From positions 1 to 56,598 of the forward strand of contig PWKY01000063.1 of the NCBI GenBank assembly GCA_003560595.1: a DNA stretch of 56,598 bases, given 5' to 3'. The number at the start of each line of letters is the position of its first letter. Position 1 is the stretch's first letter. This document shows positions 1 through 56,598 of this stretch, one piece after another. This stretch comes from Thermoplasmata archaeon (lineage in GTDB: Archaea > Thermoplasmatota > Thermoplasmata > Halarchaeoplasmatales > Halarchaeoplasmataceae). The notes under the pieces were generated by a model, which searched no databases, had not been told where the DNA came from, and worked only from the letters and a program-made list of their open reading frames with translations. Made by a program: the position numbers and the translations under genes.

Positions 1-1
1 A

Positions 2-108
2 CGCCGAGAAAGGGATTCGAACCCTTGAGATGCAAGGCATCACGAGCTGATTGGCCTAATATAACTAGGTCTCCAAGCTCGCGCCGTTCCAGGCTAGGCT
101 ATCTCGGC
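2..108 (-). tRNA. tRNA-Ser (anticodon GGA), intron-containing
   Basis: The minus strand folds into a type II tRNA. The acceptor stem is GCCGAGA/TCTCGGC, the anticodon stem CGAGC/GCTCG, the long variable arm GATGC-CTT-GCATC, and the T arm AAGGG-TTCGAAT-CCCTT. The discriminator is G (position 2), as expected for archaeal tRNA-Ser. After removal of a 22-nt intron the anticodon loop reads TTGGAGA, giving anticodon GGA (positions 72-74), which reads UCC/UCU. CCA is not encoded. It lies 36 nt downstream of cbf5 on the same strand, and I see no clear promoter of its own, so it may be released from the operon transcript. Confidence 0.95.
49..70 (-). other. tRNA-Ser intron with bulge-helix-bulge motif
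   Basis: The 22-nt insert sits at the canonical 37/38 position. The precursor forms a helix TTGG/CCAA flanked by 3-nt bulges AGA (5' side) and TCA (3' side), followed by helix CCTA/TAGG with loop GTTATAT. Cutting both bulges after their second base gives the standard archaeal splicing endonuclease product and restores a 7-nt anticodon loop. Confidence 0.9.
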
Positions 109-144
109 ATATGAAGTTTCTGGAAAGAGCTAAATCATTAACTA

Positions 145-1107
145 TTATTTATGTTCTTTCCATCGTGTAGGATAATTTCCCGTAGGTTTGAAAACCCGCT
201 CGGATTTTATCACTAAACCTTCGTCCATATCCATTATCTGTGATGGATCGTAAAGGGCTGTACCGTAAGCAAGCCCTTCTCCTTTGGTAGAATATAACAC
301 CACATCATCACCACTTTTGAATTCATCCATCTCAAGTATACCGGGAACGGCAAGATCTGCACCGTTCAGTATACTACCTGCAGCCGTATCCTTTATCTTG
401 ATTCCGGGATACAAACCCAATGCTCTTTCATATGGTGATAGTATAGAAGATAACCAAGTTGGATCCCCCTGTCGATAAAATTCAAAAGCATCATAAAGAT
501 CCTGCATCGTACAGCAATCTCTTTCCTTAAATCCACCAGCCTCAGTCCTCCTCAACTCCATCATGTGTGCGCCGGTACCGGAGGCGGTTCCCATATCTTT
601 ACATATGGTACGGATGTAGGTTCCAGACTCACAGCGTATTCTGATCAAATATTCGTTTTGAACGTTATCTAACAACTCCATATCATACACAGTTCTTTTC
701 CTCATTCGACGCTTAACCCCAGAACGAATAGGAGGCATCTGGTATATCTCTCCGGTAAATTCTTCGATGAGAGAAGAAACCTCCCTTTTACTGATATTAT
801 TGTGGAATTTTACCGCCGCTATATATTCCTTAGGAGCGGCATGTAGTAGATCCATAACCCTTACCGAATGGCCGATCCCCATCGGTAAAACACCTGTAAC
901 ATTTGGGTCTAGGGTACCACTGTGTCCAGCCTTCATACCGCAGATATTTTGAACCCAGGCTGAAAGCTGATGACTTGTTGGTCCGGAAGGTTTGTCGATG
1001 ATCACGATAGCTCTCTTGATCATGTCCTTAAGAGCTCTATCTTGAGGGGATTCGCCGTAGGGTGAAACAGTATCTATTCGATCTCTAACATACTTCAATT
1101 CCAGCAC
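145..1107 (-). CDS. cbf5: tRNA/rRNA pseudouridine synthase Cbf5 (dyskerin family)
   Basis: Catalytic subunit of the archaeal H/ACA ribonucleoprotein that isomerises guided uridines to pseudouridine in rRNA, and also acts on tRNA U55. The TruB-type catalytic domain spans roughly residues 30-220: it has the motif HSGTLDP with the catalytic Asp, and KPSGPTSHQ upstream. A C-terminal PUA domain spans about 230-310. The length of 320 residues is normal for archaeal Cbf5. It overlaps cmk by 23 bp and is the last protein gene of the ribosomal transcription unit, an arrangement that groups ribosome maturation with ribosomal proteins. Stop TAA. Confidence 0.95.
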   Translation of the reverse strand: MLELKYVRDRIDTVSPYGESPQDRALKDMIKRAIVIIDKPSGPTSHQLSAWVQNICGMKAGHSGTLDPNVTGVLPMGIGHSVRVMDLLHAAPKEYIAAVKFHNNISKREVSSLIEEFTGEIYQMPPIRSGVKRRMRKRTVYDMELLDNVQNEYLIRIRCESGTYIRTICKDMGTASGTGAHMMELRRTEAGGFKERDCCTMQDLYDAFEFYRQGDPTWLSSILSPYERALGLYPGIKIKDTAAGSILNGADLAVPGILEMDEFKSGDDVVLYSTKGEGLAYGTALYDPSQIMDMDEGLVIKSERVFKPTGNYPTRWKEHK

Positions 1108-1624
1108 CCTCCTTGATCCTGTTAACGATCTCTTCTGGATCGTTCTTTTCAGAATTGATCACCAGATCATATATACTTTTATCACCCAGATCTATGTTGT
1201 AATAATCCTTATACCTTTTGAACTCACTTTTTTCGCGGTGTAATACCTGCTGACGGATATCACTAGACTCAAAACCTTCCCTACCTGCGATTCGATCTAT
1301 TCTAACGTCTATTGGGGCTTCCAGCCAAACCTTGAATGATTCAATACCCTCTTTATGTAGCATCTGTCCCGTTAATCTACCTTCTAAAATGGTACCAGGT
1401 TCAGCCAGCTCTATCATCCGCAGGTCGAGCTCTTGGTCAAAGGAAGGGTCCTCTTCAGCCATCTCGCTGAACTTCTCGAGACTTACATCATGTTCCTTTG
1501 CCAATGATCTAAAAACATCGCCACTGTTCAAGTACTTCATCCCAGTTGCTTCAGATAATTTCCTGGCGGCTGTAGAAGTACCGCTTCCGGGTAATCCACT
1601 TATGGTTATAATTTCGTAGGTCAT
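1085..1624 (-). CDS. cmk: Cytidylate kinase (archaeal type)
   Basis: Phosphorylates CMP/dCMP with ATP in pyrimidine nucleotide salvage. The P-loop GLPGSGTST lies at residues 9-17, followed by an NMP-binding region and a LID-like segment with REG. The length of 179 residues matches the short archaeal Cmk family. It starts 4 nt after the end of the Ylp1 gene and overlaps cbf5. The stop is TAG; the product ends at the length normal for the family, so this amber codon looks like a real terminator. Confidence 0.92.
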   Translation of the reverse strand: MTYEIITISGLPGSGTSTAARKLSEATGMKYLNSGDVFRSLAKEHDVSLEKFSEMAEEDPSFDQELDLRMIELAEPGTILEGRLTGQMLHKEGIESFKVWLEAPIDVRIDRIAGREGFESSDIRQQVLHREKSEFKRYKDYYNIDLGDKSIYDLVINSEKNDPEEIVNRIKEGAGIEVC

Positions 1625-1628
1625 ATCC

Positions 1629-2315
1629 CTATCCCGTTACATCTATTTCTTTGATACGTTTGGCATATGTTAACATCTGAAGTACCATTCTGACCGCCTG
1701 GCCGATAGGGGCCGATATCAGCATATACACACCTATCCACTGAGGAAAAGGTAACGGGCCTATATTATCGGTGAATGTAGCGTTGAAGGCCCAGGGTGTA
1801 GCGTAAGTTACGTTAGGTAAGTCACCTATAAATGTCCATAGGGCGGCGAATACAGATATGAATACAATAGTGGTCAGGATCATCGATTTAAACTGAGGCT
1901 TCATAGTTTTCATCTGCATCGCAGATACCTTTGGTTGGAGCTTATCTAGTTTTTTCAATTTAGAAGTTTTATTTGCCATCTTTGCGTCCATACGCTCCTT
2001 GTTAAATGCAGCGGTTTTCTTTTGTAACTCTGCCATTTCAACCCAATCTACCATGAGATCACGGACGATCGTGGAAAACACGATCATTATGGTACCTGCC
2101 ACGATTAGGGTGATGATCGGATACTGTCCGTCAAAACCAGCTATGGCGAATATGGGACGCCCTATGGCGTCACCTATCGAATAACGAAGGTCTTGATCGA
2201 TGAACACCATCAACGTAAGGATGGCTAGGAACATATATCCAAATCTCTTCCAGTTGAATACTTGAACAGGTTGTTCCGGGGCGGATCCTTCCTCAGTAGA
2301 TTCTTCTTCACTCAA
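1629..2315 (-). CDS. Archaeal Oxa1/YidC-like membrane insertase (DUF106, Ylp1)
   Basis: 228 residues. An acidic cytosolic N-terminus of about 25 residues is followed by hydrophobic segments near 27-45, 60-85, 150-165 and 195-215, with a charged Lys/Met-rich cytosolic hairpin near 95-145 (AAFNKERMDAKMANKTSKLKK). This is the three-helix-plus-coiled-coil plan of the Oxa1 superfamily; the archaeal DUF106 family includes the structurally known MJ0480. The gene directly follows secY, which fits a role in inserting membrane proteins together with the Sec channel. Stop TAG. Confidence 0.88.
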   Translation of the reverse strand: MSEEESTEEGSAPEQPVQVFNWKRFGYMFLAILTLMVFIDQDLRYSIGDAIGRPIFAIAGFDGQYPIITLIVAGTIMIVFSTIVRDLMVDWVEMAELQKKTAAFNKERMDAKMANKTSKLKKLDKLQPKVSAMQMKTMKPQFKSMILTTIVFISVFAALWTFIGDLPNVTYATPWAFNATFTDNIGPLPFPQWIGVYMLISAPIGQAVRMVLQMLTYAKRIKEIDVTG

Positions 2316-2334
2316 TTGATGACACCTCTAGATG

Positions 2335-3906
2335 TTACTGACTACCGAAGAAATCCCGTAGTACTGGATGCATCTCCATCATCTGTTCTTTGCCCATCTG
2401 TTCGTAAAGTTGTACCAATATACTTACAGCTAGGAATATACTTATCCCGGTCGCGTTACCGACAGAACCTAACATGTTCGAACCTGCAGCAAGGGCACCC
2501 ATGAAAATACCGCTGAAGCTTGTGATCGTAGGTATATATCGTTCTAGAACTCTTTTTAATACTCTTGGATCACGTCTAAATCCTGGGATCTGCATGCCGC
2601 TGTCTTGTATCTGTTCTGCAACGGACTCTGCATCCATATTAGTCGTTTTCACCCAGAAATTAGCGAATAGCAGACAAGCAACGGTCATGAACGTGAAGTG
2701 TATTATAACCCTGGCTATGAGCTGAAATTTAGTGTAACTCCAGTCCACGCCTTCAGGGGACATCATACCTGCATACCTCTCGGATATAAGAGGAAGCAAC
2801 CATTCTTGTAAACCATTGACATTTGAGATGTACCAAGCACCGCCAGCTATAGGTTCGGTACTTCCAGGTGGGAACACACCTAGCCACCACTGTCCACCGA
2901 GTAACGGGAAGTTTTGGAAAGAAGGATTGGTATAGAATAGCATGGCGAAAAGGTTGATATTTGCCATCAAAGCGGCTACAAGTATTACTGGCATCACAGA
3001 GGTATATATCAATTTTATGGGATATCTACCTCTTGCTCCTCGTGCTCTACCGTGTGATAATGGTAGTTCTATCCTAGATGATTCAACATAAGCGATTATC
3101 AAGAATATGGTTATGGTTGTGATCAAACCAAAAAGAGGATTAGGCTGCCCTAACAAAATTTCTTCAAAGCCACCTCTAACGAGTTCGGCTGAAGAACTAT
3201 TCTGCACTATATAGATCGTCTTTGGGATCGCTCCGGAAGGAATTGCATTCTCTGCACCTGGGGTCGGGGCCCAGTTAAAGGTCCCTGTAAATATACCTTG
3301 AGCAACACCTGCAACGATGAAAAGACTGATACCGCTTCCGATACCCCATTTGGTTATCACTTCGTCCATGAGGAACAAGAAGTAACCACCTATGGCTATT
3401 TGAGAAACGATTATAGCCCGAGCCAGCATCATCCCCTGTCCTGAAAAGGTACCGTCTATCGTATTCACTAGAGTACCGCTCGGGTGAAGGTATCCAAAGG
3501 CTTGTGGGATGGCCTGCACTAATATCATGATGATAACTAAGAACTTCTGTGTATTTTGATAAAGGGCTTTATCATCGTCCTCTTTCATATCTAGATTAAT
3601 TATTTCCGCACCTTGAAAGAGCTGCATCATGATGGATGCGTTTACTATCGGGGTTATACCTAAATGGACAAAAGAGCCAGATTCACCAGCAAAGATCGCC
3701 CTGAACTGGGCGAACAGATCCAATGTTCTTTCTGCATCAAGACCGTATATGATTATATTGGTCATGACGAAGTAGATCAAAAGGATCAAAATGGTGTAGA
3801 ATATCTTTGTCTTGAAGTGTACATGCCCCTCAGGTTTTTTAACCATCGGCATGCGTTCTACAAGAGGTTTCAACTTGTACAGCCGACTCTTTTCATCCTT
3901 GGCCAT
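2335..3906 (-). CDS. secY: Preprotein translocase subunit SecY
   Basis: Channel subunit of the SecYE-beta translocon in the cytoplasmic membrane. It has about ten transmembrane segments, beginning with the plug-proximal region near residue 60, and SecY motifs such as SHGRARGARGRYPIKLIYTS in the cytosolic loop between TM6 and TM7 and GFRRDPR in the later cytosolic loop. At 523 residues it is longer than many archaeal SecY proteins (about 430-480); the extra length lies in external loops such as the Gly/Pro-rich stretch near residues 350-390. It follows rpl15 by 21 nt, the usual spc-operon position. Confidence 0.96.
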   Translation of the reverse strand: MAKDEKSRLYKLKPLVERMPMVKKPEGHVHFKTKIFYTILILLIYFVMTNIIIYGLDAERTLDLFAQFRAIFAGESGSFVHLGITPIVNASIMMQLFQGAEIINLDMKEDDDKALYQNTQKFLVIIMILVQAIPQAFGYLHPSGTLVNTIDGTFSGQGMMLARAIIVSQIAIGGYFLFLMDEVITKWGIGSGISLFIVAGVAQGIFTGTFNWAPTPGAENAIPSGAIPKTIYIVQNSSSAELVRGGFEEILLGQPNPLFGLITTITIFLIIAYVESSRIELPLSHGRARGARGRYPIKLIYTSVMPVILVAALMANINLFAMLFYTNPSFQNFPLLGGQWWLGVFPPGSTEPIAGGAWYISNVNGLQEWLLPLISERYAGMMSPEGVDWSYTKFQLIARVIIHFTFMTVACLLFANFWVKTTNMDAESVAEQIQDSGMQIPGFRRDPRVLKRVLERYIPTITSFSGIFMGALAAGSNMLGSVGNATGISIFLAVSILVQLYEQMGKEQMMEMHPVLRDFFGSQ

Positions 3907-3927
3907 CTATATCCGCTCCTTTACTTT

Positions 3928-4356
3928 TCATTTGGTTATTACTTCTCCGCCAGATTCTTGAACCTTAACTATGGCTCTTTCACTGGAGGAGGGTATCGTT
4001 ATCTTCATCTGGTATCGAGCTTTACCGCCGCCCAAAAGTTTATCGTATCCTGCTTTTGAAAGATCTACATGATAGATCGAACCTTCTTTCTTGGCTATAC
4101 CCATTTCTATAAATTCATCCATGTTCATTTCGATATCGTAAATGTTTATGATCTTTGGCTCTTTCACTAAGCTCTGGGGTCTGGAAAATCCTTTAGGTCC
4201 AAAATAATTGGGATCCTCTTTCATGGTGGAAATATACTTGTGTTTCTGTAATCCAGCCTTTCCTCTACCACCACGTTCACCAGCACCTCTTCCACCTTTG
4301 ATGCCGCGTCCGTGAGTACGTGAACCTCGATGTTTTTTTGTTTTCTTTTTACCCAT
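3928..4356 (-). CDS. rpl15: 50S ribosomal protein L15
   Basis: Large-subunit protein uL15, 142 residues. The N-terminus is the typical basic Gly-rich extension (KKTKKHRGSRTHGRGIKGG) that threads into 23S rRNA, followed by the globular domain. I chose the ATG at 4356 because GGTGA lies 5 nt upstream; an in-frame GTG at 4365 would add three residues. It overlaps the rpl30 stop region and ends in TGA ahead of secY. Confidence 0.95.
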   Translation of the reverse strand: MGKKKTKKHRGSRTHGRGIKGGRGAGERGGRGKAGLQKHKYISTMKEDPNYFGPKGFSRPQSLVKEPKIINIYDIEMNMDEFIEMGIAKKEGSIYHVDLSKAGYDKLLGGGKARYQMKITIPSSSERAIVKVQESGGEVITK

Positions 4357-4357
4357 T

Positions 4358-4840
4358 TCATTCACCTTTTATATTTTCTGGCCCTATCATTCTTTTTAAT
4401 AAGGTGTTTATCTCCTTTCCTCTATAACCTAGTGAACCCCCATTTCGATAATGTTCCTTAACTCCCTTATAACCTCCGATGGGAGGGTGAAGTCTAAATA
4501 GGTTCTTTAATCCAGGTATATCTGAAAATTTAGCTTTCCCAGAAATTATCCCAGAGGCAAATTCTTCAACGGTATTAAAATCAGTATGTTCTGCAACTAA
4601 GTCGTCCGTCAAATCATCATCAAGATTGGATCGATAAGATAGGAGAACTGCTAAAGTTTCTTCATCTACCTCACCCCATGCGATCATGTGCTGCACTCTT
4701 TTCAGCATCCCTTTACTTGAATCATCCATGGGTAATAATGCACAATGATTGACCCTAGTCATGTGCATCTGACGAAGAGTCCTATCCTGAATCTTAGATG
4801 ATTCCCTAGAACTCCTGATCCTTAATACAGCATATTTCAT
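4358..4840 (-). CDS. rpl30: 50S ribosomal protein L30
   Basis: Protein uL30 of the large subunit in its long archaeal form (160 residues, against about 60 in bacteria). The ferredoxin-like core covers residues 1-55 (AVLRIRSS...MLKRVQHMIAWGEV), followed by the archaeal/eukaryotic extension including LHPPIGGYKGVK. The start ATG overlaps the rps5 TGA in an ATGA junction, indicating translational coupling. Stop TGA. Confidence 0.95.
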   Translation of the reverse strand: MKYAVLRIRSSRESSKIQDRTLRQMHMTRVNHCALLPMDDSSKGMLKRVQHMIAWGEVDEETLAVLLSYRSNLDDDLTDDLVAEHTDFNTVEEFASGIISGKAKFSDIPGLKNLFRLHPPIGGYKGVKEHYRNGGSLGYRGKEINTLLKRMIGPENIKGE

Positions 4841-5532
4841 TCGTCATCACCTTCATCTAAATCTATTTTATCTTCATCCCTGCTAGGCTTAGCTGTAGGT
4901 ACGCCCTCAACGATGCCTAATGTTTCAGCTTGTTTCTGCGGCACCTTCATCCTAGCAGTTTCCTTCAAAGCGTTGAAGACCGCTTTTCCGTAATTGATAG
5001 TTGTACGCGTATGTCCAGTTGAAAATCCCCATATATCCTCGATACCTGCTAGCTTTAAGATCGACTTGGCAGTGTCTCCCGCTGCTAGTCCTATACCGAG
5101 TGGAGCTGATTTTAAAGTTATCTAAACATATCCTGATTTTCCTGTAACTTCAAAGGGGATGGTATGTGGTGTATCACATCCACATTCCCAAGAACCACAG
5201 CCACGTCTAATTTTGATCAGGTTTAACTTAGCGTTATCGATACTCTTACGTATCGTAGGGCCGACTTCTTTCCCTTTACTTGTTCCTACACCTACGTATC
5301 CGCTTTTATTGCCTACTACGGAAGTAACCGTGAATTTTACTCTTCTACCTGAGTCGGTCATCCTTTGAACCATATTGACGTCTAGGACTTCATCTTCTAG
5401 ATCTGGGAACAGAGCATCAACGATTTCAGGTTCCCTGATGGGATATCTTGTAGCTAATGCATCTTCCATCGTGGTGATCTCCCCTCTTTTGACCATCTTA
5501 CCCAGTCTTGTTTTAGGGTTCCATCCATTCAT
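4837..5532 (-). CDS. rps5: 30S ribosomal protein S5, reading frame interrupted by an in-frame TAG
   Basis: Small-subunit protein uS5, needed for decoding accuracy. The frame runs from ATG 5532 to TGA 4837 with 231 sense positions, but codon 137 is TAG (5122-5124). Both halves are clearly S5. Residues 1-136 contain the dsRBD-like domain, with a GCGSWECGC region and ending [10 protein letters not shown]. Residues 138-231 continue without a frame change with [19 protein letters not shown] and [17 protein letters not shown], the conserved C-terminal domain. There is no ATG, GTG or TTG shortly after the TAG for reinitiation. Possible explanations are a sequencing or assembly error, a lineage-specific mutation, suppression, or insertion of an amino acid such as pyrrolysine. 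Elsewhere in the window TAG serves as a normal stop. The C-terminal half overlaps rpl30 by 4 nt, so the full frame is the natural operon unit. Confidence 0.85.
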
Positions 5533-6032
5533 TAGTAATCCTCCAGCTTATTTTTAACTTCTTCAAAGTTTTTTACAATATTTTCATCGATATGTGCCCC
5601 TTTGATACGGTCCTCATCGGGTAGTATTTCACTACGGTGAGGTATATCTAAACCTGCATCTACCATGCCTTTAAGGGTAGAAAAATAACGTCCTCCGCGA
5701 TGTGGTATGTTCAAGCCTATATCGAGTATGACTTCTTTAACCCCCTCTTTTAAAGCACGCTTCCCTGCTAGATAGCCTACTAAATAGGCTGCAGGGATGT
5801 TCTTCCCGTATCCGTTCCAACCGAATTTTTCGAGGTCTAAGGAACTCGATGTGGTGATTACCTTATCTCCATCTGCCTTGTACTCTATTATCTGAATTCG
5901 TACATGCTTATTTGATATCCTAACGGTTGCTCTAGGCTTGCCTGATTTTAGCATACGGAGTCTTTGGCGGTAGTCGGTTCTACCTTCCCTTCTCCTTTTA
6001 AGATTCATTCTGTATCTCGGTCCTTCTCCCAT
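5532..6032 (-). CDS. rpl18: 50S ribosomal protein L18
   Basis: Protein uL18, which binds 5S rRNA with L5. 166 residues from the ATG at 6032, chosen because the product then begins MGEGPRYRM like other archaeal L18 proteins, and AGGTAGGT precedes it by about 6 nt. An upstream ATG at 6056 would overlap L19e. Conserved blocks include [16 protein letters not shown] and [13 protein letters not shown]. The TAA stop shares a base with the rps5 start (TAATG). Confidence 0.94.
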
Positions 6033-6033
6033 G

Positions 6034-6507
6034 TTATAACCTACCTGGTGTTTCATAATCCTGATCTACATGACCGGCCATCTTCAAGTGAAGAATAAGA
6101 TCAGCTCTATTTTCAAAAGTTCCACCTTTAGCACGTAGATAGAACTTTCGATACACGCTTTTATCGATATATCCTTCATCACGCAAATGTTTCAACTCGT
6201 GTCTGATAGCCCGTATTCTTTTCATCCAATCTTTTTTACGGGGTGTCCTAGCGTTCTTGTGTCCTCTTCTAGAACCTGGACCCTTTCTCCGTCCTTTACG
6301 TCTTTGTTCTTTGAGGTATCGGTACCTTCCTCTAGAATTACCTTTAACAGGCTTTTTCTTAATAGCCCCACTACTGATCAGTTTTCTAACATCTTCACGG
6401 GTTATTGCCTCTATAACCTCATCGAGCATAGTATCATCTACCCATACTCGATTGACGCCGCATTTCAACAATCCCGCGGCCAACTTCTTTTGATATTTGA
6501 CATCCAT
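6034..6507 (-). CDS. rpl19e: 50S ribosomal protein L19e
   Basis: Archaeal/eukaryotic protein eL19, absent from bacteria; 157 residues. It begins MDVKYQKKLAAGLLKCGVNR and carries the basic linker RRKGRRKGPGSRRGHKNAR and a C-terminal helix. I used the ATG at 6507, preceded by AAGGTG at suitable spacing; a GTG at 6516 is also in frame. It ends one base before the rpl18 start. Confidence 0.95.
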   Translation of the reverse strand: MDVKYQKKLAAGLLKCGVNRVWVDDTMLDEVIEAITREDVRKLISSGAIKKKPVKGNSRGRYRYLKEQRRKGRRKGPGSRRGHKNARTPRKKDWMKRIRAIRHELKHLRDEGYIDKSVYRKFYLRAKGGTFENRADLILHLKMAGHVDQDYETPGRL

Positions 6508-6517
6508 AATAAACACC

Positions 6518-6952
6518 TTAAGATTTGTTAAGTACTCTTATGTCTTTTTCTTCAGCTTTCTGCTCTATATCTATACGTTTACGCATACCTACACCATGGG
6601 CGATCCGAACGGCCTGGGTTTTTGCATCCACACTTTCAATATCTTTAACGTTATATACGAGTACCTCTTTAAATCCGGAGGGATGCAAATTTCTGACCAT
6701 CTTTGGAGACCTATATCCTATAGATACTTTGGGAGGTCTGCTTTTAAGGTTTTTCCTTGCTTTAGAATGAACACCTTTTGGCCTCCTCCAGGTACCTTTT
6801 TCCAACTTTGAATGTCTGAACCACTCCTGTCTTGAGAACATTGGCTTTTTATTTTTCATACGTCGCCGCTTTTCCATAAGTTCTTTTGTTTCAACGGCAA
6901 GAGAAGGTTTTTTCTTCACTTCGTATTCTTTTTTCTCCGTTTCTTCTGCCAT
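6518..6952 (-). CDS. rpl32e: 50S ribosomal protein L32e
   Basis: Protein eL32 of the archaeal large subunit, 144 residues. A Lys/Glu-rich N-terminal tail of about 40 residues is followed by the conserved domain (MFSRQEWFRHSKLEKGTWRR and SKARKNLKSRPPKVSIGYRS). It lies between rpl6 and rpl19e as in other euryarchaeal spc operons. Stop TAA. Confidence 0.95.
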   Translation of the reverse strand: MAEETEKKEYEVKKKPSLAVETKELMEKRRRMKNKKPMFSRQEWFRHSKLEKGTWRRPKGVHSKARKNLKSRPPKVSIGYRSPKMVRNLHPSGFKEVLVYNVKDIESVDAKTQAVRIAHGVGMRKRIDIEQKAEEKDIRVLNKS

Positions 6953-6965
6953 ACATATTCCTCCA

Positions 6966-7517
6966 TTATCTTATAGGGTTCCCCGCTTTTTCGATTATAT
7001 ATACCCCATCTTGGAATACACGTGAATCTACCTTTTTGATCTTAGTTGCCTGTTCTAAGTTTGCAGCGGTCTGACCAACATTTTCTTTATTTGGTCCACT
7101 CAAAGTGATCAGGTCACCTTGAATATTTACTTTAGTATCTCCAACTACCTTTGCTTTCCTTGCTTTTTCTTCTCCGATGAAATTCTCGATGAAGATGTTC
7201 TTTCCATCAGCTCTAACTTTCATGGGAAAGTGAGAGTACACTATCTTTAATTTGTAAGTGAAATCGCTTTGAACTCCTGCAACCATATTTCTAAGGTGTG
7301 ACGCATATGTTCCTAATAGAGCCTTTTCACGTTTAGACGGAAGTTTAGTAAATAGGTATAACTCACCGTCTTTTATATCGATCGATATCCTAGTATCCTC
7401 TAATTTTCTCTCTATAGCTCCGTTGGGTCCAGAGATCTTTATATCTCTTCCTTCTTTAGATACATTTACCCCGTCGGGAACGACTACTATTTCTTCTAAT
7501 TTACCTGCTATTGGCAT
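6966..7517 (-). CDS. rpl6: 50S ribosomal protein L6
   Basis: Protein uL6, with two repeated domains of about 80 residues each (183 in total), located near the GTPase-associated centre of the 50S subunit. Recognisable segments are VSKEGRDIKISGPNG in the first domain and VNIQGDLITLSGPNKENVGQ in the second. The spacing to rps8 is 9 nt. Stop TAA. Confidence 0.95.
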   Translation of the reverse strand: MPIAGKLEEIVVVPDGVNVSKEGRDIKISGPNGAIERKLEDTRISIDIKDGELYLFTKLPSKREKALLGTYASHLRNMVAGVQSDFTYKLKIVYSHFPMKVRADGKNIFIENFIGEEKARKAKVVGDTKVNIQGDLITLSGPNKENVGQTAANLEQATKIKKVDSRVFQDGVYIIEKAGNPIR

Positions 7518-7526
7518 ATCAATACC

Positions 7527-7916
7527 TCAGTATACATAAGCTAATAACTTGCCACCCACACCAAGCTCTTTTGCTTCGTTATGGGAAACAACTCCTTCAT
7601 TCGTTGTTAAGATGAGTACGCCAAAATCCTGGGCCGGTAAATAACGAGCTTCATATCTTTCGATATCCGACAACTTAAGTGACCAACGTGGTTTGACCAC
7701 GTGGCAACGATTTATCTTACCGGCCAGTGAAACTTTGTACAAACCACCACGTCCGTTTTCAACATACTCAAAACTTTCAAGATATCCGTTCTTCTGCATC
7801 ACTTTCAACACGTGTCCGATTAGCTTTGAAGCAGGTGCAACATCACACTTCAGCTTCCCGCTCAGTTCGGCGTTATTCATTGTTGAAAGAGCATCATTTA
7901 ATGGATCATGTTTCAT
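7527..7916 (-). CDS. rps8: 30S ribosomal protein S8
   Basis: Protein uS8, a primary 16S rRNA binder of the central domain. 129 residues beginning MKHDPLNDALSTMNNAE, with the archaeal ending region GVLILTTNEGVVSHNEAK and GGKLLAYVY. It follows rps14 by 10 nt. Stop TGA. Confidence 0.95.
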   Translation of the reverse strand: MKHDPLNDALSTMNNAELSGKLKCDVAPASKLIGHVLKVMQKNGYLESFEYVENGRGGLYKVSLAGKINRCHVVKPRWSLKLSDIERYEARYLPAQDFGVLILTTNEGVVSHNEAKELGVGGKLLAYVY

Positions 7917-7926
7917 TTTTCACACC

Positions 7927-8073
7927 TCATGAATACTTTTTGAACCCAAGATCTTCGGCGATCTCTCGGAAGCATTGTCTGCAGACATGTAAACCATATC
8001 TACGGATGATACCCCTTTTACGACCGCACCTTTCACAACCTTTTTTTCGCCCAAAATCTTTCTTTGGTTTCAT
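7927..8073 (-). CDS. rps14: 30S ribosomal protein S14 (zinc-binding, 48 aa)
   Basis: Protein uS14 in the short zinc-binding form. The 48-residue product begins [12 protein letters not shown] and has the ligand pattern CERC and CRQC (Cys 13, 16, 31 and 34), then [14 protein letters not shown]. Its ATG overlaps the rpl5 TGA (ATGA), and it lies between rpl5 and rps8, the canonical place. It falls below many ORF length cut-offs and is easily missed. Confidence 0.95.
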
Positions 8074-8588
8074 TCTATGACCTCCACGCCAAAGGCCTTT
8101 TTTACGAAGTTTTGTCCTTCTTCCCTAGTTAATTTATGTTTCTCGGGTACCGACCTTTTTTGTTTCATCCTTTTTGTAATCCTATTTCCTTTTCGCTCCA
8201 ATTGAACAGATATGTCCATTCCAAACACACCTATGTTAGGGTTATAACTCATACCTTCAAAATCGGTATAATCTTCTATTCCGAATGCAAAGTTTCCATA
8301 ATCATCGAAGCTGTCTTCCCAAATATAGTTCTCTTTAATCCAAAAGGCTCTCTTGAGAAAATCATACGCCTTTTTTCCACGTAGTGTAACTTTACAGCCG
8401 ATGCTTTGTCCTTTCCGTATGCCCAGATCGGCGTTGGTGGTGTGAGATATAGTATCGACTGGCTCTTGATCTGTAAGCATGGTAAGAACCCTTTTCGCTC
8501 GCTGTAATTTCTCTCCGCCTTCGCCCACTCCTATGCTTACAACGCACTTGACGATCCGTGGGTTCCTCATGATGTTATCATCGCTCAT
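8070..8588 (-). CDS. rpl5: 50S ribosomal protein L5
   Basis: Protein uL5, which anchors 5S rRNA and contacts the P-site tRNA. 172 residues. Conserved segments include [36 protein letters not shown] and [17 protein letters not shown]. The start ATG overlaps the rps4e stop (ATGA); a second ATG at 8570 (MRNPRIVKC) is possible. Stop TGA overlaps rps14. Confidence 0.95.
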
Positions 8589-9301
8589 ATGATCCCGACC
8601 TCCGGTATCTCTATCACTGGCTTATCTTCTCCTACTATGAAGACATAATCCTCAGTGGTTGTGATCCCCTCTTCAAAATGTACTAGGTTGGGCTTTGAGC
8701 TCTTTACGATCTCGTATGATTTGACTTTACCTAGCTCGCCGATATGTTTACCCCCGGTAATTATCGCTAATGATCCGGTTTTAAAGGGTAACTTTTCCAT
8801 AATCAATTGTTCGGGTATTTCGATCTTTAAAACATCCTTGGTTTTGTGTGCATTTGCATCTTCACTACGAATGTTTCGCCCATCGTGGAGATTATATTGA
8901 ACCTCTCCATTTTTCAATATGGTCTTGTTCTCGACACGGCACAACTTCCATTTTTCCTGTCCCTCTGAGATCGGGACGAGTCGAATTTTACCATGTTGAT
9001 CAAACATCAATCTAAAATGCTCTTTTATCTCAGGTATGGATATAACATCCATGAGACCGATGGGGGCCTTGTGATCGGTTGCCGGTTTCCCATCTACCAA
9101 AACTTTACGCTCACCGATGATACGCTTAGCTTCACGAGCTGTGTTGGCATACCCCAGAATATCTCTAACTAGAACTAACAAAGGTACGCTTTTATCTTTG
9201 GTGTGCTTCCCTGGTCTTACTTTGGGCGCCCAGTGGTACTGTTTAGTAGGGATACCCCACATTTTAGAGGGACTATTGTATCTCTTATTATGCTTGCTCA
9301 T
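8585..9301 (-). CDS. rps4e: 30S ribosomal protein S4e
   Basis: Archaeal/eukaryotic protein eS4, 238 residues. It has an N-terminal S4-like RNA-binding domain (VLVRDILGYANTAREAKRIIGERKVLVDGKPATD), a central domain, and a C-terminal KOW motif (GSLAIITGGKHIGELGKVKS). It overlaps rpl24 by 4 nt and rpl5 by 4 nt. Stop TGA. Confidence 0.95.
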   Translation of the reverse strand: MSKHNKRYNSPSKMWGIPTKQYHWAPKVRPGKHTKDKSVPLLVLVRDILGYANTAREAKRIIGERKVLVDGKPATDHKAPIGLMDVISIPEIKEHFRLMFDQHGKIRLVPISEGQEKWKLCRVENKTILKNGEVQYNLHDGRNIRSEDANAHKTKDVLKIEIPEQLIMEKLPFKTGSLAIITGGKHIGELGKVKSYEIVKSSKPNLVHFEEGITTTEDYVFIVGEDKPVIEIPEVGII

Positions 9302-9666
9302 TTGTTACCCTCCTTTTGAAATTTTTGAATTTTTTCTTTACGCAAAGGATCTGAAAGTTCTAACTTTCTGATACGCAGATTCGATGGATGAACTCCATAA
9401 GGAACCTTTGCCTCGTCTGCTTTTTGAACCGTAACATCCTCAACATAGACTTTATAGTTACGTCTATCAACTTTAGCTACCTTGTCAACATGACCTTTAA
9501 AGGAACCCCTCATAACTTCTACTTCATCTCCTTTTTTGATAGGTATGCTGCGAGTACCGTATTTTTCTCTCAATTTATCACTTAAAGTAGATGACATGAT
9601 CTTTCTGCGTTTATGATGGGGGGCGTTTTCCAGTCTTTTTCTCTGTTTTCTAGCCTTTTTGCTCAT
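9298..9666 (-). CDS. rpl24: 50S ribosomal protein L24
   Basis: Protein uL24, an assembly initiator of the 50S subunit. 122 residues, with an archaeal N-terminal extension (QRKRLENAPHHKRRKIMSS) and a KOW motif (IKKGDEVEVMRGSFKGHVDKV). It follows rpl14 by 10 nt and overlaps rps4e. Stop TGA. Confidence 0.95.
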   Translation of the reverse strand: MSKKARKQRKRLENAPHHKRRKIMSSTLSDKLREKYGTRSIPIKKGDEVEVMRGSFKGHVDKVAKVDRRNYKVYVEDVTVQKADEAKVPYGVHPSNLRIRKLELSDPLRKEKIQKFQKEGNK

Positions 9667-9676
9667 TTAAATCACC

Positions 9677-10075
9677 CTAGACTATCATCGATGCGGTGGA
9701 CCCTATCCTCGGCCACCTCTCTGCTGCTTCCCGGGCAATAGGCCCTTTGATCTCAGATCCTTTAGTGTCTCCGTTTTCGTGAGTAAGTACAACCGCATTA
9801 TCTTCAAACTGTATCATAGTTCCATCTGAACGTCTGAATGATTGTTTTTGCCTAACTATCACGGCCCTTGTTAGCTCCCTCTTCATCTCGGGGGTACCTT
9901 TGATCACTGAAACTACTATCTGATCTCCAACTCCTGCCTTAGGATATCGCCGATGTACACCGTGGTAATTGATCACAGATACAGTTCTAACTATCTTTGC
10001 ACCTGTGTTATCGATGCATTTTAATTTACTCCCAACAGGAAGTCCTCTTGTTTGCCTTCCCGCGATTCCCTTCAT
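9677..10075 (-). CDS. rpl14: 50S ribosomal protein L14
   Basis: Protein uL14 at the 30S-50S interface (bridge B5), 132 residues. It contains LKCIDNTGAKIVRTVSV, KAGVGDQIVVSVIKGTPEMK and ends RWPRIGSTASMIV, the expected C-terminus. The stop is TAG. Because the protein ends exactly where other L14 proteins end, this amber codon is good evidence that TAG terminates translation in this organism. Start overlaps rps17 (ATGA). Confidence 0.96.
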   Translation of the reverse strand: MKGIAGRQTRGLPVGSKLKCIDNTGAKIVRTVSVINYHGVHRRYPKAGVGDQIVVSVIKGTPEMKRELTRAVIVRQKQSFRRSDGTMIQFEDNAVVLTHENGDTKGSEIKGPIAREAAERWPRIGSTASMIV

Positions 10076-10413
10076 TTCAGTTCCTCCTTTTCAATTACAA
10101 CATAAGATATGCTCTTACTCAGAGGTCTACATTCCATTATCCTTACTTTATCCCCTGTCTCTACATCCATACATGGTGGTAAGTGGGCGGAATAATGTTT
10201 TCTTCTTTTTTCATATCTCTCGTATTTTTTTATCGGGTGAAGATAATCCCTTCGGACTACTGTTGAGCCATCCATCTTCTTTGACTCGATAACACCCGAT
10301 AAAATCTGGCCTCTAACGGGTAGATCACCGTGATATGGACAGTTTTTGTCCTGGCATTCTCGTTCAGGGGGAACTGTGTTCACCCCGATATCTCTTACTT
10401 CATTATCTGACAT
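10072..10413 (-). CDS. rps17: 30S ribosomal protein S17
   Basis: Protein uS17, an OB-fold 16S rRNA binder. 113 residues with the archaeal N-terminal extension (ECQDKNCPYHGDLPVRGQ), which holds a Cys pair also seen in other archaea, followed by the core with HLPPCMDVETGDKVRIMECRP. It is followed directly by rpl14 and preceded by the RNase P subunit gene. Stop TGA. Confidence 0.95.
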   Translation of the reverse strand: MSDNEVRDIGVNTVPPERECQDKNCPYHGDLPVRGQILSGVIESKKMDGSTVVRRDYLHPIKKYERYEKRRKHYSAHLPPCMDVETGDKVRIMECRPLSKSISYVVIEKEELK

Positions 10414-10420
10414 GATATCA

Positions 10421-10690
10421 TCAACCTAACCTTTTGATCCTATCTTCGGGTCTAAACATCAATCGATCGCCGACCAACGTTTCAGTCCCGTTTTTCATTT
10501 CGGCGCTAAAGATATTACCCTTTTTTGGGATGATCTTCGAAACGCCTTTACAATTTACTAGCAGTGTTTTCATTGTTTCATCAACGATCTTACCTTTTAT
10601 ACGAAGGTATCCCCGATGTTTACTATCTACTACAGATACGTAGCTACCTATCAGTTCCTGTTGATATGGACTGCCAGTTTTATTTTTCAT
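10421..10690 (-). CDS. rnp1: RNase P protein component 1 (Rpp29/Pop4)
   Basis: Protein subunit of archaeal RNase P, which matures the tRNA 5' end. 89 residues in an Sm-like barrel: ELIGSYVSVVDSKHRGYLRIKGKIVDET, a central LLVNCKG, and GDRLMFRPEDRIKRLG at the end. The gene sits between aIF1 and rps17, its conserved place in archaea. Stop TGA. Confidence 0.92.
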   Translation of the reverse strand: MKNKTGSPYQQELIGSYVSVVDSKHRGYLRIKGKIVDETMKTLLVNCKGVSKIIPKKGNIFSAEMKNGTETLVGDRLMFRPEDRIKRLG

Positions 10691-10691
10691 T

Positions 10692-10994
10692 TTATCTTAT
10701 CTCCACAGGGAAACCCTTTGACTCAAGATAGCTTTTAACTTTGTCTATGTGGTTGCCCTGAAGTTCTATACGACCGTTCTTTGCCGTTCCACCGGCCGCG
10801 CACTTACCTTTAAGTTCGCTGGCCAGTTCGTCTATGTCTATGTCACTTTCGTCTATACCATCTACGATAGTCATCTTTTTACCATAACGTCTGGTGTCGG
10901 TATAGAGTATTATCTCCTGCTGTTCCCTAGCTATATCTTCGCAAATGCATATTTCATTAGGTAAACCACAGGTGGGACATACAGTTTCAGGCAT
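10692..10994 (-). CDS. Translation initiation factor aIF1 (SUI1 family)
   Basis: Archaeal homologue of eIF1 that monitors start codon selection on the 30S subunit. 100 residues. The N-terminus has the Cys motifs [13 protein letters not shown], and the SUI1 domain has [12 protein letters not shown] and [21 protein letters not shown]. Start and stop abut the neighbours: the rpl29 TAA overlaps by one base, and rnp1 begins two bases after its TAA. Confidence 0.94.
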
Positions 10995-11209
10995 TAATTT
11001 CCTCCTTCTTCTTTTTTGTTTTCATTCATGACCGTAAGTATTCTAGCGATGTTCTTTTTTAAAGCCTTGATCCTTCCTGGACTCTCGGGAGCACCACCCA
11101 TCGCGGCCTGCCCTCGATCATGGAATAGTTCTCCTCTCATCTCTTTGAGCTTTTCTTTTTTTTCTTCATCGCTCATAAGTCTTATTTCTTCAGTTTTAAG
11201 CAGAGGCAT
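10994..11209 (-). CDS. rpl29: 50S ribosomal protein L29
   Basis: Protein uL29 at the exit tunnel rim, 71 residues, an antiparallel helical pair: [27 protein letters not shown], then [19 protein letters not shown]. The start overlaps the end of rps3 by 14 nt, showing that the long S3 tail is translated right up to the neighbour. Stop TAA. Confidence 0.94.
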
Positions 11210-12419
11210 CGTCTTTCACCTCGTTTTCATCATCTTCTTCATCAGCCTTCTCAACCTCGGGTTCAACCTTTTCTTTAGGATCTTCTTTCTTTGAATCCTT
11301 TTTCTCGGCTTTCTTTACCTTGGGTTCAACCCTTTCCTTAGGATCTTCTTTCTTTGAATCCTCTTTCTCGGCCTTCTTTACCTTGGGTTCAACCCTTTCC
11401 TTAGGATCTTCTTTCTTTGAATCCTCTTTCTCGGCCTTCTTTACCTTAGGTTCAACCTTTTCTTTAGGATCTTCTTTCTTTGAATCCTTTTCCTCGCCCT
11501 TCTTTACCTTGGGTTCAACCTTTTCTTTAGGATCTTCTTTCTTCGAATCCTTTTTCTCGGCCTTCTTTACCTTAGGTTCAACCTTTTCTTTAGGATCTTC
11601 TTTCTTTGAATCCTTTTCCTCGGCCTTCTTTACCTCGGCCTTCTTTACCTTGGGTTCAACCTTTTCTTTAGGATCTTCTTTCTTCGAATCCTTTTTCTCG
11701 GCCTTCTCAACCTTGGGTTCAACCCTTTCTTTTGACTTTTCCTCTTCAGGCTGTTTTTCTTTCTCGGGATCCTTAACTTGATCCACAGGTGAATCTTTCT
11801 CTTCTTTTGATTTATCATCCAACTTTGGAGCACTGACATCGATTTCATCAGGTAATCTTGCATTTGGATCCATGATCTGAACGGTCACACCGATCACACC
11901 AAGCTTAACTTTGGCAGTTGCAAATCCCTCATGCATCCACTTCTTTTCCTCCTCACCACAGTGCTTGATATGCCCGTCTACAAACTTTTCTACACGATGT
12001 CTAGGTCCAGTGATCTTTCCAGATAAAATGATCTGACAACCTCTAGCACCAGATTGTAATATGCGTCTGACAGTGGAGTGCCCGGCTCTTCTAAAATGCC
12101 ATCCCCTTTCTAAAGAATTAGCAAGTTTGGACGCCATTATCTGAGGATTGAGCTCTGGAACGTTAACTTCTTGAACTTCGATCTGAGGATTGTCAAAGTT
12201 GAATTTCTCTTGGACATCGGAGGTAAGTTTACGGATATTCCTACCCTTCCTTCCGATAACTAAAGCTGGACGTTCTATATGTAGAGTGATACGTGTTCCC
12301 ATAGGTGTTCTCGATACTTCACACCCTCCAAATCCGGCTCTATCAGTTTTGTCCTTGAGGTACTCTTTTAGCAATACACGGTTCATCTTTTCATTTATAA
12401 ATTTCTTTTCACTAGCCAA
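11196..12419 (-). CDS. rps3: 30S ribosomal protein S3 with a long repetitive KE-rich C-terminal tail
   Basis: Protein uS3 at the mRNA entry channel. Residues 1-200 form the usual KH domain (ERPALVIGRKGRNIRKL) and C-terminal S3 domain (GHSTVRRILQSGARGCQIILSGKI, ending VQIMDPNARLPDEIDV). Residues 205-407 are an extra tail made almost wholly of Lys, Glu, Asp, Pro, Val and Ala. It is built from seven copies of a 20-residue unit of the type DSKKEDPKEKVEPKVKKAEK, plus a partial copy and an acidic end. Archaeal S3 is usually about 200-260 residues, so the tail nearly doubles it. It is in frame and terminates inside rpl29, so it is probably expressed as a disordered polyampholyte. Confidence 0.93.
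   Translation of the reverse strand: MASEKKFINEKMNRVLLKEYLKDKTDRAGFGGCEVSRTPMGTRITLHIERPALVIGRKGRNIRKLTSDVQEKFNFDNPQIEVQEVNVPELNPQIMASKLANSLERGWHFRRAGHSTVRRILQSGARGCQIILSGKITGPRHRVEKFVDGHIKHCGEEEKKWMHEGFATAKVKLGVIGVTVQIMDPNARLPDEIDVSAPKLDDKSKEEKDSPVDQVKDPEKEKQPEEEKSKERVEPKVEKAEKKDSKKEDPKEKVEPKVKKAEVKKAEEKDSKKEDPKEKVEPKVKKAEKKDSKKEDPKEKVEPKVKKGEEKDSKKEDPKEKVEPKVKKAEKEDSKKEDPKERVEPKVKKAEKEDSKKEDPKERVEPKVKKAEKKDSKKEDPKEKVEPEVEKADEEDDENEVKDDASA
11250..11740 (-). repeat. 60-bp tandem repeat encoding the S3 tail
   Basis: About seven consecutive 60-bp units plus a partial one, nearly identical at the DNA level (core on the plus strand: TTCTTTAGGATCTTCTTTCT). One unit carries a 15-bp extra piece that repeats KKAEV. 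The high identity suggests recent expansion by slippage or unequal recombination. Copy number may be mis-assembled. Confidence 0.9.
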
Positions 12420-12421
12420 AA

Positions 12422-12868
12422 TCAGTCCTCCTTCTTTTCTAAGATAATTTCAATATTAGTTGTTTTACGATTGAAAGGAGAGCTTCGTCCAAACGCACGG
12501 GAACGATACCCCTTTATCACTTGCCCTTGGTGTGCACAAAGAGAAAGTATATGCATCTCATCAGCATCTAACCCCTTGTCTTCTGCATTACTCTGTGCTT
12601 CTTCTATCAGGTACTTGATCTTCTTGGCGGCCTTTACAGGGTAGCCGCTGGGGCCTGCGCCTTTGTGGTGTGAGGCACTCTTCTTGTGCCGCTTGTAAGG
12701 TACCGCTCTTTTCTTCTCGATAACTTCGTCAAGCATATTGAGTGCGGCCCCTACGTTTTTCCCCCTAAGCATATTACACAACTCTACCGATTTTTTTGGA
12801 GAGATATGCATATCCCTTCCATATGCCTTGGATGTTGTTTCCGGGTCCGTTTCCATAGTATATCCCAT
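12422..12868 (-). CDS. rpl22: 50S ribosomal protein L22
   Basis: Protein uL22, which lines the peptide exit tunnel. 148 residues, archaeal form. Conserved segments are DMHISPKKSVELCNMLRGKNV and GYPVKAAKKIKYLIEEAQSNAEDKGLD, with the beta-hairpin region GQVIKGYRSRAFGRSSPFNRKTTNIEI. A gap of 2 nt separates it from rps3. Stop TGA. Confidence 0.95.
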   Translation of the reverse strand: MGYTMETDPETTSKAYGRDMHISPKKSVELCNMLRGKNVGAALNMLDEVIEKKRAVPYKRHKKSASHHKGAGPSGYPVKAAKKIKYLIEEAQSNAEDKGLDADEMHILSLCAHQGQVIKGYRSRAFGRSSPFNRKTTNIEIILEKKED

Positions 12869-12878
12869 ATAATCTACC

Positions 12879-13295
12879 TCATTTCAACGGTATATATTTA
12901 GATGACCTTGTTGCACCCACACCAGGTCCAGAATGTTGGACACCTCTTCGAGTCAATGCAAATTCGCCTAGGAAATGACCGATCATCTCAGGTTCGATTT
13001 TTACCTCTTTGAACTCTTTACCATCATAAACAGCGATAGTTTTTCCAACAAACTGAGGAAGTATAACCATCTCTCGTCTATGGGTTCGGTATATGTCCTT
13101 CTCCTTATTTTGGATCGTTTCTAGGAACGTTCTTTCTTCCTGGTTAAGACCTCGATTTAAGGACCTTCGTGCCCTGGCGGGCAGGACCTTCTTTAATTCC
13201 TTTAGCGACATAGACTTGAGTTCCTTTAAATCATATCCTCTATATTGGAACTCCTTCTTCCTTCGTGCCCTTATTCGCCTCTTCTTTTTAGCCAT
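12879..13295 (-). CDS. rps19: 30S ribosomal protein S19
   Basis: Protein uS19 of the 30S head, 138 residues with an archaeal N-terminal extension. Conserved segments: YRTHRREMVILPQFVGKTIAVYDGKEFK and IGHFLGEFALTRRGVQHSGPGVGATRSSKYIPLK. It is in the same frame as rpl2 and separated from its TAG by two codons, so readthrough of that TAG would fuse L2 to S19. Confidence 0.95.
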   Translation of the reverse strand: MAKKKRRIRARRKKEFQYRGYDLKELKSMSLKELKKVLPARARRSLNRGLNQEERTFLETIQNKEKDIYRTHRREMVILPQFVGKTIAVYDGKEFKEVKIEPEMIGHFLGEFALTRRGVQHSGPGVGATRSSKYIPLK

Positions 13296-13301
13296 AAAGA
13301 T

Positions 13302-14036
13302 CTACCTCTTTTTATCTCTAGCTTCTTTTTTCTTCTTCTTCCGAGTCTTTTTCGAAGATATCCGCCCAACCTTTCTTCCAGGTGGTGCGTTGGAGGAAAC
13401 CGTTGATGGTACACCCACATGCTGATGGTCTCCACCACCATGAGGATGGCTTACTGCATTCATGGCTATTCCTCTAACTTTTACTGGATCCTTCGCCCTT
13501 GATTTATAAGTGTGATATTTCTTACCCGCCTTCGCAAAGGGTTTATCTTTGTGTCCCCCTCCAGCAACTATACCTATCGTTGCCCTACTGCGCGAATCGA
13601 TTCTTTTAAATGAATCTGAAGGCATCTTTAACGTGGTCATTTTTTTACCGTGGGAGATAATGATCGCGTATGTGCCAGGAGAACGGACTAACCTACCTTT
13701 GTCCAATGGTTCGATCTCTACGTTATGTACATAAGTTCCGACAGGTATACGCCTAAGTGGAAGAACGTTGCTACGTTTAGGAGGTGCATCTGGACCGATC
13801 TTTATATTCTGCCCCTCTCTTAAACCATAATTTGCCAGCATAAAGCAAGTCTCTCCATTGTCGAATTCGATTTCTGCCAAAGGTGTAGCTCTCCCGGGAG
13901 AATGATGTAGTTTTATGACCTCGCCTTCTGCCTCTTGAGATCTTGGATACCCTGGTTTTGCAAGGTGTCTATGGCTCGGGGAACGATAAGTGGGGGATCC
14001 ACGTCCTCTTCTTTGAGGTATGATTCTTTTTCCCAT
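13302..14036 (-). CDS. rpl2: 50S ribosomal protein L2
   Basis: Protein uL2, needed for subunit association and the peptidyl transferase centre. 244 residues. It contains the conserved histidine-bearing segment MNAVSHPHGGGDHQHVG close to the active centre, GRATPLAEIEFDNGE and a basic tail. Stop is TAG at the expected C-terminus, another case where amber behaves as a true stop. Confidence 0.96.
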   Translation of the reverse strand: MGKRIIPQRRGRGSPTYRSPSHRHLAKPGYPRSQEAEGEVIKLHHSPGRATPLAEIEFDNGETCFMLANYGLREGQNIKIGPDAPPKRSNVLPLRRIPVGTYVHNVEIEPLDKGRLVRSPGTYAIIISHGKKMTTLKMPSDSFKRIDSRSRATIGIVAGGGHKDKPFAKAGKKYHTYKSRAKDPVKVRGIAMNAVSHPHGGGDHQHVGVPSTVSSNAPPGRKVGRISSKKTRKKKKKEARDKKR

Positions 14037-14037
14037 C

Positions 14038-14307
14038 TTAGAACACCCCTATCCTCATACCGATCTCCTCTGCTGAATCTTCCTCGGAGAATGTAACTAA
14101 AGCCTTTTTTCCTCTTTTATCTATACGTGTATTTACTTTGATAACCGTTACTTCAAAGAGCTCTTCAATCGCATCCTTTATCTGGTTCTTGTTTGCTTTC
14201 ATATCCACAAGGAACTGCAATTTATTCTCTTCTTCCATCAATATCATGGTTTTTTCTGTCACTGATGGGTGAAGTATAACTTTGTACGGAGTGTCATATT
14301 CTACCAT
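14038..14307 (-). CDS. rpl23: 50S ribosomal protein L23
   Basis: Protein uL23, the docking site for SRP and the Sec channel at the tunnel exit. 89 residues: YKVILHPSVTEKTMILMEEENKLQFLVDMKANKNQIKDAIEELF. I chose ATG 14307 because GGAGGT lies 8 nt upstream within the end of rpl4; a TTG at 14316 is in frame and less likely. Stop TAA. Confidence 0.94.
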   Translation of the reverse strand: MVEYDTPYKVILHPSVTEKTMILMEEENKLQFLVDMKANKNQIKDAIEELFEVTVIKVNTRIDKRGKKALVTFSEEDSAEEIGMRIGVF

Positions 14308-14309
14308 CT

Positions 14310-15074
14310 TTACCAACCTCCTACTTGATTTAGGGAACGTACGCTGAACAATGTTAGCCGCCCTATATTACCACCGGGAGCAAGATCCTCCACGGTTACT
14401 TGATCTGGAGTCCTGACATCTACACCTGGAAGGTTCGAAAACGACCTTATGCCTTCACTATCGTTGGGAAGTATTACCAGAAGGCTTTTTGGTGATTTGT
14501 ATCGTCTGTTCCTCATCTTGCCTTTACCTGCACGGATCTTCTTACCTTTCTTAGCCCTTTCTACGTCGTCCCATAGCCCTAGTGACATTAAAAAATCGAT
14601 TGCTTCTTTAGTAGTTTTTATGTTTTCAGCGGACTTATCCATAACTATGGGTAAAGACAATCCCTTTTTGCTGATATTATGCCCTCTTTTAACTACTAGA
14701 TTTTTATCAGTGGTAGCAGCTAAAGCTGATCTACGCGCTTTTGCACGTTCTTTAGCGTTCATCTTTTTGCCCAAATCCTTCTCTACCTTTGGGGGATGTG
14801 CTCTTCTACCGCCAACGTTGTTTGGAGATTCAGCAGCTCTGTTACCATACTGAGTCAATCTCTGAACACGGGCTATACCTCTTCCTTTACCTGGGTTTGA
14901 CACAGCGTGTCTCATACCTGCTTTAGGAGATGGCCCATAAGGCTGTCTCCTGTTCGCCTGCATCGAAACGACCGCCCTATGTATTATATCCGGACGTATC
15001 TCTTCATGGAATGGTGCCGGAAGATCGACATCCCCTTTCTTTTTACCTTCTAAGTTGAAAACTTTAACCTTCAT
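14310..15074 (-). CDS. rpl4: 50S ribosomal protein L4
   Basis: Protein uL4 (archaeal/eukaryotic L1e type), 254 residues, lining the exit tunnel. It has the long basic loop RRQPYGPSPKAGMRHAVSNPGKGRGIARVQR and the C-terminal PGVDVRTPDQVTVEDLAPGG. The spacing to rpl3 is 3 nt. Stop TAA. Confidence 0.95.
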   Translation of the reverse strand: MKVKVFNLEGKKKGDVDLPAPFHEEIRPDIIHRAVVSMQANRRQPYGPSPKAGMRHAVSNPGKGRGIARVQRLTQYGNRAAESPNNVGGRRAHPPKVEKDLGKKMNAKERAKARRSALAATTDKNLVVKRGHNISKKGLSLPIVMDKSAENIKTTKEAIDFLMSLGLWDDVERAKKGKKIRAGKGKMRNRRYKSPKSLLVILPNDSEGIRSFSNLPGVDVRTPDQVTVEDLAPGGNIGRLTLFSVRSLNQVGGW

Positions 15075-15077
15075 CGA

Positions 15078-16076
15078 TTAGGCCCCCTGTTTGGATTCTG
15101 TTGAAATATACGTGATCTCTGGTTCTCTGACTTCCACTCCACCTATTCTAACTGGATCCCTCATAACTACAACACGTTTTGAAGGTCCAGGTATGGAGCC
15201 ATGTATGAGTACATATGGGTTTCTTACTTCGCCGTACTTGACGAACCCACCATTGGGAGTAACATCTTCACCGTTATCTCCTACCTTTAGAACACGTTTG
15301 TTGTACTCAGTCCTTTGATGGAAACCGGTCTGACCGGCCTGAGGTACGGTAGGTCGTATGTATCCAGGGATGAATACACCGGTGGTACCGATATTCCTTC
15401 TGGATTTACTGTTTTTGTGAGATAACAATTTCACACCCCATCGTTTAACATGTCCTTGAGTACCCTTCCCCTTAGTTATCGCCGATACATCGACCATGGC
15501 ACCGGTTTCAGCGAAATCTTCGTACTGAACTTCCTTTCCCAGCATATTCTTGCCGAATTCGATCCTTTCGGGTATAGTTCCTCCACCTATCCTGACTTCG
15601 AGTATATCTGGGGTTTTACGGGGTACTCCCGAAACCATCTCGGGATTGGTGTGTACGATAGCACGAACTTCGTCAACCTCTGCCTCCTCTATATTTTTCC
15701 ACATCTCCTTGGTTTTGAATTTCTTAGGGATCGGAAAACGCTTTCTTACCTTTTTATTAACGTTGTTCGCCCATACTTCGCCCATAGTTTGAAGCCCTTC
15801 GTGAGTTTCACGATAGAATCTTAGCCCACATACTGAGACTGGAGGAGTTTCCACAACTGTGACCGGAACCCTAACTTCTTGGCTAGAAGTTGTACTCGTT
15901 GGTCGGTAATCTACCACGAAAGCGTGGGTCATACCTGCTTTAAAGCCTGGGAAACCCTGTAATTTTGGTCCTTCTTTCACTTCTGGCCATGATCTGATCT
16001 TTGGGGTCATTGCTGCCGCTCTTTTACGGGGAGAATACCCCATCGAACCTCTGCGTGGGTGATGTTTGTCTGGCAT
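15078..16076 (-). CDS. rpl3: 50S ribosomal protein L3
   Basis: Protein uL3, an early assembly protein reaching the peptidyl transferase centre; 332 residues, archaeal size. It begins PDKHHPRRGSMGYSPRKRA and contains KGKGTQGHVKRWGVKLLSHKNSKSRRNIG and GQTGFHQRTEYNKRVLKVGDNGE. It is the first gene of the ribosomal unit in this window and has an unusually long leader of about 160 nt. GAGGT lies 6 nt before the ATG. Stop TAA. Confidence 0.96.
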   Translation of the reverse strand: MPDKHHPRRGSMGYSPRKRAAAMTPKIRSWPEVKEGPKLQGFPGFKAGMTHAFVVDYRPTSTTSSQEVRVPVTVVETPPVSVCGLRFYRETHEGLQTMGEVWANNVNKKVRKRFPIPKKFKTKEMWKNIEEAEVDEVRAIVHTNPEMVSGVPRKTPDILEVRIGGGTIPERIEFGKNMLGKEVQYEDFAETGAMVDVSAITKGKGTQGHVKRWGVKLLSHKNSKSRRNIGTTGVFIPGYIRPTVPQAGQTGFHQRTEYNKRVLKVGDNGEDVTPNGGFVKYGEVRNPYVLIHGSIPGPSKRVVVMRDPVRIGGVEVREPEITYISTESKQGA

Positions 16077-16121
16077 AATAATACCTCTATCATCTTTTTT
16101 AGCGTTATCGCAATGGATGAG

Positions 16122-16214
16122 CTAAATCATTACAGGCACAAATGATGCACCGAAGATGCTCTTTCCTTCTCCCGACCGTGACACCTTATATTGGGTTCCT
16201 AAAGGATTGCCCAT
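16122..16214 (-). other. Possible 30-codon upstream ORF in the L3 leader
   Basis: Between the putative promoter and rpl3 the leader holds an ORF of 30 codons that starts MGNPLGTQYKVSRSGEGKS and ends TAG. It is in frame with rpl3, 15 codons upstream. No good ribosome binding site precedes its ATG. A hairpin ATCATT-TGTGCCTGT-AATGAT lies at its 3' end. It may be an attenuator-type leader, the binding site of an autoregulating ribosomal protein, or chance. Confidence 0.3.
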
Positions 16215-16258
16215 TGTGTCTGGTCAAGATGCGATGTAGAACCTCATTAAAGGGGTGG

Positions 16259-16270
16259 TTTATTTAAATG
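16259..16270 (-). promoter_or_regulatory. TATA box of the ribosomal protein operon
   Basis: Minus-strand CATTTAAATAAA lies about 185 nt upstream of the L3 start, in the short gap downstream of the deacetylase gene. Transcription would begin near 16235, leaving a leader of roughly 160 nt. Confidence 0.6.
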
Positions 16271-16287
16271 TAACGGTTGCGCAGGCT

Positions 16288-17319
16288 TCAAAGTTTCCAG
16301 TAAGAGTTCAACATGTCCTTTATTTCTTCTATAGTTTCATCAACTTTGTTACCTGGAAGTTCCCCCGGCGATGAGAGTATTTTATCTGAAGGCAGATCGA
16401 TATCGAGAGAAAAAGCACCTTTGAGTATAGCAAGCCATCCTTCGATGACCCTCGGTCCGTAGCCAGAAAGCATCAGTTCCACATGACCCGAGTTATTTTT
16501 TTCAGCCATCATCTTCGTAACTGCACCGAGATATTCCATGCCACACATATCTAAGCCTAAATCTGTCAAGGTATCTGAGTAGTGAGGGTCCGACCCTCCG
16601 TTCCGTATTATCAAATCCGGGCTGAACTCTGCAACTATTGGTTCGACTATCTCCTTGATAGAGTATGTATAGTCGGACGTTTTGGCATCTATAGGTAGTG
16701 GTATATTGATGGTATATCCACTACCACCTCCTTTACCGATCTCATGGACATAACCCTTACCAGGGTATAGGGTTGCAGGGTCTTGATGAAGAGAGACGAA
16801 TAGTACCCTGGGATCCTCGTAGAATATATCCATGGTACCGTTTCCCTGATGTGCGTCGGTATCGAAGATACAAACTTTCTTTCCTTTTTCCACCATGTAA
16901 TGGGCACCGATAGCCACATCGTTGAATAAGCAGAACCCCTCTCCGTAATCCTTACCTGCGTGGTGTAGCCCTCCGAGGTTGACCGCTGAACCTCCCTGGG
17001 ATGCATCGATCACTGCCTGAATCGTACCTCCGACTATCCTTCTAGCAGCGGCAGGTGCACCCTTTTTTACCGGAGTATCACCGGAAAGGCGTCCCCCTGT
17101 TTCTTCCATTTTATATACCTTGTTTATATAGTTCATAGTGTGCACCAGGGAGAGGTCGTCATGGGTTGCCTCGACCGCCTCTTTTATCTCGAAAACATCC
17201 TTCAATTCTTCTTTTCCACGCAACAACTCACGAAAGCGAGGAAACCTGACTGGGTCGAAGGGATGTAAAGTACCGAAGGAATACTTTCTGTAATCTTCAT
17301 GGTAGTATAATGGGATCAT
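16288..17319 (-). CDS. Histone deacetylase-like (acetoin utilisation AcuC family) amidohydrolase
   Basis: Zinc-dependent deacetylase of the arginase/HDAC fold, 343 residues. Seen motifs: the active-site His pair in LGGLHHAG, the metal ligands in FDTDAHQGNGT (Asp and His) and the third ligand in NGGSDPH. Family members remove acetyl groups from lysines or small amines; in archaea chromatin proteins are plausible substrates, but the target cannot be inferred here. The start ATG overlaps the stop of the AGT-EndoV gene (ATGA), so the two are translationally coupled. Stop TGA. Confidence 0.85.
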   Translation of the reverse strand: MIPLYYHEDYRKYSFGTLHPFDPVRFPRFRELLRGKEELKDVFEIKEAVEATHDDLSLVHTMNYINKVYKMEETGGRLSGDTPVKKGAPAAARRIVGGTIQAVIDASQGGSAVNLGGLHHAGKDYGEGFCLFNDVAIGAHYMVEKGKKVCIFDTDAHQGNGTMDIFYEDPRVLFVSLHQDPATLYPGKGYVHEIGKGGGSGYTINIPLPIDAKTSDYTYSIKEIVEPIVAEFSPDLIIRNGGSDPHYSDTLTDLGLDMCGMEYLGAVTKMMAEKNNSGHVELMLSGYGPRVIEGWLAILKGAFSLDIDLPSDKILSSPGELPGNKVDETIEEIKDMLNSYWKL

Positions 17320-18275
17320 CTTTTATCCCCCTTTCTAGTCTCGTTAGCTGATGCATGCGCGTGACGCACGGGCTCGGGTATCTTATATATACTGTATCTT
17401 TTAACCAACTCTAAAGCGGTGTCTTGTGACATACGGTGTCCGGCTGAGATGTATATCGGATTCTTAGCTCTTGATGAACTTAGGAAAGCGTAGCCAACGA
17501 CTTTGCCACTGTGAAATACAGGTGAGATAGGATATGAATGTGTGATATTTCCATCTACCTCCCCTAAAAGTAGACTTTTTGCCACCCCTACGGTTGGAAT
17601 ATCGGTTACCACCCCTAGATGCGATGCAAGACCGAGGTTCCTTGGATGGAGGTAGCCGTTTCCATCGACCATGATCGCGTCGGGACGTTCAACCTCCTTT
17701 AAAAGTTCCAGTAGTACAGGCATCTCTCGATATGAGAGATATGTGGGGATGTATGGGAATTTTATATCCATCTTAACAGCGACTTCATCGATCTCCTCCT
17801 CCCCTTTCCACAATGTCAACGCACCATAAGCAACTCCGTTAGCGTATGAAACGTCGACACCAGCGATCTTCTCTAGTTTTTCGAACTGGTCTTTTATGAC
17901 CACTCTATCGACCAATATATTCTGTTCTTCCCTCAATGTATCGAGAGGAAAGTCACTGGTAAAATCGTCGTAAAGCTTTTCTTCAAAATCTACCACGACC
18001 CCGTCTTTAACAGAGACCTCCTCCTCTTCCAGAATACTTATCTTCTTTTCTACCCCCATCCCGAATCCCCCTATGCATCCATCGGACATGACCACCCGGT
18101 GGCATGGTACTACTATAGGGGTGGGATTCATATTCAACATACGCCCAACCGCCCGGGATGCTCTGATATCTCCCAGTGCCCGGGCTAGTGCTCCGTAAGT
18201 GGAAACCGAGCCTTCAGGGATCTGTGTAACCAGTTCGTAGAATGTATCTATGAAAGTATCGATCACGGTTTTCAT
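17316..18275 (-). CDS. Fused O6-alkylguanine-DNA alkyltransferase / endonuclease V
   Basis: 319 residues joining two DNA repair enzymes. Residues 1-95 are the C-terminal active domain of AGT, with GSVSTYGALARALG and the alkyl-acceptor Cys in VPCHRVV. Residues 105-310 are endonuclease V, which cuts near deoxyinosine: the catalytic acids appear in GVDVSYANG, YREMPVL and MVDGNGYLHPRNLG, and the Lys in VGVAKSLL. The same AGT-EndoV fusion has been characterised in Ferroplasma acidarmanus, which supports the function and the taxonomic guess. The promoter element TATTAAAACC lies 25-33 nt upstream of the ATG, suggesting a leaderless mRNA. Confidence 0.93.
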   Translation of the reverse strand: MKTVIDTFIDTFYELVTQIPEGSVSTYGALARALGDIRASRAVGRMLNMNPTPIVVPCHRVVMSDGCIGGFGMGVEKKISILEEEEVSVKDGVVVDFEEKLYDDFTSDFPLDTLREEQNILVDRVVIKDQFEKLEKIAGVDVSYANGVAYGALTLWKGEEEIDEVAVKMDIKFPYIPTYLSYREMPVLLELLKEVERPDAIMVDGNGYLHPRNLGLASHLGVVTDIPTVGVAKSLLLGEVDGNITHSYPISPVFHSGKVVGYAFLSSSRAKNPIYISAGHRMSQDTALELVKRYSIYKIPEPVRHAHASANETRKGDKR

Positions 18276-18298
18276 ACATCTATCCTATCTATAATGGG

Positions 18299-18308
18299 TT
18301 TTAATACC
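18299..18308 (-). promoter_or_regulatory. TATA box for AGT-EndoV
   Basis: Minus-strand TATTAAAACC lies about 25-33 nt before the start codon, the spacing expected for leaderless transcription in archaea. Confidence 0.5.
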
Positions 18309-18410
18309 TTTTTCCTAGCATCTGATGTCCTAATGGTTTGATAAGAAATGGACCTACTTATTACATTACATAGTCGAGGACACAAGGATGTTAATCCTGC
18401 ATGTATTCCA

Positions 18411-18420
18411 CTATAAATAC
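18411..18420 (+). promoter_or_regulatory. TATA box for trmI
   Basis: ACTATAAATA lies about 40 nt upstream of the chosen trmI ATG; the short leader contains the ribosome binding site GGGGTGGTG. Confidence 0.5.
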
Positions 18421-18457
18421 TGATAAAACTTTTATTGATAACAACCATGGGGTGGTG

Positions 18458-19228
18458 ATGGTGCACCAAATGATAAAAAAAGGGGATCAGATCATGCTTT
18501 GGAGCCCTAAGTCGGTAGAGCTTATAAAGGTAGATGGAAAAACAAAAAGGGTCCACGGTCTGGGTGTGGTCGATACGGGCAAATTCGTTGGAAGATCCTT
18601 TGGGAGTAAGGTGAACTTGGGTCGGGACGTTTATCACTTAGTAAAGCCGTCCCTTAGGTATGCACCGGAGTTTATGAAGAGGGGCCCTCAGATAGTACAA
18701 CCCATGATGGCCTCTGTGATAATACATGAGTGCGATATAGGATGTGGTCATCGTGTAGTCGAAGGTGGTGCCGGCTCGGGTATGCTCAGTACAGCCCTAC
18801 TTAGAGCGGTAGGAACTCAAGGTAAATTATACACCTACGAGCTAGAAGAGGAACATCTGAGGATAGCTCGTAAAAACGTTGAATCACTAGATCTCCAAGA
18901 ATCCTGGATACCGAGGATAGGAGATGTGACCAAGGATGTGGAAGAAGTTGGAGTGGACGCCTTCGTTGTCGACATACCTCAACCATGGGATGCTTTGCAC
19001 ATGGCCAAAAAAGCGTTAAATGCCGGGGGTGCGTTCCTAGCATACGTACCAACCGTTAATCAGGTGGAACGCACATATAACCATCTCATCGACAGAAATT
19101 TTATAGATATCCAGTGCTCTGAAGTGTTCCAAAGAAATATGTTGGTCACAGAAGGTGGAGTAAGGCCGAGCTTTGATTCACTTGGGCATAACGGGTATGC
19201 GGTGAGAGGTACAAAAAGCGAAGAGTAA
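18458..19228 (+). CDS. trmI: tRNA (adenine-N1)-methyltransferase TrmI
   Basis: SAM-dependent methyltransferase that makes m1A at positions 57/58 of the tRNA T loop. 256 residues from ATG 18458, preceded by GGGGTGGTG; a longer in-frame start at 18401 lacks a binding site. An N-terminal small barrel domain (residues 1-65) precedes the Rossmann fold: motif I VEGGAGSGMLS, an acidic residue in YTYELEEEH, and motif IV DIPQPW. Stop TAA. The gene is transcribed away from AGT-EndoV. Confidence 0.92.
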   Translation: MVHQMIKKGDQIMLWSPKSVELIKVDGKTKRVHGLGVVDTGKFVGRSFGSKVNLGRDVYHLVKPSLRYAPEFMKRGPQIVQPMMASVIIHECDIGCGHRVVEGGAGSGMLSTALLRAVGTQGKLYTYELEEEHLRIARKNVESLDLQESWIPRIGDVTKDVEEVGVDAFVVDIPQPWDALHMAKKALNAGGAFLAYVPTVNQVERTYNHLIDRNFIDIQCSEVFQRNMLVTEGGVRPSFDSLGHNGYAVRGTKSEE

Positions 19229-19294
19229 CTATAATCGCAACACTTATAACCGTTCTTTTAAATCCCGCAGTTAGAAATTCACAGAGGTAATATC

Positions 19295-20920
19295 ATGAAA
19301 ACTACCATAGGAAAATTACTGGAGGATAAGGCGAAAGAGTATCCCGATAAAGAAGCCGTGGTCTTTAATGACCGGCGTATCACTTACAAAGAGCTGAACG
19401 AAGAAGCTGATCGATTGGCAAATTTCCTCATGTCAAGAGGGATCGGAAAAGGAGATAAAGTAGCTATCTGGCTGACTAACACACCCGAATGGATAGTTGC
19501 TTGGTTCGCAATACCCAAGATTGGTGCGGTAGTAGTTCCTACCGACCCGTGGTACAAAAGCAACGAGATCGAGTATATGTTCGGTGATTCCGATACAAAG
19601 GCGGTCATCACCTCCAAAAAATCTGGAAAGTACAGATTCCTAAATATATTAGAAGAGGTGGGCCCTAAGTTGGAAAAACTGGATACCATCGTCCTTCTGG
19701 AAGGTGAGAGCGACAAGATAAACACCATCACCTATGACGAAGCTGTCGAGCAGGGGATCGGATGGAAAGATGACGAAGAGTACCTTGCAAGAAAAGATGA
19801 CCTGGATCCTGACGAAGTGACATTCATACTTTACACCTCCGGAACCACCGGAAAACCAAAAGGTGTTATGCTCACCCATCATCAGATAGTGAAAAATGCA
19901 AGAGATATCGGAAAAGAGCTGCATGCTGAACCCGATGATAAACTGGTGATCCCGGTTCCTTTCAGCCACTGTTTCGGAAACGTGCTCAGCATAACACTCA
20001 TGGTAAACTTTGGTGGTACGATGCTGCCTCTTTTAGAGTTCCATCCAAGAAAGGCCTTGGAACTTGTCGAAGATGAGGGAGCTACCATGATACACGGAGT
20101 ACCGACGATGTTCATACGTGAGCTCGAGCTCGCAAGAAAAGACGACTTTGATACCTCCACTCTACGTACAGGGATAATGGCTGGTTCAAGCTGTCCAGTT
20201 GAAACGATGCAGTCGGTGATCAACGAGCTGGGATGCAACGTGTCCATAGTTTACGGACTGACCGAGGCATCTCCTGGAGTCACCATGACTCGATTCGACG
20301 ATTCCATCGAAGATAGGGTGGAAACCGTGGGTAGAGTTCTGCCCGACCAAGAGGTTAAAGTGATAGATGACGACGGGAACGAACTTCCACCTGGTGATAC
20401 CGGTGAACTTATGGTCAAGGGTTACAACGTCATGGTAGGATACTACAAAAAACCGGAAGCTACCGACGAAACCATAGAAGATGGTTGGCTCCATACAGGC
20501 GACCTATCTATAATGGACGAGCGAGGATACGTTCGTATAGTAGGCAGAAAGAAGGACATGGTGATAGTCGGCGGGTTCAACGTTTATCCGAGAGAGATAG
20601 AGGAGTACCTCATCGAGCATCCAGAGATACAGGAGGTAGCTGTCGTGGGCGTACCCGATAAGGATTTAGGTGAAGTGGTGGCTGCCGCCGTGGTACCCAC
20701 CGACGGATCAGATTTAACCGCTCAAGATGTTGTGGATTCACTCTACGGAAAGGTGGCAAGTGCTAAGGTACCCCGCTATGTAGCCATCGACTTCGACCTA
20801 CCTGTTTCTGGAAGGGGAAAGGTGCAGAAATTCAAGCTCAGAGACATGCTCACGGAAAAGGTGGAAAAGGACGAACTCGATAAGATGGTACCTACCGCGG
20901 TAAAGGAAAGAAAGAAGTGA
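19295..20920 (+). CDS. AMP-forming acyl-CoA synthetase (fatty acid-CoA ligase family)
   Basis: 541 residues of the ANL superfamily. ATP is used to form an acyl-adenylate and then the CoA thioester. Motifs: the phosphate-binding loop LYTSGTTGKPKG (about residue 180), VYGLTEASPG, DGWLHTGDLSIMDERGYVRIVGRKKDM, and the catalytic Lys region SGRGKVQKFKL near the C-terminus. The acyl chain length cannot be told from the sequence. GAGGT precedes the ATG, and a TATA-like TTTTAAAT lies near 19256. It is convergent with the transporter gene, with 4 nt between stops. Confidence 0.9.
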   Translation: MKTTIGKLLEDKAKEYPDKEAVVFNDRRITYKELNEEADRLANFLMSRGIGKGDKVAIWLTNTPEWIVAWFAIPKIGAVVVPTDPWYKSNEIEYMFGDSDTKAVITSKKSGKYRFLNILEEVGPKLEKLDTIVLLEGESDKINTITYDEAVEQGIGWKDDEEYLARKDDLDPDEVTFILYTSGTTGKPKGVMLTHHQIVKNARDIGKELHAEPDDKLVIPVPFSHCFGNVLSITLMVNFGGTMLPLLEFHPRKALELVEDEGATMIHGVPTMFIRELELARKDDFDTSTLRTGIMAGSSCPVETMQSVINELGCNVSIVYGLTEASPGVTMTRFDDSIEDRVETVGRVLPDQEVKVIDDDGNELPPGDTGELMVKGYNVMVGYYKKPEATDETIEDGWLHTGDLSIMDERGYVRIVGRKKDMVIVGGFNVYPREIEEYLIEHPEIQEVAVVGVPDKDLGEVVAAAVVPTDGSDLTAQDVVDSLYGKVASAKVPRYVAIDFDLPVSGRGKVQKFKLRDMLTEKVEKDELDKMVPTAVKERKK

Positions 20921-20924
20921 GAAC

Positions 20925-22055
20925 TTACTTTTTCAATAGTTCTCTTACCTTGAACAGCGCAAAACCCGCCAAAAAGCCCACTGCGATATTTGTGATTAGA
21001 GCAAGTATAGCTGTAATCAGTGTTACAGACCATATCTTAGTCTTACTTCCAGCGAGTCCCAGCTCTATAGCAATGAATACCAATAGTGCCCCGAGTACGG
21101 CTAATGGGAAAAAGGCCAGGGCCTCCGGAGAGTTAGCTACCAGGGCAACACCGATATAAATCGTACCGAGTATTAGATTGGAACCCCCGGTCCTAGCACC
21201 GAAGCGGTACTGCCCAGCGAGTCCGCCAGAACCATGGCACATAGGCATACCTCCGAACAGCGGAGATACTACATTCATGACTCCTACAGATCTAGTTAAG
21301 TCATCGGGATCCACCTTCTGATGTAACAGATCTGAAAATAGTAAGGAGGTGGCGAGTATTGAATTACCAGCGGTTAGAAAAAACTGAGGTAAAGTGCCCT
21401 GGACCAAAGAATCGACCAGCGAATCGGGGATGGGTAATGCCGGTATAGGTATTGAGATAAGCCCCAGAGGTGGAGAACCGTATGTGTAGATACCGTAGAC
21501 CACACCGATAAGTATGACCAGTAAGGCGGATACATTGGGTACGCTCCATTTAATGTTCATTAGGACAAAAAACAATACCACCCCTATCCCTAAAAGTGCC
21601 AGCCACGGTGATGTTAAGGAATATCCTAATGCCGAGCGTAGGAAGATCAGGGCTAGCCCCATCTGGATACCTCTTACAACGGAACTCGGTACAGCTTTAT
21701 CCACTTTTTTCATCACCCCCATGGTACCTATGGTCAAAAACACGAGTCCAAGTATGAAACCTGCAAATAATATGTCTCCATAGGTGAGGACACCTGCGAT
21801 GACCAAAGCCGACAAGGCTTTCATCGGTTCAACAGGCATAGGGAGACGGTAGAAAAGACCGGTTGCTATCTGAAATATACCGAAGAAAAGGAACATATGA
21901 CCAAGGCTGGCGTCGGTAACCAAGGCGACACCGACTAATAGTGGGATAACGGTCACAGAATCACCGAATGCTCCGGAAAACTCTTCTGAATTAAAGCGGA
22001 ATGGCACTCCAACTTTAGATTGACCGGGCATGAAACCGATAATAGAAGGGGTCAT
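20925..22055 (-). CDS. MOT1-type sulfate/molybdate transporter
   Basis: About ten or more transmembrane helices in 376 residues. Two motifs typical of the MOT1 molybdate transporter family are clear: MPVEPMKA near residue 75 and MPMCHGSGGLAGQYRFGARTGG near 275. The substrate could be molybdate or a related oxyanion. I used the ATG at 22055; a TTG at 22067 is also in frame. A TATA-like TTTTAAATC lies about 28 nt upstream. Stop TAA. Confidence 0.82.
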   Translation of the reverse strand: MTPSIIGFMPGQSKVGVPFRFNSEEFSGAFGDSVTVIPLLVGVALVTDASLGHMFLFFGIFQIATGLFYRLPMPVEPMKALSALVIAGVLTYGDILFAGFILGLVFLTIGTMGVMKKVDKAVPSSVVRGIQMGLALIFLRSALGYSLTSPWLALLGIGVVLFFVLMNIKWSVPNVSALLVILIGVVYGIYTYGSPPLGLISIPIPALPIPDSLVDSLVQGTLPQFFLTAGNSILATSLLFSDLLHQKVDPDDLTRSVGVMNVVSPLFGGMPMCHGSGGLAGQYRFGARTGGSNLILGTIYIGVALVANSPEALAFFPLAVLGALLVFIAIELGLAGSKTKIWSVTLITAILALITNIAVGFLAGFALFKVRELLKK

Positions 22056-22166
22056 ATATATAGTCAATTAAACTCTATGATTTAAAACCAAGATAATTTA
22101 ATATACACAGTATTATCCTATACATTAAGGGGAAAAGTGTTAATATATTATTCACAATCTGAGGCC

Positions 22167-23396
22167 ATGGAATGTCCACGCTGTGGCAGTATGGTACAAG
22201 GAAACGACTGCCCTTACTGCGGATACGGTCTGATAACCAGAGAAGAGGAGGACGGTAAGGAAGATGCGTTTGGAGAAAAGGTACGATATTACCTGGTAAT
22301 CTTCATGCTTTTAAGCTTCATATCATACCTGATCATGACCGTTTCATTGATGATCTTATCTACACCCCAGGGATATGATTATACCTCAGTCGGTCGCGAG
22401 GTATTTTATATCGTTCTTTTGGTTCCTGTAGGTATAACTTGGTTAACTGGACTGAGTTTAACGATCTATTACATACTTTTGGTGTTGGCTATATTGGCCT
22501 CAACAATATACCTATTCTACAGATCAGCAGATTTTTTTTCAGACGTTGGGTTAAAAAAAGAGAACTTACGAACAGATATACTAAATCAACCATTAACACG
22601 CTTAGCACTTCTTTTCAGTGTGATGACTTTTTTGTCCTATGCCTATTACATATTGATCGAGGTGAGCGATGTATCGCCCACCACACCGCCTCTCGAGCAG
22701 GAGTCTTTCGGAAGGGTCGTTTTTTGGATGACCCAGGCAGCGGTATGGGAAGAAGTGGTGATCAGGTTAGTTTTCTTCGGCGTACCTATGATGATCTATG
22801 CATACTCCAAAAGTAGGCCGGATATCTGGAAGTACCTTTTTGGCGGATTCGGCCTTGATGAAAAACCGGTTATACCATTGATATTGGTATCTTCTATCAT
22901 ATTTGCAGCCGCACATCTTCCCGGCTGGGATCTATCCAAAATGCCGCCTACTTTTTTGGCTGGGATAATATTTGGCTATTTATTCGCAAAGGACGGCCTA
23001 TACTCATGTATAATCTTCCATTTTGCGTGGAATTATATGTACCTTTACAGCAGACTATCCTATGATTTTACTTTGATCTTGGGGGTACTGACTTTACTTT
23101 GGATGGCGGCAGGAACTTACTTTACCTATCACTATACAAAAGAGGGTATTCAGTGGTTTAAGCAAAAAAAAGGAAATCAAACAAGACCAAAAGAAGAAAA
23201 AGAGGACTTTTCACTGACCTTCGGAAAAAATGCAGGATTTGTTTGTTCTAACTGTAGAAGTTATAAAGCCCATTATACAGAGAGTGGAAAGTTAAAATGT
23301 AAAACTTGTGGTAGGGAGACGGACCTTTCATCGAATGATTCTCTAAAAAAGATCAAATCCATTGAAGCTAAGCGGCAGTGGCCTCCTACTGAATGA
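22167..23396 (+). CDS. CPBP-family (CAAX protease/bacteriocin-processing) membrane protein with terminal zinc ribbons
   Basis: 409 residues. An N-terminal zinc ribbon (CPRCG...CPYCG, residues 2-20) is followed by about eight membrane helices containing the CPBP/Abi motifs EEVVIRLVFF (EExxxR), the His of FAAAHLPGW and the later His/Asn of FHFAWNY. A second zinc ribbon (CSNC...CKTCG) lies near the C-terminus. CPBP proteins are intramembrane glutamic-type proteases. Zinc ribbons at both ends are unusual and may recruit a partner. The ATG at 22167 is preferred over a GTG at 22137 because the zinc ribbon begins there. Stop TGA. Confidence 0.82.
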   Translation: MECPRCGSMVQGNDCPYCGYGLITREEEDGKEDAFGEKVRYYLVIFMLLSFISYLIMTVSLMILSTPQGYDYTSVGREVFYIVLLVPVGITWLTGLSLTIYYILLVLAILASTIYLFYRSADFFSDVGLKKENLRTDILNQPLTRLALLFSVMTFLSYAYYILIEVSDVSPTTPPLEQESFGRVVFWMTQAAVWEEVVIRLVFFGVPMMIYAYSKSRPDIWKYLFGGFGLDEKPVIPLILVSSIIFAAAHLPGWDLSKMPPTFLAGIIFGYLFAKDGLYSCIIFHFAWNYMYLYSRLSYDFTLILGVLTLLWMAAGTYFTYHYTKEGIQWFKQKKGNQTRPKEEKEDFSLTFGKNAGFVCSNCRSYKAHYTESGKLKCKTCGRETDLSSNDSLKKIKSIEAKRQWPPTE

Positions 23397-23420
23397 CATC
23401 AATTTAGTTATTACCTGTGA

Positions 23421-24254
23421 TCACTTCTTTACTTGTAAAATTATATTATTTGAAGATAATTCTTCTGTCTTGGGCCCGCTTTTTTGAGTAGGTGGAGTTT
23501 GATATTGTAGTCGTACTTCGAATAGATGTTCACCATCGAATAGTGGTCTCAATTTGACAACGCCTGTGCGTTCTTCATCGACATCGAGGGAAGGGAGTAC
23601 CACATGTGTTTCTCTAGATGATAACGTCGGCGGTGTAAAAGCCTTGAATCTAAGGTTCTTTGCAGAAGAGGTACCTTTGTTTTTCATATGAACAAAAAGG
23701 AGGGCTTCATCGACCAACCTGATTTCCGATTCGCTTAAGTCGGTACTTAAACTAATGATTGGAACTCCATCGATTCTAAAATTGACCGGTTTGGTTTTAT
23801 TGGAGGTTTCTTCTCCATGCTTTTTCTTATAAAATAACTCAAAAGAAGGGATTACGTACTGACCCGGACGTGGTGGTACGAAATGATATTCTCTTTCGAT
23901 AGTGCTGCCTGCTTCCACCACTATTTCATCACCTTTGATCTCTTCGTCTATCGGTTCGGGTATCGTGAAAGTATAGTTACACTCGGTCCGTGCGTTACCT
24001 ATATTCCTCACAGCCACTCGAAGTATCATCTCTCTGCCTGCAAGCATATCTCCTAAGAGAACTGAACGAGCTTGGAGTAGAGGTTCATCTGCAACGAAGA
24101 CCCCACATCTCGGACAGTTATCATCCTTAGAGGAAATAGGTGCTCTACACCTTTTACATCGCTCGATATACTTATGACAATTATGACACTGTTCTTCATT
24201 ATCCCATACATTAGTCCCGCAGTTTGGACATGGCGACGGATATTGTTGATTCAT
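23421..24254 (-). CDS. Double zinc-ribbon protein with beta-sandwich (CARDB-like) domains
   Basis: 277 residues. The first 50 residues carry two zinc ribbons (CPNCG...CHNC and CKRC...CPRCG). The rest consists of two stretches resembling CARDB/Ig-like beta-sandwich domains: residues about 60-160, with ILRVAVRNIGNARTECNYTF, and 165-275, with LVDEALLFVHMKNKGTSSAKNLRFKAF. No signal peptide or membrane helix is visible, so it is probably cytosolic. ATG 24254 follows GGTG. The function is unknown. Confidence 0.65.
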   Translation of the reverse strand: MNQQYPSPCPNCGTNVWDNEEQCHNCHKYIERCKRCRAPISSKDDNCPRCGVFVADEPLLQARSVLLGDMLAGREMILRVAVRNIGNARTECNYTFTIPEPIDEEIKGDEIVVEAGSTIEREYHFVPPRPGQYVIPSFELFYKKKHGEETSNKTKPVNFRIDGVPIISLSTDLSESEIRLVDEALLFVHMKNKGTSSAKNLRFKAFTPPTLSSRETHVVLPSLDVDEERTGVVKLRPLFDGEHLFEVRLQYQTPPTQKSGPKTEELSSNNIILQVKK

Positions 24255-24369
24255 CTTTAACACCCATTTTTAAAAAATCTAATAGGTAGGAAGTACTTGG
24301 AATTATCGATTAGTTTTCAAAAAGTATAGGGAAAAAGATAAATGCTTCTTGTTATTGTTTTGTGATCAG

Positions 24370-25002
24370 ATGGCAGATCGACTTGAAGACGTTAAACCCA
24401 CTAGGATGGACCTACTTCGTGTTCGGAAAAAAAAGATGCTAGCAGAGAACGGACATGAGCTGCTCAGTGAAAAGAAGGATGCTCTTATCAATGAGTTTTT
24501 CAAGATAGTAGATAAGAGAAAAGATCTCAGGAATGAGATCAATACCTTATTAAAGGACAGCTATCGTTCCCTCATGGAAGCTCAGATGATATTGGGTAAG
24601 GAAGAGGTAAACAGTATCGCTGAAGGAGCTAAATCAATAGAGGAGATTTCCACTGGTGGGGAGAGCATAATGGGTGTTCCTGTCCCATCTTTTAAATTAA
24701 ATATCCCTGATGAAAAATTCTATGGTTATGCAGAAACATCCGTAAAGCTCGACGAATCCGTCGATAACTTCAGGAATGTGTTGAAGCTTGCGATCAAGGT
24801 GGCGGAGGTAGAGGGAAAACTGAGTCGATTAGCCGATGAGATAGAAAAAGCGAAGCGCAGAGTGAACGCTTTGGAATATATCTATATACCGAAATTAGAA
24901 GCCACTATTACTTACATCGAAAGGCAGATCGAAGAGAGGGAAAGGGAAGACTTCTTTAGGCGTAAGAAGATAAAGGCGATAATGGAAAGAAGGGAAGGAT
25001 GA
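24370..25002 (+). CDS. atpD: A-type ATP synthase subunit D
   Basis: Central-stalk rotor subunit of the archaeal A1A0 ATP synthase, 210 residues and mostly two long antiparallel coiled-coil helices. Residues 5-65 (VKPTRMDLLRVRKKKMLAENGHELLSEKKDAL) form the first, and residues 135-205 (LSRLADEIEKAKRRVNALEYIYIPKLEATITYIERQIEE) the second, both very close to the family. GTGATC just before ATG 24370 sets the start. Other ATPase subunits are not present in the window, so the gene is detached from the usual operon, as seen in some archaea. Confidence 0.92.
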   Translation: MADRLEDVKPTRMDLLRVRKKKMLAENGHELLSEKKDALINEFFKIVDKRKDLRNEINTLLKDSYRSLMEAQMILGKEEVNSIAEGAKSIEEISTGGESIMGVPVPSFKLNIPDEKFYGYAETSVKLDESVDNFRNVLKLAIKVAEVEGKLSRLADEIEKAKRRVNALEYIYIPKLEATITYIERQIEEREREDFFRRKKIKAIMERREG

Positions 25003-25005
25003 GCC

Positions 25006-25167
25006 GTGAAAAATCTATTAGAAAGGTATTTCGATACGCCGGATAAAAAGGCTAAACTATACTTTTTGATCACGATCGCTCAGATATGGGCGACCATCGC
25101 CTTGGTTATCGGCTTCATAGTTTTTATGTACTTCATATTCAAAGGATTGGACCTATTGGTGATATGA
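25006..25167 (+). CDS. Small single-pass membrane protein (53 aa)
   Basis: GTG-initiated ORF beginning 3 nt after atpD and ending inside the hutI start region (TGA overlaps ATGATG). The protein begins MKNLLERYFDTPDKKAKLY and then has one hydrophobic helix (residues 20-48: LITIAQIWATIALVIGFIVF). It has a soluble, charged N-terminus and almost no C-terminal tail. Tight spacing on both sides supports translation. I do not recognise it; small membrane partners of the ATP synthase are one option. Confidence 0.6.
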   Translation: MKNLLERYFDTPDKKAKLYFLITIAQIWATIALVIGFIVFMYFIFKGLDLLVI

Positions 25168-26387
25168 TGAAAGCAGATCTTTTAGTCAAAGGATGCAGCG
25201 AGCTTCACACACTGTCCGGTGGGAAAAAACCCAGGATGGGCAAAGAGATGATGGATACCGGGCTTATAAAGAACGGTGCCTTTGTTGTCAAAAACGGCGA
25301 GATATTGGATGTTGGTAAAGAAGATCGTATTTTAAAGGAGTACGAAGCCGCCGAGATCATCGACGCTTCCGGGAAGTTAGTGGTGCCGGGATTTGTAGAT
25401 CCCCACACTCACCTTGTCTTTTCCGGCTCCCGAGAAGATGAGTTGGTCATGAAGATACAGGGGAAAACCTACATGGAGATATTGAACGCCGGTGGAGGCA
25501 TACTGCGTACCGTTCGAAAAACCAGGGAGGCGTCTAAAGACCAGTTAAAATATGAGATGAAGAAGAGGATGGACGTGATGCTGGCCCACGGAACCACAAC
25601 TGCCGAAGCAAAGAGTGGATACGGACTCGACTTAGATAACGAGATGAAGTGCTTGGAAGTGATCCGGGAGATAGACCATCCTTTGGAACTTGTCCCTACA
25701 TATATGGGAGCTCATGCACTGCCACCTGAGTTCGACGACCATTCGAAGTACATAGATTACTGCTGTGATACCGTATTACCAGCAGTTGCGGACGTTGCTG
25801 AATTCTGTGATGTATTCTGTGAAAAAGGGGTCTTCGACGCCGGGGACAGCAAGCGGTTATTAGTCAAGGCGGCAGAACTTGGATTGGGTATAAAGGTCCA
25901 TGCAGACGAGATCGAGAACATAGGATGCACCACCATGGCTGCAGAATTAGGAGCTATTTCCTGCGAACATCTGGTTAAGAGTTCGTCAGGAGATATCGAA
26001 GCCATGGCCAAAAACAGCGTTATAGGGATCTTACTACCGGGAACGCCCTTTATGCTCATGGATGATCATTATTCACCTGCAAGGGAGATGATTGACCATG
26101 GTATGGCAATCGCCCTAGCTACCGACCTAAATCCAAACTGCTGGACCGAATCCATGCAGATGATCATAACACTAGCATGCCTGCAGATGAAGATGATGCC
26201 CGAAGAAGCTCTAACAGCCTCTACATTTAACGCTGCAAGGGCCATCGGTAGGGCGGATATAGGATCCATAGAACCTGGTAAGAAGGCGGATTTTCTCATT
26301 CTAGGTATCCCAAATCTGATGCATCTACCCTACCACTTCGGTGTGAATTTGGTAGATATGGTATTCAAAGAGGGAGTTCTGCAATAG
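25167..26387 (+). CDS. hutI: Imidazolonepropionase
   Basis: Third enzyme of histidine degradation, hydrolysing imidazolone-5-propionate to formiminoglutamate; a metal-dependent amidohydrolase of 406 residues. Motifs: PGFVDPHTHLVFSGSREDE (metal-binding HxH), AEAKSGYGLD, KVHADEIEN and ATDLNPNCWTESM. The ATG pair at 25164/25167 is preceded by GGTGAT. The stop is TAG at normal family length. No hutH, hutU or formiminoglutamate hydrolase lies nearby, so either the others are elsewhere or the enzyme works on a different substrate. Confidence 0.92.
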   Translation: MKADLLVKGCSELHTLSGGKKPRMGKEMMDTGLIKNGAFVVKNGEILDVGKEDRILKEYEAAEIIDASGKLVVPGFVDPHTHLVFSGSREDELVMKIQGKTYMEILNAGGGILRTVRKTREASKDQLKYEMKKRMDVMLAHGTTTAEAKSGYGLDLDNEMKCLEVIREIDHPLELVPTYMGAHALPPEFDDHSKYIDYCCDTVLPAVADVAEFCDVFCEKGVFDAGDSKRLLVKAAELGLGIKVHADEIENIGCTTMAAELGAISCEHLVKSSSGDIEAMAKNSVIGILLPGTPFMLMDDHYSPAREMIDHGMAIALATDLNPNCWTESMQMIITLACLQMKMMPEEALTASTFNAARAIGRADIGSIEPGKKADFLILGIPNLMHLPYHFGVNLVDMVFKEGVLQ

Positions 26388-26427
26388 ATATTAATAGGAT
26401 TATAGTTAATCGAGATTCAGAAATAAG

Positions 26428-27285
26428 ATGAAAGCTAACTCCATCATCGAATCGATAGAAAGTCTGAAAGATAAGCCATATGCTTTACCTATTTATTCAT
26501 TGACTGTAGTTGGTTTATCTCTTTTATTCGTCTTCGGTAGGATGGACATCTGTTTGATGAATATCATAGTCGCTATACTTGCAGTATTGATACCTTATAA
26601 ATTTTACAAAGAAAAAAATATCAAGAAGGTTTTCTATGCAGGAGTTATCGCCCTTCTTTTAATAGCACTGATCGGAACCGGCTATCATATCCACATAATT
26701 TATTCACAGGAAAGCATGGTTATAGTATCTGACAATATGGAGGGAGAATTAGAACCACTTTACGGTGATGCAGATACTGCTTTCCAAGGCACCGTTCGTA
26801 TCAAGGAGGATATAGATGTGGATCAGGTATTTATCAATTTAACGTTTCAGAGCACTATCGACCCCTTTGAAGAAGAGGTAGAAAGCTATCCTCTAGAATA
26901 CGTACCTGAAGAGAACATATATCGTAACAACTCTATCGTCACCGGTGAGGAGATGATGTTTAACCACCATTTCTCAATGAACTACAGCGATGGAAACGAA
27001 ACCTATTGGGAGGAAACTGAAAGGGCATTCGGACCTGTTACATTATCAAGGGGGAATACATTTGTATCGATCATCCTTCTCATAACAGTTGCACCATTCA
27101 TTTCTTTTTCACTTCTCATAGGCTTACTGTGGTGGCTAAAACGTATGAAAAGCAGTAAAAACGTAGGAACGGATGAGCTAGAAAAAAAGGATTCTGAATT
27201 AGACTATTATTGTGACTCATGTGGTTCCGATCTAACTCCCGACTCGAAAGAATGCCCTGGGTGCGGTGAGTTGATTGAGGATTAA
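26428..27285 (+). CDS. Membrane protein with an external domain and C-terminal zinc ribbon
   Basis: 285 residues, unrecognised. Hydrophobic helices lie near 20-37, 40-55 and 67-90. An acidic, beta-rich domain of about 110 residues (95-210) is probably outside the membrane, followed by another helix near 213-238 and a cytosolic zinc ribbon (CDSCGSD...CPGCG) at the end. The coding sequence overlaps the next gene by 11 nt. Confidence 0.6.
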   Translation: MKANSIIESIESLKDKPYALPIYSLTVVGLSLLFVFGRMDICLMNIIVAILAVLIPYKFYKEKNIKKVFYAGVIALLLIALIGTGYHIHIIYSQESMVIVSDNMEGELEPLYGDADTAFQGTVRIKEDIDVDQVFINLTFQSTIDPFEEEVESYPLEYVPEENIYRNNSIVTGEEMMFNHHFSMNYSDGNETYWEETERAFGPVTLSRGNTFVSIILLITVAPFISFSLLIGLLWWLKRMKSSKNVGTDELEKKDSELDYYCDSCGSDLTPDSKECPGCGELIED

Positions 27286-27676
27286 AAAAGAGATATCAGA
27301 AAATAGTCTTTTTTATATCTACACAATACTAACTATTATCTATGCTTCTGTGATACTATACATGTCTCTTTCACCGAGACCACCTGGCGCAGATGTAGGG
27401 AGAAAGACGGTACCTTATTTTACATACCTCTCTCACATGGGTATGTATTTTCTGCTATCTACCTCCCTATATGTGACGATGAAAGAAGGGGGATTTTTTA
27501 ACGAAAAACTTCTCTCAGTAGTTGTTTTTTCCTCTTTTTTATATGGTCTAGTTATCGAGATCTTACAATTGTTAGTGCCTGGTAGGTTCTTTTCTATATT
27601 CGATCTCATCATGAATGGTGTTGGTTGTTTGTTATTTTTAGCTCTGGTGAAGTTATATCATATGGTTTCAAGATAA
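27275..27676 (+). CDS. VanZ-like membrane protein
   Basis: 133 residues, four membrane helices. It resembles the VanZ family: YMSLSPRPPG after the first helix, FTYLSHMGMYFLLSTSLY in the second, and FLYGLVIEILQLLVPGRFFSIFDLIMNGVGC, the family signature around E-Q-R-x-D-x-x-N-x-x-G. The start is TTG at 27275, overlapping the end of the previous gene and following GGTGAG. The biochemical role of the family is not settled; VanZ itself affects teicoplanin resistance. Confidence 0.72.
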   Translation: MRIKKEISENSLFYIYTILTIIYASVILYMSLSPRPPGADVGRKTVPYFTYLSHMGMYFLLSTSLYVTMKEGGFFNEKLLSVVVFSSFLYGLVIEILQLLVPGRFFSIFDLIMNGVGCLLFLALVKLYHMVSR

Positions 27677-27744
27677 GGTGGAAACGAGGGGCGGCTACCC
27701 ATCTTATTTAAATATCACTTTATCTTAGGACCTATCGTGAAAAC

Positions 27745-28032
27745 ATGCCTTTAAAAGAAGAAGTAGTGGAAAAACTTGAAAGCGTTATAGACCCACATAC
27801 CGGGACCGATGTACATACCATGGGCCTGATCAACGATCTAAAAGTTAACTCTATCAGCCTCACGTTCAAACCTACTAGCCCATTCTGTCCCATGGGTGTA
27901 CAGCTTGCAGTACAGATCAAGAAAGCTATAATGACCATCGAGGGTATTGGGGAAGAAGATATCGATATAACAGTACAGGGTCATATAAACGCAGATGAGA
28001 TCAACAAACATCTCGCTAATAAAGGTGAATGA
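27745..28032 (+). CDS. MIP18/DUF59 family iron-sulfur cluster assembly protein
   Basis: 95 residues with the DUF59 pattern: VVEKLESVIDPHTGTDVHTMGLINDL, then LTFKPTSPFCPMGVQLAVQI carrying the conserved Cys. Family members (SufT, PaaD, MIP18) help mature Fe-S proteins. A TATA-like TTTAAATA lies about 30 nt upstream. The TGA overlaps the ATG of the DUF89 gene by 4 nt (ATGA). Confidence 0.85.
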   Translation: MPLKEEVVEKLESVIDPHTGTDVHTMGLINDLKVNSISLTFKPTSPFCPMGVQLAVQIKKAIMTIEGIGEEDIDITVQGHINADEINKHLANKGE

Positions 28033-28895
28033 TTTTGGAGATGGAACCGGAATGCGTTCCATGCCTTTTAAAACGCTGCATATACGAGGCGAGACTGATC
28101 GATCCAGATAAAGAATGTGAGGTAACCAAAGCTGCACTTAATATACTTTCATCTAAATTCGGTGAAGGTGTAGTTTCAGCAGAAGTTGCCACCGTAGTTC
28201 ATGAACGTGTTTATGAGATACTGAACACAACAGACCCTTACGCGGAGATGAAAAAACAAAGCAACGAAGTAGCAGAAAAGCTGCTTCCTAAAGGTAGAGA
28301 AGAGGTAAAGAAACTTGGGTTTAAAGGTGCAGCTCTTGTTGCGGTCACAGGTAATGTTATGGATTTTGGCTATCGTGATGATATCGATTCTCCGGAATAT
28401 TTAACTGAAATATTCGATTCGTTGATCCAAGAGGGGTTTGGACATGATGACACTCAGCGTATCGAAGAATTGGTCGATGAAGCTAACCATGTTGTTTTTT
28501 TTACCGATAACTGCGGAGAAATCGTTCTAGATATCCCACTCCTTGAAATATTGAAGGAAAAGGGAGTACATCTAACAGTAGTTGTAAAAGGTGCTCCAGT
28601 TTTAACAGACGCAACCATGAAAGATGTGGAGAAGTACAACATACAAAATATAGCTGATAGAGTTTTGACCACCGGCTGCTTCGCTGTCGGTGTTGACCTC
28701 GATAATATGCCTGAGGATCTAGAGGATGCTCTTGATAAAGCGGATCTGATAATCGCAAAGGGCATGGCGAACTGGGAATCACTCTCAGAGACTGATCATA
28801 AACCTATCGCTTACATCACTCGCAGCAAATGCGGTCCAGTAGCTAGGTCCATGGGTGTCAAAGAAGATATAAACGTTGCAAAGTTATTCCAATGA
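28029..28895 (+). CDS. DUF89 damage-control phosphatase (ARMT1-like)
   Basis: 288 residues. The N-terminal CVPCLLKR carries a CxxC pair typical of the archaeal subfamily, and the metal-binding catalytic motif FFTDNCGEIVLD (Asp/Asn) lies near residue 160, with TGCFAVGVDLDNMPEDL and IAKGMANWESL near the C-terminus. DUF89 enzymes dephosphorylate harmful sugar phosphates and related metabolites in a metal-dependent way. It is coupled to the DUF59 gene. Its last 12 bases overlap the end of nep1 on the other strand. Confidence 0.85.
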   Translation: MILEMEPECVPCLLKRCIYEARLIDPDKECEVTKAALNILSSKFGEGVVSAEVATVVHERVYEILNTTDPYAEMKKQSNEVAEKLLPKGREEVKKLGFKGAALVAVTGNVMDFGYRDDIDSPEYLTEIFDSLIQEGFGHDDTQRIEELVDEANHVVFFTDNCGEIVLDIPLLEILKEKGVHLTVVVKGAPVLTDATMKDVEKYNIQNIADRVLTTGCFAVGVDLDNMPEDLEDALDKADLIIAKGMANWESLSETDHKPIAYITRSKCGPVARSMGVKEDINVAKLFQ

Positions 28896-29432
28896 GCTGT
28901 GCATGTATGAATATATCACTTCTGAGGTCACCGTCCATGGTTTGAGAATTTTATCGGATATAGATATTACTTGATCTGCCCATGGATAAACAGGACTTAT
29001 AAAATCACCTCCAGTGAAACCGCCGACAACCACGACGTAATCCTCAACCCTAGACATAGTATTCCTCGGATCTTTTCTGATACCCTTTGGAGACATAACG
29101 ACCCTTGTTCCCCTCTCTTGATCTAGGGCTTCCATCAACGTTTTCTTCTCGTACTTTATTCCATTGGGGCCTATCCCTTGTGCACACTTTATTATCATGT
29201 CTTCAAACTCTGATAGGCGTATAGGTATGTCTACATCAGGCTCGATGGTAAATACGTTATTGTCTCTGGTATGGATTATAGTTCGTAACTCATGTTCTGT
29301 AGCTAGTATGGAGTTATTTGCAAGAAGTAGTATCACATGAACTATATGTGGTTCGGATTGTTTGTGATTTATCTTTTCTGCCGTAGGTCTGATCGTGCAA
29401 TCAGCGAGTACCAATGTTAGCATATTAATCAC
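28884..29432 (-). CDS. nep1: rRNA small subunit pseudouridine methyltransferase Nep1
   Basis: SPOUT-class enzyme that methylates N1 of a pseudouridine in helix 35 of 16S rRNA and aids 30S assembly. 182 residues from GTG 29432, or 179 from ATG 29423. Conserved parts: PHIVHVILLLANNS, LRTIIHTRDNNVFTIEPD, VVVVGGFTGGDF and the SAM-binding C-terminal ISISDKILKPWTVTSEVIYSY. The start overlaps the purP stop (GTGA), so the two form an operon. Confidence 0.88.
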   Translation of the reverse strand: MINMLTLVLADCTIRPTAEKINHKQSEPHIVHVILLLANNSILATEHELRTIIHTRDNNVFTIEPDVDIPIRLSEFEDMIIKCAQGIGPNGIKYEKKTLMEALDQERGTRVVMSPKGIRKDPRNTMSRVEDYVVVVGGFTGGDFISPVYPWADQVISISDKILKPWTVTSEVIYSYMHSSLE

Positions 29433-30499
29433 GACATTACTTTATTCATCTCGTCTTCCTCCACAGCATATTTAATCTCCTTTGCTATGCGGCGACCAGT
29501 TGAAAGATTTGGTTCTATCAGATCGGAGTACGGTGATCCAGATATAAAAGGATTTGTACCAGCTACTATCCTTGAAGATATCTCGAACACCTTAAAATCC
29601 AATTGCTCGGTAACGATGGTTTCAAGACAGAATGATCCGTAAAGTCCACCGAATAATTCGTAAGAACGATCCACAACCTTTTCACCCATATCGAATACTT
29701 TCGGTAAAAGGCTTTCTCGCAACACTACAGGGATATTTCCGGTCACCACAAATGAAGGGAATATCATCATCTTTCTAAGTTCTTCCTGTGAACCTAACTT
29801 GTACATCTCGTCTATGTTAGCTTCATCTCTACGGTCGATTGAAAGCATCTCGAGAACACCGCGTTTTGTTTTATATCCCTCCTTTTTGATAGGGGAAAAG
29901 AAGTAATGTAAGTAATACCGGGTACCCATGATGTATTCCTGTATATGATAATCGAGGTCATAATCTATGCCTAACTTGAAGTCGGTATAATTTTTAGCTA
30001 TAAAAAAACCTCTTCCTCCTTTTGCACCGTGATACTTTACTAAAACTGGTTCATCGATATCTTTGGGGTCCTCGATGATCCTAGGCATATCTAAGCCTGC
30101 GCTAGTCAGCCATTCCCTTTCTTTATTTCTATCTGATTCCCAATTCAGTACGTCCCTATTGCCAAATGTCGGTACTTCAAGCTCTCTAAATAAATCAGCA
30201 CCTAGATACTCTACAAAAGAACCATGAGGGATCACTATCGAGTTTTTTTCTAACAACTTATCTGTTTCTTTAAATATATCTGAATATTTATCGATAACAA
30301 GAAACTCATCGGGTTTGGCTTTTGGAAAAGCATCATAAAAACGAGGACGCTTGCCTACAGCGATCCCCAGTGTGTTGAAACCTTCTTTACGTGCGCCATC
30401 AAATATTTGCATACTGGAATGAGAACAAGCGGTTGCAATTGTGATCTCTTCTTTATCGTAATCCTCCAATATCCCATCGATATCTTCTTTATCGACCAT
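29429..30499 (-). CDS. purP: Formate-dependent FAICAR synthetase PurP
   Basis: ATP-grasp enzyme that makes 5-formamidoimidazole-4-carboxamide ribotide from AICAR, formate and ATP, the archaeal route at step nine of purine synthesis. 356 residues: TIATACSHSSMQIFDGARKEGF at the substrate-binding N-terminus, PVLVKYHGAKGGRGFFIA in the ATP-grasp domain and FKVFEISSRIVAGTNPFI near the end. purC lies about 8 kb away in the same window. The transcript is probably leaderless, with a TATA-like GTTAAAAACC 25 nt upstream. Confidence 0.93.
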   Translation of the reverse strand: MVDKEDIDGILEDYDKEEITIATACSHSSMQIFDGARKEGFNTLGIAVGKRPRFYDAFPKAKPDEFLVIDKYSDIFKETDKLLEKNSIVIPHGSFVEYLGADLFRELEVPTFGNRDVLNWESDRNKEREWLTSAGLDMPRIIEDPKDIDEPVLVKYHGAKGGRGFFIAKNYTDFKLGIDYDLDYHIQEYIMGTRYYLHYFFSPIKKEGYKTKRGVLEMLSIDRRDEANIDEMYKLGSQEELRKMMIFPSFVVTGNIPVVLRESLLPKVFDMGEKVVDRSYELFGGLYGSFCLETIVTEQLDFKVFEISSRIVAGTNPFISGSPYSDLIEPNLSTGRRIAKEIKYAVEEDEMNKVMS

Positions 30500-30512
30500 A
30501 TAAGGTATTAAG

Positions 30513-30534
30513 AAAAGAGGTTTTTAACTCTTTT
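30513..30534 (-). promoter_or_regulatory. Inverted repeat over the purP TATA box
   Basis: AAAAGAG and CTCTTTT (7-bp arms, 8-nt spacer) surround the likely TATA element of purP about 25 nt before its ATG. This is a typical place for a repressor site in archaea. Confidence 0.4.
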
Positions 30535-30570
30535 GACTAAAAACACAATAACCATAAATTAAAGCTTCCA

Positions 30571-30604
30571 TTAACGTTAAATATATGGTAAACCATATAC
30601 CATT
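30571..30604 (+). promoter_or_regulatory. Promoter and palindromic operator of the coiled-coil operon
   Basis: A TATA-like TTAAATATAT (30578-30587) is followed at once by the palindrome TATATGGTAAACCATATA (30582-30599; 8-bp arms, 2-nt spacer). A second half-site TACCAT extends to 30604. A perfect TTAACGTTAA palindrome lies at 30571-30580. The operator overlaps the TATA box and likely start site, 20-35 nt before the first ATG, so repression is likely. Confidence 0.55.
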
Positions 30605-30617
30605 CAGGTGTTGATCA

Positions 30618-30914
30618 ATGGGAGAAGAACCAAAGATAGGTATGATGGAGAGTGTAAAGGGTTACTTTAGAACGAAAGCTATTCGCCCCTCGGATAAGGC
30701 CGACCAGTACATCACAGGACACCTCCCAGAGTACATCGATGAATATAAGTTAGCTTTAAGAACAGATCTTCAAGGTATTGATAAAAGGATCGAAGAAACA
30801 CTGCGAGAAGTTAGGGATATGCAGGAGTGGAAAGAGAACACAGAAGAAAGATTAAAAGAAACTCGCCATAAGATCGAACGTATGGAGCAGGTATATGGAT
30901 TAAAGGAGGATTGA
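30618..30914 (+). CDS. Small helical protein A of the coiled-coil operon (98 aa)
   Basis: First gene of an operon of small proteins, preceded by GGTGTTGATCA. No membrane segment. Residues 31-90 align without gaps to residues 47-106 of the product at 31700 (18 of 60 identical): the core HLPEYIDEYKLALRTDL is followed by an amphipathic coiled coil (QEWKENTEERLKETRHKIERME). The N-terminal 30 residues are basic and unstructured. I recognise no known family. It is probably soluble and could pair with the membrane-anchored paralogue encoded next. Confidence 0.65.
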   Translation: MGEEPKIGMMESVKGYFRTKAIRPSDKADQYITGHLPEYIDEYKLALRTDLQGIDKRIEETLREVRDMQEWKENTEERLKETRHKIERMEQVYGLKED

Positions 30915-30918
30915 TCAA

Positions 30919-31269
30919 GTGACAACAACTATCTTAAGCCTCATTATCTTCTTTTTCATTTTGCTAGTCATATATCTATATTTTAGACACCGTGCTAGAA
31001 GTCAAGCCCTAGAACAGATGTATGGACATGTCCCAAGTCATGTTGAATTATATTTCAAAGAGTACTTTGACGAGATGGTCGAAAACTGGGACTTGGTGGA
31101 CAAAGAGAAAGCAAATAGTTGGTCTAATAAGATGGAGAATAGACTTAACGAAGTATCTAAACAGATCACATCGATCAAAAAGAGAAAGAAAAACATCGAT
31201 GGCAAGTTGGATGATGTAGAAGGACGGATCGCAAAGATCGAGAATTCATGGCGAAAAGAGGCAAGATAA
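30919..31269 (+). CDS. Membrane-anchored coiled-coil protein B (116 aa)
   Basis: GTG start 5 nt after gene A, with GGAGG upstream. Residues 2-22 form one hydrophobic helix, so the remainder is anchored, probably facing the cytosol given the following RHRARSQ. Residues 45-108 (YFKEYFDEMVENWDLVDKEK and a Lys/Glu coiled coil) resemble the shared domain of the products at 30618 and 31700. This makes it a membrane-bound paralogue of two soluble partners. No known family. Confidence 0.65.
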   Translation: MTTTILSLIIFFFILLVIYLYFRHRARSQALEQMYGHVPSHVELYFKEYFDEMVENWDLVDKEKANSWSNKMENRLNEVSKQITSIKKRKKNIDGKLDDVEGRIAKIENSWRKEAR

Positions 31270-31270
31270 A

Positions 31271-31696
31271 ATGTTAACCCTTGTAGCAGTAACAGAGACC
31301 GTGTCTGATAATTTCATGAATATCTTTTACGCCATAGTGGTTGTACTTGTTCTTTACATAATCGCTAGGGTCGTTATCACACATGAAAAAGAAAAGACCC
31401 GTTTGAAAAGTGCAGATCTACGATTAAAGGCAAAAAAGATGGATATGCTGGAAAAAGAACGTTACCTTAAAGGTCTGAAAGAAGCCTCGATGGTACTGAA
31501 GGATGACGAAAAAACTAGGATAGACGAACTGGAACGAGATAAGGCGATCCTATCAAGGAGGAGCCTTGCCTTGATGAACGAGATCGAGGAACGGATGCAG
31601 AGACTGGAACGGGGAACGGATAACGCCAAACTACTAAAAACTCTTAAGGATATAAAGGTAGCTGAAAAAGAATTATTTGGAAAAGAAGGGGGTTAA
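31271..31696 (+). CDS. Membrane-anchored coiled-coil protein C (141 aa)
   Basis: One membrane helix at about residues 15-36 (NIFYAIVVVLVLYIIARVVI), preceded by a short, probably external N-terminus. About 100 residues of charged coiled coil follow (EKTRLKSADLRLKAKKMDMLEKERYLKG, then IDELERDKAILSRR), ending ELFGKEGG. It does not obviously share the domain of its neighbours. It starts 1 nt after the previous stop. Function unknown. Confidence 0.6.
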   Translation: MLTLVAVTETVSDNFMNIFYAIVVVLVLYIIARVVITHEKEKTRLKSADLRLKAKKMDMLEKERYLKGLKEASMVLKDDEKTRIDELERDKAILSRRSLALMNEIEERMQRLERGTDNAKLLKTLKDIKVAEKELFGKEGG

Positions 31697-31699
31697 AAA

Positions 31700-32029
31700 A
31701 TGGAAGAATATGCGGATAGATATGCACAAAAAAAGGAAGACTTATTCGATCGGATACAGGAGTTTCTCTTCCCGGGTGAAGTTGAAATCGAAGGTACGGG
31801 GTACGAACGCAGTCTGTTGGATCGAAGGATCGAGAAATACTTAGATAAACATTTTGATGAATATATACAGGAGTATGGACTTGTAAGGGAATTGGACCTT
31901 ATAGTGTATGAGGAAAAATTATCGGAGATACTAGATGGAATAAAAGATATAAAAGAGTTTCAGGATGACACGGGTGCTACCATCGCAGAATTTGAAAGGC
32001 GTTTAGACCGATTAGAAAGTGAATTGTAG
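31700..32029 (+). CDS. Small helical protein D of the coiled-coil operon (109 aa)
   Basis: Soluble paralogue of protein A: KHFDEYIQEYGLVRELDL followed by a coiled coil (EKLSEILDGIKDIKEF...FERRLDRLESEL). The N-terminal 45 residues are acidic and differ from protein A. GGGGG lies 5-10 nt before the ATG. The stop is TAG; reading through would add only ten codons. No known family. Confidence 0.63.
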   Translation: MEEYADRYAQKKEDLFDRIQEFLFPGEVEIEGTGYERSLLDRRIEKYLDKHFDEYIQEYGLVRELDLIVYEEKLSEILDGIKDIKEFQDDTGATIAEFERRLDRLESEL

Positions 32030-32040
32030 GTGGTGAAAGT

Positions 32041-32373
32041 CTGGCTGAAAAAAGAAAGCTGAAAAAAATATTAAACAGCTATATACTCGCCCAGGAGGAT
32101 AACCCTCACAAACGCTTGAAGCTGTTACAAAAGTACCTCAAAGCTAAAGGCATCGCAGATATCAGCCTTAAAGAACTTCGGACTCGGGTTCATAGGATTA
32201 AAAAAACATCCGATAGAAAAAAGAACACCGATAAGATCGAGGCATTATTGTTCACTAGAGAGGGTACACCTAAGCGAAATAGATACGGTTCTTCTTTCTG
32301 CACCAAATGTAATATGTACAAGGACTATGAAAAAGAATGCCCTTATTGTGGGAGTCTTGAATTAACACTGTGA
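32041..32373 (+). CDS. Helical zinc-ribbon protein, probable CTG start (110 aa)
   Basis: The frame opens after a stop at 32020 and contains no ATG or GTG near its beginning. A strong ribosome site GGTGGTGA (32029-32036) is followed at ideal spacing by CTG 32041; the alternative is TTG 32116, which would remove 25 residues and lacks a binding site. The product begins with a basic helical region (AEKRKLKKILNSYILAQEDN), continues with RTRVHRIKKTSDRKK, and ends with a zinc ribbon (CTKC...CPYCG). The TGA overlaps the next start (GTGA). Function unknown; nucleic acid binding is possible. Confidence 0.55.
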   Translation: MAEKRKLKKILNSYILAQEDNPHKRLKLLQKYLKAKGIADISLKELRTRVHRIKKTSDRKKNTDKIEALLFTREGTPKRNRYGSSFCTKCNMYKDYEKECPYCGSLELTL

Positions 32374-32870
32374 GTGATAAAATGGAAACTATATTGTATT
32401 CAGATATGATAAGAAAACCGGTAGAGAAACCAAACCAAAGGGCAAATTCAAAGTTAGTAGAGATCGTAGCCCATCGTGGCGACAAACACTGGTATGCAAA
32501 CGAAGTGAAGATCGAATCAGGGATAATCGACAAAGAAGGTGCATATTACCCCGTATCTACTTTAGAAGGCATCGGTGATGATACAACGTTTATGCTAAAA
32601 CCCAAGGAACGTGGGAGACTAAAACCAAAGAAACCAGATTCTTTTTTCCTATCCGGCTTGATGAAAAAGAAGGTTGTTGATAAGTCTGGGGAAGAAATTG
32701 GACGGATTTATGACTTTGAACTATATGTTGGTAGATCTCCCTGGATAGTTTGGAAGATATTGATCAATCCTACCGGCCTTAAACCCACCAAAAAAAGATT
32801 AAGGATACCTACTCAAGATGTATCTAAAATATCATCGGATAAAGTAACTCTAAAAACCGAATTGCCGTGA
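32370..32870 (+). CDS. Tandem PRC-barrel protein (166 aa)
   Basis: GTG start overlapping the previous stop (GTGA). The C-terminal half (residues 92-163) is a clear PRC-barrel: FFLSGLMKKKVVDKSGEEIGRIYDFEL, then RLRIPTQDVSKISSDKVTLKTE. The N-terminal half (6-76) has the same pattern in weaker form (YSDMIRKPVEK, then AYYPVSTLEGIGDDTTFML), so it looks like two PRC-barrels in tandem. PRC-barrel proteins occur in the photosynthetic reaction centre H subunit, RimM and, in haloarchaea, the CdpB cell-division proteins that bridge SepF and a membrane partner. The link to division is inference only. Confidence 0.7.
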   Translation: MSDKMETILYSDMIRKPVEKPNQRANSKLVEIVAHRGDKHWYANEVKIESGIIDKEGAYYPVSTLEGIGDDTTFMLKPKERGRLKPKKPDSFFLSGLMKKKVVDKSGEEIGRIYDFELYVGRSPWIVWKILINPTGLKPTKKRLRIPTQDVSKISSDKVTLKTELP

Positions 32871-32876
32871 GATATC

Positions 32877-33098
32877 ATGAACAACTGGATGTTATCGCTG
32901 GGAATAATAGTCATCGTCGTACTAGTGATCATCTTGTTATTTTATCTCGTAAGGTGGAAAAGAAGGGAAAAGGAAATGAAAAAAGAATTGGACGATATAA
33001 CCCGGATGATCTTTGATATAAAGGAAAGACTTCACGAAGTTAGATATAAGAGACCCATGGATGTGAAGATCGATCTCGAAGAAAAAAGAAGGATATAA
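32877..33098 (+). CDS. Short membrane-anchored coiled-coil protein (73 aa)
   Basis: One strongly hydrophobic helix (residues 4-26, WMLSLGIIVIVVLVIILLFYL) at the very N-terminus, then a basic stop-transfer RWKRREKEMKK and a short amphipathic helix (ELDDITRMIFDIKERLHEV). The ATG follows the PRC-barrel gene by 6 nt. Its topology is like that of protein B. Unrecognised family. Confidence 0.6.
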   Translation: MNNWMLSLGIIVIVVLVIILLFYLVRWKRREKEMKKELDDITRMIFDIKERLHEVRYKRPMDVKIDLEEKRRI

Positions 33099-33120
33099 TT
33101 TGAGGATATTGAAAATGTTT

Positions 33121-33181
33121 TTGTCAGACGATCACAGGGTAAATCTTAAATCGTATGGGTTCGATCCCTATATTGTCAGAC
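33121..33181 (+). repeat. 9-bp direct repeats around a T-arm-like hairpin
   Basis: TTGTCAGAC occurs at 33121-33129 and again at 33173-33181. Between them lies GGGTTCGATCCC, which with its flanks forms a 5-bp stem and 7-nt loop like a tRNA T arm. No matching acceptor, D or anticodon arm is found, so it is not a complete tRNA. It could be a tRNA-fragment remnant or a hairpin in the mRNA. Confidence 0.35.
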
Positions 33182-33197
33182 AACAAAGATGATTATC

Positions 33198-33503
33198 ATG
33201 TGTAAGTATAGGTACGGAACGGGTAAATATGGCCAAGGCAGATGCGCACATCCAAGCAACCTTTCTATAGATTGTGTAGGTGAAAAATCGTGTCGTATGA
33301 TGGTAGATGAGACGTTTACTGGTGATACCTTAGATGAAGTAAAAGGTTATCACAGATCAAAGGATAATACAGAAGAAAGCTGTCCAAACACAACATGTGG
33401 AGTATATTGTCAAAAATACAATCGTTTCTACTGTGCAGGTGAAGAGAACTGTCAGACTGAAGACGAGTATAAAGTCCACATGAACATGTACGGTAGTAAT
33501 TAG
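33198..33503 (+). CDS. Small Cys-rich protein (101 aa)
   Basis: At least ten cysteines in 101 residues: CKYRYGTGKYGQGRCAHPSN, then DCVGEKSCRM, then SCPNTTCGVYCQKYNRFYCAGEENCQ. The pattern suggests metal binding, either zinc or an Fe-S cluster. No signal peptide. An ATG three codons earlier (33189) is possible. It is separated from the coiled-coil operon by 99 nt but is co-directional and may be its last gene. The stop is TAG, 1 nt from the convergent GPN GTPase gene. I do not recognise the family. Confidence 0.55.
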   Translation: MCKYRYGTGKYGQGRCAHPSNLSIDCVGEKSCRMMVDETFTGDTLDEVKGYHRSKDNTEESCPNTTCGVYCQKYNRFYCAGEENCQTEDEYKVHMNMYGSN

Positions 33504-33504
33504 T

Positions 33505-34269
33505 TCATCTTTTTTCTAAGTCATCCCCGCCGTAAAAGTAGTTCTGAACTGCTGCATAGATATCCTCTAAACCTTCCCAATCAAATGCTGATACCGGAGT
33601 GATATTTTCTGTAAATGATATCCCCTGTAATCCCCTGACAAGTTCTATACCTAATTCTTTCTCTAAAGATTCCATGGCGATCAGATCCGACTCGAGTAGA
33701 TCCATATCTTCAGCCCAAGTAGAGATCCTCTTGATATCTTGGTCAGACAATATATCTGATTTACCTAGTATCGACATATATGGTACCTGGAAACGATAGT
33801 GTATAGTGGCGGATAGAAGGAGCAAAGAAACATATCCTGAAGGTTGTTTTGAAAGTATAGGATCGAATATAAAAACGAACATACTGTTATCTTTTCCTAA
33901 GGCTCTAACAAGTTCTTGACTAGAACGTCTAAAATTAAAAAGCTCTATCTGTCCTGGAGTGTCTATCAAAAAGTAATCGCAATCGTAGGTGTCCATAACC
34001 GAGCGTACCTCTAAAGAGTTCATGGCTATCATGTCGGCACATACGATCTGAGCCCCGTTGGGCCCTAATCCGTGATCTTCCATGACACTTTGAAGCGATA
34101 TCCAATCCATTATATCTATATCCGGATCGTAGGGTATACAGTCAGCTCCAGGGTCTAAATTTACCGTGACTGGATCAAAACCGTGTCTTTCCATCCATAA
34201 CTTAAATTCTTTTACTAGAGTGCTTTTACCCGAACCTGCTGTACCGACGAAATAAAGATTTACTGCCAT
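33505..34269 (-). CDS. GPN-loop GTPase
   Basis: 254 residues. P-loop GTAGSGKST at the N-terminus, NLDPGAD, the defining Gly-Pro-Asn loop in LGPNGAQIV, the switch II region IDTPGQIELF and the base-recognition ILGKSD. GPN GTPases are dimeric and conserved in archaea and eukaryotes, where they assist RNA polymerase II assembly; the archaeal role is less clear. ATG 34269 follows GGTG at 7 nt. It lies 38 nt downstream of the ArsR-like gene and is probably co-transcribed with it. Confidence 0.9.
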   Translation of the reverse strand: MAVNLYFVGTAGSGKSTLVKEFKLWMERHGFDPVTVNLDPGADCIPYDPDIDIMDWISLQSVMEDHGLGPNGAQIVCADMIAMNSLEVRSVMDTYDCDYFLIDTPGQIELFNFRRSSQELVRALGKDNSMFVFIFDPILSKQPSGYVSLLLLSATIHYRFQVPYMSILGKSDILSDQDIKRISTWAEDMDLLESDLIAMESLEKELGIELVRGLQGISFTENITPVSAFDWEGLEDIYAAVQNYFYGGDDLEKR

Positions 34270-34307
34270 ATCTTTCACCACTTTAAAGTAATTGATAAAT
34301 ATTTTGG

Positions 34308-34850
34308 TTATCCAGGAAGAGTAGCCATAACTACTGTGATATCCTCTTCTGCCTCTTCGTCTTCGAGTTCTTCCAATCGCTTTCGTGTGTCATCGAAGAT
34401 CTTTCTTAATTTCTCTACATTTTTCTTAGTGAGCGGTACCTTCTCGTAGGAAACCCATCCCACCTCGCTTTCTATCTTCTTTCTTTTTTGTATGTATCTG
34501 ATGCCCCGGTTTACCATGCCTTTTATGGTGCCAAGTGCAGCCAGCTTATAGTTCTTCTTTTGTTCAAGTGTTAGATCGTCCCAAACTGCAGAGGAATCTA
34601 ACCATTCTTCTTCCACTGCGTAATAGCATTTCATCAGATTTCCACATCGTTCCTCTCTGCTCACGTGGATAAGTCCCGCATCCATAAGTTTGTGTATGTG
34701 GTGGTACACGGTCTGCGGAGTTATACCGATCTCTTCAGCGAGCTCGGATATCGCTCTTTCACCATCCAATAATAGGGCCATCACTTGAAGACGGGATGCG
34801 TTCGAGAGTATTTTGATTTGATTCACGGTCGGTTTTAGTTCTTCGGGCAT
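34308..34850 (-). CDS. ArsR-like winged-helix transcriptional regulator
   Basis: 180 residues. Residues 8-75 form a winged helix: IKILSNASRLQVMALLLDGERAISELAEEIGITPQTVYHHIHKLMDAGLIHV, typical of ArsR-type regulators. The C-terminal half is helical and charged (KNYKLAALGTIKGMVNRGI, then KLRKIFDDTRKRLEELEDEEAEED) and may serve in dimerisation. It has no cluster of metal-binding Cys. It is divergent from the microprotein pair across 130 bp that contain a perfect palindrome, so it may regulate them and itself. Confidence 0.82.
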   Translation of the reverse strand: MPEELKPTVNQIKILSNASRLQVMALLLDGERAISELAEEIGITPQTVYHHIHKLMDAGLIHVSREERCGNLMKCYYAVEEEWLDSSAVWDDLTLEQKKNYKLAALGTIKGMVNRGIRYIQKRKKIESEVGWVSYEKVPLTKKNVEKLRKIFDDTRKRLEELEDEEAEEDITVVMATLPG

Positions 34851-34893
34851 ATCGACACCTTAAAATGCTATCTTAACGACAAGAAGTAATCGA

Positions 34894-34952
34894 AATATTT
34901 AAATATTACCCCTGTCTTATGTTCATTAATACGCCATATTAACGCTAATATG
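34894..34952. promoter_or_regulatory. Divergent promoter with AT palindrome and candidate operator
   Basis: AATATTTAAATATT (34894-34907) is a perfect palindrome that can serve as a TATA box in both directions, about 44 nt from the regulator start. CATATTA-ACGC-TAATATG (34935-34952) is an inverted repeat with 7-bp arms, placed near the expected start site of the microprotein transcript. It looks like an operator for the adjacent winged-helix protein. Confidence 0.5.
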
Positions 34953-34980
34953 TTAATGATAACGAAACAAGGTGGTCAAA

Positions 34981-35055
34981 ATGGAAAAAAAAGATACAAA
35001 CCCAAGAAACAATCCGTGGATCCTTAGGCAATTAGAGTACCAAACTCGCCAATAA
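34981..35055 (+). CDS. Microprotein 1 (24 aa), tandem pair
   Basis: ATG to TAA with a good binding site (AAGGTGGTC) 4-12 nt upstream. The product begins MEKKDTNPRNNPWILR and ends TRQ. It matches the product at 35107 in 16 of 24 residues. Where both encode the same residue some codons differ in the third base (CCA/CCG, AAT/AAC), and the replacements include conservative ones (I/V, L/M), which is the pattern of selection on protein. No known family. Confidence 0.7.
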   Translation: MEKKDTNPRNNPWILRQLEYQTRQ

Positions 35056-35106
35056 AGCGGATAAAGCCAGTATTTGAATGAACCTATAAGTAAAGGGGGA
35101 TCAAAG

Positions 35107-35181
35107 ATGGAAAAAAAAGATACAAACCCGAGAAACAACCTGTGGGTACTAAGACATATGCAGTACGAGCACCGCCAGTAA
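35107..35181 (+). CDS. Microprotein 2 (24 aa), tandem pair
   Basis: Paralogue of the product at 34981 with the same length: MEKKDTNPRNNLWVLR at the start and HRQ at the end. The binding site GGGGGATC precedes the ATG by about 5 nt. The highly charged N-terminus, central Trp and basic/aromatic C-terminus give a short amphipathic peptide without membrane character. Function unknown; options include a small regulatory peptide or a subunit of a larger complex. Confidence 0.7.
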   Translation: MEKKDTNPRNNLWVLRHMQYEHRQ

Positions 35182-35183
35182 AG

Positions 35184-35204
35184 GGGTACTGCATCCCGGT
35201 ACCC
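35184..35204 (+). terminator. Stem-loop after the microprotein pair
   Basis: GGGTAC-TGCATCCCG-GTACCC (6-bp stem, 9-nt loop) begins 3 nt after the second stop. No T-run follows, so it may stabilise the 3' end rather than terminate. The remaining 210 bp up to the next gene hold only AT-rich sequence with no gene that I can support. Confidence 0.35.
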
Positions 35205-35414
35205 ACTTGAAACCCTTTCCTATATTGTTTTACCCTGATCTCTTTCTCAGAACTCATAGGGATCATCATCGGATGGTGCCTCAACATAAGATTTTTCATC
35301 ATCGAAAGAAGATCAAGGTTGATGTAAATTGTATTGATGATATTAGGATTTTTAGGTATTCTAGGGGAAATTAAAAAATACAAACCCCGTATTACCTAAT
35401 TTAAAGTGATAACG

Positions 35415-37700
35415 ATGCAGATGCCCGCTGGAAAAACGATAAGGACCGAATTTGGAGGAAAAGGCGTACTAGAAGATTTTTTTAAGGAGTTCAATGATAA
35501 ATCCATCGAAGGGTATCTTCAAACTAGTTTAACCAAGGACTCAGAGCGTTGTATAGGAAGGATTTTTTTCTACAAAGGGGAGCCTATCGCCTCGGCAAGA
35601 CATGGGAAAAAAGATAAGTTTGGGAAAAAATCGCTCAGGGAGATCGCTGCGGATTCTCTCGACGAAGACTGTCTTCTAGAGCTACATTCTTACTCTTATC
35701 GATCTTCATCCATATCTGTTGAACACATACTCAAAAACAAAGAGAACTGGTATATCCGGGAGGATATCAATATATCCCTAGAACTCGATAGAGCTAGCCG
35801 TAGATATAAAGGAGAAGATACAGAGGACAAGATCACTACCGCACCACTAAAAGACATCGAAATAAGTAGATCGGATATAGATGTAGATATTGGTACTATG
35901 GAGGAAAGACCCAGGCATATAATCCCGAGCTCGGATGATGATATAGTAGAGAGGGCTGAAAAAAAACTTTTGAAAATGAAAGAAGGTAAGCTCAAGAATG
36001 AACTTGAAGAGATGAAAGAAAAGCTAGATTCAAGGCAGGTCGAGCTCAGGGAAAAAGAAAATGAATTACAAGATTGGGCCGATAAACTTACTGAAAAGGA
36101 AGATGAACTAAAACAAAGGTCCGCCGAAGTAAAAAAAGAGATGAACGAAGTACGGAATATCTGGTCTGAGATGAGAACAGAGAGTGCAAAGATATCTAAA
36201 GCAAGAGCCGAACTGGAAAACAAAATAAGCGAACAGATGGCCAGAGAAGAAGAACTGTTGGAAAAAGAGAGGGATCTACGGGAGTTGAAAAGAGATCTAG
36301 AACAGTGGGAAGTAGATATCAAATCCCGGTCTTCTAAATTGGGTGTAATGGAGGAGGAACTCAGCAATTGGGAACGAGATATATCTAACAAAGAAAAACG
36401 TTTAGATTCCATGGAGCTTGATATCGAACAGAGGGAAGAGGATGTATTTGAGAAAGAGATAGGTCTTCAGGAGCAAAACAAAGAATTAAAAGATAAAAAG
36501 GAGAGGTTAGAAGAAACCGAACAGCAGATAAAGAAGGTAAAAGAAAGTTTAGAAAATCGAGAAAGGGAGGCGAAATTGAAGGAAGAGGAGTTGAAAGTAA
36601 AAGAGGAAAACCTTTCTCAAAGGGAAGATAAATTAGACCGAGAACAAGAGAAAGTAAAGGAGTTAAAAGCAGGATTAAAATCCGATCGGGAATCCATCAA
36701 AAGGATGAAAAAAGATTTGCTATCTAAAGAAAGTTCATTACAACGTAAGGAATCTGAGCTAGAGGAATTAGATAAGGAACTGGATGAGAGGAAGGAAGGA
36801 TTGGATGATAAAAAATCAGAGCTAGATAAACGTACGATCACCCTCAATGAAAGAGAGATAGAACTCACCAAACGAGATAATGAATTAGATAATAAAGCCG
36901 ATAAGATAATGGCTGCGCAGGAGGATGTGGAAGAAGAAAAGGATCGTTTGATAGAGTGGCGTGAGTCCTTGAAAAGAAAGGAAGAACGCCTTGAACAAGA
37001 CAAAGAGAAGCTCGATAAGAGAGAGGAAGATTTAGAAAACAAATATCAGGAACGCTTATCGGATCTAGATTCCAAAGAAGAAGAATTAAAGGAGTTGAAG
37101 AGAAGTCTCAGTGGGCGGAAGGGTGCACTGCAGCGTAAAGAAAATATCCTTGACGATAGGGAAGAGAAATTGGATGAACGCGGATCTAAACTCGATGAAA
37201 GGGAAGAGCAGTTGGAAGAGCAAGAGGAAAACATAGAGAAGGGGATGCAGGAACTCAATGAAAAACGGAGGCAGGTCATGGAGGAGTTGGATCAGCAACG
37301 AGATAAGTTGAAGGACGAAAAAAGTGCTCTGAAAACTAAAAAAGAAGACCTTAAAAAGCAAGAAAAGGAATTACAAGATAAGGCAGAGAAAATCAAGATG
37401 AAGTTAGCAGATATCATGGATGATCGTGATGAGCTTGATGAAAAAGAGATACAGTTAAAAAAGCTTGAGGATGACCTATCAGAAAGGGAAAACTCTTTGG
37501 TAGGAAAAGAAAGCGACTTTGCAGCTAGAGAAAAGGAGCTAGATATCAAAGAGAAAGAGCTGTTAAACAAAGAAAAATCTTTGGATGACCGGGAGTCTGA
37601 TTTAGAGACCAGAGAAGCTCAGATGGAGGAGAAAGAAGACCTTTTCTCTAAGAAGAAGAATTCTCTAGATGAGATAAGAAAAGGTCTTGATGAGATCTGA
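35415..37700 (+). CDS. Giant coiled-coil protein (761 aa) with an N-terminal globular domain
   Basis: Residues 1-115 are globular (TEFGGKGVLEDFFKEFND, then GRIFFYKGEPIASARHGKK and a LREIAADSL helix) and recall DUF2226/DUF4388-type domains, in which a short strand-rich module carries a FxxGxPxxA turn. Residues 115-175 form an acidic linker. Residues 180-761 are an almost unbroken coiled coil rich in Glu, Lys, Leu, Arg and Asp, with units such as LDEREEELEEQEENIE. No membrane segment. Predicted as a rod tens of nanometres long, possibly cytoskeletal or scaffolding. ATG 35415 follows GTGAT; a GTG at 35406 is in frame. Stop TGA. Confidence 0.75.
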   Translation: MQMPAGKTIRTEFGGKGVLEDFFKEFNDKSIEGYLQTSLTKDSERCIGRIFFYKGEPIASARHGKKDKFGKKSLREIAADSLDEDCLLELHSYSYRSSSISVEHILKNKENWYIREDINISLELDRASRRYKGEDTEDKITTAPLKDIEISRSDIDVDIGTMEERPRHIIPSSDDDIVERAEKKLLKMKEGKLKNELEEMKEKLDSRQVELREKENELQDWADKLTEKEDELKQRSAEVKKEMNEVRNIWSEMRTESAKISKARAELENKISEQMAREEELLEKERDLRELKRDLEQWEVDIKSRSSKLGVMEEELSNWERDISNKEKRLDSMELDIEQREEDVFEKEIGLQEQNKELKDKKERLEETEQQIKKVKESLENREREAKLKEEELKVKEENLSQREDKLDREQEKVKELKAGLKSDRESIKRMKKDLLSKESSLQRKESELEELDKELDERKEGLDDKKSELDKRTITLNEREIELTKRDNELDNKADKIMAAQEDVEEEKDRLIEWRESLKRKEERLEQDKEKLDKREEDLENKYQERLSDLDSKEEELKELKRSLSGRKGALQRKENILDDREEKLDERGSKLDEREEQLEEQEENIEKGMQELNEKRRQVMEELDQQRDKLKDEKSALKTKKEDLKKQEKELQDKAEKIKMKLADIMDDRDELDEKEIQLKKLEDDLSERENSLVGKESDFAAREKELDIKEKELLNKEKSLDDRESDLETREAQMEEKEDLFSKKKNSLDEIRKGLDEI

Positions 37701-37703
37701 TCC

Positions 37704-38633
37704 TTACCCCATCATCTCCGCCATTATAGCTTTCTGTGCGTGTAATCTGTTTTCAGCTTGGTCGAATACAACAGAATGAGGTCCATCCATAACTGATGCA
37801 GATATCTCAACACCACGATGTGCTGGTAAGCAGTGCATGACTATGACCTCCTCGGTAGCTCGTGACACAAGCTCGTCGTTCACTTCGAAGCCTTCAAAGT
37901 CATTCAATCTGCGTTTCTCATCTTCTTCATCTCCCATGGATATCCAAACATCGGTGTATATGATAGTCGTACCTTTCACAGCTTCTTTCGGTGAGTTGCT
38001 TATAGATATTACAGCGCCAGTTTCTTTACCGATCTCCTGAGCCTTCTTGAATATCTCCTGGTTCGGTTCGTACCCCTTAGGCGTACATGCGGTCACATCC
38101 ATCCCGACTGCAGCACCGCCTAGTAAAAGAGAGTTACAGACGTTATTTCCATCTCCAACGTAAACCAAGTGTTGATCTTCAAAAGTACCTTTTATCTCCC
38201 GTATAGTTAGCAGGTCTGCCATGATCTGACAAGGATGTTCTAGATCGTCTAAACCGTTGATCACGGGGATAGTAGCGTTCTCAGCTAGTTCCACCATCAT
38301 CTCGTGTTTAAAAGCTCTGTACATGATCCCGTCGACGTAACGACTCAGTACCTTGGCTGTGTCAGCGATGGTTTCCCCTCTTCCTATCTGAAGATCCTTT
38401 GGGCTGAGATAAAGGGCGTGTCCACCGAGTTGTGTAGTTCCAACTTCAAATGAAATCCTTGTTCGAGTGCTTGGCTTCTCAAATATCATCCCGAGGCTCT
38501 TTCCCTCAAGGGGAGTAAATGGCTCGCCGTTCTTATGTTTCTTCTTTATCTCTCCTGCGATCCTCAAGAGCTCTTTTATCCTATCCTGTATGTCCAATAT
38601 CGATATCAAATTTTTTTTCATTTTATCACTCAT
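37704..38633 (-). CDS. argF: Ornithine carbamoyltransferase
   Basis: Makes citrulline from ornithine and carbamoyl phosphate in arginine synthesis. 309 residues. Motifs: the carbamoyl phosphate site EKPSTRTRISFEVGTTQLGG, the HPCQIMADLLT region, DGNNVCNSLL and the ornithine-binding HCLPAHRG. It overlaps the purC stop by 8 nt and is convergent with the coiled-coil gene, 3 nt apart. Stop TAA. Confidence 0.96.
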   Translation of the reverse strand: MSDKMKKNLISILDIQDRIKELLRIAGEIKKKHKNGEPFTPLEGKSLGMIFEKPSTRTRISFEVGTTQLGGHALYLSPKDLQIGRGETIADTAKVLSRYVDGIMYRAFKHEMMVELAENATIPVINGLDDLEHPCQIMADLLTIREIKGTFEDQHLVYVGDGNNVCNSLLLGGAAVGMDVTACTPKGYEPNQEIFKKAQEIGKETGAVISISNSPKEAVKGTTIIYTDVWISMGDEEDEKRRLNDFEGFEVNDELVSRATEEVIVMHCLPAHRGVEISASVMDGPHSVVFDQAENRLHAQKAIMAEMMG

Positions 38634-39531
38634 AAGTTCCGTCTGTTAATCTTCTCATAAGAGAAACGTAAATCTCACTGGTTTTTTCAACCAAATCTTC
38701 AGGTAACGGAGGTATAGGGGGTTCATCTTCATCTTTCCTCCGTGCATTGATCAATTCATCGAAATATTCTATATCTCGATAATATTTTCTTACGAACTCT
38801 TTCCTTTTTTCTACAAAGTTTCCTTGTTTGTAATCCTCCATCTCCCAGAACCTATCCTCATCGGCTGTTCCGAACGTATCTACCAGTATCAACTCCCTGT
38901 TTTCGTCCATGGCGAATTCCTTTTTACCGTCTACATGTATAAGTCCGTTCTTTTCAACTGTTTTTTCCATCATAGTGTCGATTTTCATAACCGCGTCTTC
39001 GATCTCAACCAACTCTTCTTCAGATAAGGACGATATATCCTTAGCTTCTTCTCGAGTAAGTGGTCTGTCGTATTTCTCAAGTTTAGTGGTCATCTCAAAG
39101 AATGGTTCAGGTAGTTTTTCACCGTATTTTGGTTTTTGTGAAAAGCCTAACATCCTGGGATCCACATCGCCTCTGTTAATACGATCTAAAAGAGATCCTG
39201 CAACGTGATATCTACTTATGAATTCCAAAGGTATCAAAAAACTCTTCGTCTCCGAGTCGATCATATCGTGATCCGATATGACATCTATCTTTTTAACGAT
39301 CATATGCTGTTCATTTGTCCGCTCTAAAAAATGTGTATTGATCTTCAGGTCTGATTTTATCCTTTCAAACCAATATGTAGAAGTCTTACAAAGGCTCTCT
39401 CCTTTCCGAGGCACATCGTTTGATATCACTTTATCAAAAACGGAAATATTGTCTGTAAAGAAAAACTCAAGTTTACAATCTCCTATATCGTAAACTTCCT
39501 TTACTTTTCCTTTACGTATCAGTCTCTTCAT
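38626..39531 (-). CDS. purC: SAICAR synthetase PurC
   Basis: Condenses CAIR with aspartate in purine synthesis. 301 residues, longer than the 240-residue bacterial form. RKGKVKEVYDIGDCKLEFFFTDNISVFD is the ATP-binding N-terminus; ISRYHVAGSLLDRI and LVDTFGTADEDRFW follow. A TATA-like TTAAATATCC lies near 39570. The gene overlaps argF, forming a purC-argF pair downstream of the NUDIX gene. Confidence 0.95.
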   Translation of the reverse strand: MKRLIRKGKVKEVYDIGDCKLEFFFTDNISVFDKVISNDVPRKGESLCKTSTYWFERIKSDLKINTHFLERTNEQHMIVKKIDVISDHDMIDSETKSFLIPLEFISRYHVAGSLLDRINRGDVDPRMLGFSQKPKYGEKLPEPFFEMTTKLEKYDRPLTREEAKDISSLSEEELVEIEDAVMKIDTMMEKTVEKNGLIHVDGKKEFAMDENRELILVDTFGTADEDRFWEMEDYKQGNFVEKRKEFVRKYYRDIEYFDELINARRKDEDEPPIPPLPEDLVEKTSEIYVSLMRRLTDGTYE

Positions 39532-39603
39532 AAGGCGACACCCGATTTTGCCTGAACAGAATTGGTTGGATATTTAATCTTTGTGTCAAGCATGATCTTA
39601 AGG

Positions 39604-40032
39604 TTATATGTTATCAGTAGATTGTAGATACATCTCAGCCTTTTTAAGAACATTTCTAGCGTTCTTGAAGGTTAATCTATCGAATGCGTCATCATAACTC
39701 AACCATTCAAATCCTTGATGTTCTCTAGAGATGGTAACCTTTTTTTTACTCGTTTTACCGAGCATGTACAAGACCTCTTTATGTGATAGATCTCTACCCT
39801 TTCGATAGATGTAATCTATCCTATCCAAAAACTCAGGTATAACATCAACGTCCTCTTTTTTTATACCGGTTTCCTCCTCCAATTCCCTTAAAGCGGTTTG
39901 TTGTAAACTTTCTCCCGCCTCTACATGACCCTTTGGGTAGTCCCAATGCCCTGCAGGGTAATGCAATAATAGGTACCTACGTTCATCTTCATCTTCTCTG
40001 AAGATTATCATCCCTGCAGATCTTTCATCCAT
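39604..40032 (-). CDS. NUDIX hydrolase
   Basis: 142 residues. A complete NUDIX box GHVEAGESLQQTALRELEEETGI lies at residues 35-57, with WDYPKGHVE just before it, typical of the bis(5'-nucleosyl)-tetraphosphatase (Ap4A hydrolase) subfamily. Likely role: hydrolysis of dinucleoside polyphosphates or other nucleoside diphosphate derivatives. It begins 5 nt after the PAC2 gene, so the two are co-transcribed. Stop TAA. Confidence 0.88.
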   Translation of the reverse strand: MDERSAGMIIFREDEDERRYLLLHYPAGHWDYPKGHVEAGESLQQTALRELEEETGIKKEDVDVIPEFLDRIDYIYRKGRDLSHKEVLYMLGKTSKKKVTISREHQGFEWLSYDDAFDRLTFKNARNVLKKAEMYLQSTDNI

Positions 40033-40037
40033 AGAAC

Positions 40038-40787
40038 CTACCCGTAGAGTGGTGGGTGTGCGGTACGATGTTTCATCTCGTTGTGGGCTTTTTGAGTATG
40101 TGAAACCAGTTGAGAATACTTTTCCTCTAGCTTCTCCGCACTCTCCAATAAAGAACCAGTCTCCACCTCTATCTCACAGTAATCTGAGAACTTATCAAGG
40201 AGTTCTGCCGAGGCACGTGGATCAGGTATCTTTATGGTGCTTTCAGCCAACATCGCTACTGCCTCCAACCTCATCTCGTGTGCATATAGGAGCAGTGCGC
40301 TTGCTATACCTGAAATAGCCCCTCTGTCTATCAATTCAATGTTTAATTTCCTTGCCTGTTTTTCAGCAGAATGTGAACTTATGGCACCCCATATTTTTTT
40401 ATCGTCAGAATTTTCTGACTCTGGTATGCCGTCGAATATAATCACCTCTGTAACACCTTTCTCGACTACCCAATCTATGATGGTTTCGGCCAAGGAAAAA
40501 GATAAATCAGGGGGTATCACCATATCAGATTTAACTAAAAGGAACCCCTCTCCTGCAAAAAATCTGACCGGCCGCCGTGGGATCCCGTCGAATATAACTG
40601 CGGTAGGAGGAAATTCATTGCAGTGTATCGATGCGACCTGAGAGAGTGAGAGTGAATTTATCAGTTGTTCCGAAGATATCCCACCTATCAACCCGATGCC
40701 AGGGAAACCCGCTACAAGAGTGTTCACCTTCGGTAGAGGACCTTCTTCTATGATCGTATAATCATTTTCTTTCATTTTTATATCCAA
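40038..40787 (-). CDS. PAC2-family protein (proteasome assembly chaperone-like)
   Basis: 249 residues of the PAC2 family: TLVAGFPGIGLIGGISSEQLINSL at the N-terminus, SIHCNEFPPTAVIFDG, VIIFDGIPESENSDDKKIW and SGIASALLLYAHEMRLEAVAMLAES. Archaeal relatives (PbaA/PbaB) are linked to proteasome assembly, but members also act as ATP-grasp ligase accessories, so the partner is uncertain. Stop TAG, at normal length. First gene of the PAC2-NUDIX pair. Confidence 0.82.
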   Translation of the reverse strand: MDIKMKENDYTIIEEGPLPKVNTLVAGFPGIGLIGGISSEQLINSLSLSQVASIHCNEFPPTAVIFDGIPRRPVRFFAGEGFLLVKSDMVIPPDLSFSLAETIIDWVVEKGVTEVIIFDGIPESENSDDKKIWGAISSHSAEKQARKLNIELIDRGAISGIASALLLYAHEMRLEAVAMLAESTIKIPDPRASAELLDKFSDYCEIEVETGSLLESAEKLEEKYSQLVSHTQKAHNEMKHRTAHPPLYG

Positions 40788-40938
40788 CCTTTGTTTGTTT
40801 ACTTGGTAATGTAGGTGCTTCTATAATAGTATTGTGAGGTCGATAAATGTACTAACACTGTTCGTCCATCGAACTAAAAGATATATATATATCCAATTCA
40901 CTTGTAGTCTAAATATGTCATATAAGGAGGACAATGAT

Positions 40939-43900
40939 ATGAAAAATAAAAAAATGATGAGCATGTTACTAGTGGTTGTACTTCTGATCTCCGTGGTGGG
41001 TATCTTTTTTACCACAGGGGTAAGAGGACTACCATATAGTGGCGAAATATTTGCAACAGATGAAGATGGCGGCTCGATGGATAACTTCCTAGAAGGAGAT
41101 CATATTTACTTCACCATCCAGTTAGACCAGAACGAGGCAGTCACATTAACTGTTACCTTTAGGGATGCTGATGACACACCCATGGGAAGTAAAACTATCA
41201 CCACCGATGGTTCGGGATTCTACAGCAGTTCAAGCCAACAAGATTATTTTGATCTAACCAACAGAAGAGCAGGTACCTACTATCTACGTACAAGTTATGA
41301 AGGTGATGAGATCGATAGGGACTATTTCGAGATACATTCTAATTTTGCCTCGGGATCCCATATAAATACATGGGAAGATACCGATCATACATTGGAAACC
41401 AGGTATTTTGTTCAAGGGGAACCCACTTATTTCAGCGGTACCATCCAAGATGCCAGGGATGAACCATTGGAAAACCGCATGATAACGGTCCGATGGATGA
41501 CAGAAGAAGGTGTATATTCAGAAGAGGATGTTTGGACAGACGGTGAAGGCTACTACGAAGGTTCGTTTGATTGGGGTATTTGGTGGATGCCCGATGCACC
41601 GGAACCTGGAGATTACCTATTAGAAGTAGTTTACGGGTACATGGGGATGTTCGAAGAACAGGTGGTAACTAGTAGAGATGTAGAGGTTTACGAACAAGAC
41701 TTTACATACAATTCGTATATGGTGACAACCGAAGGGGATTACGAAACAACCAAAGATTTCTTCACTGTCGGGGAGACCGTTTACTATCGTATAGAATTAA
41801 TGGATCAACACGGCAGAACACCAGCTCAGAACACGATGGTTCGATTATATAGGCAAAGGGATAATGAAGATGAACAATGGATAAGTACTTACAACATAGG
41901 TACTGACGGCTACCATACAGATTGGTTCCATACACCTCAAGATGAAGGTATATACACTCTGACGGTCGTTGATCATATGGATGACGAAACGGTCTATGCA
42001 AGCCATTCATTCACCGTTATCTCCATGGATATATCCATATATCCTGTCAGACCGATTTATACACAGGGTCAAACAATAGAGGTCCGGATCGAAAGCAACT
42101 ATCCCGAAGATATCGATATAGGTATTACCAACAGCACTGTCGCCCCTTATAGACATATGAGAGATGCACATTGGGAAGACCAAAGTTTGACCAATAATAT
42201 GTGGACCTACGATTATGATATACCTATAGATGAAGCAGATGGACAATACTACATCGTGGTAAATAGGTCCGAAGATGGAGAGATTATAAACTGGTTAAGC
42301 TTCAACATAAAGAGATACTCTATCGAAGCGGACACAGATAAAACTGTATACCTTCCGGGTGAACGGGTAGATGTTCATTATCGAGTGACCAATCATCTCG
42401 ATGGTTCTGAAGCTGCAGGAGTAGACGTAGAATGGATGGTAGGATACTGGGATGAAGATTACAACATGGAAACATTTGAGGGGTCCGCGGACCATGGCTC
42501 CTTCGATTTTCAATTACCGGATGATGCTAGGATAAACAATCTATTTTACATAATGATATGGGCAAATGATACCGCAGAAGGCTACGAAGACGAATTACTG
42601 TTGGAAAAGTTCGTAGGTCGTGTCTCAGTTGAAGTGAACACCGATAGGTACACATACTTGCAGGGTCAAAACGTGTATATAGACTTACAAACAAATGCTA
42701 GATATTATGGCACTCGTTCTGTAGCAGGAACGATAGACGTTGAACTATCATTGGTCAGAGATGGAGAAGAAGTTCCTGGGTTTACTTCTACCATAACCAC
42801 TGATGCTTTTGGACAATACAGCGACTACATGAGCATACCTTCTGATATGGACCCAGGATTATACCATATCAGAGCTAATGCAACCTGGGATGAACAGTGG
42901 CATGTTGATGAAATAGTATTTGAAGTAGTCGAAGAAACAGATAGATTGGTCGTCCACCTGGAAAGAGACAAAGGTGTGAACTCCTATTATCCCGGTGAAA
43001 ATGTTGAAGTGAGCTACTGGATCACACATGCAGATAGGATAGTTAACGACGCCAACGTTAGGTACAGAGTTTACTCACAAGATGGTACATACGGATACGG
43101 CTTCGCCACAGGTGGTTCTATAAATTTCCAAGTACCAACAGATTTCGATCCAAATCTGAATTTGAGATTAGAAGTGACCGCAACACTAGACCAGGATACA
43201 CAAGGTTCTAACATGATCTCTATCCCAGTAACTATAGGAAGGATCTTGTTAAATCCAAGTGAATGGAACTACAGGCCCGGAGATGAGATGTCTTTCGAAT
43301 ATGAATTGGTGGGTATCACCGATGGTGATGTGGATATAGTTGAATATATGGTGCTGGATCCAAATCACGACGTCATCGAAAGAGGAACTCCGACGGACAA
43401 CTCTTTTGACTTCACCGTATCAGAAAGACCTAGGCAACGTTACCATGTGAGGGTTCAGATACGAACCACTGACGGTTATAGGATAAGCCAGACTGAAACC
43501 ATCTCTAAGATAACTGGATTTAGATTACAAGTGAGTGTCGTCACATCTTCGGATCACACTACTGGCGTTTATCGTCCCGGGGATGAGGTGACCTTGAACT
43601 ATAGATTGATAGCAGAAGACGAAGGACCACTTCCAGACTATGTAGAGATCGAATATCAGATGGGTGACCTATATGGTAAATTTGGTACTACGGAAACTGA
43701 AGGTGAATTTACGATAGTGATACCCGAGGTACAAGACGGTGTCCATGCGATAAACATTAATGCAAACGGAAATATTGCCTTCCAGACTATAGAAGTTGAG
43801 GATAGTCCATCTTGGATGAACAGACGTATCGCCGGTGGGTTGGGAGTCTTCAACCTTCTAGTGATCGTCCTCTTGATGATCGCTCTAGGTATGGGTGCCT

Positions 43901-44124
43901 TCGCCGTCTATCAGTTGTCTTCTACCGGATCTAAACCGTCTCGTAAAAAGGATAAAAAGAAGGAAGAAGAACTAGAGGACGAGGAATATTACGAGGAGCC
44001 TTCTGAATATGTGATCGAAGACGGGGAAGCCGAACCTGATGACATGTGGTCGGAAGGGGAAGCCGAGCCTGAAGGTTCATGGGATGAGGATTCTCAGATA
44101 GAGCCCGAAGACCGAGACTGGTGA
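40939..44124 (+). CDS. Large membrane-anchored surface protein with repeated Ig-like (MG2-type) domains
   Basis: 1061 residues from ATG 40939 with GGAGG upstream; a TATA-like ATATATATAT lies near 40878. A signal peptide at residues 1-30 (MMSMLLVVVLLISVVGIFF) is followed by about eight repeats of 90-120 residues. Each has a turn of the type VYLPGERVDVHYRV, SYYPGENVEVSYWI or VYRPGDEVTLNYRL, like the MG2 macroglobulin fold. A membrane helix near 985-1010 and a Lys-rich then acidic cytosolic tail (GEAEPDDMW, GEAEPEGSW repeats) complete it. Likely an S-layer-like or adhesion protein. Stop TGA. Confidence 0.8.
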   Translation: MKNKKMMSMLLVVVLLISVVGIFFTTGVRGLPYSGEIFATDEDGGSMDNFLEGDHIYFTIQLDQNEAVTLTVTFRDADDTPMGSKTITTDGSGFYSSSSQQDYFDLTNRRAGTYYLRTSYEGDEIDRDYFEIHSNFASGSHINTWEDTDHTLETRYFVQGEPTYFSGTIQDARDEPLENRMITVRWMTEEGVYSEEDVWTDGEGYYEGSFDWGIWWMPDAPEPGDYLLEVVYGYMGMFEEQVVTSRDVEVYEQDFTYNSYMVTTEGDYETTKDFFTVGETVYYRIELMDQHGRTPAQNTMVRLYRQRDNEDEQWISTYNIGTDGYHTDWFHTPQDEGIYTLTVVDHMDDETVYASHSFTVISMDISIYPVRPIYTQGQTIEVRIESNYPEDIDIGITNSTVAPYRHMRDAHWEDQSLTNNMWTYDYDIPIDEADGQYYIVVNRSEDGEIINWLSFNIKRYSIEADTDKTVYLPGERVDVHYRVTNHLDGSEAAGVDVEWMVGYWDEDYNMETFEGSADHGSFDFQLPDDARINNLFYIMIWANDTAEGYEDELLLEKFVGRVSVEVNTDRYTYLQGQNVYIDLQTNARYYGTRSVAGTIDVELSLVRDGEEVPGFTSTITTDAFGQYSDYMSIPSDMDPGLYHIRANATWDEQWHVDEIVFEVVEETDRLVVHLERDKGVNSYYPGENVEVSYWITHADRIVNDANVRYRVYSQDGTYGYGFATGGSINFQVPTDFDPNLNLRLEVTATLDQDTQGSNMISIPVTIGRILLNPSEWNYRPGDEMSFEYELVGITDGDVDIVEYMVLDPNHDVIERGTPTDNSFDFTVSERPRQRYHVRVQIRTTDGYRISQTETISKITGFRLQVSVVTSSDHTTGVYRPGDEVTLNYRLIAEDEGPLPDYVEIEYQMGDLYGKFGTTETEGEFTIVIPEVQDGVHAININANGNIAFQTIEVEDSPSWMNRRIAGGLGVFNLLVIVLLMIALGMGAFAVYQLSSTGSKPSRKKDKKKEEELEDEEYYEEPSEYVIEDGEAEPDDMWSEGEAEPEGSWDEDSQIEPEDRDW

Positions 44125-44128
44125 GAAA

Positions 44129-44680
44129 CTAAAAAACCCTTTCTTTTTTCCATTTTTTTTCTAATTTTTTAGAAGATACTATCTCTGCACCATACATAGT
44201 TTCCATATACTCCAAGGCATCTTCGTGGGTGTTTTCATCCATAGATGCGGTGCAGTCTTCTACAACCGCGATGTGGAATCCTCGGAAAAAAGCACCTGCC
44301 GCCGTATGCTGAACACAGATGTCAGTGGATACTCCCGTCAGGATCACTTTGTCGACAGAAAGTTCTCTAAGCACAGGATGTAGGTCGGTCAAATGGAATG
44401 CGTCGTAGAACCTTTTTGGTACTTCGATGCCCTCGTAAACCGATAACTCAGGGATAACTTTTGAACCCTCATCCCCGGCCATCGCGTGTTTACCCCAAAC
44501 CTCGATCTCTGGGTCTGCGCTAGAATGATTGTCTTTGCAGAAGATGATAGGATGCCCGTTTTCTTGGGCGACATCTAATAGTCTTTCTAGTGTTGGAATT
44601 ATCTTTTTTGCACCTTTGCTAGCTAATGAACCATATACAAAGTCGTTTATCATATCAAGTACGATTATTCCCTCGGTCAT
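44129..44680 (-). CDS. Isochorismatase/nicotinamidase-family hydrolase
   Basis: 183 residues from ATG 44680. The catalytic triad can be placed: Asp in IVLDMINDF, Lys in VPKRFYDAFH and Cys in TGVSTDICVQHTAAGAF. CKDNHSSADPEIEVWGKHAM resembles nicotinamidases, which hydrolyse nicotinamide to nicotinate in NAD recycling. Upstream in-frame starts (to 44761) lack a good binding site. Stop TAG. It is convergent with the surface protein gene. Confidence 0.85.
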   Translation of the reverse strand: MTEGIIVLDMINDFVYGSLASKGAKKIIPTLERLLDVAQENGHPIIFCKDNHSSADPEIEVWGKHAMAGDEGSKVIPELSVYEGIEVPKRFYDAFHLTDLHPVLRELSVDKVILTGVSTDICVQHTAAGAFFRGFHIAVVEDCTASMDENTHEDALEYMETMYGAEIVSSKKLEKKWKKERVF

Positions 44681-44841
44681 CTTAACCTTCTCTGTAATGT
44701 ATACATACCAAATCATACTTATTTTTTTCCTTTTTTCATCTGAGAAAGTAGTGGAAGACATATCTAAATTACAGAATGCATATGCCCTTAACTATAATCA
44801 TGAATGAAATTGATTGAAACAGTTGAAAGATAGATTCAAAT

Positions 44842-44861
44842 GATATATTAAAACATATATC
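44842..44861 (+). promoter_or_regulatory. AT-rich palindrome over the likely nrdJ promoter
   Basis: GATATAT-TAAAAC-ATATATC (7-bp arms, 6-nt spacer) contains a TATA-like element about 90 nt before the nrdJ ATG. The rest of the 180-bp gap shows no gene and no recognisable cobalamin riboswitch. Confidence 0.4.
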
Positions 44862-44941
44862 GAACTTGAAAAAATAGGAAATTTCTTAACCCCCTAAAGA
44901 CTATACCGGTTTCCTAACACAGACAATCAGAAGGGAACTAC

Positions 44942-47197
44942 ATGACCGCAGATACTCTTACCGAAAATGCAAAGACGATATTGAAAGAAAGATACCTCAG
45001 ACGCGATGCGGATGGAAACGTTAAGGAAACACCCGATGAGCTCTTTAAAAGAGTTGCAAGAGCCATCGCTAACGTTAACCGAGATTACGAAGACGATCGG
45101 AGCGTTGAAGATGAGGAAAAAGAATTCTACGAAGCTTTATCCGCCCTGGATTTTGTGCCTAACTCACCTACGTTGATGAACGCCGGTTTGGAATTGGGAC
45201 AGTTAAGTGCATGTTTTGTATTATCACCTAACGACGACATGGATAGTATATTTCAGCAGGTAAAAAATGCTGCTAAGATATTTCAATCGGGAGGTGGGGT
45301 AGGATACTCGTTTTCTAGGCTCAGACCCCAGGGAGATGTTGTTCAATCCACCGGAGGGGTGGCCAGCGGACCGGTATCTTTCATGAGGGTATATGATGAG
45401 ATGTGCAATACCATCAAACAGGGTGGAAAAAGAAGAGGGGCTCAGATGGGGATACTCTCCGTTCAACATCCGGATATACAGGAGTTTATCACCGCAAAGG
45501 ACGAAGAAGAATGTCTTAATAATTTCAACATATCCGTAGCTATCACCGAGGAGTTCATGGAGGCTGTTAAATATGGAGAAGAGTACGATCTGAGAAATCC
45601 ACATTCAAAGGAGTGCGTTAAGAAGCTCGATGCAGGTGAGATATACGATAAGATAGTTCATCAAGCATGGAAGAACGGTGAGCCTGGCATAGTGTTCCTG
45701 GATAGGATAAACCAGGCAAGTCCTTTCGACAATGAAAAATATCCTGAGCATTATATGGATGCCACAAATCCATGTGGCGAACAGCCTTTAGAGGATTTTG
45801 AAGCCTGCAACCTGGGCCATATAAATCTGAATAACTGTGTCAAAGATGGAGAGATAGACTGGGATAAACTTGAAGATCTTGTCGACCTAGGTGTCCGATT
45901 CCTTGACAACGTGATAGACGCCAGCGACTTCCCGGATGTTACCGGTCATGATGGCGAGGAAGACGCTATCTCAAAGAGGGTAAAAGCCAACAGGAAGATC
46001 GGCCTGGGGGTCATGGGGTGGCACCACATGTTGATCAAACTTGGGATCCCCTACGACAGTCGCGAGGCTCTTAAAAAAGCAGAAGAAATCATGGGATTCG
46101 TACAGAAGAAGAGCAAAGAGGTGAGCAGCCGTATCGCTGAAGATCGGGGTTCCTTCCCGACCTGGGACCATTCCATGTACGAAGTCCCTATGCGGAACTC
46201 GACTACAACCACCATCGCACCGACTGGGACGACCAGTATGATAGCGAACACCAGCAGCGGAATCGAACCTATCTTCGCGGTATCGTACATAAAACACGTA
46301 CTTGATGGCAAAAAAATGGTGATGCCCGATCCTGTGTTCGAAGATATAGCTAAGGAAGGAGATTTTTACAGCGAGGAGCTGATGAAAAAGGTGGCCAAAA
46401 AGGGTGTGTTGAAGGATATCGACGAAGTTGATGAAGAAACAAAAGAACTGTTCAAAACCGCTTTGGAGATAACTCCGGAATGGCATATAAGGATGCAGGG
46501 CATATTCCAGAAGTACGTCGATAACGCCATCTCAAAGACGGTGAATTTCCCCAACGATGCCAGTAAAGAGGATATCAAACGTGTTTATGACCTGGCTTAC
46601 GATCTTAAGTGTAAAGGTGTGACTGTTTACCGAACCGGTTCAAGGCAGGAACAGGTGATGCAGGTAGAAGACGATAAAAAGGATGAACGAAAAGTAGAAA
46701 AACGACCGAGAAAAAGACCGCAAGTGGTCACAGGTACTACTCGAAAGATACCTACGGGTTACGGTGGTCTTTATGTTACGATAAACGAAGACGAGCAAGG
46801 TCTTTTCGAGATATTCGCTCAGATAGGACGGTCCGGTGGATTCACACAGTCTTTCACAGAATCCCTAGCCAGACTTATATCTCTTAGTTTACGGTCGGGT
46901 ATCCCTGTTCAAGAGGTGATATCTCAGTTAGAAGGGATACGTTCTCCGGATACAATCTTCGCATACAACGAAAAGATACTTTCTATCCCCGATGCCATCG
47001 GAAAGGCATTGAAATGGCATCTAGACGGAAGACCTCGAGGAGAACAGGCTAGATTGCCCACCGAGGATGATTCACGTTCCGATGTTGCTAAGATAGTGGA
47101 CCAAGGTCTGAATCCCGCATGTCCTGATTGTGGTTCCATGCTGACCTTAAGCGAAGGATGCCGAACTTGTCCTAACTGTGGCTTTAGTCAATGTTGA
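44942..47197 (+). CDS. nrdJ: Adenosylcobalamin-dependent (class II) ribonucleotide reductase
   Basis: Reduces ribonucleotides to deoxyribonucleotides with a B12-generated thiyl radical. 751 residues. Motifs: PNSPTLMNAGLELGQLSACF (redox Cys), GGGVGYSFSRLRPQGD, NPCGEQPLEDFEACNLGHINL with the radical Cys and Asn/Glu, and TGTTSMIANTSSGIEP. A basic linker near 585-600 leads to the C-terminal zinc-ribbon (CPDCGSM...CPNCGFSQC) that recycles the disulfide. GAAGGGA precedes the ATG. Stop TGA. Confidence 0.95.
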   Translation: MTADTLTENAKTILKERYLRRDADGNVKETPDELFKRVARAIANVNRDYEDDRSVEDEEKEFYEALSALDFVPNSPTLMNAGLELGQLSACFVLSPNDDMDSIFQQVKNAAKIFQSGGGVGYSFSRLRPQGDVVQSTGGVASGPVSFMRVYDEMCNTIKQGGKRRGAQMGILSVQHPDIQEFITAKDEEECLNNFNISVAITEEFMEAVKYGEEYDLRNPHSKECVKKLDAGEIYDKIVHQAWKNGEPGIVFLDRINQASPFDNEKYPEHYMDATNPCGEQPLEDFEACNLGHINLNNCVKDGEIDWDKLEDLVDLGVRFLDNVIDASDFPDVTGHDGEEDAISKRVKANRKIGLGVMGWHHMLIKLGIPYDSREALKKAEEIMGFVQKKSKEVSSRIAEDRGSFPTWDHSMYEVPMRNSTTTTIAPTGTTSMIANTSSGIEPIFAVSYIKHVLDGKKMVMPDPVFEDIAKEGDFYSEELMKKVAKKGVLKDIDEVDEETKELFKTALEITPEWHIRMQGIFQKYVDNAISKTVNFPNDASKEDIKRVYDLAYDLKCKGVTVYRTGSRQEQVMQVEDDKKDERKVEKRPRKRPQVVTGTTRKIPTGYGGLYVTINEDEQGLFEIFAQIGRSGGFTQSFTESLARLISLSLRSGIPVQEVISQLEGIRSPDTIFAYNEKILSIPDAIGKALKWHLDGRPRGEQARLPTEDDSRSDVAKIVDQGLNPACPDCGSMLTLSEGCRTCPNCGFSQC

Positions 47198-47315
47198 TGA
47201 TATATCTCGATACTGTTCTGAGATACAGGTAGCTAGTTCTTGCTATCTATACTAGATTATCAACGCCCACAAAATAGATATAGTGATTGCCATTTGACCG
47301 GAGTAGGTGGTTCCA

Positions 47316-48632
47316 ATGGAAAAGAGAAAAGAAAGAGTAATAATAATGGGTGCGGCCGGAAGAGATTTTCACAATTTTAACACGGTCTTCCGAGACAATG
47401 AGAAGTTCGAAGTAGTAGCGTTCACTGCCACTCAGATACCAGATATAGAAGGTCGGAGGTATCCACCGAGTCTGGCTGGTAAATTGTATCCTGAGGGTAT
47501 ACCGATAGTTCACGAAGATGAATTGGCTGATTGGATAGAGAGAGAGAAGATCGATGAGGTCGTATTTGCGTACAGTGATGTAAAACATGAGTATGTGATG
47601 CATAAAGCATCGTTGGTAAATGCAGCTGGAGCTGACTTTGTATTACTTGGAAACAACGAGACCATGATCAAATCGCAGAAACCAGTCATATCCATATGTG
47701 CGACCCGGACCGGGACCGGTAAGAGTCAGACCACGAGGAAGATATGTGAGTTATTGCTTGATAAGGGTAGAAAAGTGGTCTCTATCAGACACCCCATGCC
47801 CTACGGCGACTTGGAGAAACAGGCGGTGCAGAGGTTCGAAGATTACGATGATCTAGATGAGCACCATTGCACCATCGAAGAGAGGGAAGAGTACGAACCA
47901 TACATCAACGAGGGTATGGTAGTCTATGCCGGTGTAGATTATGGAGCCATATTGATGCAGGCCGAGAAGGAGGCTGACGTTGTTGTTTGGGACGGAGGAA
48001 ACAACGATACTTCGTTCTACAGACCGGACATGCACATCGTGGTACTCGATCCTCACAGGGTAGGACATGAATTGACTTATCATCCCGGGGAGACGAATCT
48101 GTGGATGGCCGATGTATGTGTGATCAACAAGTGCGACTCTGCGGATGAAAAGGATATAGTGAAATTGGAGGAAAATATCAGATCGGTGAATAAAGAAGCG
48201 GAGATAATAAGGGCAAATTCACCTTTGACCGTTACCGACCCAGATGCGATAAAAGGTAAGAGGGTTCTGGTGGTGGAGGATGGCCCGACGCTCACCCACG
48301 GTGAGATGTCCTTCGGAGCCGGTAAACTGGCAGCAGAGAAGTACGGTGCAAAAGAGATAGTTGATCCCAAAAAGGTAGCTGTGGGCAGTATCAAGGAGAC
48401 GTTCGAAAAATTCGATCACCTTACCGACGTACTTCCGGCCATGGGTTATGGTCCCGAACAGATGAAGGATCTGGAGAAGACCATCGAGGCCTCGGACTGC
48501 GACGTGGTGGTTTCCGGTACACCCATAGACCTGAACAGGGTCATCAACGTTGAGAAGCCCCTGGTCCACGTGACCTATAAATTAGAGGTGCCCGAAGAGG
48601 GCAGACTCGAAGGATTGCTGGAGCAATTCTAA
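47316..48632 (+). CDS. Cyclic 2,3-diphosphoglycerate synthetase family protein
   Basis: 438 residues. The N-terminal part (IIMGAAGRDFHNFNTVFRDN) is Rossmann-like. The P-loop ATRTGTGKSQTT lies near residue 130, followed by a GTPase-like domain with INKCDS and VWDGGNNDTSFYRPD. In Methanothermus this enzyme closes 2,3-diphosphoglycerate into the cyclic thermolyte; relatives are widespread in archaea without proven cyclic DPG. ATG 47316 is preceded by AGGTGG. It is followed by a clear T-run. Confidence 0.85.
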   Translation: MEKRKERVIIMGAAGRDFHNFNTVFRDNEKFEVVAFTATQIPDIEGRRYPPSLAGKLYPEGIPIVHEDELADWIEREKIDEVVFAYSDVKHEYVMHKASLVNAAGADFVLLGNNETMIKSQKPVISICATRTGTGKSQTTRKICELLLDKGRKVVSIRHPMPYGDLEKQAVQRFEDYDDLDEHHCTIEEREEYEPYINEGMVVYAGVDYGAILMQAEKEADVVVWDGGNNDTSFYRPDMHIVVLDPHRVGHELTYHPGETNLWMADVCVINKCDSADEKDIVKLEENIRSVNKEAEIIRANSPLTVTDPDAIKGKRVLVVEDGPTLTHGEMSFGAGKLAAEKYGAKEIVDPKKVAVGSIKETFEKFDHLTDVLPAMGYGPEQMKDLEKTIEASDCDVVVSGTPIDLNRVINVEKPLVHVTYKLEVPEEGRLEGLLEQF

Positions 48633-48634
48633 AA

Positions 48635-48650
48635 CCCCTTTCTTTTTTTT
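48635..48650 (+). terminator. Oligo-T terminator after the cDPG synthetase gene
   Basis: CCCCTTTCTTTTTTTT begins a few bases after the stop codon; T-runs are the usual archaeal intrinsic terminators. Confidence 0.6.
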
Positions 48651-48704
48651 ACTTATCTCTCCTAGTAAGAGTTAAATGTGTGTACTAGGGTAGTTACTAT
48701 TGTG

Positions 48705-49982
48705 ATGTCTTTGGATCTTGCGGACAACAAACATTTTGTAGGCTCTAACAAGCGATGCATCATATGTAGGGGGACAAAGAATCTATGCAATAGGAAGAGA
48801 TGCCCGGTTTTAGTGAAGTACTACTCTAAATCAAAAACCAGATCCATCTCCGACAGCACCGATATCGCAGGGTCTTCACCCCCGGGTGTTTTCGTGGGTA
48901 GATTTGGCTATCCCAAGGTGAACATAGGCCCCCTTGTACCCCCGTTCCATGGTGATACCTATGAGTTGGATACGCCTGAGATGTGGGTCGGTAAGAGCAT
49001 AGAAGATATCGTGGATTTTCGAACGTCTCTTGTTCGCGGTAAGTATCAGGTTGGGGTGGAGGAAGTGGATCGTAACGATAGGGTGGTGGAGTTCACTAGG
49101 GACATGGCGTTGTGTAAAGAGCCTGCCGAGGTAGAAGCCTTTTTTGATAAAAAACCGTCAGGTAGGATCGCACTATCGGATACCGTTCAACCCTATGGTC
49201 CCTCTGCCTCGTTACAAAAGCTCGATCTTGGTACTTTAAAGATAGACCGTCGGTTGGACAGAGCCTTCGATGCGACAGACCTGAAGGCGGTGGATGCAGT
49301 CCTTGATCTGTATGAACATGACGTTTATATCTCTAAGATCCAGCGGGCTTTCAGCGTTGGGGCTTTTGGTTTGGGTGATAATCGGAAGTTCGTTCCAACT
49401 AGATGGAGCATAACCGCAGTGGATGATACCATCGGTAAAGATCTTAGAGAGGAGGTCAAGAAGTATCGACCCATAGATGAGTACAGAGTGTATGAAACAT
49501 GGGAGTTGGATAATCGGTGGGAGATATTGATGCTCCCAAGAACATGGATATACGAACTTGTTGAGGCGTGGTATCCAGAGACCGCTTGGAATCCCTTCGG
49601 TAAGGATATCGCGATAATATCCAGCCACGAGAGGTACGAAGGGAGGAAGAAGTATGCCGAGATCGGAGGATGTTTTTATGCTGCTAGGTTGGCTATCGCC
49701 GAGAAGTTGAGAAAGGAGAAGAGGCAAGCAGGGGCGGTGATACTGCGTGAAACACATCCCGGGTATATCATGCCCATGGGAGTGTGGAATGTGCGGGAGA
49801 ACGTTAGGAACGCCTTGAGGAACGAACCTAGGAAGTTTGAAACTATGAAGGATGCCCTGTTCTTTATTTCAAATAGATTGGACATACGGATGGACACTTG
49901 GGTCGACAACAGCGAGGTGCTGAAAGATTCTCTTTACCAGACAAGATTGGAGGACTTCGGGAGTGGTGCGGAATGGGATTGA
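48705..49982 (+). CDS. nreA: NreA family DNA repair protein
   Basis: Archaeal DNA repair protein that works with PCNA. 425 residues; an N-terminal four-Cys motif CIICRGTKNLCNRKRC is followed by DSTDIAGSSPPGVFVGRFGYPKVNIGPLVPP, the family hallmark, and by ALCKEPAEVE and LDRAFDATDLKAVD. The C-terminus ends QTRLEDFGSG, resembling the expected PIP box for PCNA. ATG 48705 is likely; GTG 48702 abuts it. It overlaps the radical SAM gene by 10 bp. Confidence 0.9.
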   Translation: MSLDLADNKHFVGSNKRCIICRGTKNLCNRKRCPVLVKYYSKSKTRSISDSTDIAGSSPPGVFVGRFGYPKVNIGPLVPPFHGDTYELDTPEMWVGKSIEDIVDFRTSLVRGKYQVGVEEVDRNDRVVEFTRDMALCKEPAEVEAFFDKKPSGRIALSDTVQPYGPSASLQKLDLGTLKIDRRLDRAFDATDLKAVDAVLDLYEHDVYISKIQRAFSVGAFGLGDNRKFVPTRWSITAVDDTIGKDLREEVKKYRPIDEYRVYETWELDNRWEILMLPRTWIYELVEAWYPETAWNPFGKDIAIISSHERYEGRKKYAEIGGCFYAARLAIAEKLRKEKRQAGAVILRETHPGYIMPMGVWNVRENVRNALRNEPRKFETMKDALFFISNRLDIRMDTWVDNSEVLKDSLYQTRLEDFGSGAEWD

Positions 49983-50764
49983 ATCTTATAAAGGTGAAAG
50001 GTCCGGAGGGGGTGAAGGTGAGAGAGGTGCGGTGTTCCAGCGCACTTTCCCATTCAGGGTTGGAGTCAGACTACGCACTGAACCCATACACCGGATGTTC
50101 CCACGGGTGTGTTTACTGCTATTCTCCTTTCGTCATCAGGGAGGACCGGGGATGGGGGACCTTTGTGGACGTGAAAAGGAACGTACCCAAGGTACTGGCA
50201 GAGGAGTTGAAAAAAAAGAAGGGGACCGTCAGGATAGGTAGCGTTACCGACCCGTACCAACCCGTGGAGGAGAGCTGTGAGGTGACACGATTGTGTTTGA
50301 TGCAGTTGAGTAAGAAGGATGTTCCCACCATCGTACAGACCAAGTCTTCACTGGTTACCAGAGACGTGGACATCTTCAAAAAGATGGACGTGGACGTGGG
50401 TTTGACTATAACCTCTTTGGAAGATGATTTTGTAAAAAGATTTGAACCGGGAGCGCCCAGTCCTGATGAACGATTGGATGCGTTGAAGGAGCTGGTCGAT
50501 GAAGGTGTGTCCACCTGGGTATTCATCGGACCCATGATGCCGTATTTGAACGATGAGCCGGAAGAACTGGTGAAGGAGATACGTTCCCGGGGTGTGGATG
50601 AGATATATATGGACAAACTGAACATGAGGGAAGGGATCTGGAAGAACCTGGAAAGGGTGCTGGATGAGGAGATGATGGAGCGGTATAAGGTTATCTGTAG
50701 TGGAGATGACCACTTTAGGGATAAGAGGAAGATGTATGAACGGTTGGGGCGCCTGGTCTTTTGA
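49973..50764 (+). CDS. Radical SAM protein, SPL-like
   Basis: 263 residues. The cluster-binding motif CSHGCVYC lies in NPYTGCSHGCVYCYSPF, and the SPL-type SVTDPYQPVEE and GLTITSLEDDFVKRFEPGAPSPDERLDAL follow. It resembles the archaeal/bacterial family annotated as spore photoproduct lyase-like proteins, though only true SplB is proven to repair photoproducts. ATG 49973 sits within the end of nreA, so the two genes are translationally coupled and probably share a pathway. Stop TGA. Confidence 0.85.
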   Translation: MGLNLIKVKGPEGVKVREVRCSSALSHSGLESDYALNPYTGCSHGCVYCYSPFVIREDRGWGTFVDVKRNVPKVLAEELKKKKGTVRIGSVTDPYQPVEESCEVTRLCLMQLSKKDVPTIVQTKSSLVTRDVDIFKKMDVDVGLTITSLEDDFVKRFEPGAPSPDERLDALKELVDEGVSTWVFIGPMMPYLNDEPEELVKEIRSRGVDEIYMDKLNMREGIWKNLERVLDEEMMERYKVICSGDDHFRDKRKMYERLGRLVF

Positions 50765-50776
50765 TGGTGACTGCTA

Positions 50777-50783
50777 TTTTTTT
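50777..50783 (+). terminator. T-run after the radical SAM gene
   Basis: Seven consecutive T begin 13 nt after the stop codon, between convergent genes; probable terminator of the nreA-radical SAM unit. Confidence 0.45.
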
Positions 50784-50800
50784 GTGATCATTTCTAGCTT

Positions 50801-53800
50801 TCAGTACCCTACCGTCCAGACCACGGGTTCCTCGCCCTCGCTGTACAGCCAGTAACCTCTTCCAGGGGAAAAGAAAACATTGGTGAGGTCTGTATGGTAG
50901 GCAACATTGTAATCCTCGTTACGGGCAAAGACACCCACTTTCGTCACTTCTTCGGGAAGTATGTCAGACCCGATCCTTATGGTATCCGATGGATACCCAA
51001 CCATGTTCCAGCCCGGATACAGTGTGATGTCGGTGCTGGTAGGGGCGTGTCCTTCTACTGTGAGCGTTGCGTTCTCGGTCATGCGTATCCAGAGGCCCAT
51101 GCGGTGGTTCCATGTGTCTAGGTTGTTGAAGTGTTCGGCTCTCCCTGGCACATAACTCTTCCACTGGTCAGCGTAAACATCGTAGTACATCACACTATCA
51201 TACTTCCCGGATATGCCGTGTTCCGGCTCTTCTAATATCTCCATGAGTGATGTATCCGCCGGTATCAGATTGAAAGAAACAAAGTTCCATCCATCTGCAT
51301 CACCCGCTGCAACTAGCTCTATGTCCATGGTGGTAGCTGACAAGTCAACGGTGAACGTGATATAGTGTGTCGCCCGGTTCCCAACCCTGTCCGTCGCCCG
51401 GACGTCCACCCGGTAATTCCATTCGTTGAGTCCGTAGAAGGTGAACTCAGTATCCGTACCCGGGTCGTCCATCCAGCCGCCGTAGTTCAACCTGATCTCG
51501 TAAAAGGCGATGCCCGATAGTTCGTCGCTGCCGTTCCATCTCACCGTTACGTCGTTGTCAGCGATAACGGCACCGTCGTCGGGAGAGATTATCTCGACAT
51601 CCGGAGGAGTTAGATCAACGATGAATGTCACGCTGTCCATGGCAGAGTTGTCGGCGTGGTCGAATGCCATCACGTCCACGGTGTGCTCACCCTCGTCGAG
51701 GTATGAGAACGTGTGTGTGGTCTGCTGGCCCACGTTGATCCAATCACCCTCGTTGATCCTTACATTGTAGTGGCTTATACTGATCTCCTTACCGCTGCCG
51801 ATCCACTCCACGGATACCTCAACACCGAAATAGGCCCCATCAACAGGCGACTGTATGTTCACCGAAGGTGGCAAACTTCCCTGGTGAAATAGCTTGGGGT
51901 AAGTGACATGCTGTATCATCCACCAGATGCCGTCAAAATCCCACCCGGCAGAGGTAAAGGTGGATTCCATCTTCATCTGTGACGTGGGTAAACCCGTGCC
52001 ACCGTCGCTTACATCGATACCGGAGGTTTCAACATCCCAGAATGAGTTCGACACCGTGCCATCGTTGTTATCTCCCACGAGTCCGCCTAAACCAGTGTTT
52101 CCGCTGACGTTTCCTGTAGCATAAGAATTCGACACCACTGCGCCATCCCAGTTTCTTCCCACGAGCCCACCTACACGACCGCTACCGCTCACTGTTCCCA
52201 TAGCATACGAGTTCGACACGATGCCCTGGGAACCCCAGCCGTTAAATCCCACGAACCCGCCTACATCCCAGTCACCGCTCACTGTTCCCATAACATATGA
52301 GTTTTTCACCACTCCATTGTTATCCCCCACGAGCCCGCCTACACGACCACTACCGCTCACTTCTCCGGTAGCATACGAGTTCTCCACCGTGCCGGTGTTA
52401 TCTCCCACGAGCCCGCCTACACGACCGCTACCGCTCACTTCTCCGGTAGCATACGAGTTATTCACCGTGCCGGTGTTATCTCCCATGAGCCCGCCTACAC
52501 TGTCTTCACCGCTTACTGATCCCGTAACATACGAGTTCTCCACCGTACCATAGTTCTGTCCCACGAGCCCGCCTACCCATCTGTCACCGCTCACGTCGAT
52601 ATCGGTCAGACCGATGTTTCGTACTTCACCACCGGAAGAAATGCGTCCAAAAAGGCCAATATAATAGGTATCCGTTCTGTTGATGTACAGCCCTGATATC
52701 TCGTACCCTTGCCCGTCGAGGATACCATCGAACCCCCACTCTCCCAATGGTTCGAAACCCGCGCCGCCATTCCACCAACGCGTTTCGCTGGCGTCGATAT
52801 CATTCGCCAGTGCATAATAACCACTAGGATTCTGATTTATCTCCTGCAAACTGTACACATCATAGATCATCACGAAGGGAGAAAAATGTGCAGTTATCGA
52901 TCTATCGTCGTCCATCAACACAGTGATCTGTTCTTCAGTACCTTCGTGATCACCGGTCCACTCTACGAAAAGCCATCCATGGGCAGGAGTAGCCGTTATC
53001 GTAACCTCTTCTCCAGAGGAATACGTGTGAGTACCTTCGGCGGGTACCGTACTGCCCTCCCCCTCCACGCCGATGGTAAGTTCGAACTCATCCCTCTCTT
53101 CGAACCATGCAGTTATGGATCTATTGGCATCCATCAACACAGTGGTCTGTTCTTCGGTACCTTCGTGATCACCGGTCCACTCTACGAAACGCCATCCTTG
53201 GGCCGGAGTAGCCGTTACCGTCACCAAATCCCCATCAAAATAAGTGTGAGTACCTTCGGCGGGTACCGTACTTCCTTCTCCCTCCACGCCGATGGTAAGT
53301 TCGAACTCATCCTTCTCTTCAAACCATGCAGTTATGGATCTATCGGCGTCTATAAACACATTTATCTGTTCTTCAGTACTTTCGTGATCACCGGTCCACT
53401 CTACGAAACGCCATCCTTGGGCCGGAGTAGCCGTTACCGTCACCCAATCTCCTTCAAAATACGTGTGAGTACCTTCAGCGGGCTCCGTACTGCCTTCTCC
53501 TTCCACGCTGATGGTAAGTTCGAAAACTTCCAATATCTCTTGCCAACTCAAAAACGGATATGACTCGCCATCTACGATGTTCCAAGTGTGATCCTTATCA
53601 CGATCAGTTACGGTATCGACCTCGACTATATCCCATCCAACCCCGGTAAAGGTATCGATGTTCATCATTTCTGGTGTGGTTTTACCGGTGGCGTTACCTA
53701 CTGTACTGTTTTGTCCGCTGACTTCCACGTCCCAAAAGTTACCCAGCATCTCATATTCGGAACCCACATCGTTTCCTACGAAGCCTTTATCCATAGGATC

Positions 53801-54754
53801 GTCCGAATCATCATAGATCACCTTTGATGTGGAATAGCAATTTATGATCGAAGGATTAAAGATCCGACCTGCGAAACCCCCGACATCTATAGTTCCGGAA
53901 GAGGTTATAACATCTCCCGTGGTATAAGAATTATTTATGTATCCCGGAGAGGCCTGACCTACGAAGCCACCGACGATCAAACTACCACTCACCGTGCCTT
54001 CAGCATAGCAATATTCTATATCACCTCTATTCTGTCCCACGATTCCGCCTACATACCGGTCGCCAGTAACATCACAAGATGAACTACTATTTTTGACGAC
54101 ATCGTGGTTTTGCCCCACTAGCCCCCCAGCACGCCAATGATCCGCTATCACCTCACCTGTTGTATGTGTGCTATCGATGGTACCCCGGTTCTCTCCAACG
54201 AGTCCACCTACGAGCTGATATCCAGTCACACTTCCCACCGCATACGAGTTCTCCACGGTACCTTCATTGTTCTCTCCCACGAGTCCGCCGACACGGTAGT
54301 CACCGATCACGTATGCATCAACCAATCCAACGTTTCGAACTCCTCCGTTATCAACAAATCCGAAAAGACCGATGTAATTAGTGCTCGGCCGGTCGATATA
54401 CAACCCCTCTATGGTGTGGTTCTGGCCGTCAAAACTACCTCCAAACGGGTTTTCGATCCATTGACTACCATCCCAATATCGTTCACCTATGGGCAGCCAC
54501 CCCGCACCATCGTCGGCGTTCTCAGAAGCATACTCATCATACCCTTCATCCTCCGGACCGAGGTCGTTCATCAACGTGTAATTCCCAGCAAGATCATCAC
54601 GTATGTTGTGCAGGTCTTCCCACGTATGTATCTCGATAACACCGCCCAGGAGGTCGTTTGATCCTCCCTCAAAAGTTAAACCGATGGTAAAACCTACTGC
54701 GCTCACTAACAGCATAGCCACAAATCCGAATACGATCATCTTTTTTATGTTCAT
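50801..54754 (-). CDS. Secreted repeat protein with GLUG and InlB B-repeat domains
   Basis: 1317 residues from ATG 54754; an in-frame upstream ATG at 54820 gives a less convincing N-terminus. Order: signal peptide (MIVFGFVAMLLVSAVGFTIGL), a first GLUG block (repeats like VGGLVGENNEGTVENSYAVG, residues about 140-340), three B-repeats (TVTATPAQGWRFVEWTGDH type, about 410-620), a second GLUG block (about 700-920), and two Ig-like domains (IQSPVDGAYF, IISPDDGAVI). The C-terminal module has LYPGWNMVGYPS. No membrane anchor at the end. Likely an extracellular adhesion or cell-wall protein. GC is higher than in neighbouring genes. Confidence 0.8.
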   Translation of the reverse strand: MNIKKMIVFGFVAMLLVSAVGFTIGLTFEGGSNDLLGGVIEIHTWEDLHNIRDDLAGNYTLMNDLGPEDEGYDEYASENADDGAGWLPIGERYWDGSQWIENPFGGSFDGQNHTIEGLYIDRPSTNYIGLFGFVDNGGVRNVGLVDAYVIGDYRVGGLVGENNEGTVENSYAVGSVTGYQLVGGLVGENRGTIDSTHTTGEVIADHWRAGGLVGQNHDVVKNSSSSCDVTGDRYVGGIVGQNRGDIEYCYAEGTVSGSLIVGGFVGQASPGYINNSYTTGDVITSSGTIDVGGFAGRIFNPSIINCYSTSKVIYDDSDDPMDKGFVGNDVGSEYEMLGNFWDVEVSGQNSTVGNATGKTTPEMMNIDTFTGVGWDIVEVDTVTDRDKDHTWNIVDGESYPFLSWQEILEVFELTISVEGEGSTEPAEGTHTYFEGDWVTVTATPAQGWRFVEWTGDHESTEEQINVFIDADRSITAWFEEKDEFELTIGVEGEGSTVPAEGTHTYFDGDLVTVTATPAQGWRFVEWTGDHEGTEEQTTVLMDANRSITAWFEERDEFELTIGVEGEGSTVPAEGTHTYSSGEEVTITATPAHGWLFVEWTGDHEGTEEQITVLMDDDRSITAHFSPFVMIYDVYSLQEINQNPSGYYALANDIDASETRWWNGGAGFEPLGEWGFDGILDGQGYEISGLYINRTDTYYIGLFGRISSGGEVRNIGLTDIDVSGDRWVGGLVGQNYGTVENSYVTGSVSGEDSVGGLMGDNTGTVNNSYATGEVSGSGRVGGLVGDNTGTVENSYATGEVSGSGRVGGLVGDNNGVVKNSYVMGTVSGDWDVGGFVGFNGWGSQGIVSNSYAMGTVSGSGRVGGLVGRNWDGAVVSNSYATGNVSGNTGLGGLVGDNNDGTVSNSFWDVETSGIDVSDGGTGLPTSQMKMESTFTSAGWDFDGIWWMIQHVTYPKLFHQGSLPPSVNIQSPVDGAYFGVEVSVEWIGSGKEISISHYNVRINEGDWINVGQQTTHTFSYLDEGEHTVDVMAFDHADNSAMDSVTFIVDLTPPDVEIISPDDGAVIADNDVTVRWNGSDELSGIAFYEIRLNYGGWMDDPGTDTEFTFYGLNEWNYRVDVRATDRVGNRATHYITFTVDLSATTMDIELVAAGDADGWNFVSFNLIPADTSLMEILEEPEHGISGKYDSVMYYDVYADQWKSYVPGRAEHFNNLDTWNHRMGLWIRMTENATLTVEGHAPTSTDITLYPGWNMVGYPSDTIRIGSDILPEEVTKVGVFARNEDYNVAYHTDLTNVFFSPGRGYWLYSEGEEPVVWTVGY
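52060..52560 (-). repeat. Near-identical DNA repeats in GLUG block 2
   Basis: About seven units of roughly 75-90 bp encode VGGLVGDNTGTVENSYATGE-type repeats. Adjacent copies share long exact stretches such as GAGCCCGCCTACACGACC (plus strand), evidence of recent duplication. Confidence 0.75.
52880..53525 (-). repeat. Three B-repeats, about 210 bp each
   Basis: Three tandem copies encode ELTIGVEGEGSTVPAEG followed by TVTATPAQGWRFVEWTGDHE and a short acidic end. Copies are highly similar at DNA level, with shared plus-strand stretches such as GATCACCGGTCCACTCTACG. Confidence 0.8.
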
Positions 54755-54904
54755 CTTATCGGCCTCTCGGCGAATATTCCACAGAGTAAAACCAGGATAC
54801 CTATGTAAATGATATCGCACATGCCTAAAAAACCTTTCTAGCTTTCATTAGTATATCTCATAGCTAAATAAAATTCGAAAACGCTCAACCCTCCTCTAGA
54901 TCCC

Positions 54905-55083
54905 AAAGTGAAAATACATATACATCTTAGTCCATATAAGAAAGATGAAGAACATGCTGAAGGGAACATTCAGAGGTAGATATCACACGGAACAGGAAAG
55001 TGGCGACGGAAGACGGCGACGGCCAGCGAGTCCGCAGGATCTACATGAATCCGAAGTATTCATTCGAGTCTCGGAATCTTTGA
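54905..55083 (+). pseudogene. Degraded paralogue of the gene at 56484
   Basis: The promoter region (AAAGTGAAAATACATATAC against AAAGTGAAAAAACATATAC) and AAGAACATGCT match the upstream and start of the gene at 56484. Then the signal/membrane segment is missing and the copy resumes at 54961 with a 31-bp match (one mismatch) to 56568-56598. The join puts the body out of frame with the ATG. In the original frame the rest reads REHSEVDITRNRKVATEDGD, then RIYMNPKYSFESRNL and TGA at 55081. It is a deletion derivative that is probably not expressed. Confidence 0.6.
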
Positions 55084-55323
55084 TTCCAAGTTTGAAGGAA
55101 CTCGTTACTTCACTTTCTGGAATTTGATTCCATGTAAAACGTAGTTTTCGAGGATGAATATCAGAATCACAGATCCTAACTCATCTTCGTTAACACTCAG
55201 ATGAAGAGGAGCGATATGCGGGACTGACGTCCACTTACTTTTTCACTGCCACCACTCCGTTACGTCAGCAAAAAAATACGCGGGACTGACGTCCACCTCT
55301 TACTGGAATTACCCAGTAATTCC
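55073..55323. repeat. Short inverted and direct repeats in a non-coding stretch
   Basis: The 640 bp between the secreted protein gene and the DUF523 gene hold no gene apart from the pseudogene. GGAATCTTTGATTCC (55073-55087) and GGAATTTGATTCC (55119-55131) are palindromes. GCGGGACTGACGTCCAC occurs exactly at 55218-55234 and 55280-55296. GGAATTACCCAGTAATTCC (55305-55323) is a perfect hairpin that competes with TTACTGG-AATTAC-CCAGTAA. Confidence 0.6.
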
Positions 55324-55396
55324 GAAAAATCGCCAAGTGTGGCTCGTGAACGAAGTGAGTTCCACGCTAGGGAGTATGGCGGGTGAGGGATGTCCG

Positions 55397-56356
55397 CTAA
55401 TAGTTCCAATAATCCCGGACAACACAGGTTCTTACGTCCTCTAAACGGACTAATCCTCTTGGATACGGATTGAAAAAGCTTTGGTCCTTTAATCCGGGAT
55501 CCTTGGCTCTCAGAACCCATGTGTACAGTATGGATAACGGCACATTCAAGGAAGTGTTCCCTTCTCGATACTCATCCAAAGAAACTTCAAAGAATTCGAT
55601 CTCATCTTCCTCTACATCGCTCTTCAGTTCTATAAACAATTCGCTCATTATCTTTATCTTCGATTCGCATTCGGGAGGCCTGTTGAACAGCTCATACAGG
55701 ATCTCTTCATAGTCCTTTAAAGAACCGCCCTCTTCCGATAGGTCGCACAACTTTTCGTACATCTCTTCTTGGTAGGATTTTAACAGCAATCGATTGTGCT
55801 CGTGAAATTTTTGAAGTTCTTCTAAATTTTTAACATCTCTAAAGCTGGAAAGTGTGTATATCTTCGTCAAAAAATGATCCCGGATCTGATAGTTACGCAG
55901 TCTACCCTCGTATTCTATGGCTTTTTTAGGATGGTATTTCAAAACTGCATCTCCAAAAAACCCCGCACCTTTAGCCACGGGAGCCGCCCCATCTATAGCG
56001 GCATATATCTTGGTTTCCTTCAATCCGCAGGAAGGAGATTTGCTTTTTAGTATGAATCCATCCACATCCGAGTTTTCTTTAAGAAAATCCGCACAATAGT
56101 CCTTCATCTCAGAGGTAACATCCCTCCCGGTGTTCGGCTGCATCAGTTTTTTATCTTGGCCATCCCTGACCAAGCGAACTGGATCCCTGGGAACTCCCAG
56201 ACCTATTTCCGACTCGGGGCAAACGGTGATAAAATCGATGTGATCTCTCATCTCCTTGACTTCGTCCGAAGATATGATCTGTCCGTTGTATCTGCAGCTT
56301 TCGAATCCTAAGCACTTACTTACCACGACCCTCGGTCTTCTTTCCATATCAAACAT
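55397..56356 (-). CDS. DUF523-DUF1722 protein
   Basis: 319 residues. DUF523 spans 1-150: RRPRVVVSKCLGFESCRYNGQ, then FITVCPESEIGLGVPRDPVRL and GFILKSKSPSCGL, all Cys-containing conserved blocks. DUF1722 spans 160-275 (LRNYQIRDHFLTKIYTLSSFRDVKNLEELQKFHEHNRLLLKSYQ). This two-domain form is found in bacteria and archaea; recent work links the DUF1722/YbgA family to DNA repair and RNA-linked functions, but I cannot assign a reaction. Stop TAG. Confidence 0.85.
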   Translation of the reverse strand: MFDMERRPRVVVSKCLGFESCRYNGQIISSDEVKEMRDHIDFITVCPESEIGLGVPRDPVRLVRDGQDKKLMQPNTGRDVTSEMKDYCADFLKENSDVDGFILKSKSPSCGLKETKIYAAIDGAAPVAKGAGFFGDAVLKYHPKKAIEYEGRLRNYQIRDHFLTKIYTLSSFRDVKNLEELQKFHEHNRLLLKSYQEEMYEKLCDLSEEGGSLKDYEEILYELFNRPPECESKIKIMSELFIELKSDVEEDEIEFFEVSLDEYREGNTSLNVPLSILYTWVLRAKDPGLKDQSFFNPYPRGLVRLEDVRTCVVRDYWNY

Positions 56357-56483
56357 ACCGAAGATGGAAACCCACTATAAAATAAATTACCTATGAAATG
56401 CGGATTTTCATAAAAACATCTCCAAACGTATAATATTTAATCAAAAGTGAAAAAACATATACTTGTTACTCTATAGAAAGAAC

Positions 56484-56598
56484 ATGCTCGATAAAGCACG
56501 ATACAGATATGTTATACTGTTGACGATATTTTTGATCGTCAGCGGAGCGTGTTTTATCGGTATCTCGAGGGAACATTCAGAGGTGGATATCACACGGA
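56484..56598 (+). CDS. N-terminus of a membrane or secreted protein (partial, runs off the window)
   Basis: 38 codons are visible. MLDKARYRYVILLTIFLIVS is a basic start followed by a hydrophobic segment, a signal peptide or anchor, then GACFIGISREHSEVDITR. A TATA-like TATAATATTTAAT lies about 55 nt upstream. The end matches the pseudogene at 54905-55083, whose frame may show how this protein continues. No family recognised. Confidence 0.55.
   Translation, partial: MLDKARYRYVILLTIFLIVSGACFIGISREHSEVDITR

Follow-up and report, generated by a model that had tools for sequence, protein, structure and literature searches.

We describe here a cassette of small genes that is ancient, has been conserved repeatedly, and is conserved across at least three classes of the phylum Thermoplasmatota, which includes the Thermoplasmata. 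Because a double PRC barrel resembling CdpB is encoded together with three related coiled-coil proteins, of which one is membrane-anchored, it is probably a membrane scaffold, and we assign a probability of about 45% to the reading that it is a membrane-tethered PRC/coiled-coil scaffold that most likely docks to the machinery of FtsZ-based division or of cell shape. The cassette is apparently undescribed, although an earlier mention of these tandem PRC proteins in the CdpB structure papers (PubMed 38443574, 38443575) is possible.

Gene array and distribution

The window, by which we mean the entire stretch of 56,598 nucleotides that was analysed, contains eight open reading frames in the same direction at positions 30618–33503 of the forward strand: seven closely spaced genes (g1–g7) and an adjacent eighth (g8). 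Comparison of the window with locus L021 supports the coding status of all eight, with 50–83% amino-acid identity and a predominance of changes at codon position 3. The earlier note had reported tightly packed genes, and the array is real, with intergenic spacings of 4, 1, 3, 11, −4, and 6 nt from g1 through g7; a gap before the last gene is also present, but it is 90 nt long, not 99 nt as reported. The inventory of products given there also stands. The three single-pass membrane proteins correspond to single transmembrane (TM) helices in g2, g3, and g7 (Kyte-Doolittle 2.8–3.3), and the coiled coils to heptad-rich tails in g1, g2, and g4; the zinc-ribbon protein is g5 (CxxC..CPYC), the tandem PRC-barrel protein g6, and the Cys-rich protein g8, and no enzyme is recognisable among the eight products.

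The order g1–g7 is kept in 14 of the 16 genomes of this halophilic Thermoplasmata family, Halarchaeoplasmataceae, including all nine that are at least 90% complete, and both order and spacing are conserved across the 13 family loci that are complete or nearly so. One of the two genomes without the cassette has a contig break and the other is only 64% complete; true absence in G003 was rejected, since its contig stops 61 nt short of the start of g8, on the upstream side. Searching the phylum with g4 identified 14 more loci, all in other classes and flanked by different genes. Their core consists of five tightly packed genes (g7b, described below, g1, g2, g4, and g6), and g3 and g5 are present or absent jointly; all five near-complete genomes from the class of G231 have the cassette. 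An apparent restriction to the family, seen in class-level searches with g3 and g5 (14 of 200 genomes, all in the family) and in a GTDB-wide g3 pattern scan (13 loci, all in the family), was overturned by this search. The whole cassette is also duplicated, in L107 and L108 and as second copies in G231, G217, and G261. Gene order had been proposed as a check on whether these genes form one system, with scattered, never-adjacent homologues as the contrary outcome; instead the homologues neighbour each other, and genes, order, and strand are the same in unrelated contexts (the 13 family and 14 other-class loci), as expected of a single operon.

Proteins of the cassette

Three of the core subunits are coiled-coil proteins. 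Soluble g1 (30618–30914; 98 aa) has a short head followed by a coiled coil, g2 (30919–31269; 116 aa) has an N-terminal TM helix and a cytosolic head and coiled coil, and g4 (31700–32029; 109 aa) is soluble and very acidic (net −16). By sequence the three are paralogues: a head motif outside the coil is common to all of them, single-protein cross-hits reach E 1e-9, and profile similarities are 97% for g1/g4 and 94% for g2/g4, bearing in mind that heptad repeats inflate coiled-coil profile probabilities. The g4 head is the most conserved, with the motif YxR...D..iEkyLD..f..Yi.E. Weak Pfam, NCBIfam, and PHROG matches of g1, g2, g4, and g7 (Tropomyosin, CdvA, FtsL, FlbB, holins) are attributable to the composition of coils or TM helices and were set aside. 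The paralogy of g1, g2, and g4 had been missed in the earlier note.

The protein g3 (31271–31696; 141 aa) has an N-terminal TM helix and a conserved helical domain and co-occurs with g5 (32041–32373; 110 aa), which has a helical N-terminal domain and a C-terminal zinc ribbon and is very basic (net +15); g4 and g5 are the charge extremes among the window proteins. Translation of g5 probably starts at the CTG at 32041, about 25 codons upstream of a TTG at 32116. For the g5 model (pLDDT 77), Foldseek gave nothing below E 1 and the best VIA-align Z was 3.9, an outcome that is uninformative as to a new fold. The small protein g7 (32877–33098; 73 aa), a TM helix with a short cytosolic helical tail, is confined to the Halarchaeoplasmataceae among the loci compared.

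The remaining core subunit of the window, g6 (32370–32870, with a conserved start at the ATG at 32382), is a tandem PRC-barrel protein; PF05239 is matched by all 14 scanned members at E <= 0.01, in keeping with a PRC-barrel fold. Its AF2 model (pLDDT 82) superposes end to end on CdpB (8qzo) with a Z of 15.1 (142 of 162 residues, 2.9 Å), the next entry having a Z of 9.6, and each half of the 8qzo chain is hit at E 1e-4 by a g6 profile that includes distant members. The same genome encodes separate single-PRC proteins, CdpB1-like and CdpB2-like, and because a separate single-PRC protein matches CdpB far better (E 1.9e-14 versus 1e-4), g6 is at best a CdpB paralogue. The CdpB-like fold of g6 had also escaped the first reading of the array.

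Promoter elements, g8, and g7b

A 20-nt promoter element, TTCCATTAATRTTAAATATA, lies upstream of g1 at 30566–30585 on the forward strand; it is equally placed in the window and in L021–L023, L025, and L026, is weaker in L032, and is kept in most loci of one sub-clade. This is its sole occurrence within the window when up to four mismatches are allowed. The single palindrome-controlled promoter of the earlier note does not hold up: the palindrome TATATGGT-AA-ACCATATA (30582–30599; 8-nt arms and a 2-nt spacer) is present, but a perfect arm of at least 8 arises in 6.4% of shuffles of the AT-rich stretch around it (P 0.06), and none of the other 12 loci conserves the palindrome. We therefore reject it as an operator.

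The Cys-rich g8 (33189–33503, forward strand), with two Cys4 repeats, is a conserved neighbour that had been placed in the same unit; because the 90-nt g7–g8 gap holds its own TATA box and an operator-like pair, we assign it instead to a separate transcription unit. The TGTCAGAC pair (33122–33181; copies at 33122–33129 and 33174–33181) flanks the g8 TATA box, with a spacing of 51–54 nt that is conserved in seven loci from three genera. In three genera a pair of TGTCNGAC motifs brackets the g8 promoter, and in a strict-pattern search of the 16 family genomes every hit of the g8 pair was upstream of g8. The distribution of g8 is also wide and independent: of the 200 class genomes, 62 carry it, only 15 of these belonging to the family, and elsewhere it has other neighbours; it was rejected as a cassette subunit.

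Relatives have a g7–g8 gap of 380 nt, in which an RNA gene was considered and rejected, there being no Rfam or tRNA match; the gap contains g7b, a stand-alone CDC48-N-like barrel gene. Most loci read have g7b within the cassette or close to it; the operon is without it in five family loci, the window's included. Eleven of 12 scanned g7b members match CDC48_N at E <= 0.01 (best 4e-7), and the two scores seen in full are 21.9 and 22.8 bits, against a cut-off of 35.1; g7b also matches solved double-psi beta-barrel (DPBB) proteins. Its presence in relatives was not noticed in the earlier note.

A candidate membrane scaffold and its counterparts

We infer that the membrane-attached structural assembly first proposed is the most plausible reading, although palindrome control and the membership of g8 fall away. 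In such a scaffold, g1, g2, and g4 would join as one heteromeric coiled coil, which g2 would hold on the inner membrane face, with g3 and g7 as additional anchors in Halarchaeoplasmataceae; assembly would be helped by g4 and g5 being oppositely charged (−16 and +15). The PRC protein g6 would bind the coil bundle, much as the CdvA PRC domain packs on its three-helix coil, and would act as a docking platform, most likely for FtsZ-based division or cell-shape machinery. The FtsZ superfamily is represented in all 16 family genomes, with 3–8 hits each, and SepF, which is bound by CdpB1/B2 (PMC11188069), in 13 of them; the window's genome has an unusually rich FtsZ-based set, with at least four FtsZ above cut-off. 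Against the scaffold reading, no FtsZ or SepF genes were recognised beside the cassette, and division proper may not need g6, because the genome has the separate CdpB1-like and CdpB2-like single-PRC proteins. We note also that PRC barrels are known in RNA proteins (RimM).

The cassette could alternatively form a membrane-bound adaptor hub for a CDC48-type unfoldase and proteolysis, with g7b, the zinc ribbon, and RING-like proteins recruiting clients and the PRC/coiled-coil proteins providing the membrane hold. The presence of g7b with its CDC48_N matches in most loci is consistent with this, as are a Prok-RING_2 protein adjoining the cassette in L223 and L224 and a single-PRC gene that directly follows a CDC48 gene in the genome of the window; however, every CDC48_N match is weak, g7b is missing from the operon in those five family loci, and the cassette is without a protease or ATPase, and we consider this reading unlikely. 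The chances appear slimmer that it is an RNA- or ribosome-assembly complex, with a RimM-like PRC protein and g5 as nucleic-acid binder, placed at the membrane for translation-coupled insertion. Although g6 weakly matches RimM (E 0.013; Foldseek 1e-3), the full-length structural match is to CdpB and not to RimM (Z 15.1 versus 9.2, and only one half of g6 for RimM); a lysyl-tRNA synthetase gene adjoins several f40 loci, but this neighbourhood is seen in f40 only. The strongly basic character of both g5 and g6, although the lineage has been described as a probable salt-in one (PMC11332174), fits an RNA-related role.

It is similarly improbable that these are small housekeeping proteins, co-transcribed in a conserved neighbourhood without a physical complex: neighbours encoding a GPN GTPase and an HTH protein are likewise conserved in the family, but the composition of the cassette is kept across different contexts, and it is duplicated as a unit while its flanks are not. 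A mobile or defence element would account for small uncharacterised proteins in a tight operon that is patchy across the phylum; we regard it as highly improbable, as the cassette is universal in near-complete family genomes and its family clade is supported at 100%. PADLOC and PHROG models gave no convincing match, only weak coil or TM matches, and no viral relative of g4 was found.

Known parts of the archaeal divisome are few (FtsZ, SepF, CdpB, CdpA, Cdv), and Thermoplasmatota differ in which they possess (PMC11188069). The cassette, which includes a CdpB-like protein and a dedicated membrane anchor, occurs in at least three classes, and in two groups no near-complete genome is without it. 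It is thus a concrete candidate, open to testing, for a membrane-organising component that is still missing, and the small size of the five core proteins should allow direct reconstitution.

Comparison with known systems reveals likenesses at several points. The barrel of g7b resembles the CDC48 N-terminal double-psi beta-barrel in its matches to CDC48_N and to solved DPBB proteins, but g7b stands alone without AAA domains, and the matches seen in full are below the Pfam gathering score. With CdpB1/CdpB2 (PDB 8qzo, 8onw) the likeness is that of g6 to the two-PRC 8qzo chain, in superposition and in the sequence of both halves, whereas g6 is a divergent tandem protein within a coiled-coil membrane operon. 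The whole cassette recalls CdvA, which consists of a PRC domain and a filament-making three-helix coiled coil on which the PRC packs (PMC12818579), although we intend this as an analogy and not as a claim of homology; no CdvB or CdvC gene was recognised next to the cassette. Both combine PRC with three coiled-coil helices or proteins, which in CdvA act at the membrane; here, however, the parts are on separate chains, the PRC is doubled, and a TM helix is built into one of the chains. In all loci read, g6 was encoded separately from g1, g2, and g4, so that PRC and coiled coil did not share a polypeptide. It is possible, if doubtful, that the cassette encodes an undescribed membrane-scaffold or cytoskeletal machine equivalent to CdvA but split over several chains and anchored in the membrane; its CdpB-like double PRC barrel would then join a heterotrimeric coil in a polymer or platform organising the membrane of FtsZ-rich Thermoplasmatota.

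Gene content and layout of the array

Positions 30618-33503 hold eight open reading frames, all on the plus strand, and all eight are real coding genes: they share 50-83% amino acid identity with those of a near relative (locus L021), and the differences lie mostly at codon position 3. The tight packing described in the earlier note, with tiny gaps or overlaps, is borne out by spacings of 4, 1, 3, 11, -4 and 6 nt from g1 to g7; a wider gap does precede the last gene, g8, although it measures 90 nt and not the 99 nt claimed. Three membrane proteins had also been proposed, and we find one strong hydrophobic segment close to the N-terminus in each of g2, g3 and g7. The g1, g2 and g4 products have heptad-patterned tails and, by sequence comparison, are paralogues: they share a pre-coil head (Y/H-F-x-E-Y-I-x-E-Y-x-L) as well as the coil, g1 and g4 retrieve one another in single-sequence searches (best E 1e-9), and hhalign gives 97% for g1 against g4 and 94% for g2 against g4. 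Coil composition inflates these similarity scores, but the common head motif falls outside the heptads.

The zinc-ribbon gene g5 probably starts at the CTG at 32041-32043, which follows a clear Shine-Dalgarno-like GGTGGTGA. The corresponding codon is again CTG in L021 (5712-5714) and TTG, GTG or ATG in other relatives. A start at TTG 32116 was rejected as too short, since the conserved protein starts further upstream.

We note two other features of the window. An ORF at 11196-12419 opens with a ribosomal protein S3-like domain and closes with a tail in which KKAE(K/E)KDSKKEDPKEKVEPK units are repeated, and at 2-108 on the minus strand Rfam detects a tRNA, missed by ARAGORN, whose length of 107 nt suggests an intron.

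Conservation within the family and upstream elements

The relatives with a name in their records belong to Candidatus Halarchaeoplasma, Saliniplasma and Haladaptatiplasma, the others being Thermoplasmata or Thermoplasmatota MAGs; their halophilic order was described from soda-saline lake sediment and probably comprises salt-in strategists (PMC11332174). The genomes compared are fragmentary MAGs, of which 14 of 16 in the family carry g4, including all nine that are at least 90% complete, and searches with g3, g5 and g6 return the same 14. The other two genomes are G007 (64% complete) and G003, in which the contig breaks off 61 nt 5' of g8. The gene-order comparison proposed in the earlier note finds the g1-g8 order kept at loci of six genera, counting the operon of G012 though it is divided between contigs C105 and C91. 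The upstream flank is variable; 3' of g8 lie a convergent GPN-loop GTPase gene and then usually an ArsR-like HTH gene. In several genera, but not in others, the HTH gene has 3' of it a gene for a 764-aa protein (35406-37700 in the window) with a conserved N-terminal domain and a coiled coil of about 600 residues (RNase Y N-terminal-like match).

Most family loci have a ninth gene, g7b, in a g7-g8 interval of about 350-400 nt. This gene of about 103 codons, whose product matches the CDC48 N-terminal double-psi barrel, is absent between g7 and g8 in the window and in loci L022, L027, L032 and L034. G011 has a duplicated cassette (L107) that reads g7b-g1'-g2'-g3'-g4' as far as the contig extends, and G005 has a fragment (L108) with g7b-g1' and the beginning of g2', where its contig stops.

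The palindrome proposed to control the g1 promoter (30582-30599) is not clearly above chance and is not conserved in relatives; most loci of one sub-clade share a different conserved element, 20 nt long, 5' of g1 (30566-30585). A TATA box of its own is present at g8, surrounded by a pair of TGTCNGAC sites 51-54 nt apart (33122-33181 in the window; also L021-L026; three genera). In a strict search for this pattern across 16 family genomes all matches lie 5' of g8, and there are none to the reversed pattern used as a control; possible binders of the pair are the ArsR-like HTH protein encoded nearby and a dedicated autoregulator. At seven loci (L027-L032 and L034) a leader, GGATGGGATGCC, is conserved at the nucleotide level immediately 5' of the g8 start codon, and it is perhaps a regulatory element because a stop codon interrupts its in-frame reading in L029. 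Of 200 class genomes, 62 have a g8 homologue, and 15 of these 62 are family members; elsewhere, the neighbourhoods read contain no cassette.

Occurrence outside the family

At class level, g3, g5 and g6 as queries gave nothing convincing beyond the family. At phylum level, g4 retrieved homologues (E 1e-13 to 1e-21) from eleven genomes that belong to other classes, and all 14 fetched other-class loci, a few of which end at contig ends, carry the cassette. In most of the family labelled f40 the arrangement is g7b-g1-g2-g4-g6; in G236 it is g6-g7b-g1-g2-g4, in G225 g7b-g1-g2-g4-g6 is followed by g3-g5, and in G209 and G218 it is g1-g2-g3-g4-g5-g6 with g7b 0.8-2.9 kb off. Every complete locus has both g3 and g5 or neither. 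Within the class of G231, to which G209 and G218 do not belong, the cassette is found in nine of 12 genomes (five of five near-complete ones), some with two copies. Flanks differ, with a lysyl-tRNA synthetase and a phosphoribosyltransferase-like gene, a Na/H exchanger, or cadherin-like surface proteins. When g1, g2, g4 and g6 are concatenated, the resulting tree sets the family apart from the other loci with 100% support and is compatible with vertical descent plus local duplication. Prok-RING_2 zinc proteins adjoin the cassette at other-class loci L223 (8982-9386) and L224 (8120-8527), and are possibly an extra subunit.

The PRC protein and the putative assembly

Pfam finds a single PRC domain in the window's g6, slightly under cut-off, but all 14 g6 members scanned match PRC. 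Its AF2 model (pLDDT 82) has two consecutive barrels, the predicted PRC fold; the top four Foldseek chains are all from 8qzo, the A. fulgidus CdpB structure, on which VIA-align superposes 142 residues at 2.9 A with Z 15.1, against 9.6 for the next entry. With distant members included, the g6 profile matches the 182-residue 8qzo chain in both its halves (E 1e-4); that chain is either naturally tandem or a construct of linked domains. The window's genome also encodes a CdpB1-like single PRC protein (E 2e-14 to 8qzo), SepF, and seven FtsZ-superfamily matches (family range 3-8), at least four of them above the FtsZ cut-off. This FtsZ-superfamily set is unusually large, on contigs C39, C26, C38 and C40 (L201, L202, L204, L207, L208), with two members, 4 kb from each other, flanking genes for ribosomal stalk proteins. 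A second single-PRC, CdpB-like gene lies directly 3' of a CDC48 gene (L206 4689-7186, contig C64).

The data show the composition of the cassette, its gene order and its transmembrane anchor, together with the paralogy of g1, g2 and g4 and the predicted PRC fold of g6. We infer that the coiled-coil proteins would form a heteromeric coiled coil, anchored by g2, onto which g6 would dock. The most likely partner of such an assembly would be FtsZ-based division or shape machinery, a function we place below even odds because none of the neighbouring genes ties the cassette to FtsZ. The main rival is a CDC48-linked hub, for which g7b and the Prok-RING neighbour in L223 and L224 argue. For the proposed docking of g6 on the coiled coil, CdvA (PMC12818579), with its PRC domain on three coiled helices, is the closest worked example.

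Follow-up and report, generated by a model that had tools for sequence, protein, structure and literature searches.

A conserved ArsR-like regulator and a divergent microprotein mRNA form an apparently dedicated two-part unit in one archaeal class

Introduction

In Escherichia coli, the small protein MntS is controlled by MntR, an example of a small protein under a dedicated or autoregulated repressor. At the locus described here, a repressor would likewise control a gene for a short peptide, and we liken the two systems by their mode of working, with no claim of sequence relation. They differ in that here the regulator and the microprotein are a divergent pair with one bidirectional promoter, and the microprotein is the apparent only non-self target of the regulator.

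Archaeal micro-proteins of fewer than 70 residues are known from Haloferax, where zinc-finger members have been studied (PMC6562870, PMC10716476). Unlike these, the first microproteins of the 37 loci considered below (one per locus) all lack cysteine and are therefore not zinc fingers of the C(P)XCG type. The regulator has its closest PDB relative by sequence in PH1932 of Pyrococcus horikoshii (1uly, 2cwe). Both PH1932 and the heat-shock regulator Phr of P. furiosus (2p4w) resemble it in having an ArsR-type winged helix and a long C-terminal helical part, but the sequence alignment covers only the N-terminal 70 residues or so. No description of the unit was found in the literature on the unit itself, its hosts, PH1932 and small archaeal proteins, and two-part units of this kind, a repressor with a divergent microprotein, had not been named before.

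Results and Discussion

Tandem 24-codon genes in the window

The window, a stretch of 56,598 nucleotides from a salt-loving archaeon, carries two plus-strand ORFs, each of 24 codons and a stop: microprotein 1, MEKKDTNPRNNPWILRQLEYQTRQ, at 34981-35055, and microprotein 2, MEKKDTNPRNNLWVLRHMQYEHRQ, at 35107-35181. Each is preceded by its own SD-like ribosome site, AGGTGGT at 34970-34976 and AAGGGGG at 35093-35099, respectively. A preliminary description of this DNA had recorded the pair, its separate ribosome sites, the equal length and the identical start of eleven residues, all of which are present; its count of 16 shared residues is to be replaced by 17 of 24 (71%), residues 1-11 being the same in both ORFs. 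The synonymous changes that it had noted are also there, the common residues being encoded by different codons (CCA/CCG, AAT/AAC, CTT/CTA, AGG/AGA and CAA/CAG). Homologues that keep the reading frame were found in close relatives (G004, G005, G006 and G013), and the supposed coding constraint, assessed as pN/pS, was seen in both copies (0.22 for the first and 0.32 for the second; 0.9-2.6 in the other frames). Neither of the two outcomes that the preliminary description had named as refuting it, a lack of homologues in close relatives or frameshifts within the 24 codons of homologous DNA, was observed. Judged by their sequence, the two 24-residue genes are real. An opposite-strand ORF (35084-35383) was set aside because it is the plus-strand frame that carries the coding signal.

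Duplication of the ORF is not confined to the window. G013 and all but one of the four g1 genomes have two copies, and tandem pairs recur in the family f64, where a further ORF preceded by an SD of its own is present at two loci (L041, L044) and a similar second ORF at three (L040, L043, L046).

Microproteins across the class

Orthologues of the regulator were detected in 37 of 400 genomes of the class (E<=1e-16), and the intergenic regions of 37 orthologous loci, mostly from metagenome bins, were read; the home family of the window is referred to as f1. At every one of these loci, the regulator faces a divergent ORF of 20-51 codons that is led by an SD. When the ORF was required to have 20-55 codons and a strict SD at a fixed position, 35 of the 37 loci qualified, compared with 0.55 expected from dinucleotide shuffles, a ratio that expresses the rarity of such an ORF at a fixed place, the centre of the start window having been taken from the observed ORF. 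Pooled over eight groups, pN/pS was 0.33 (range 0.22-0.58), and the other two frames gave 0.86 to 2.63; the pooled p value of about 1e-27 is approximate, as pairwise counts were pooled as if independent. The substitution pattern thus points to microproteins under clear coding constraint, though their sequence changes fast. Those of different genera are near unalignable, and between families they are nearly unrecognisable, so that a common peptide function is uncertain.

The peptides are basic near the N terminus (35/37) and have a mean net charge of +3. A Pfam scan returned no match for either window ORF, and none was obtained for microprotein set A5 in Pfam or set A4 in NCBIfam, scans that cover families other than f64 and f16. 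The sequence FVIVNGNIFF had hinted at a beta-hairpin for the microproteins; the AlphaFold model is a helix, at a pLDDT of 61.5 that is too low to choose between the two folds.

The divergent regulator

Upstream on the minus strand (34308-34850) lies a single-copy gene for a regulator of 180 aa, which is apparently dedicated to the locus. The earlier reading of the ORFs as divergent from an ArsR-like gene is borne out by a match to HTH_5 (PF01022) at 46.4 bits (cut-off 22), by the orthologues and by the predicted fold: the AlphaFold model (pLDDT 83.7) matches 4g6q, PH1932 (1uly), Phr (2p4w), CzrA and SmtB, the first three being the best. The NCBIfam metalloregulator model NF033788 scored 48.1 bits, below its cut-off of 55, and the Phr model NF053602 scored 23.1 bits, far under its cut-off of 320. 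In the regulator alignments A1 and A2, no cysteine occupies an invariant or nearly invariant column, a result that concerns cysteine ligands for a metal and leaves His/Asp/Glu sites apart.

One promoter between two putative operators

A TATA-like box is present in 37/37 loci. In the window it is the bidirectional palindrome AATATTTAAATATT (34894-34907), within CGAAATATTTAAATATTACCCC, and it is almost invariant in the 14 f1 loci; the palindromic promoter of the preliminary description is real. The box is flanked symmetrically by two putative operators, both imperfect palindromes: operator 1, TTAAAATGCTATCTTAACG (34860-34878), lies at the inferred ArsR transcription start and keeps its position in the 14 f1 loci, and operator 2, TTAATACGCCATATTAACG (34926-34944), lies at the inferred start of the microprotein mRNA. 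The earlier account was narrower than the present one, as it lacked the symmetry contributed by the second operator, the stem between ORF and 3'-UTR, and the C/D-box sRNA described below. In a best-palindrome scan, the top palindrome was centred 31-36 nt from the start of the TATA box in many loci of f1, f16, f64 and f18 and in part of f6. The scan missed this expected place at some loci, several of them in f1 and f6, and picked another palindrome there.

In the f1 genomes, matches to the operator consensus with at most one mismatch were found at the home locus only, and a single match with two mismatches lay elsewhere (G009:C29). At three mismatches, non-home matches were near the level of a reversed-pattern control. 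In six methanogen genomes, every operator match with at most one mismatch falls at the home locus. These scans are consensus-based and would miss degenerate sites, and the consensus is too far from the f64 operator to test that family. Near-consensus operators are almost exclusive to the home locus, and the microprotein mRNA therefore looks like the only non-self target of the repressor.

Proposed working of the unit

We consider it probable (about 0.6) that the locus is a vertically inherited, autoregulated unit of two parts, a dedicated repressor and a divergent microprotein mRNA whose peptide or peptides are the effectors. The reading draws on the conserved co-occurrence, the coding constraint, the position and near-exclusiveness of the operators, the covarying stem of the home family and a regulator tree that follows taxonomy. 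The ArsR-like repressor would bind the two operators, covering both starts of the one promoter, and would shut off its own gene together with the short divergent mRNA. Some signal would release the repressor, and the short mRNA would be made and would yield, on translation, one or two microproteins some 20-50 residues long, which may be the effectors that act on a target in the cell. Home-family mRNAs might owe their 3' end and stability to the stem and a pyrimidine tail. Where the preliminary description had spoken of a regulatory or stress-peptide family, the anatomy of the locus fits the word regulatory only.

When several families of a class retain a regulator whose sole target seems to be a microprotein mRNA, that microprotein is marked as worth dedicated control. 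The unit also offers a route to microproteins that change too fast for homology search, namely to track the conserved regulator and inspect the region across its promoter.

A stem and tail in the home family

The last ORF of the f1 loci pairs with the 22 nt that precede the AAAC tail. In the window, the 5' arm of the closing stem, GTGGGTAC (35142-35149), lies inside microprotein 2 and the 3' arm, GTACCCAC (35199-35206), lies beyond the stop codon, both on the plus strand. They are followed by the tail AAACCCTTTCC and a T-rich stretch (35210-35220, plus strand), the probable 3' end of the mRNA and a putative terminator, which is conserved in the 14 f1 loci. Own arms paired better than swapped ones, with none of 20000 permutations as good; for 12 of the 14 loci, all cross-genus partners offered to a given 3' arm paired worse than its own, and the stem thus covaries between f1 genera. 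Over all loci, folds of the last ORF had a mean z of -1.1, and many f6 and f64 loci show the stem weakly or lack it. The stem as a general element was rejected on this value; as far as the folds tell, it is a feature of f1 and not of the class. Inspection by eye showed no consistent pairing between the tail and the ribosome site of the same unit.

These observations bear on the strongest rival of the proposed unit, a dual-function RNA in which the mRNA itself is a small regulatory RNA, with a stem and an exposed C/U-rich tail that could pair with ribosome sites on other transcripts, the short ORF adding a second function. It is the strongest because conservation in f1 is higher for the stem and tail than for the peptide; the covariation of the stem, the conservation of AAACCCTTTCC and the occurrence of CCTCCTTT in several f6 tails speak for it. 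The weakness or absence of the stem in many f6 and f64 loci, however, counts against such an RNA, a plain archaeal terminator would also look like a T-rich tail, and pN/pS indicates selection on the peptide. We regard it as a doubtful alternative, though the conserved f1 stem allows an RNA action besides that of the peptide. Similarly tentative, and rather unlikely in our judgement, is a far-reaching form of the two-part unit, in which an old, class-wide device has as its sole output a fast-evolving microprotein mRNA acting both as a peptide and as a structured RNA, with a repressor that serves nothing else.

Peptide and repressor evolve at different rates

The strict pairing of the two genes and the near-exclusive operators would also suit a self-contained switch, in which the microprotein would act back on the repressor of the unit as an anti-repressor or co-repressor. 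Within the home family, however, the regulator is 63-90% identical to that of the window, whereas the microproteins of different genera are near unalignable, which is unlike a conserved binding pair. The microprotein as a mimic of the repressor was rejected: when 20 microproteins from 17 loci were compared with their own regulators, the similarity was within the level of shuffled peptides. Feedback is thus unlikely, the microprotein changing far faster than the repressor and bearing no resemblance to it.

Distribution and inheritance

The link between regulator and microprotein holds more widely than first described, since the unit spans six families of one archaeal class. In the home family, 14 of 16 genomes carry the regulator, in single copy (E<=1e-10), and the two genomes that lack it are 90% and 64% complete. 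With a broader profile, the regulator was found in 10 of 380 genomes of the phylum (E<=1e-18). Named records of the home family are Thermoplasmata bins, for example Ca. Halarchaeoplasma, Haladaptatiplasma and Saliniplasma. The gene mcrA is present in the f18 genome and in those f6 genomes that were tested, which are therefore taken as methanogenic members of the class. Some relatives of the mcrA-bearing members are cultured, and the presence of the unit in such members makes its signal, its translation and the effect of a knock-out directly testable.

The regulator tree follows the assigned families, with some forks open and L039 on a long branch, and no mobile or patchy spread of the unit was seen. 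This vertical inheritance in single copy disfavours a toxin-antitoxin unit in which the ArsR-like protein would be both antitoxin and autorepressor, a reading that an autoregulated pair of genes and a small basic peptide might otherwise suggest; moreover, the regulator is the larger and more conserved partner. We hold this explanation to be very improbable.

Downstream genes and other elements of the window

Downstream of the unit in the window is a same-strand gene (35406-37700, plus strand) for a coiled-coil protein of 764 residues that matches RNase Y N-terminal and SMC models weakly. Its place is taken by a different gene at L017, by a CPBP-protease-like gene in f6, by the start of an argF-like gene in f9 and f18 and by an SDR-like gene in f64 (relatives' genes named by reading). 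Least probable of the explanations weighed is thus a leader peptide of an attenuator controlling the downstream gene, to which the short ORF, the overlapping stem and the T-rich tail would be suited, because that same-direction gene differs between families and even within f1.

An argF-like gene lies near the unit in f6, f9 and f18 (L056, L061 and L063) and at 37704-38633 on the minus strand of the window, probably an old shared gene order.

Adjacent to the unit, a C/D-box sRNA was recognised on the minus strand (35245-35306; box C 35296-35303, C' 35263-35271, D 35247-35250); its Rfam matches, to sR41 and sR-tMet, are weak and fall below the gathering scores. It is found downstream in 13 of the 14 f1 loci, L017 being the exception. 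Its D guide complements ACTCATAGGG, of which the genome has just one further copy, in an Rfam tRNA; by reading, the anticodon of this tRNA is CAT and its intron follows position 37, and ARAGORN made no call. In unspliced tRNA-Met, the duplex with the D guide would straddle the border of exon and intron, with C34 as the position addressed. Elsewhere in the window, a ribosomal protein predicted by reading to be uS3 (11196-12419, minus strand) has a long tail of KKEDPKEKVEPKVKK repeats at its C terminus.
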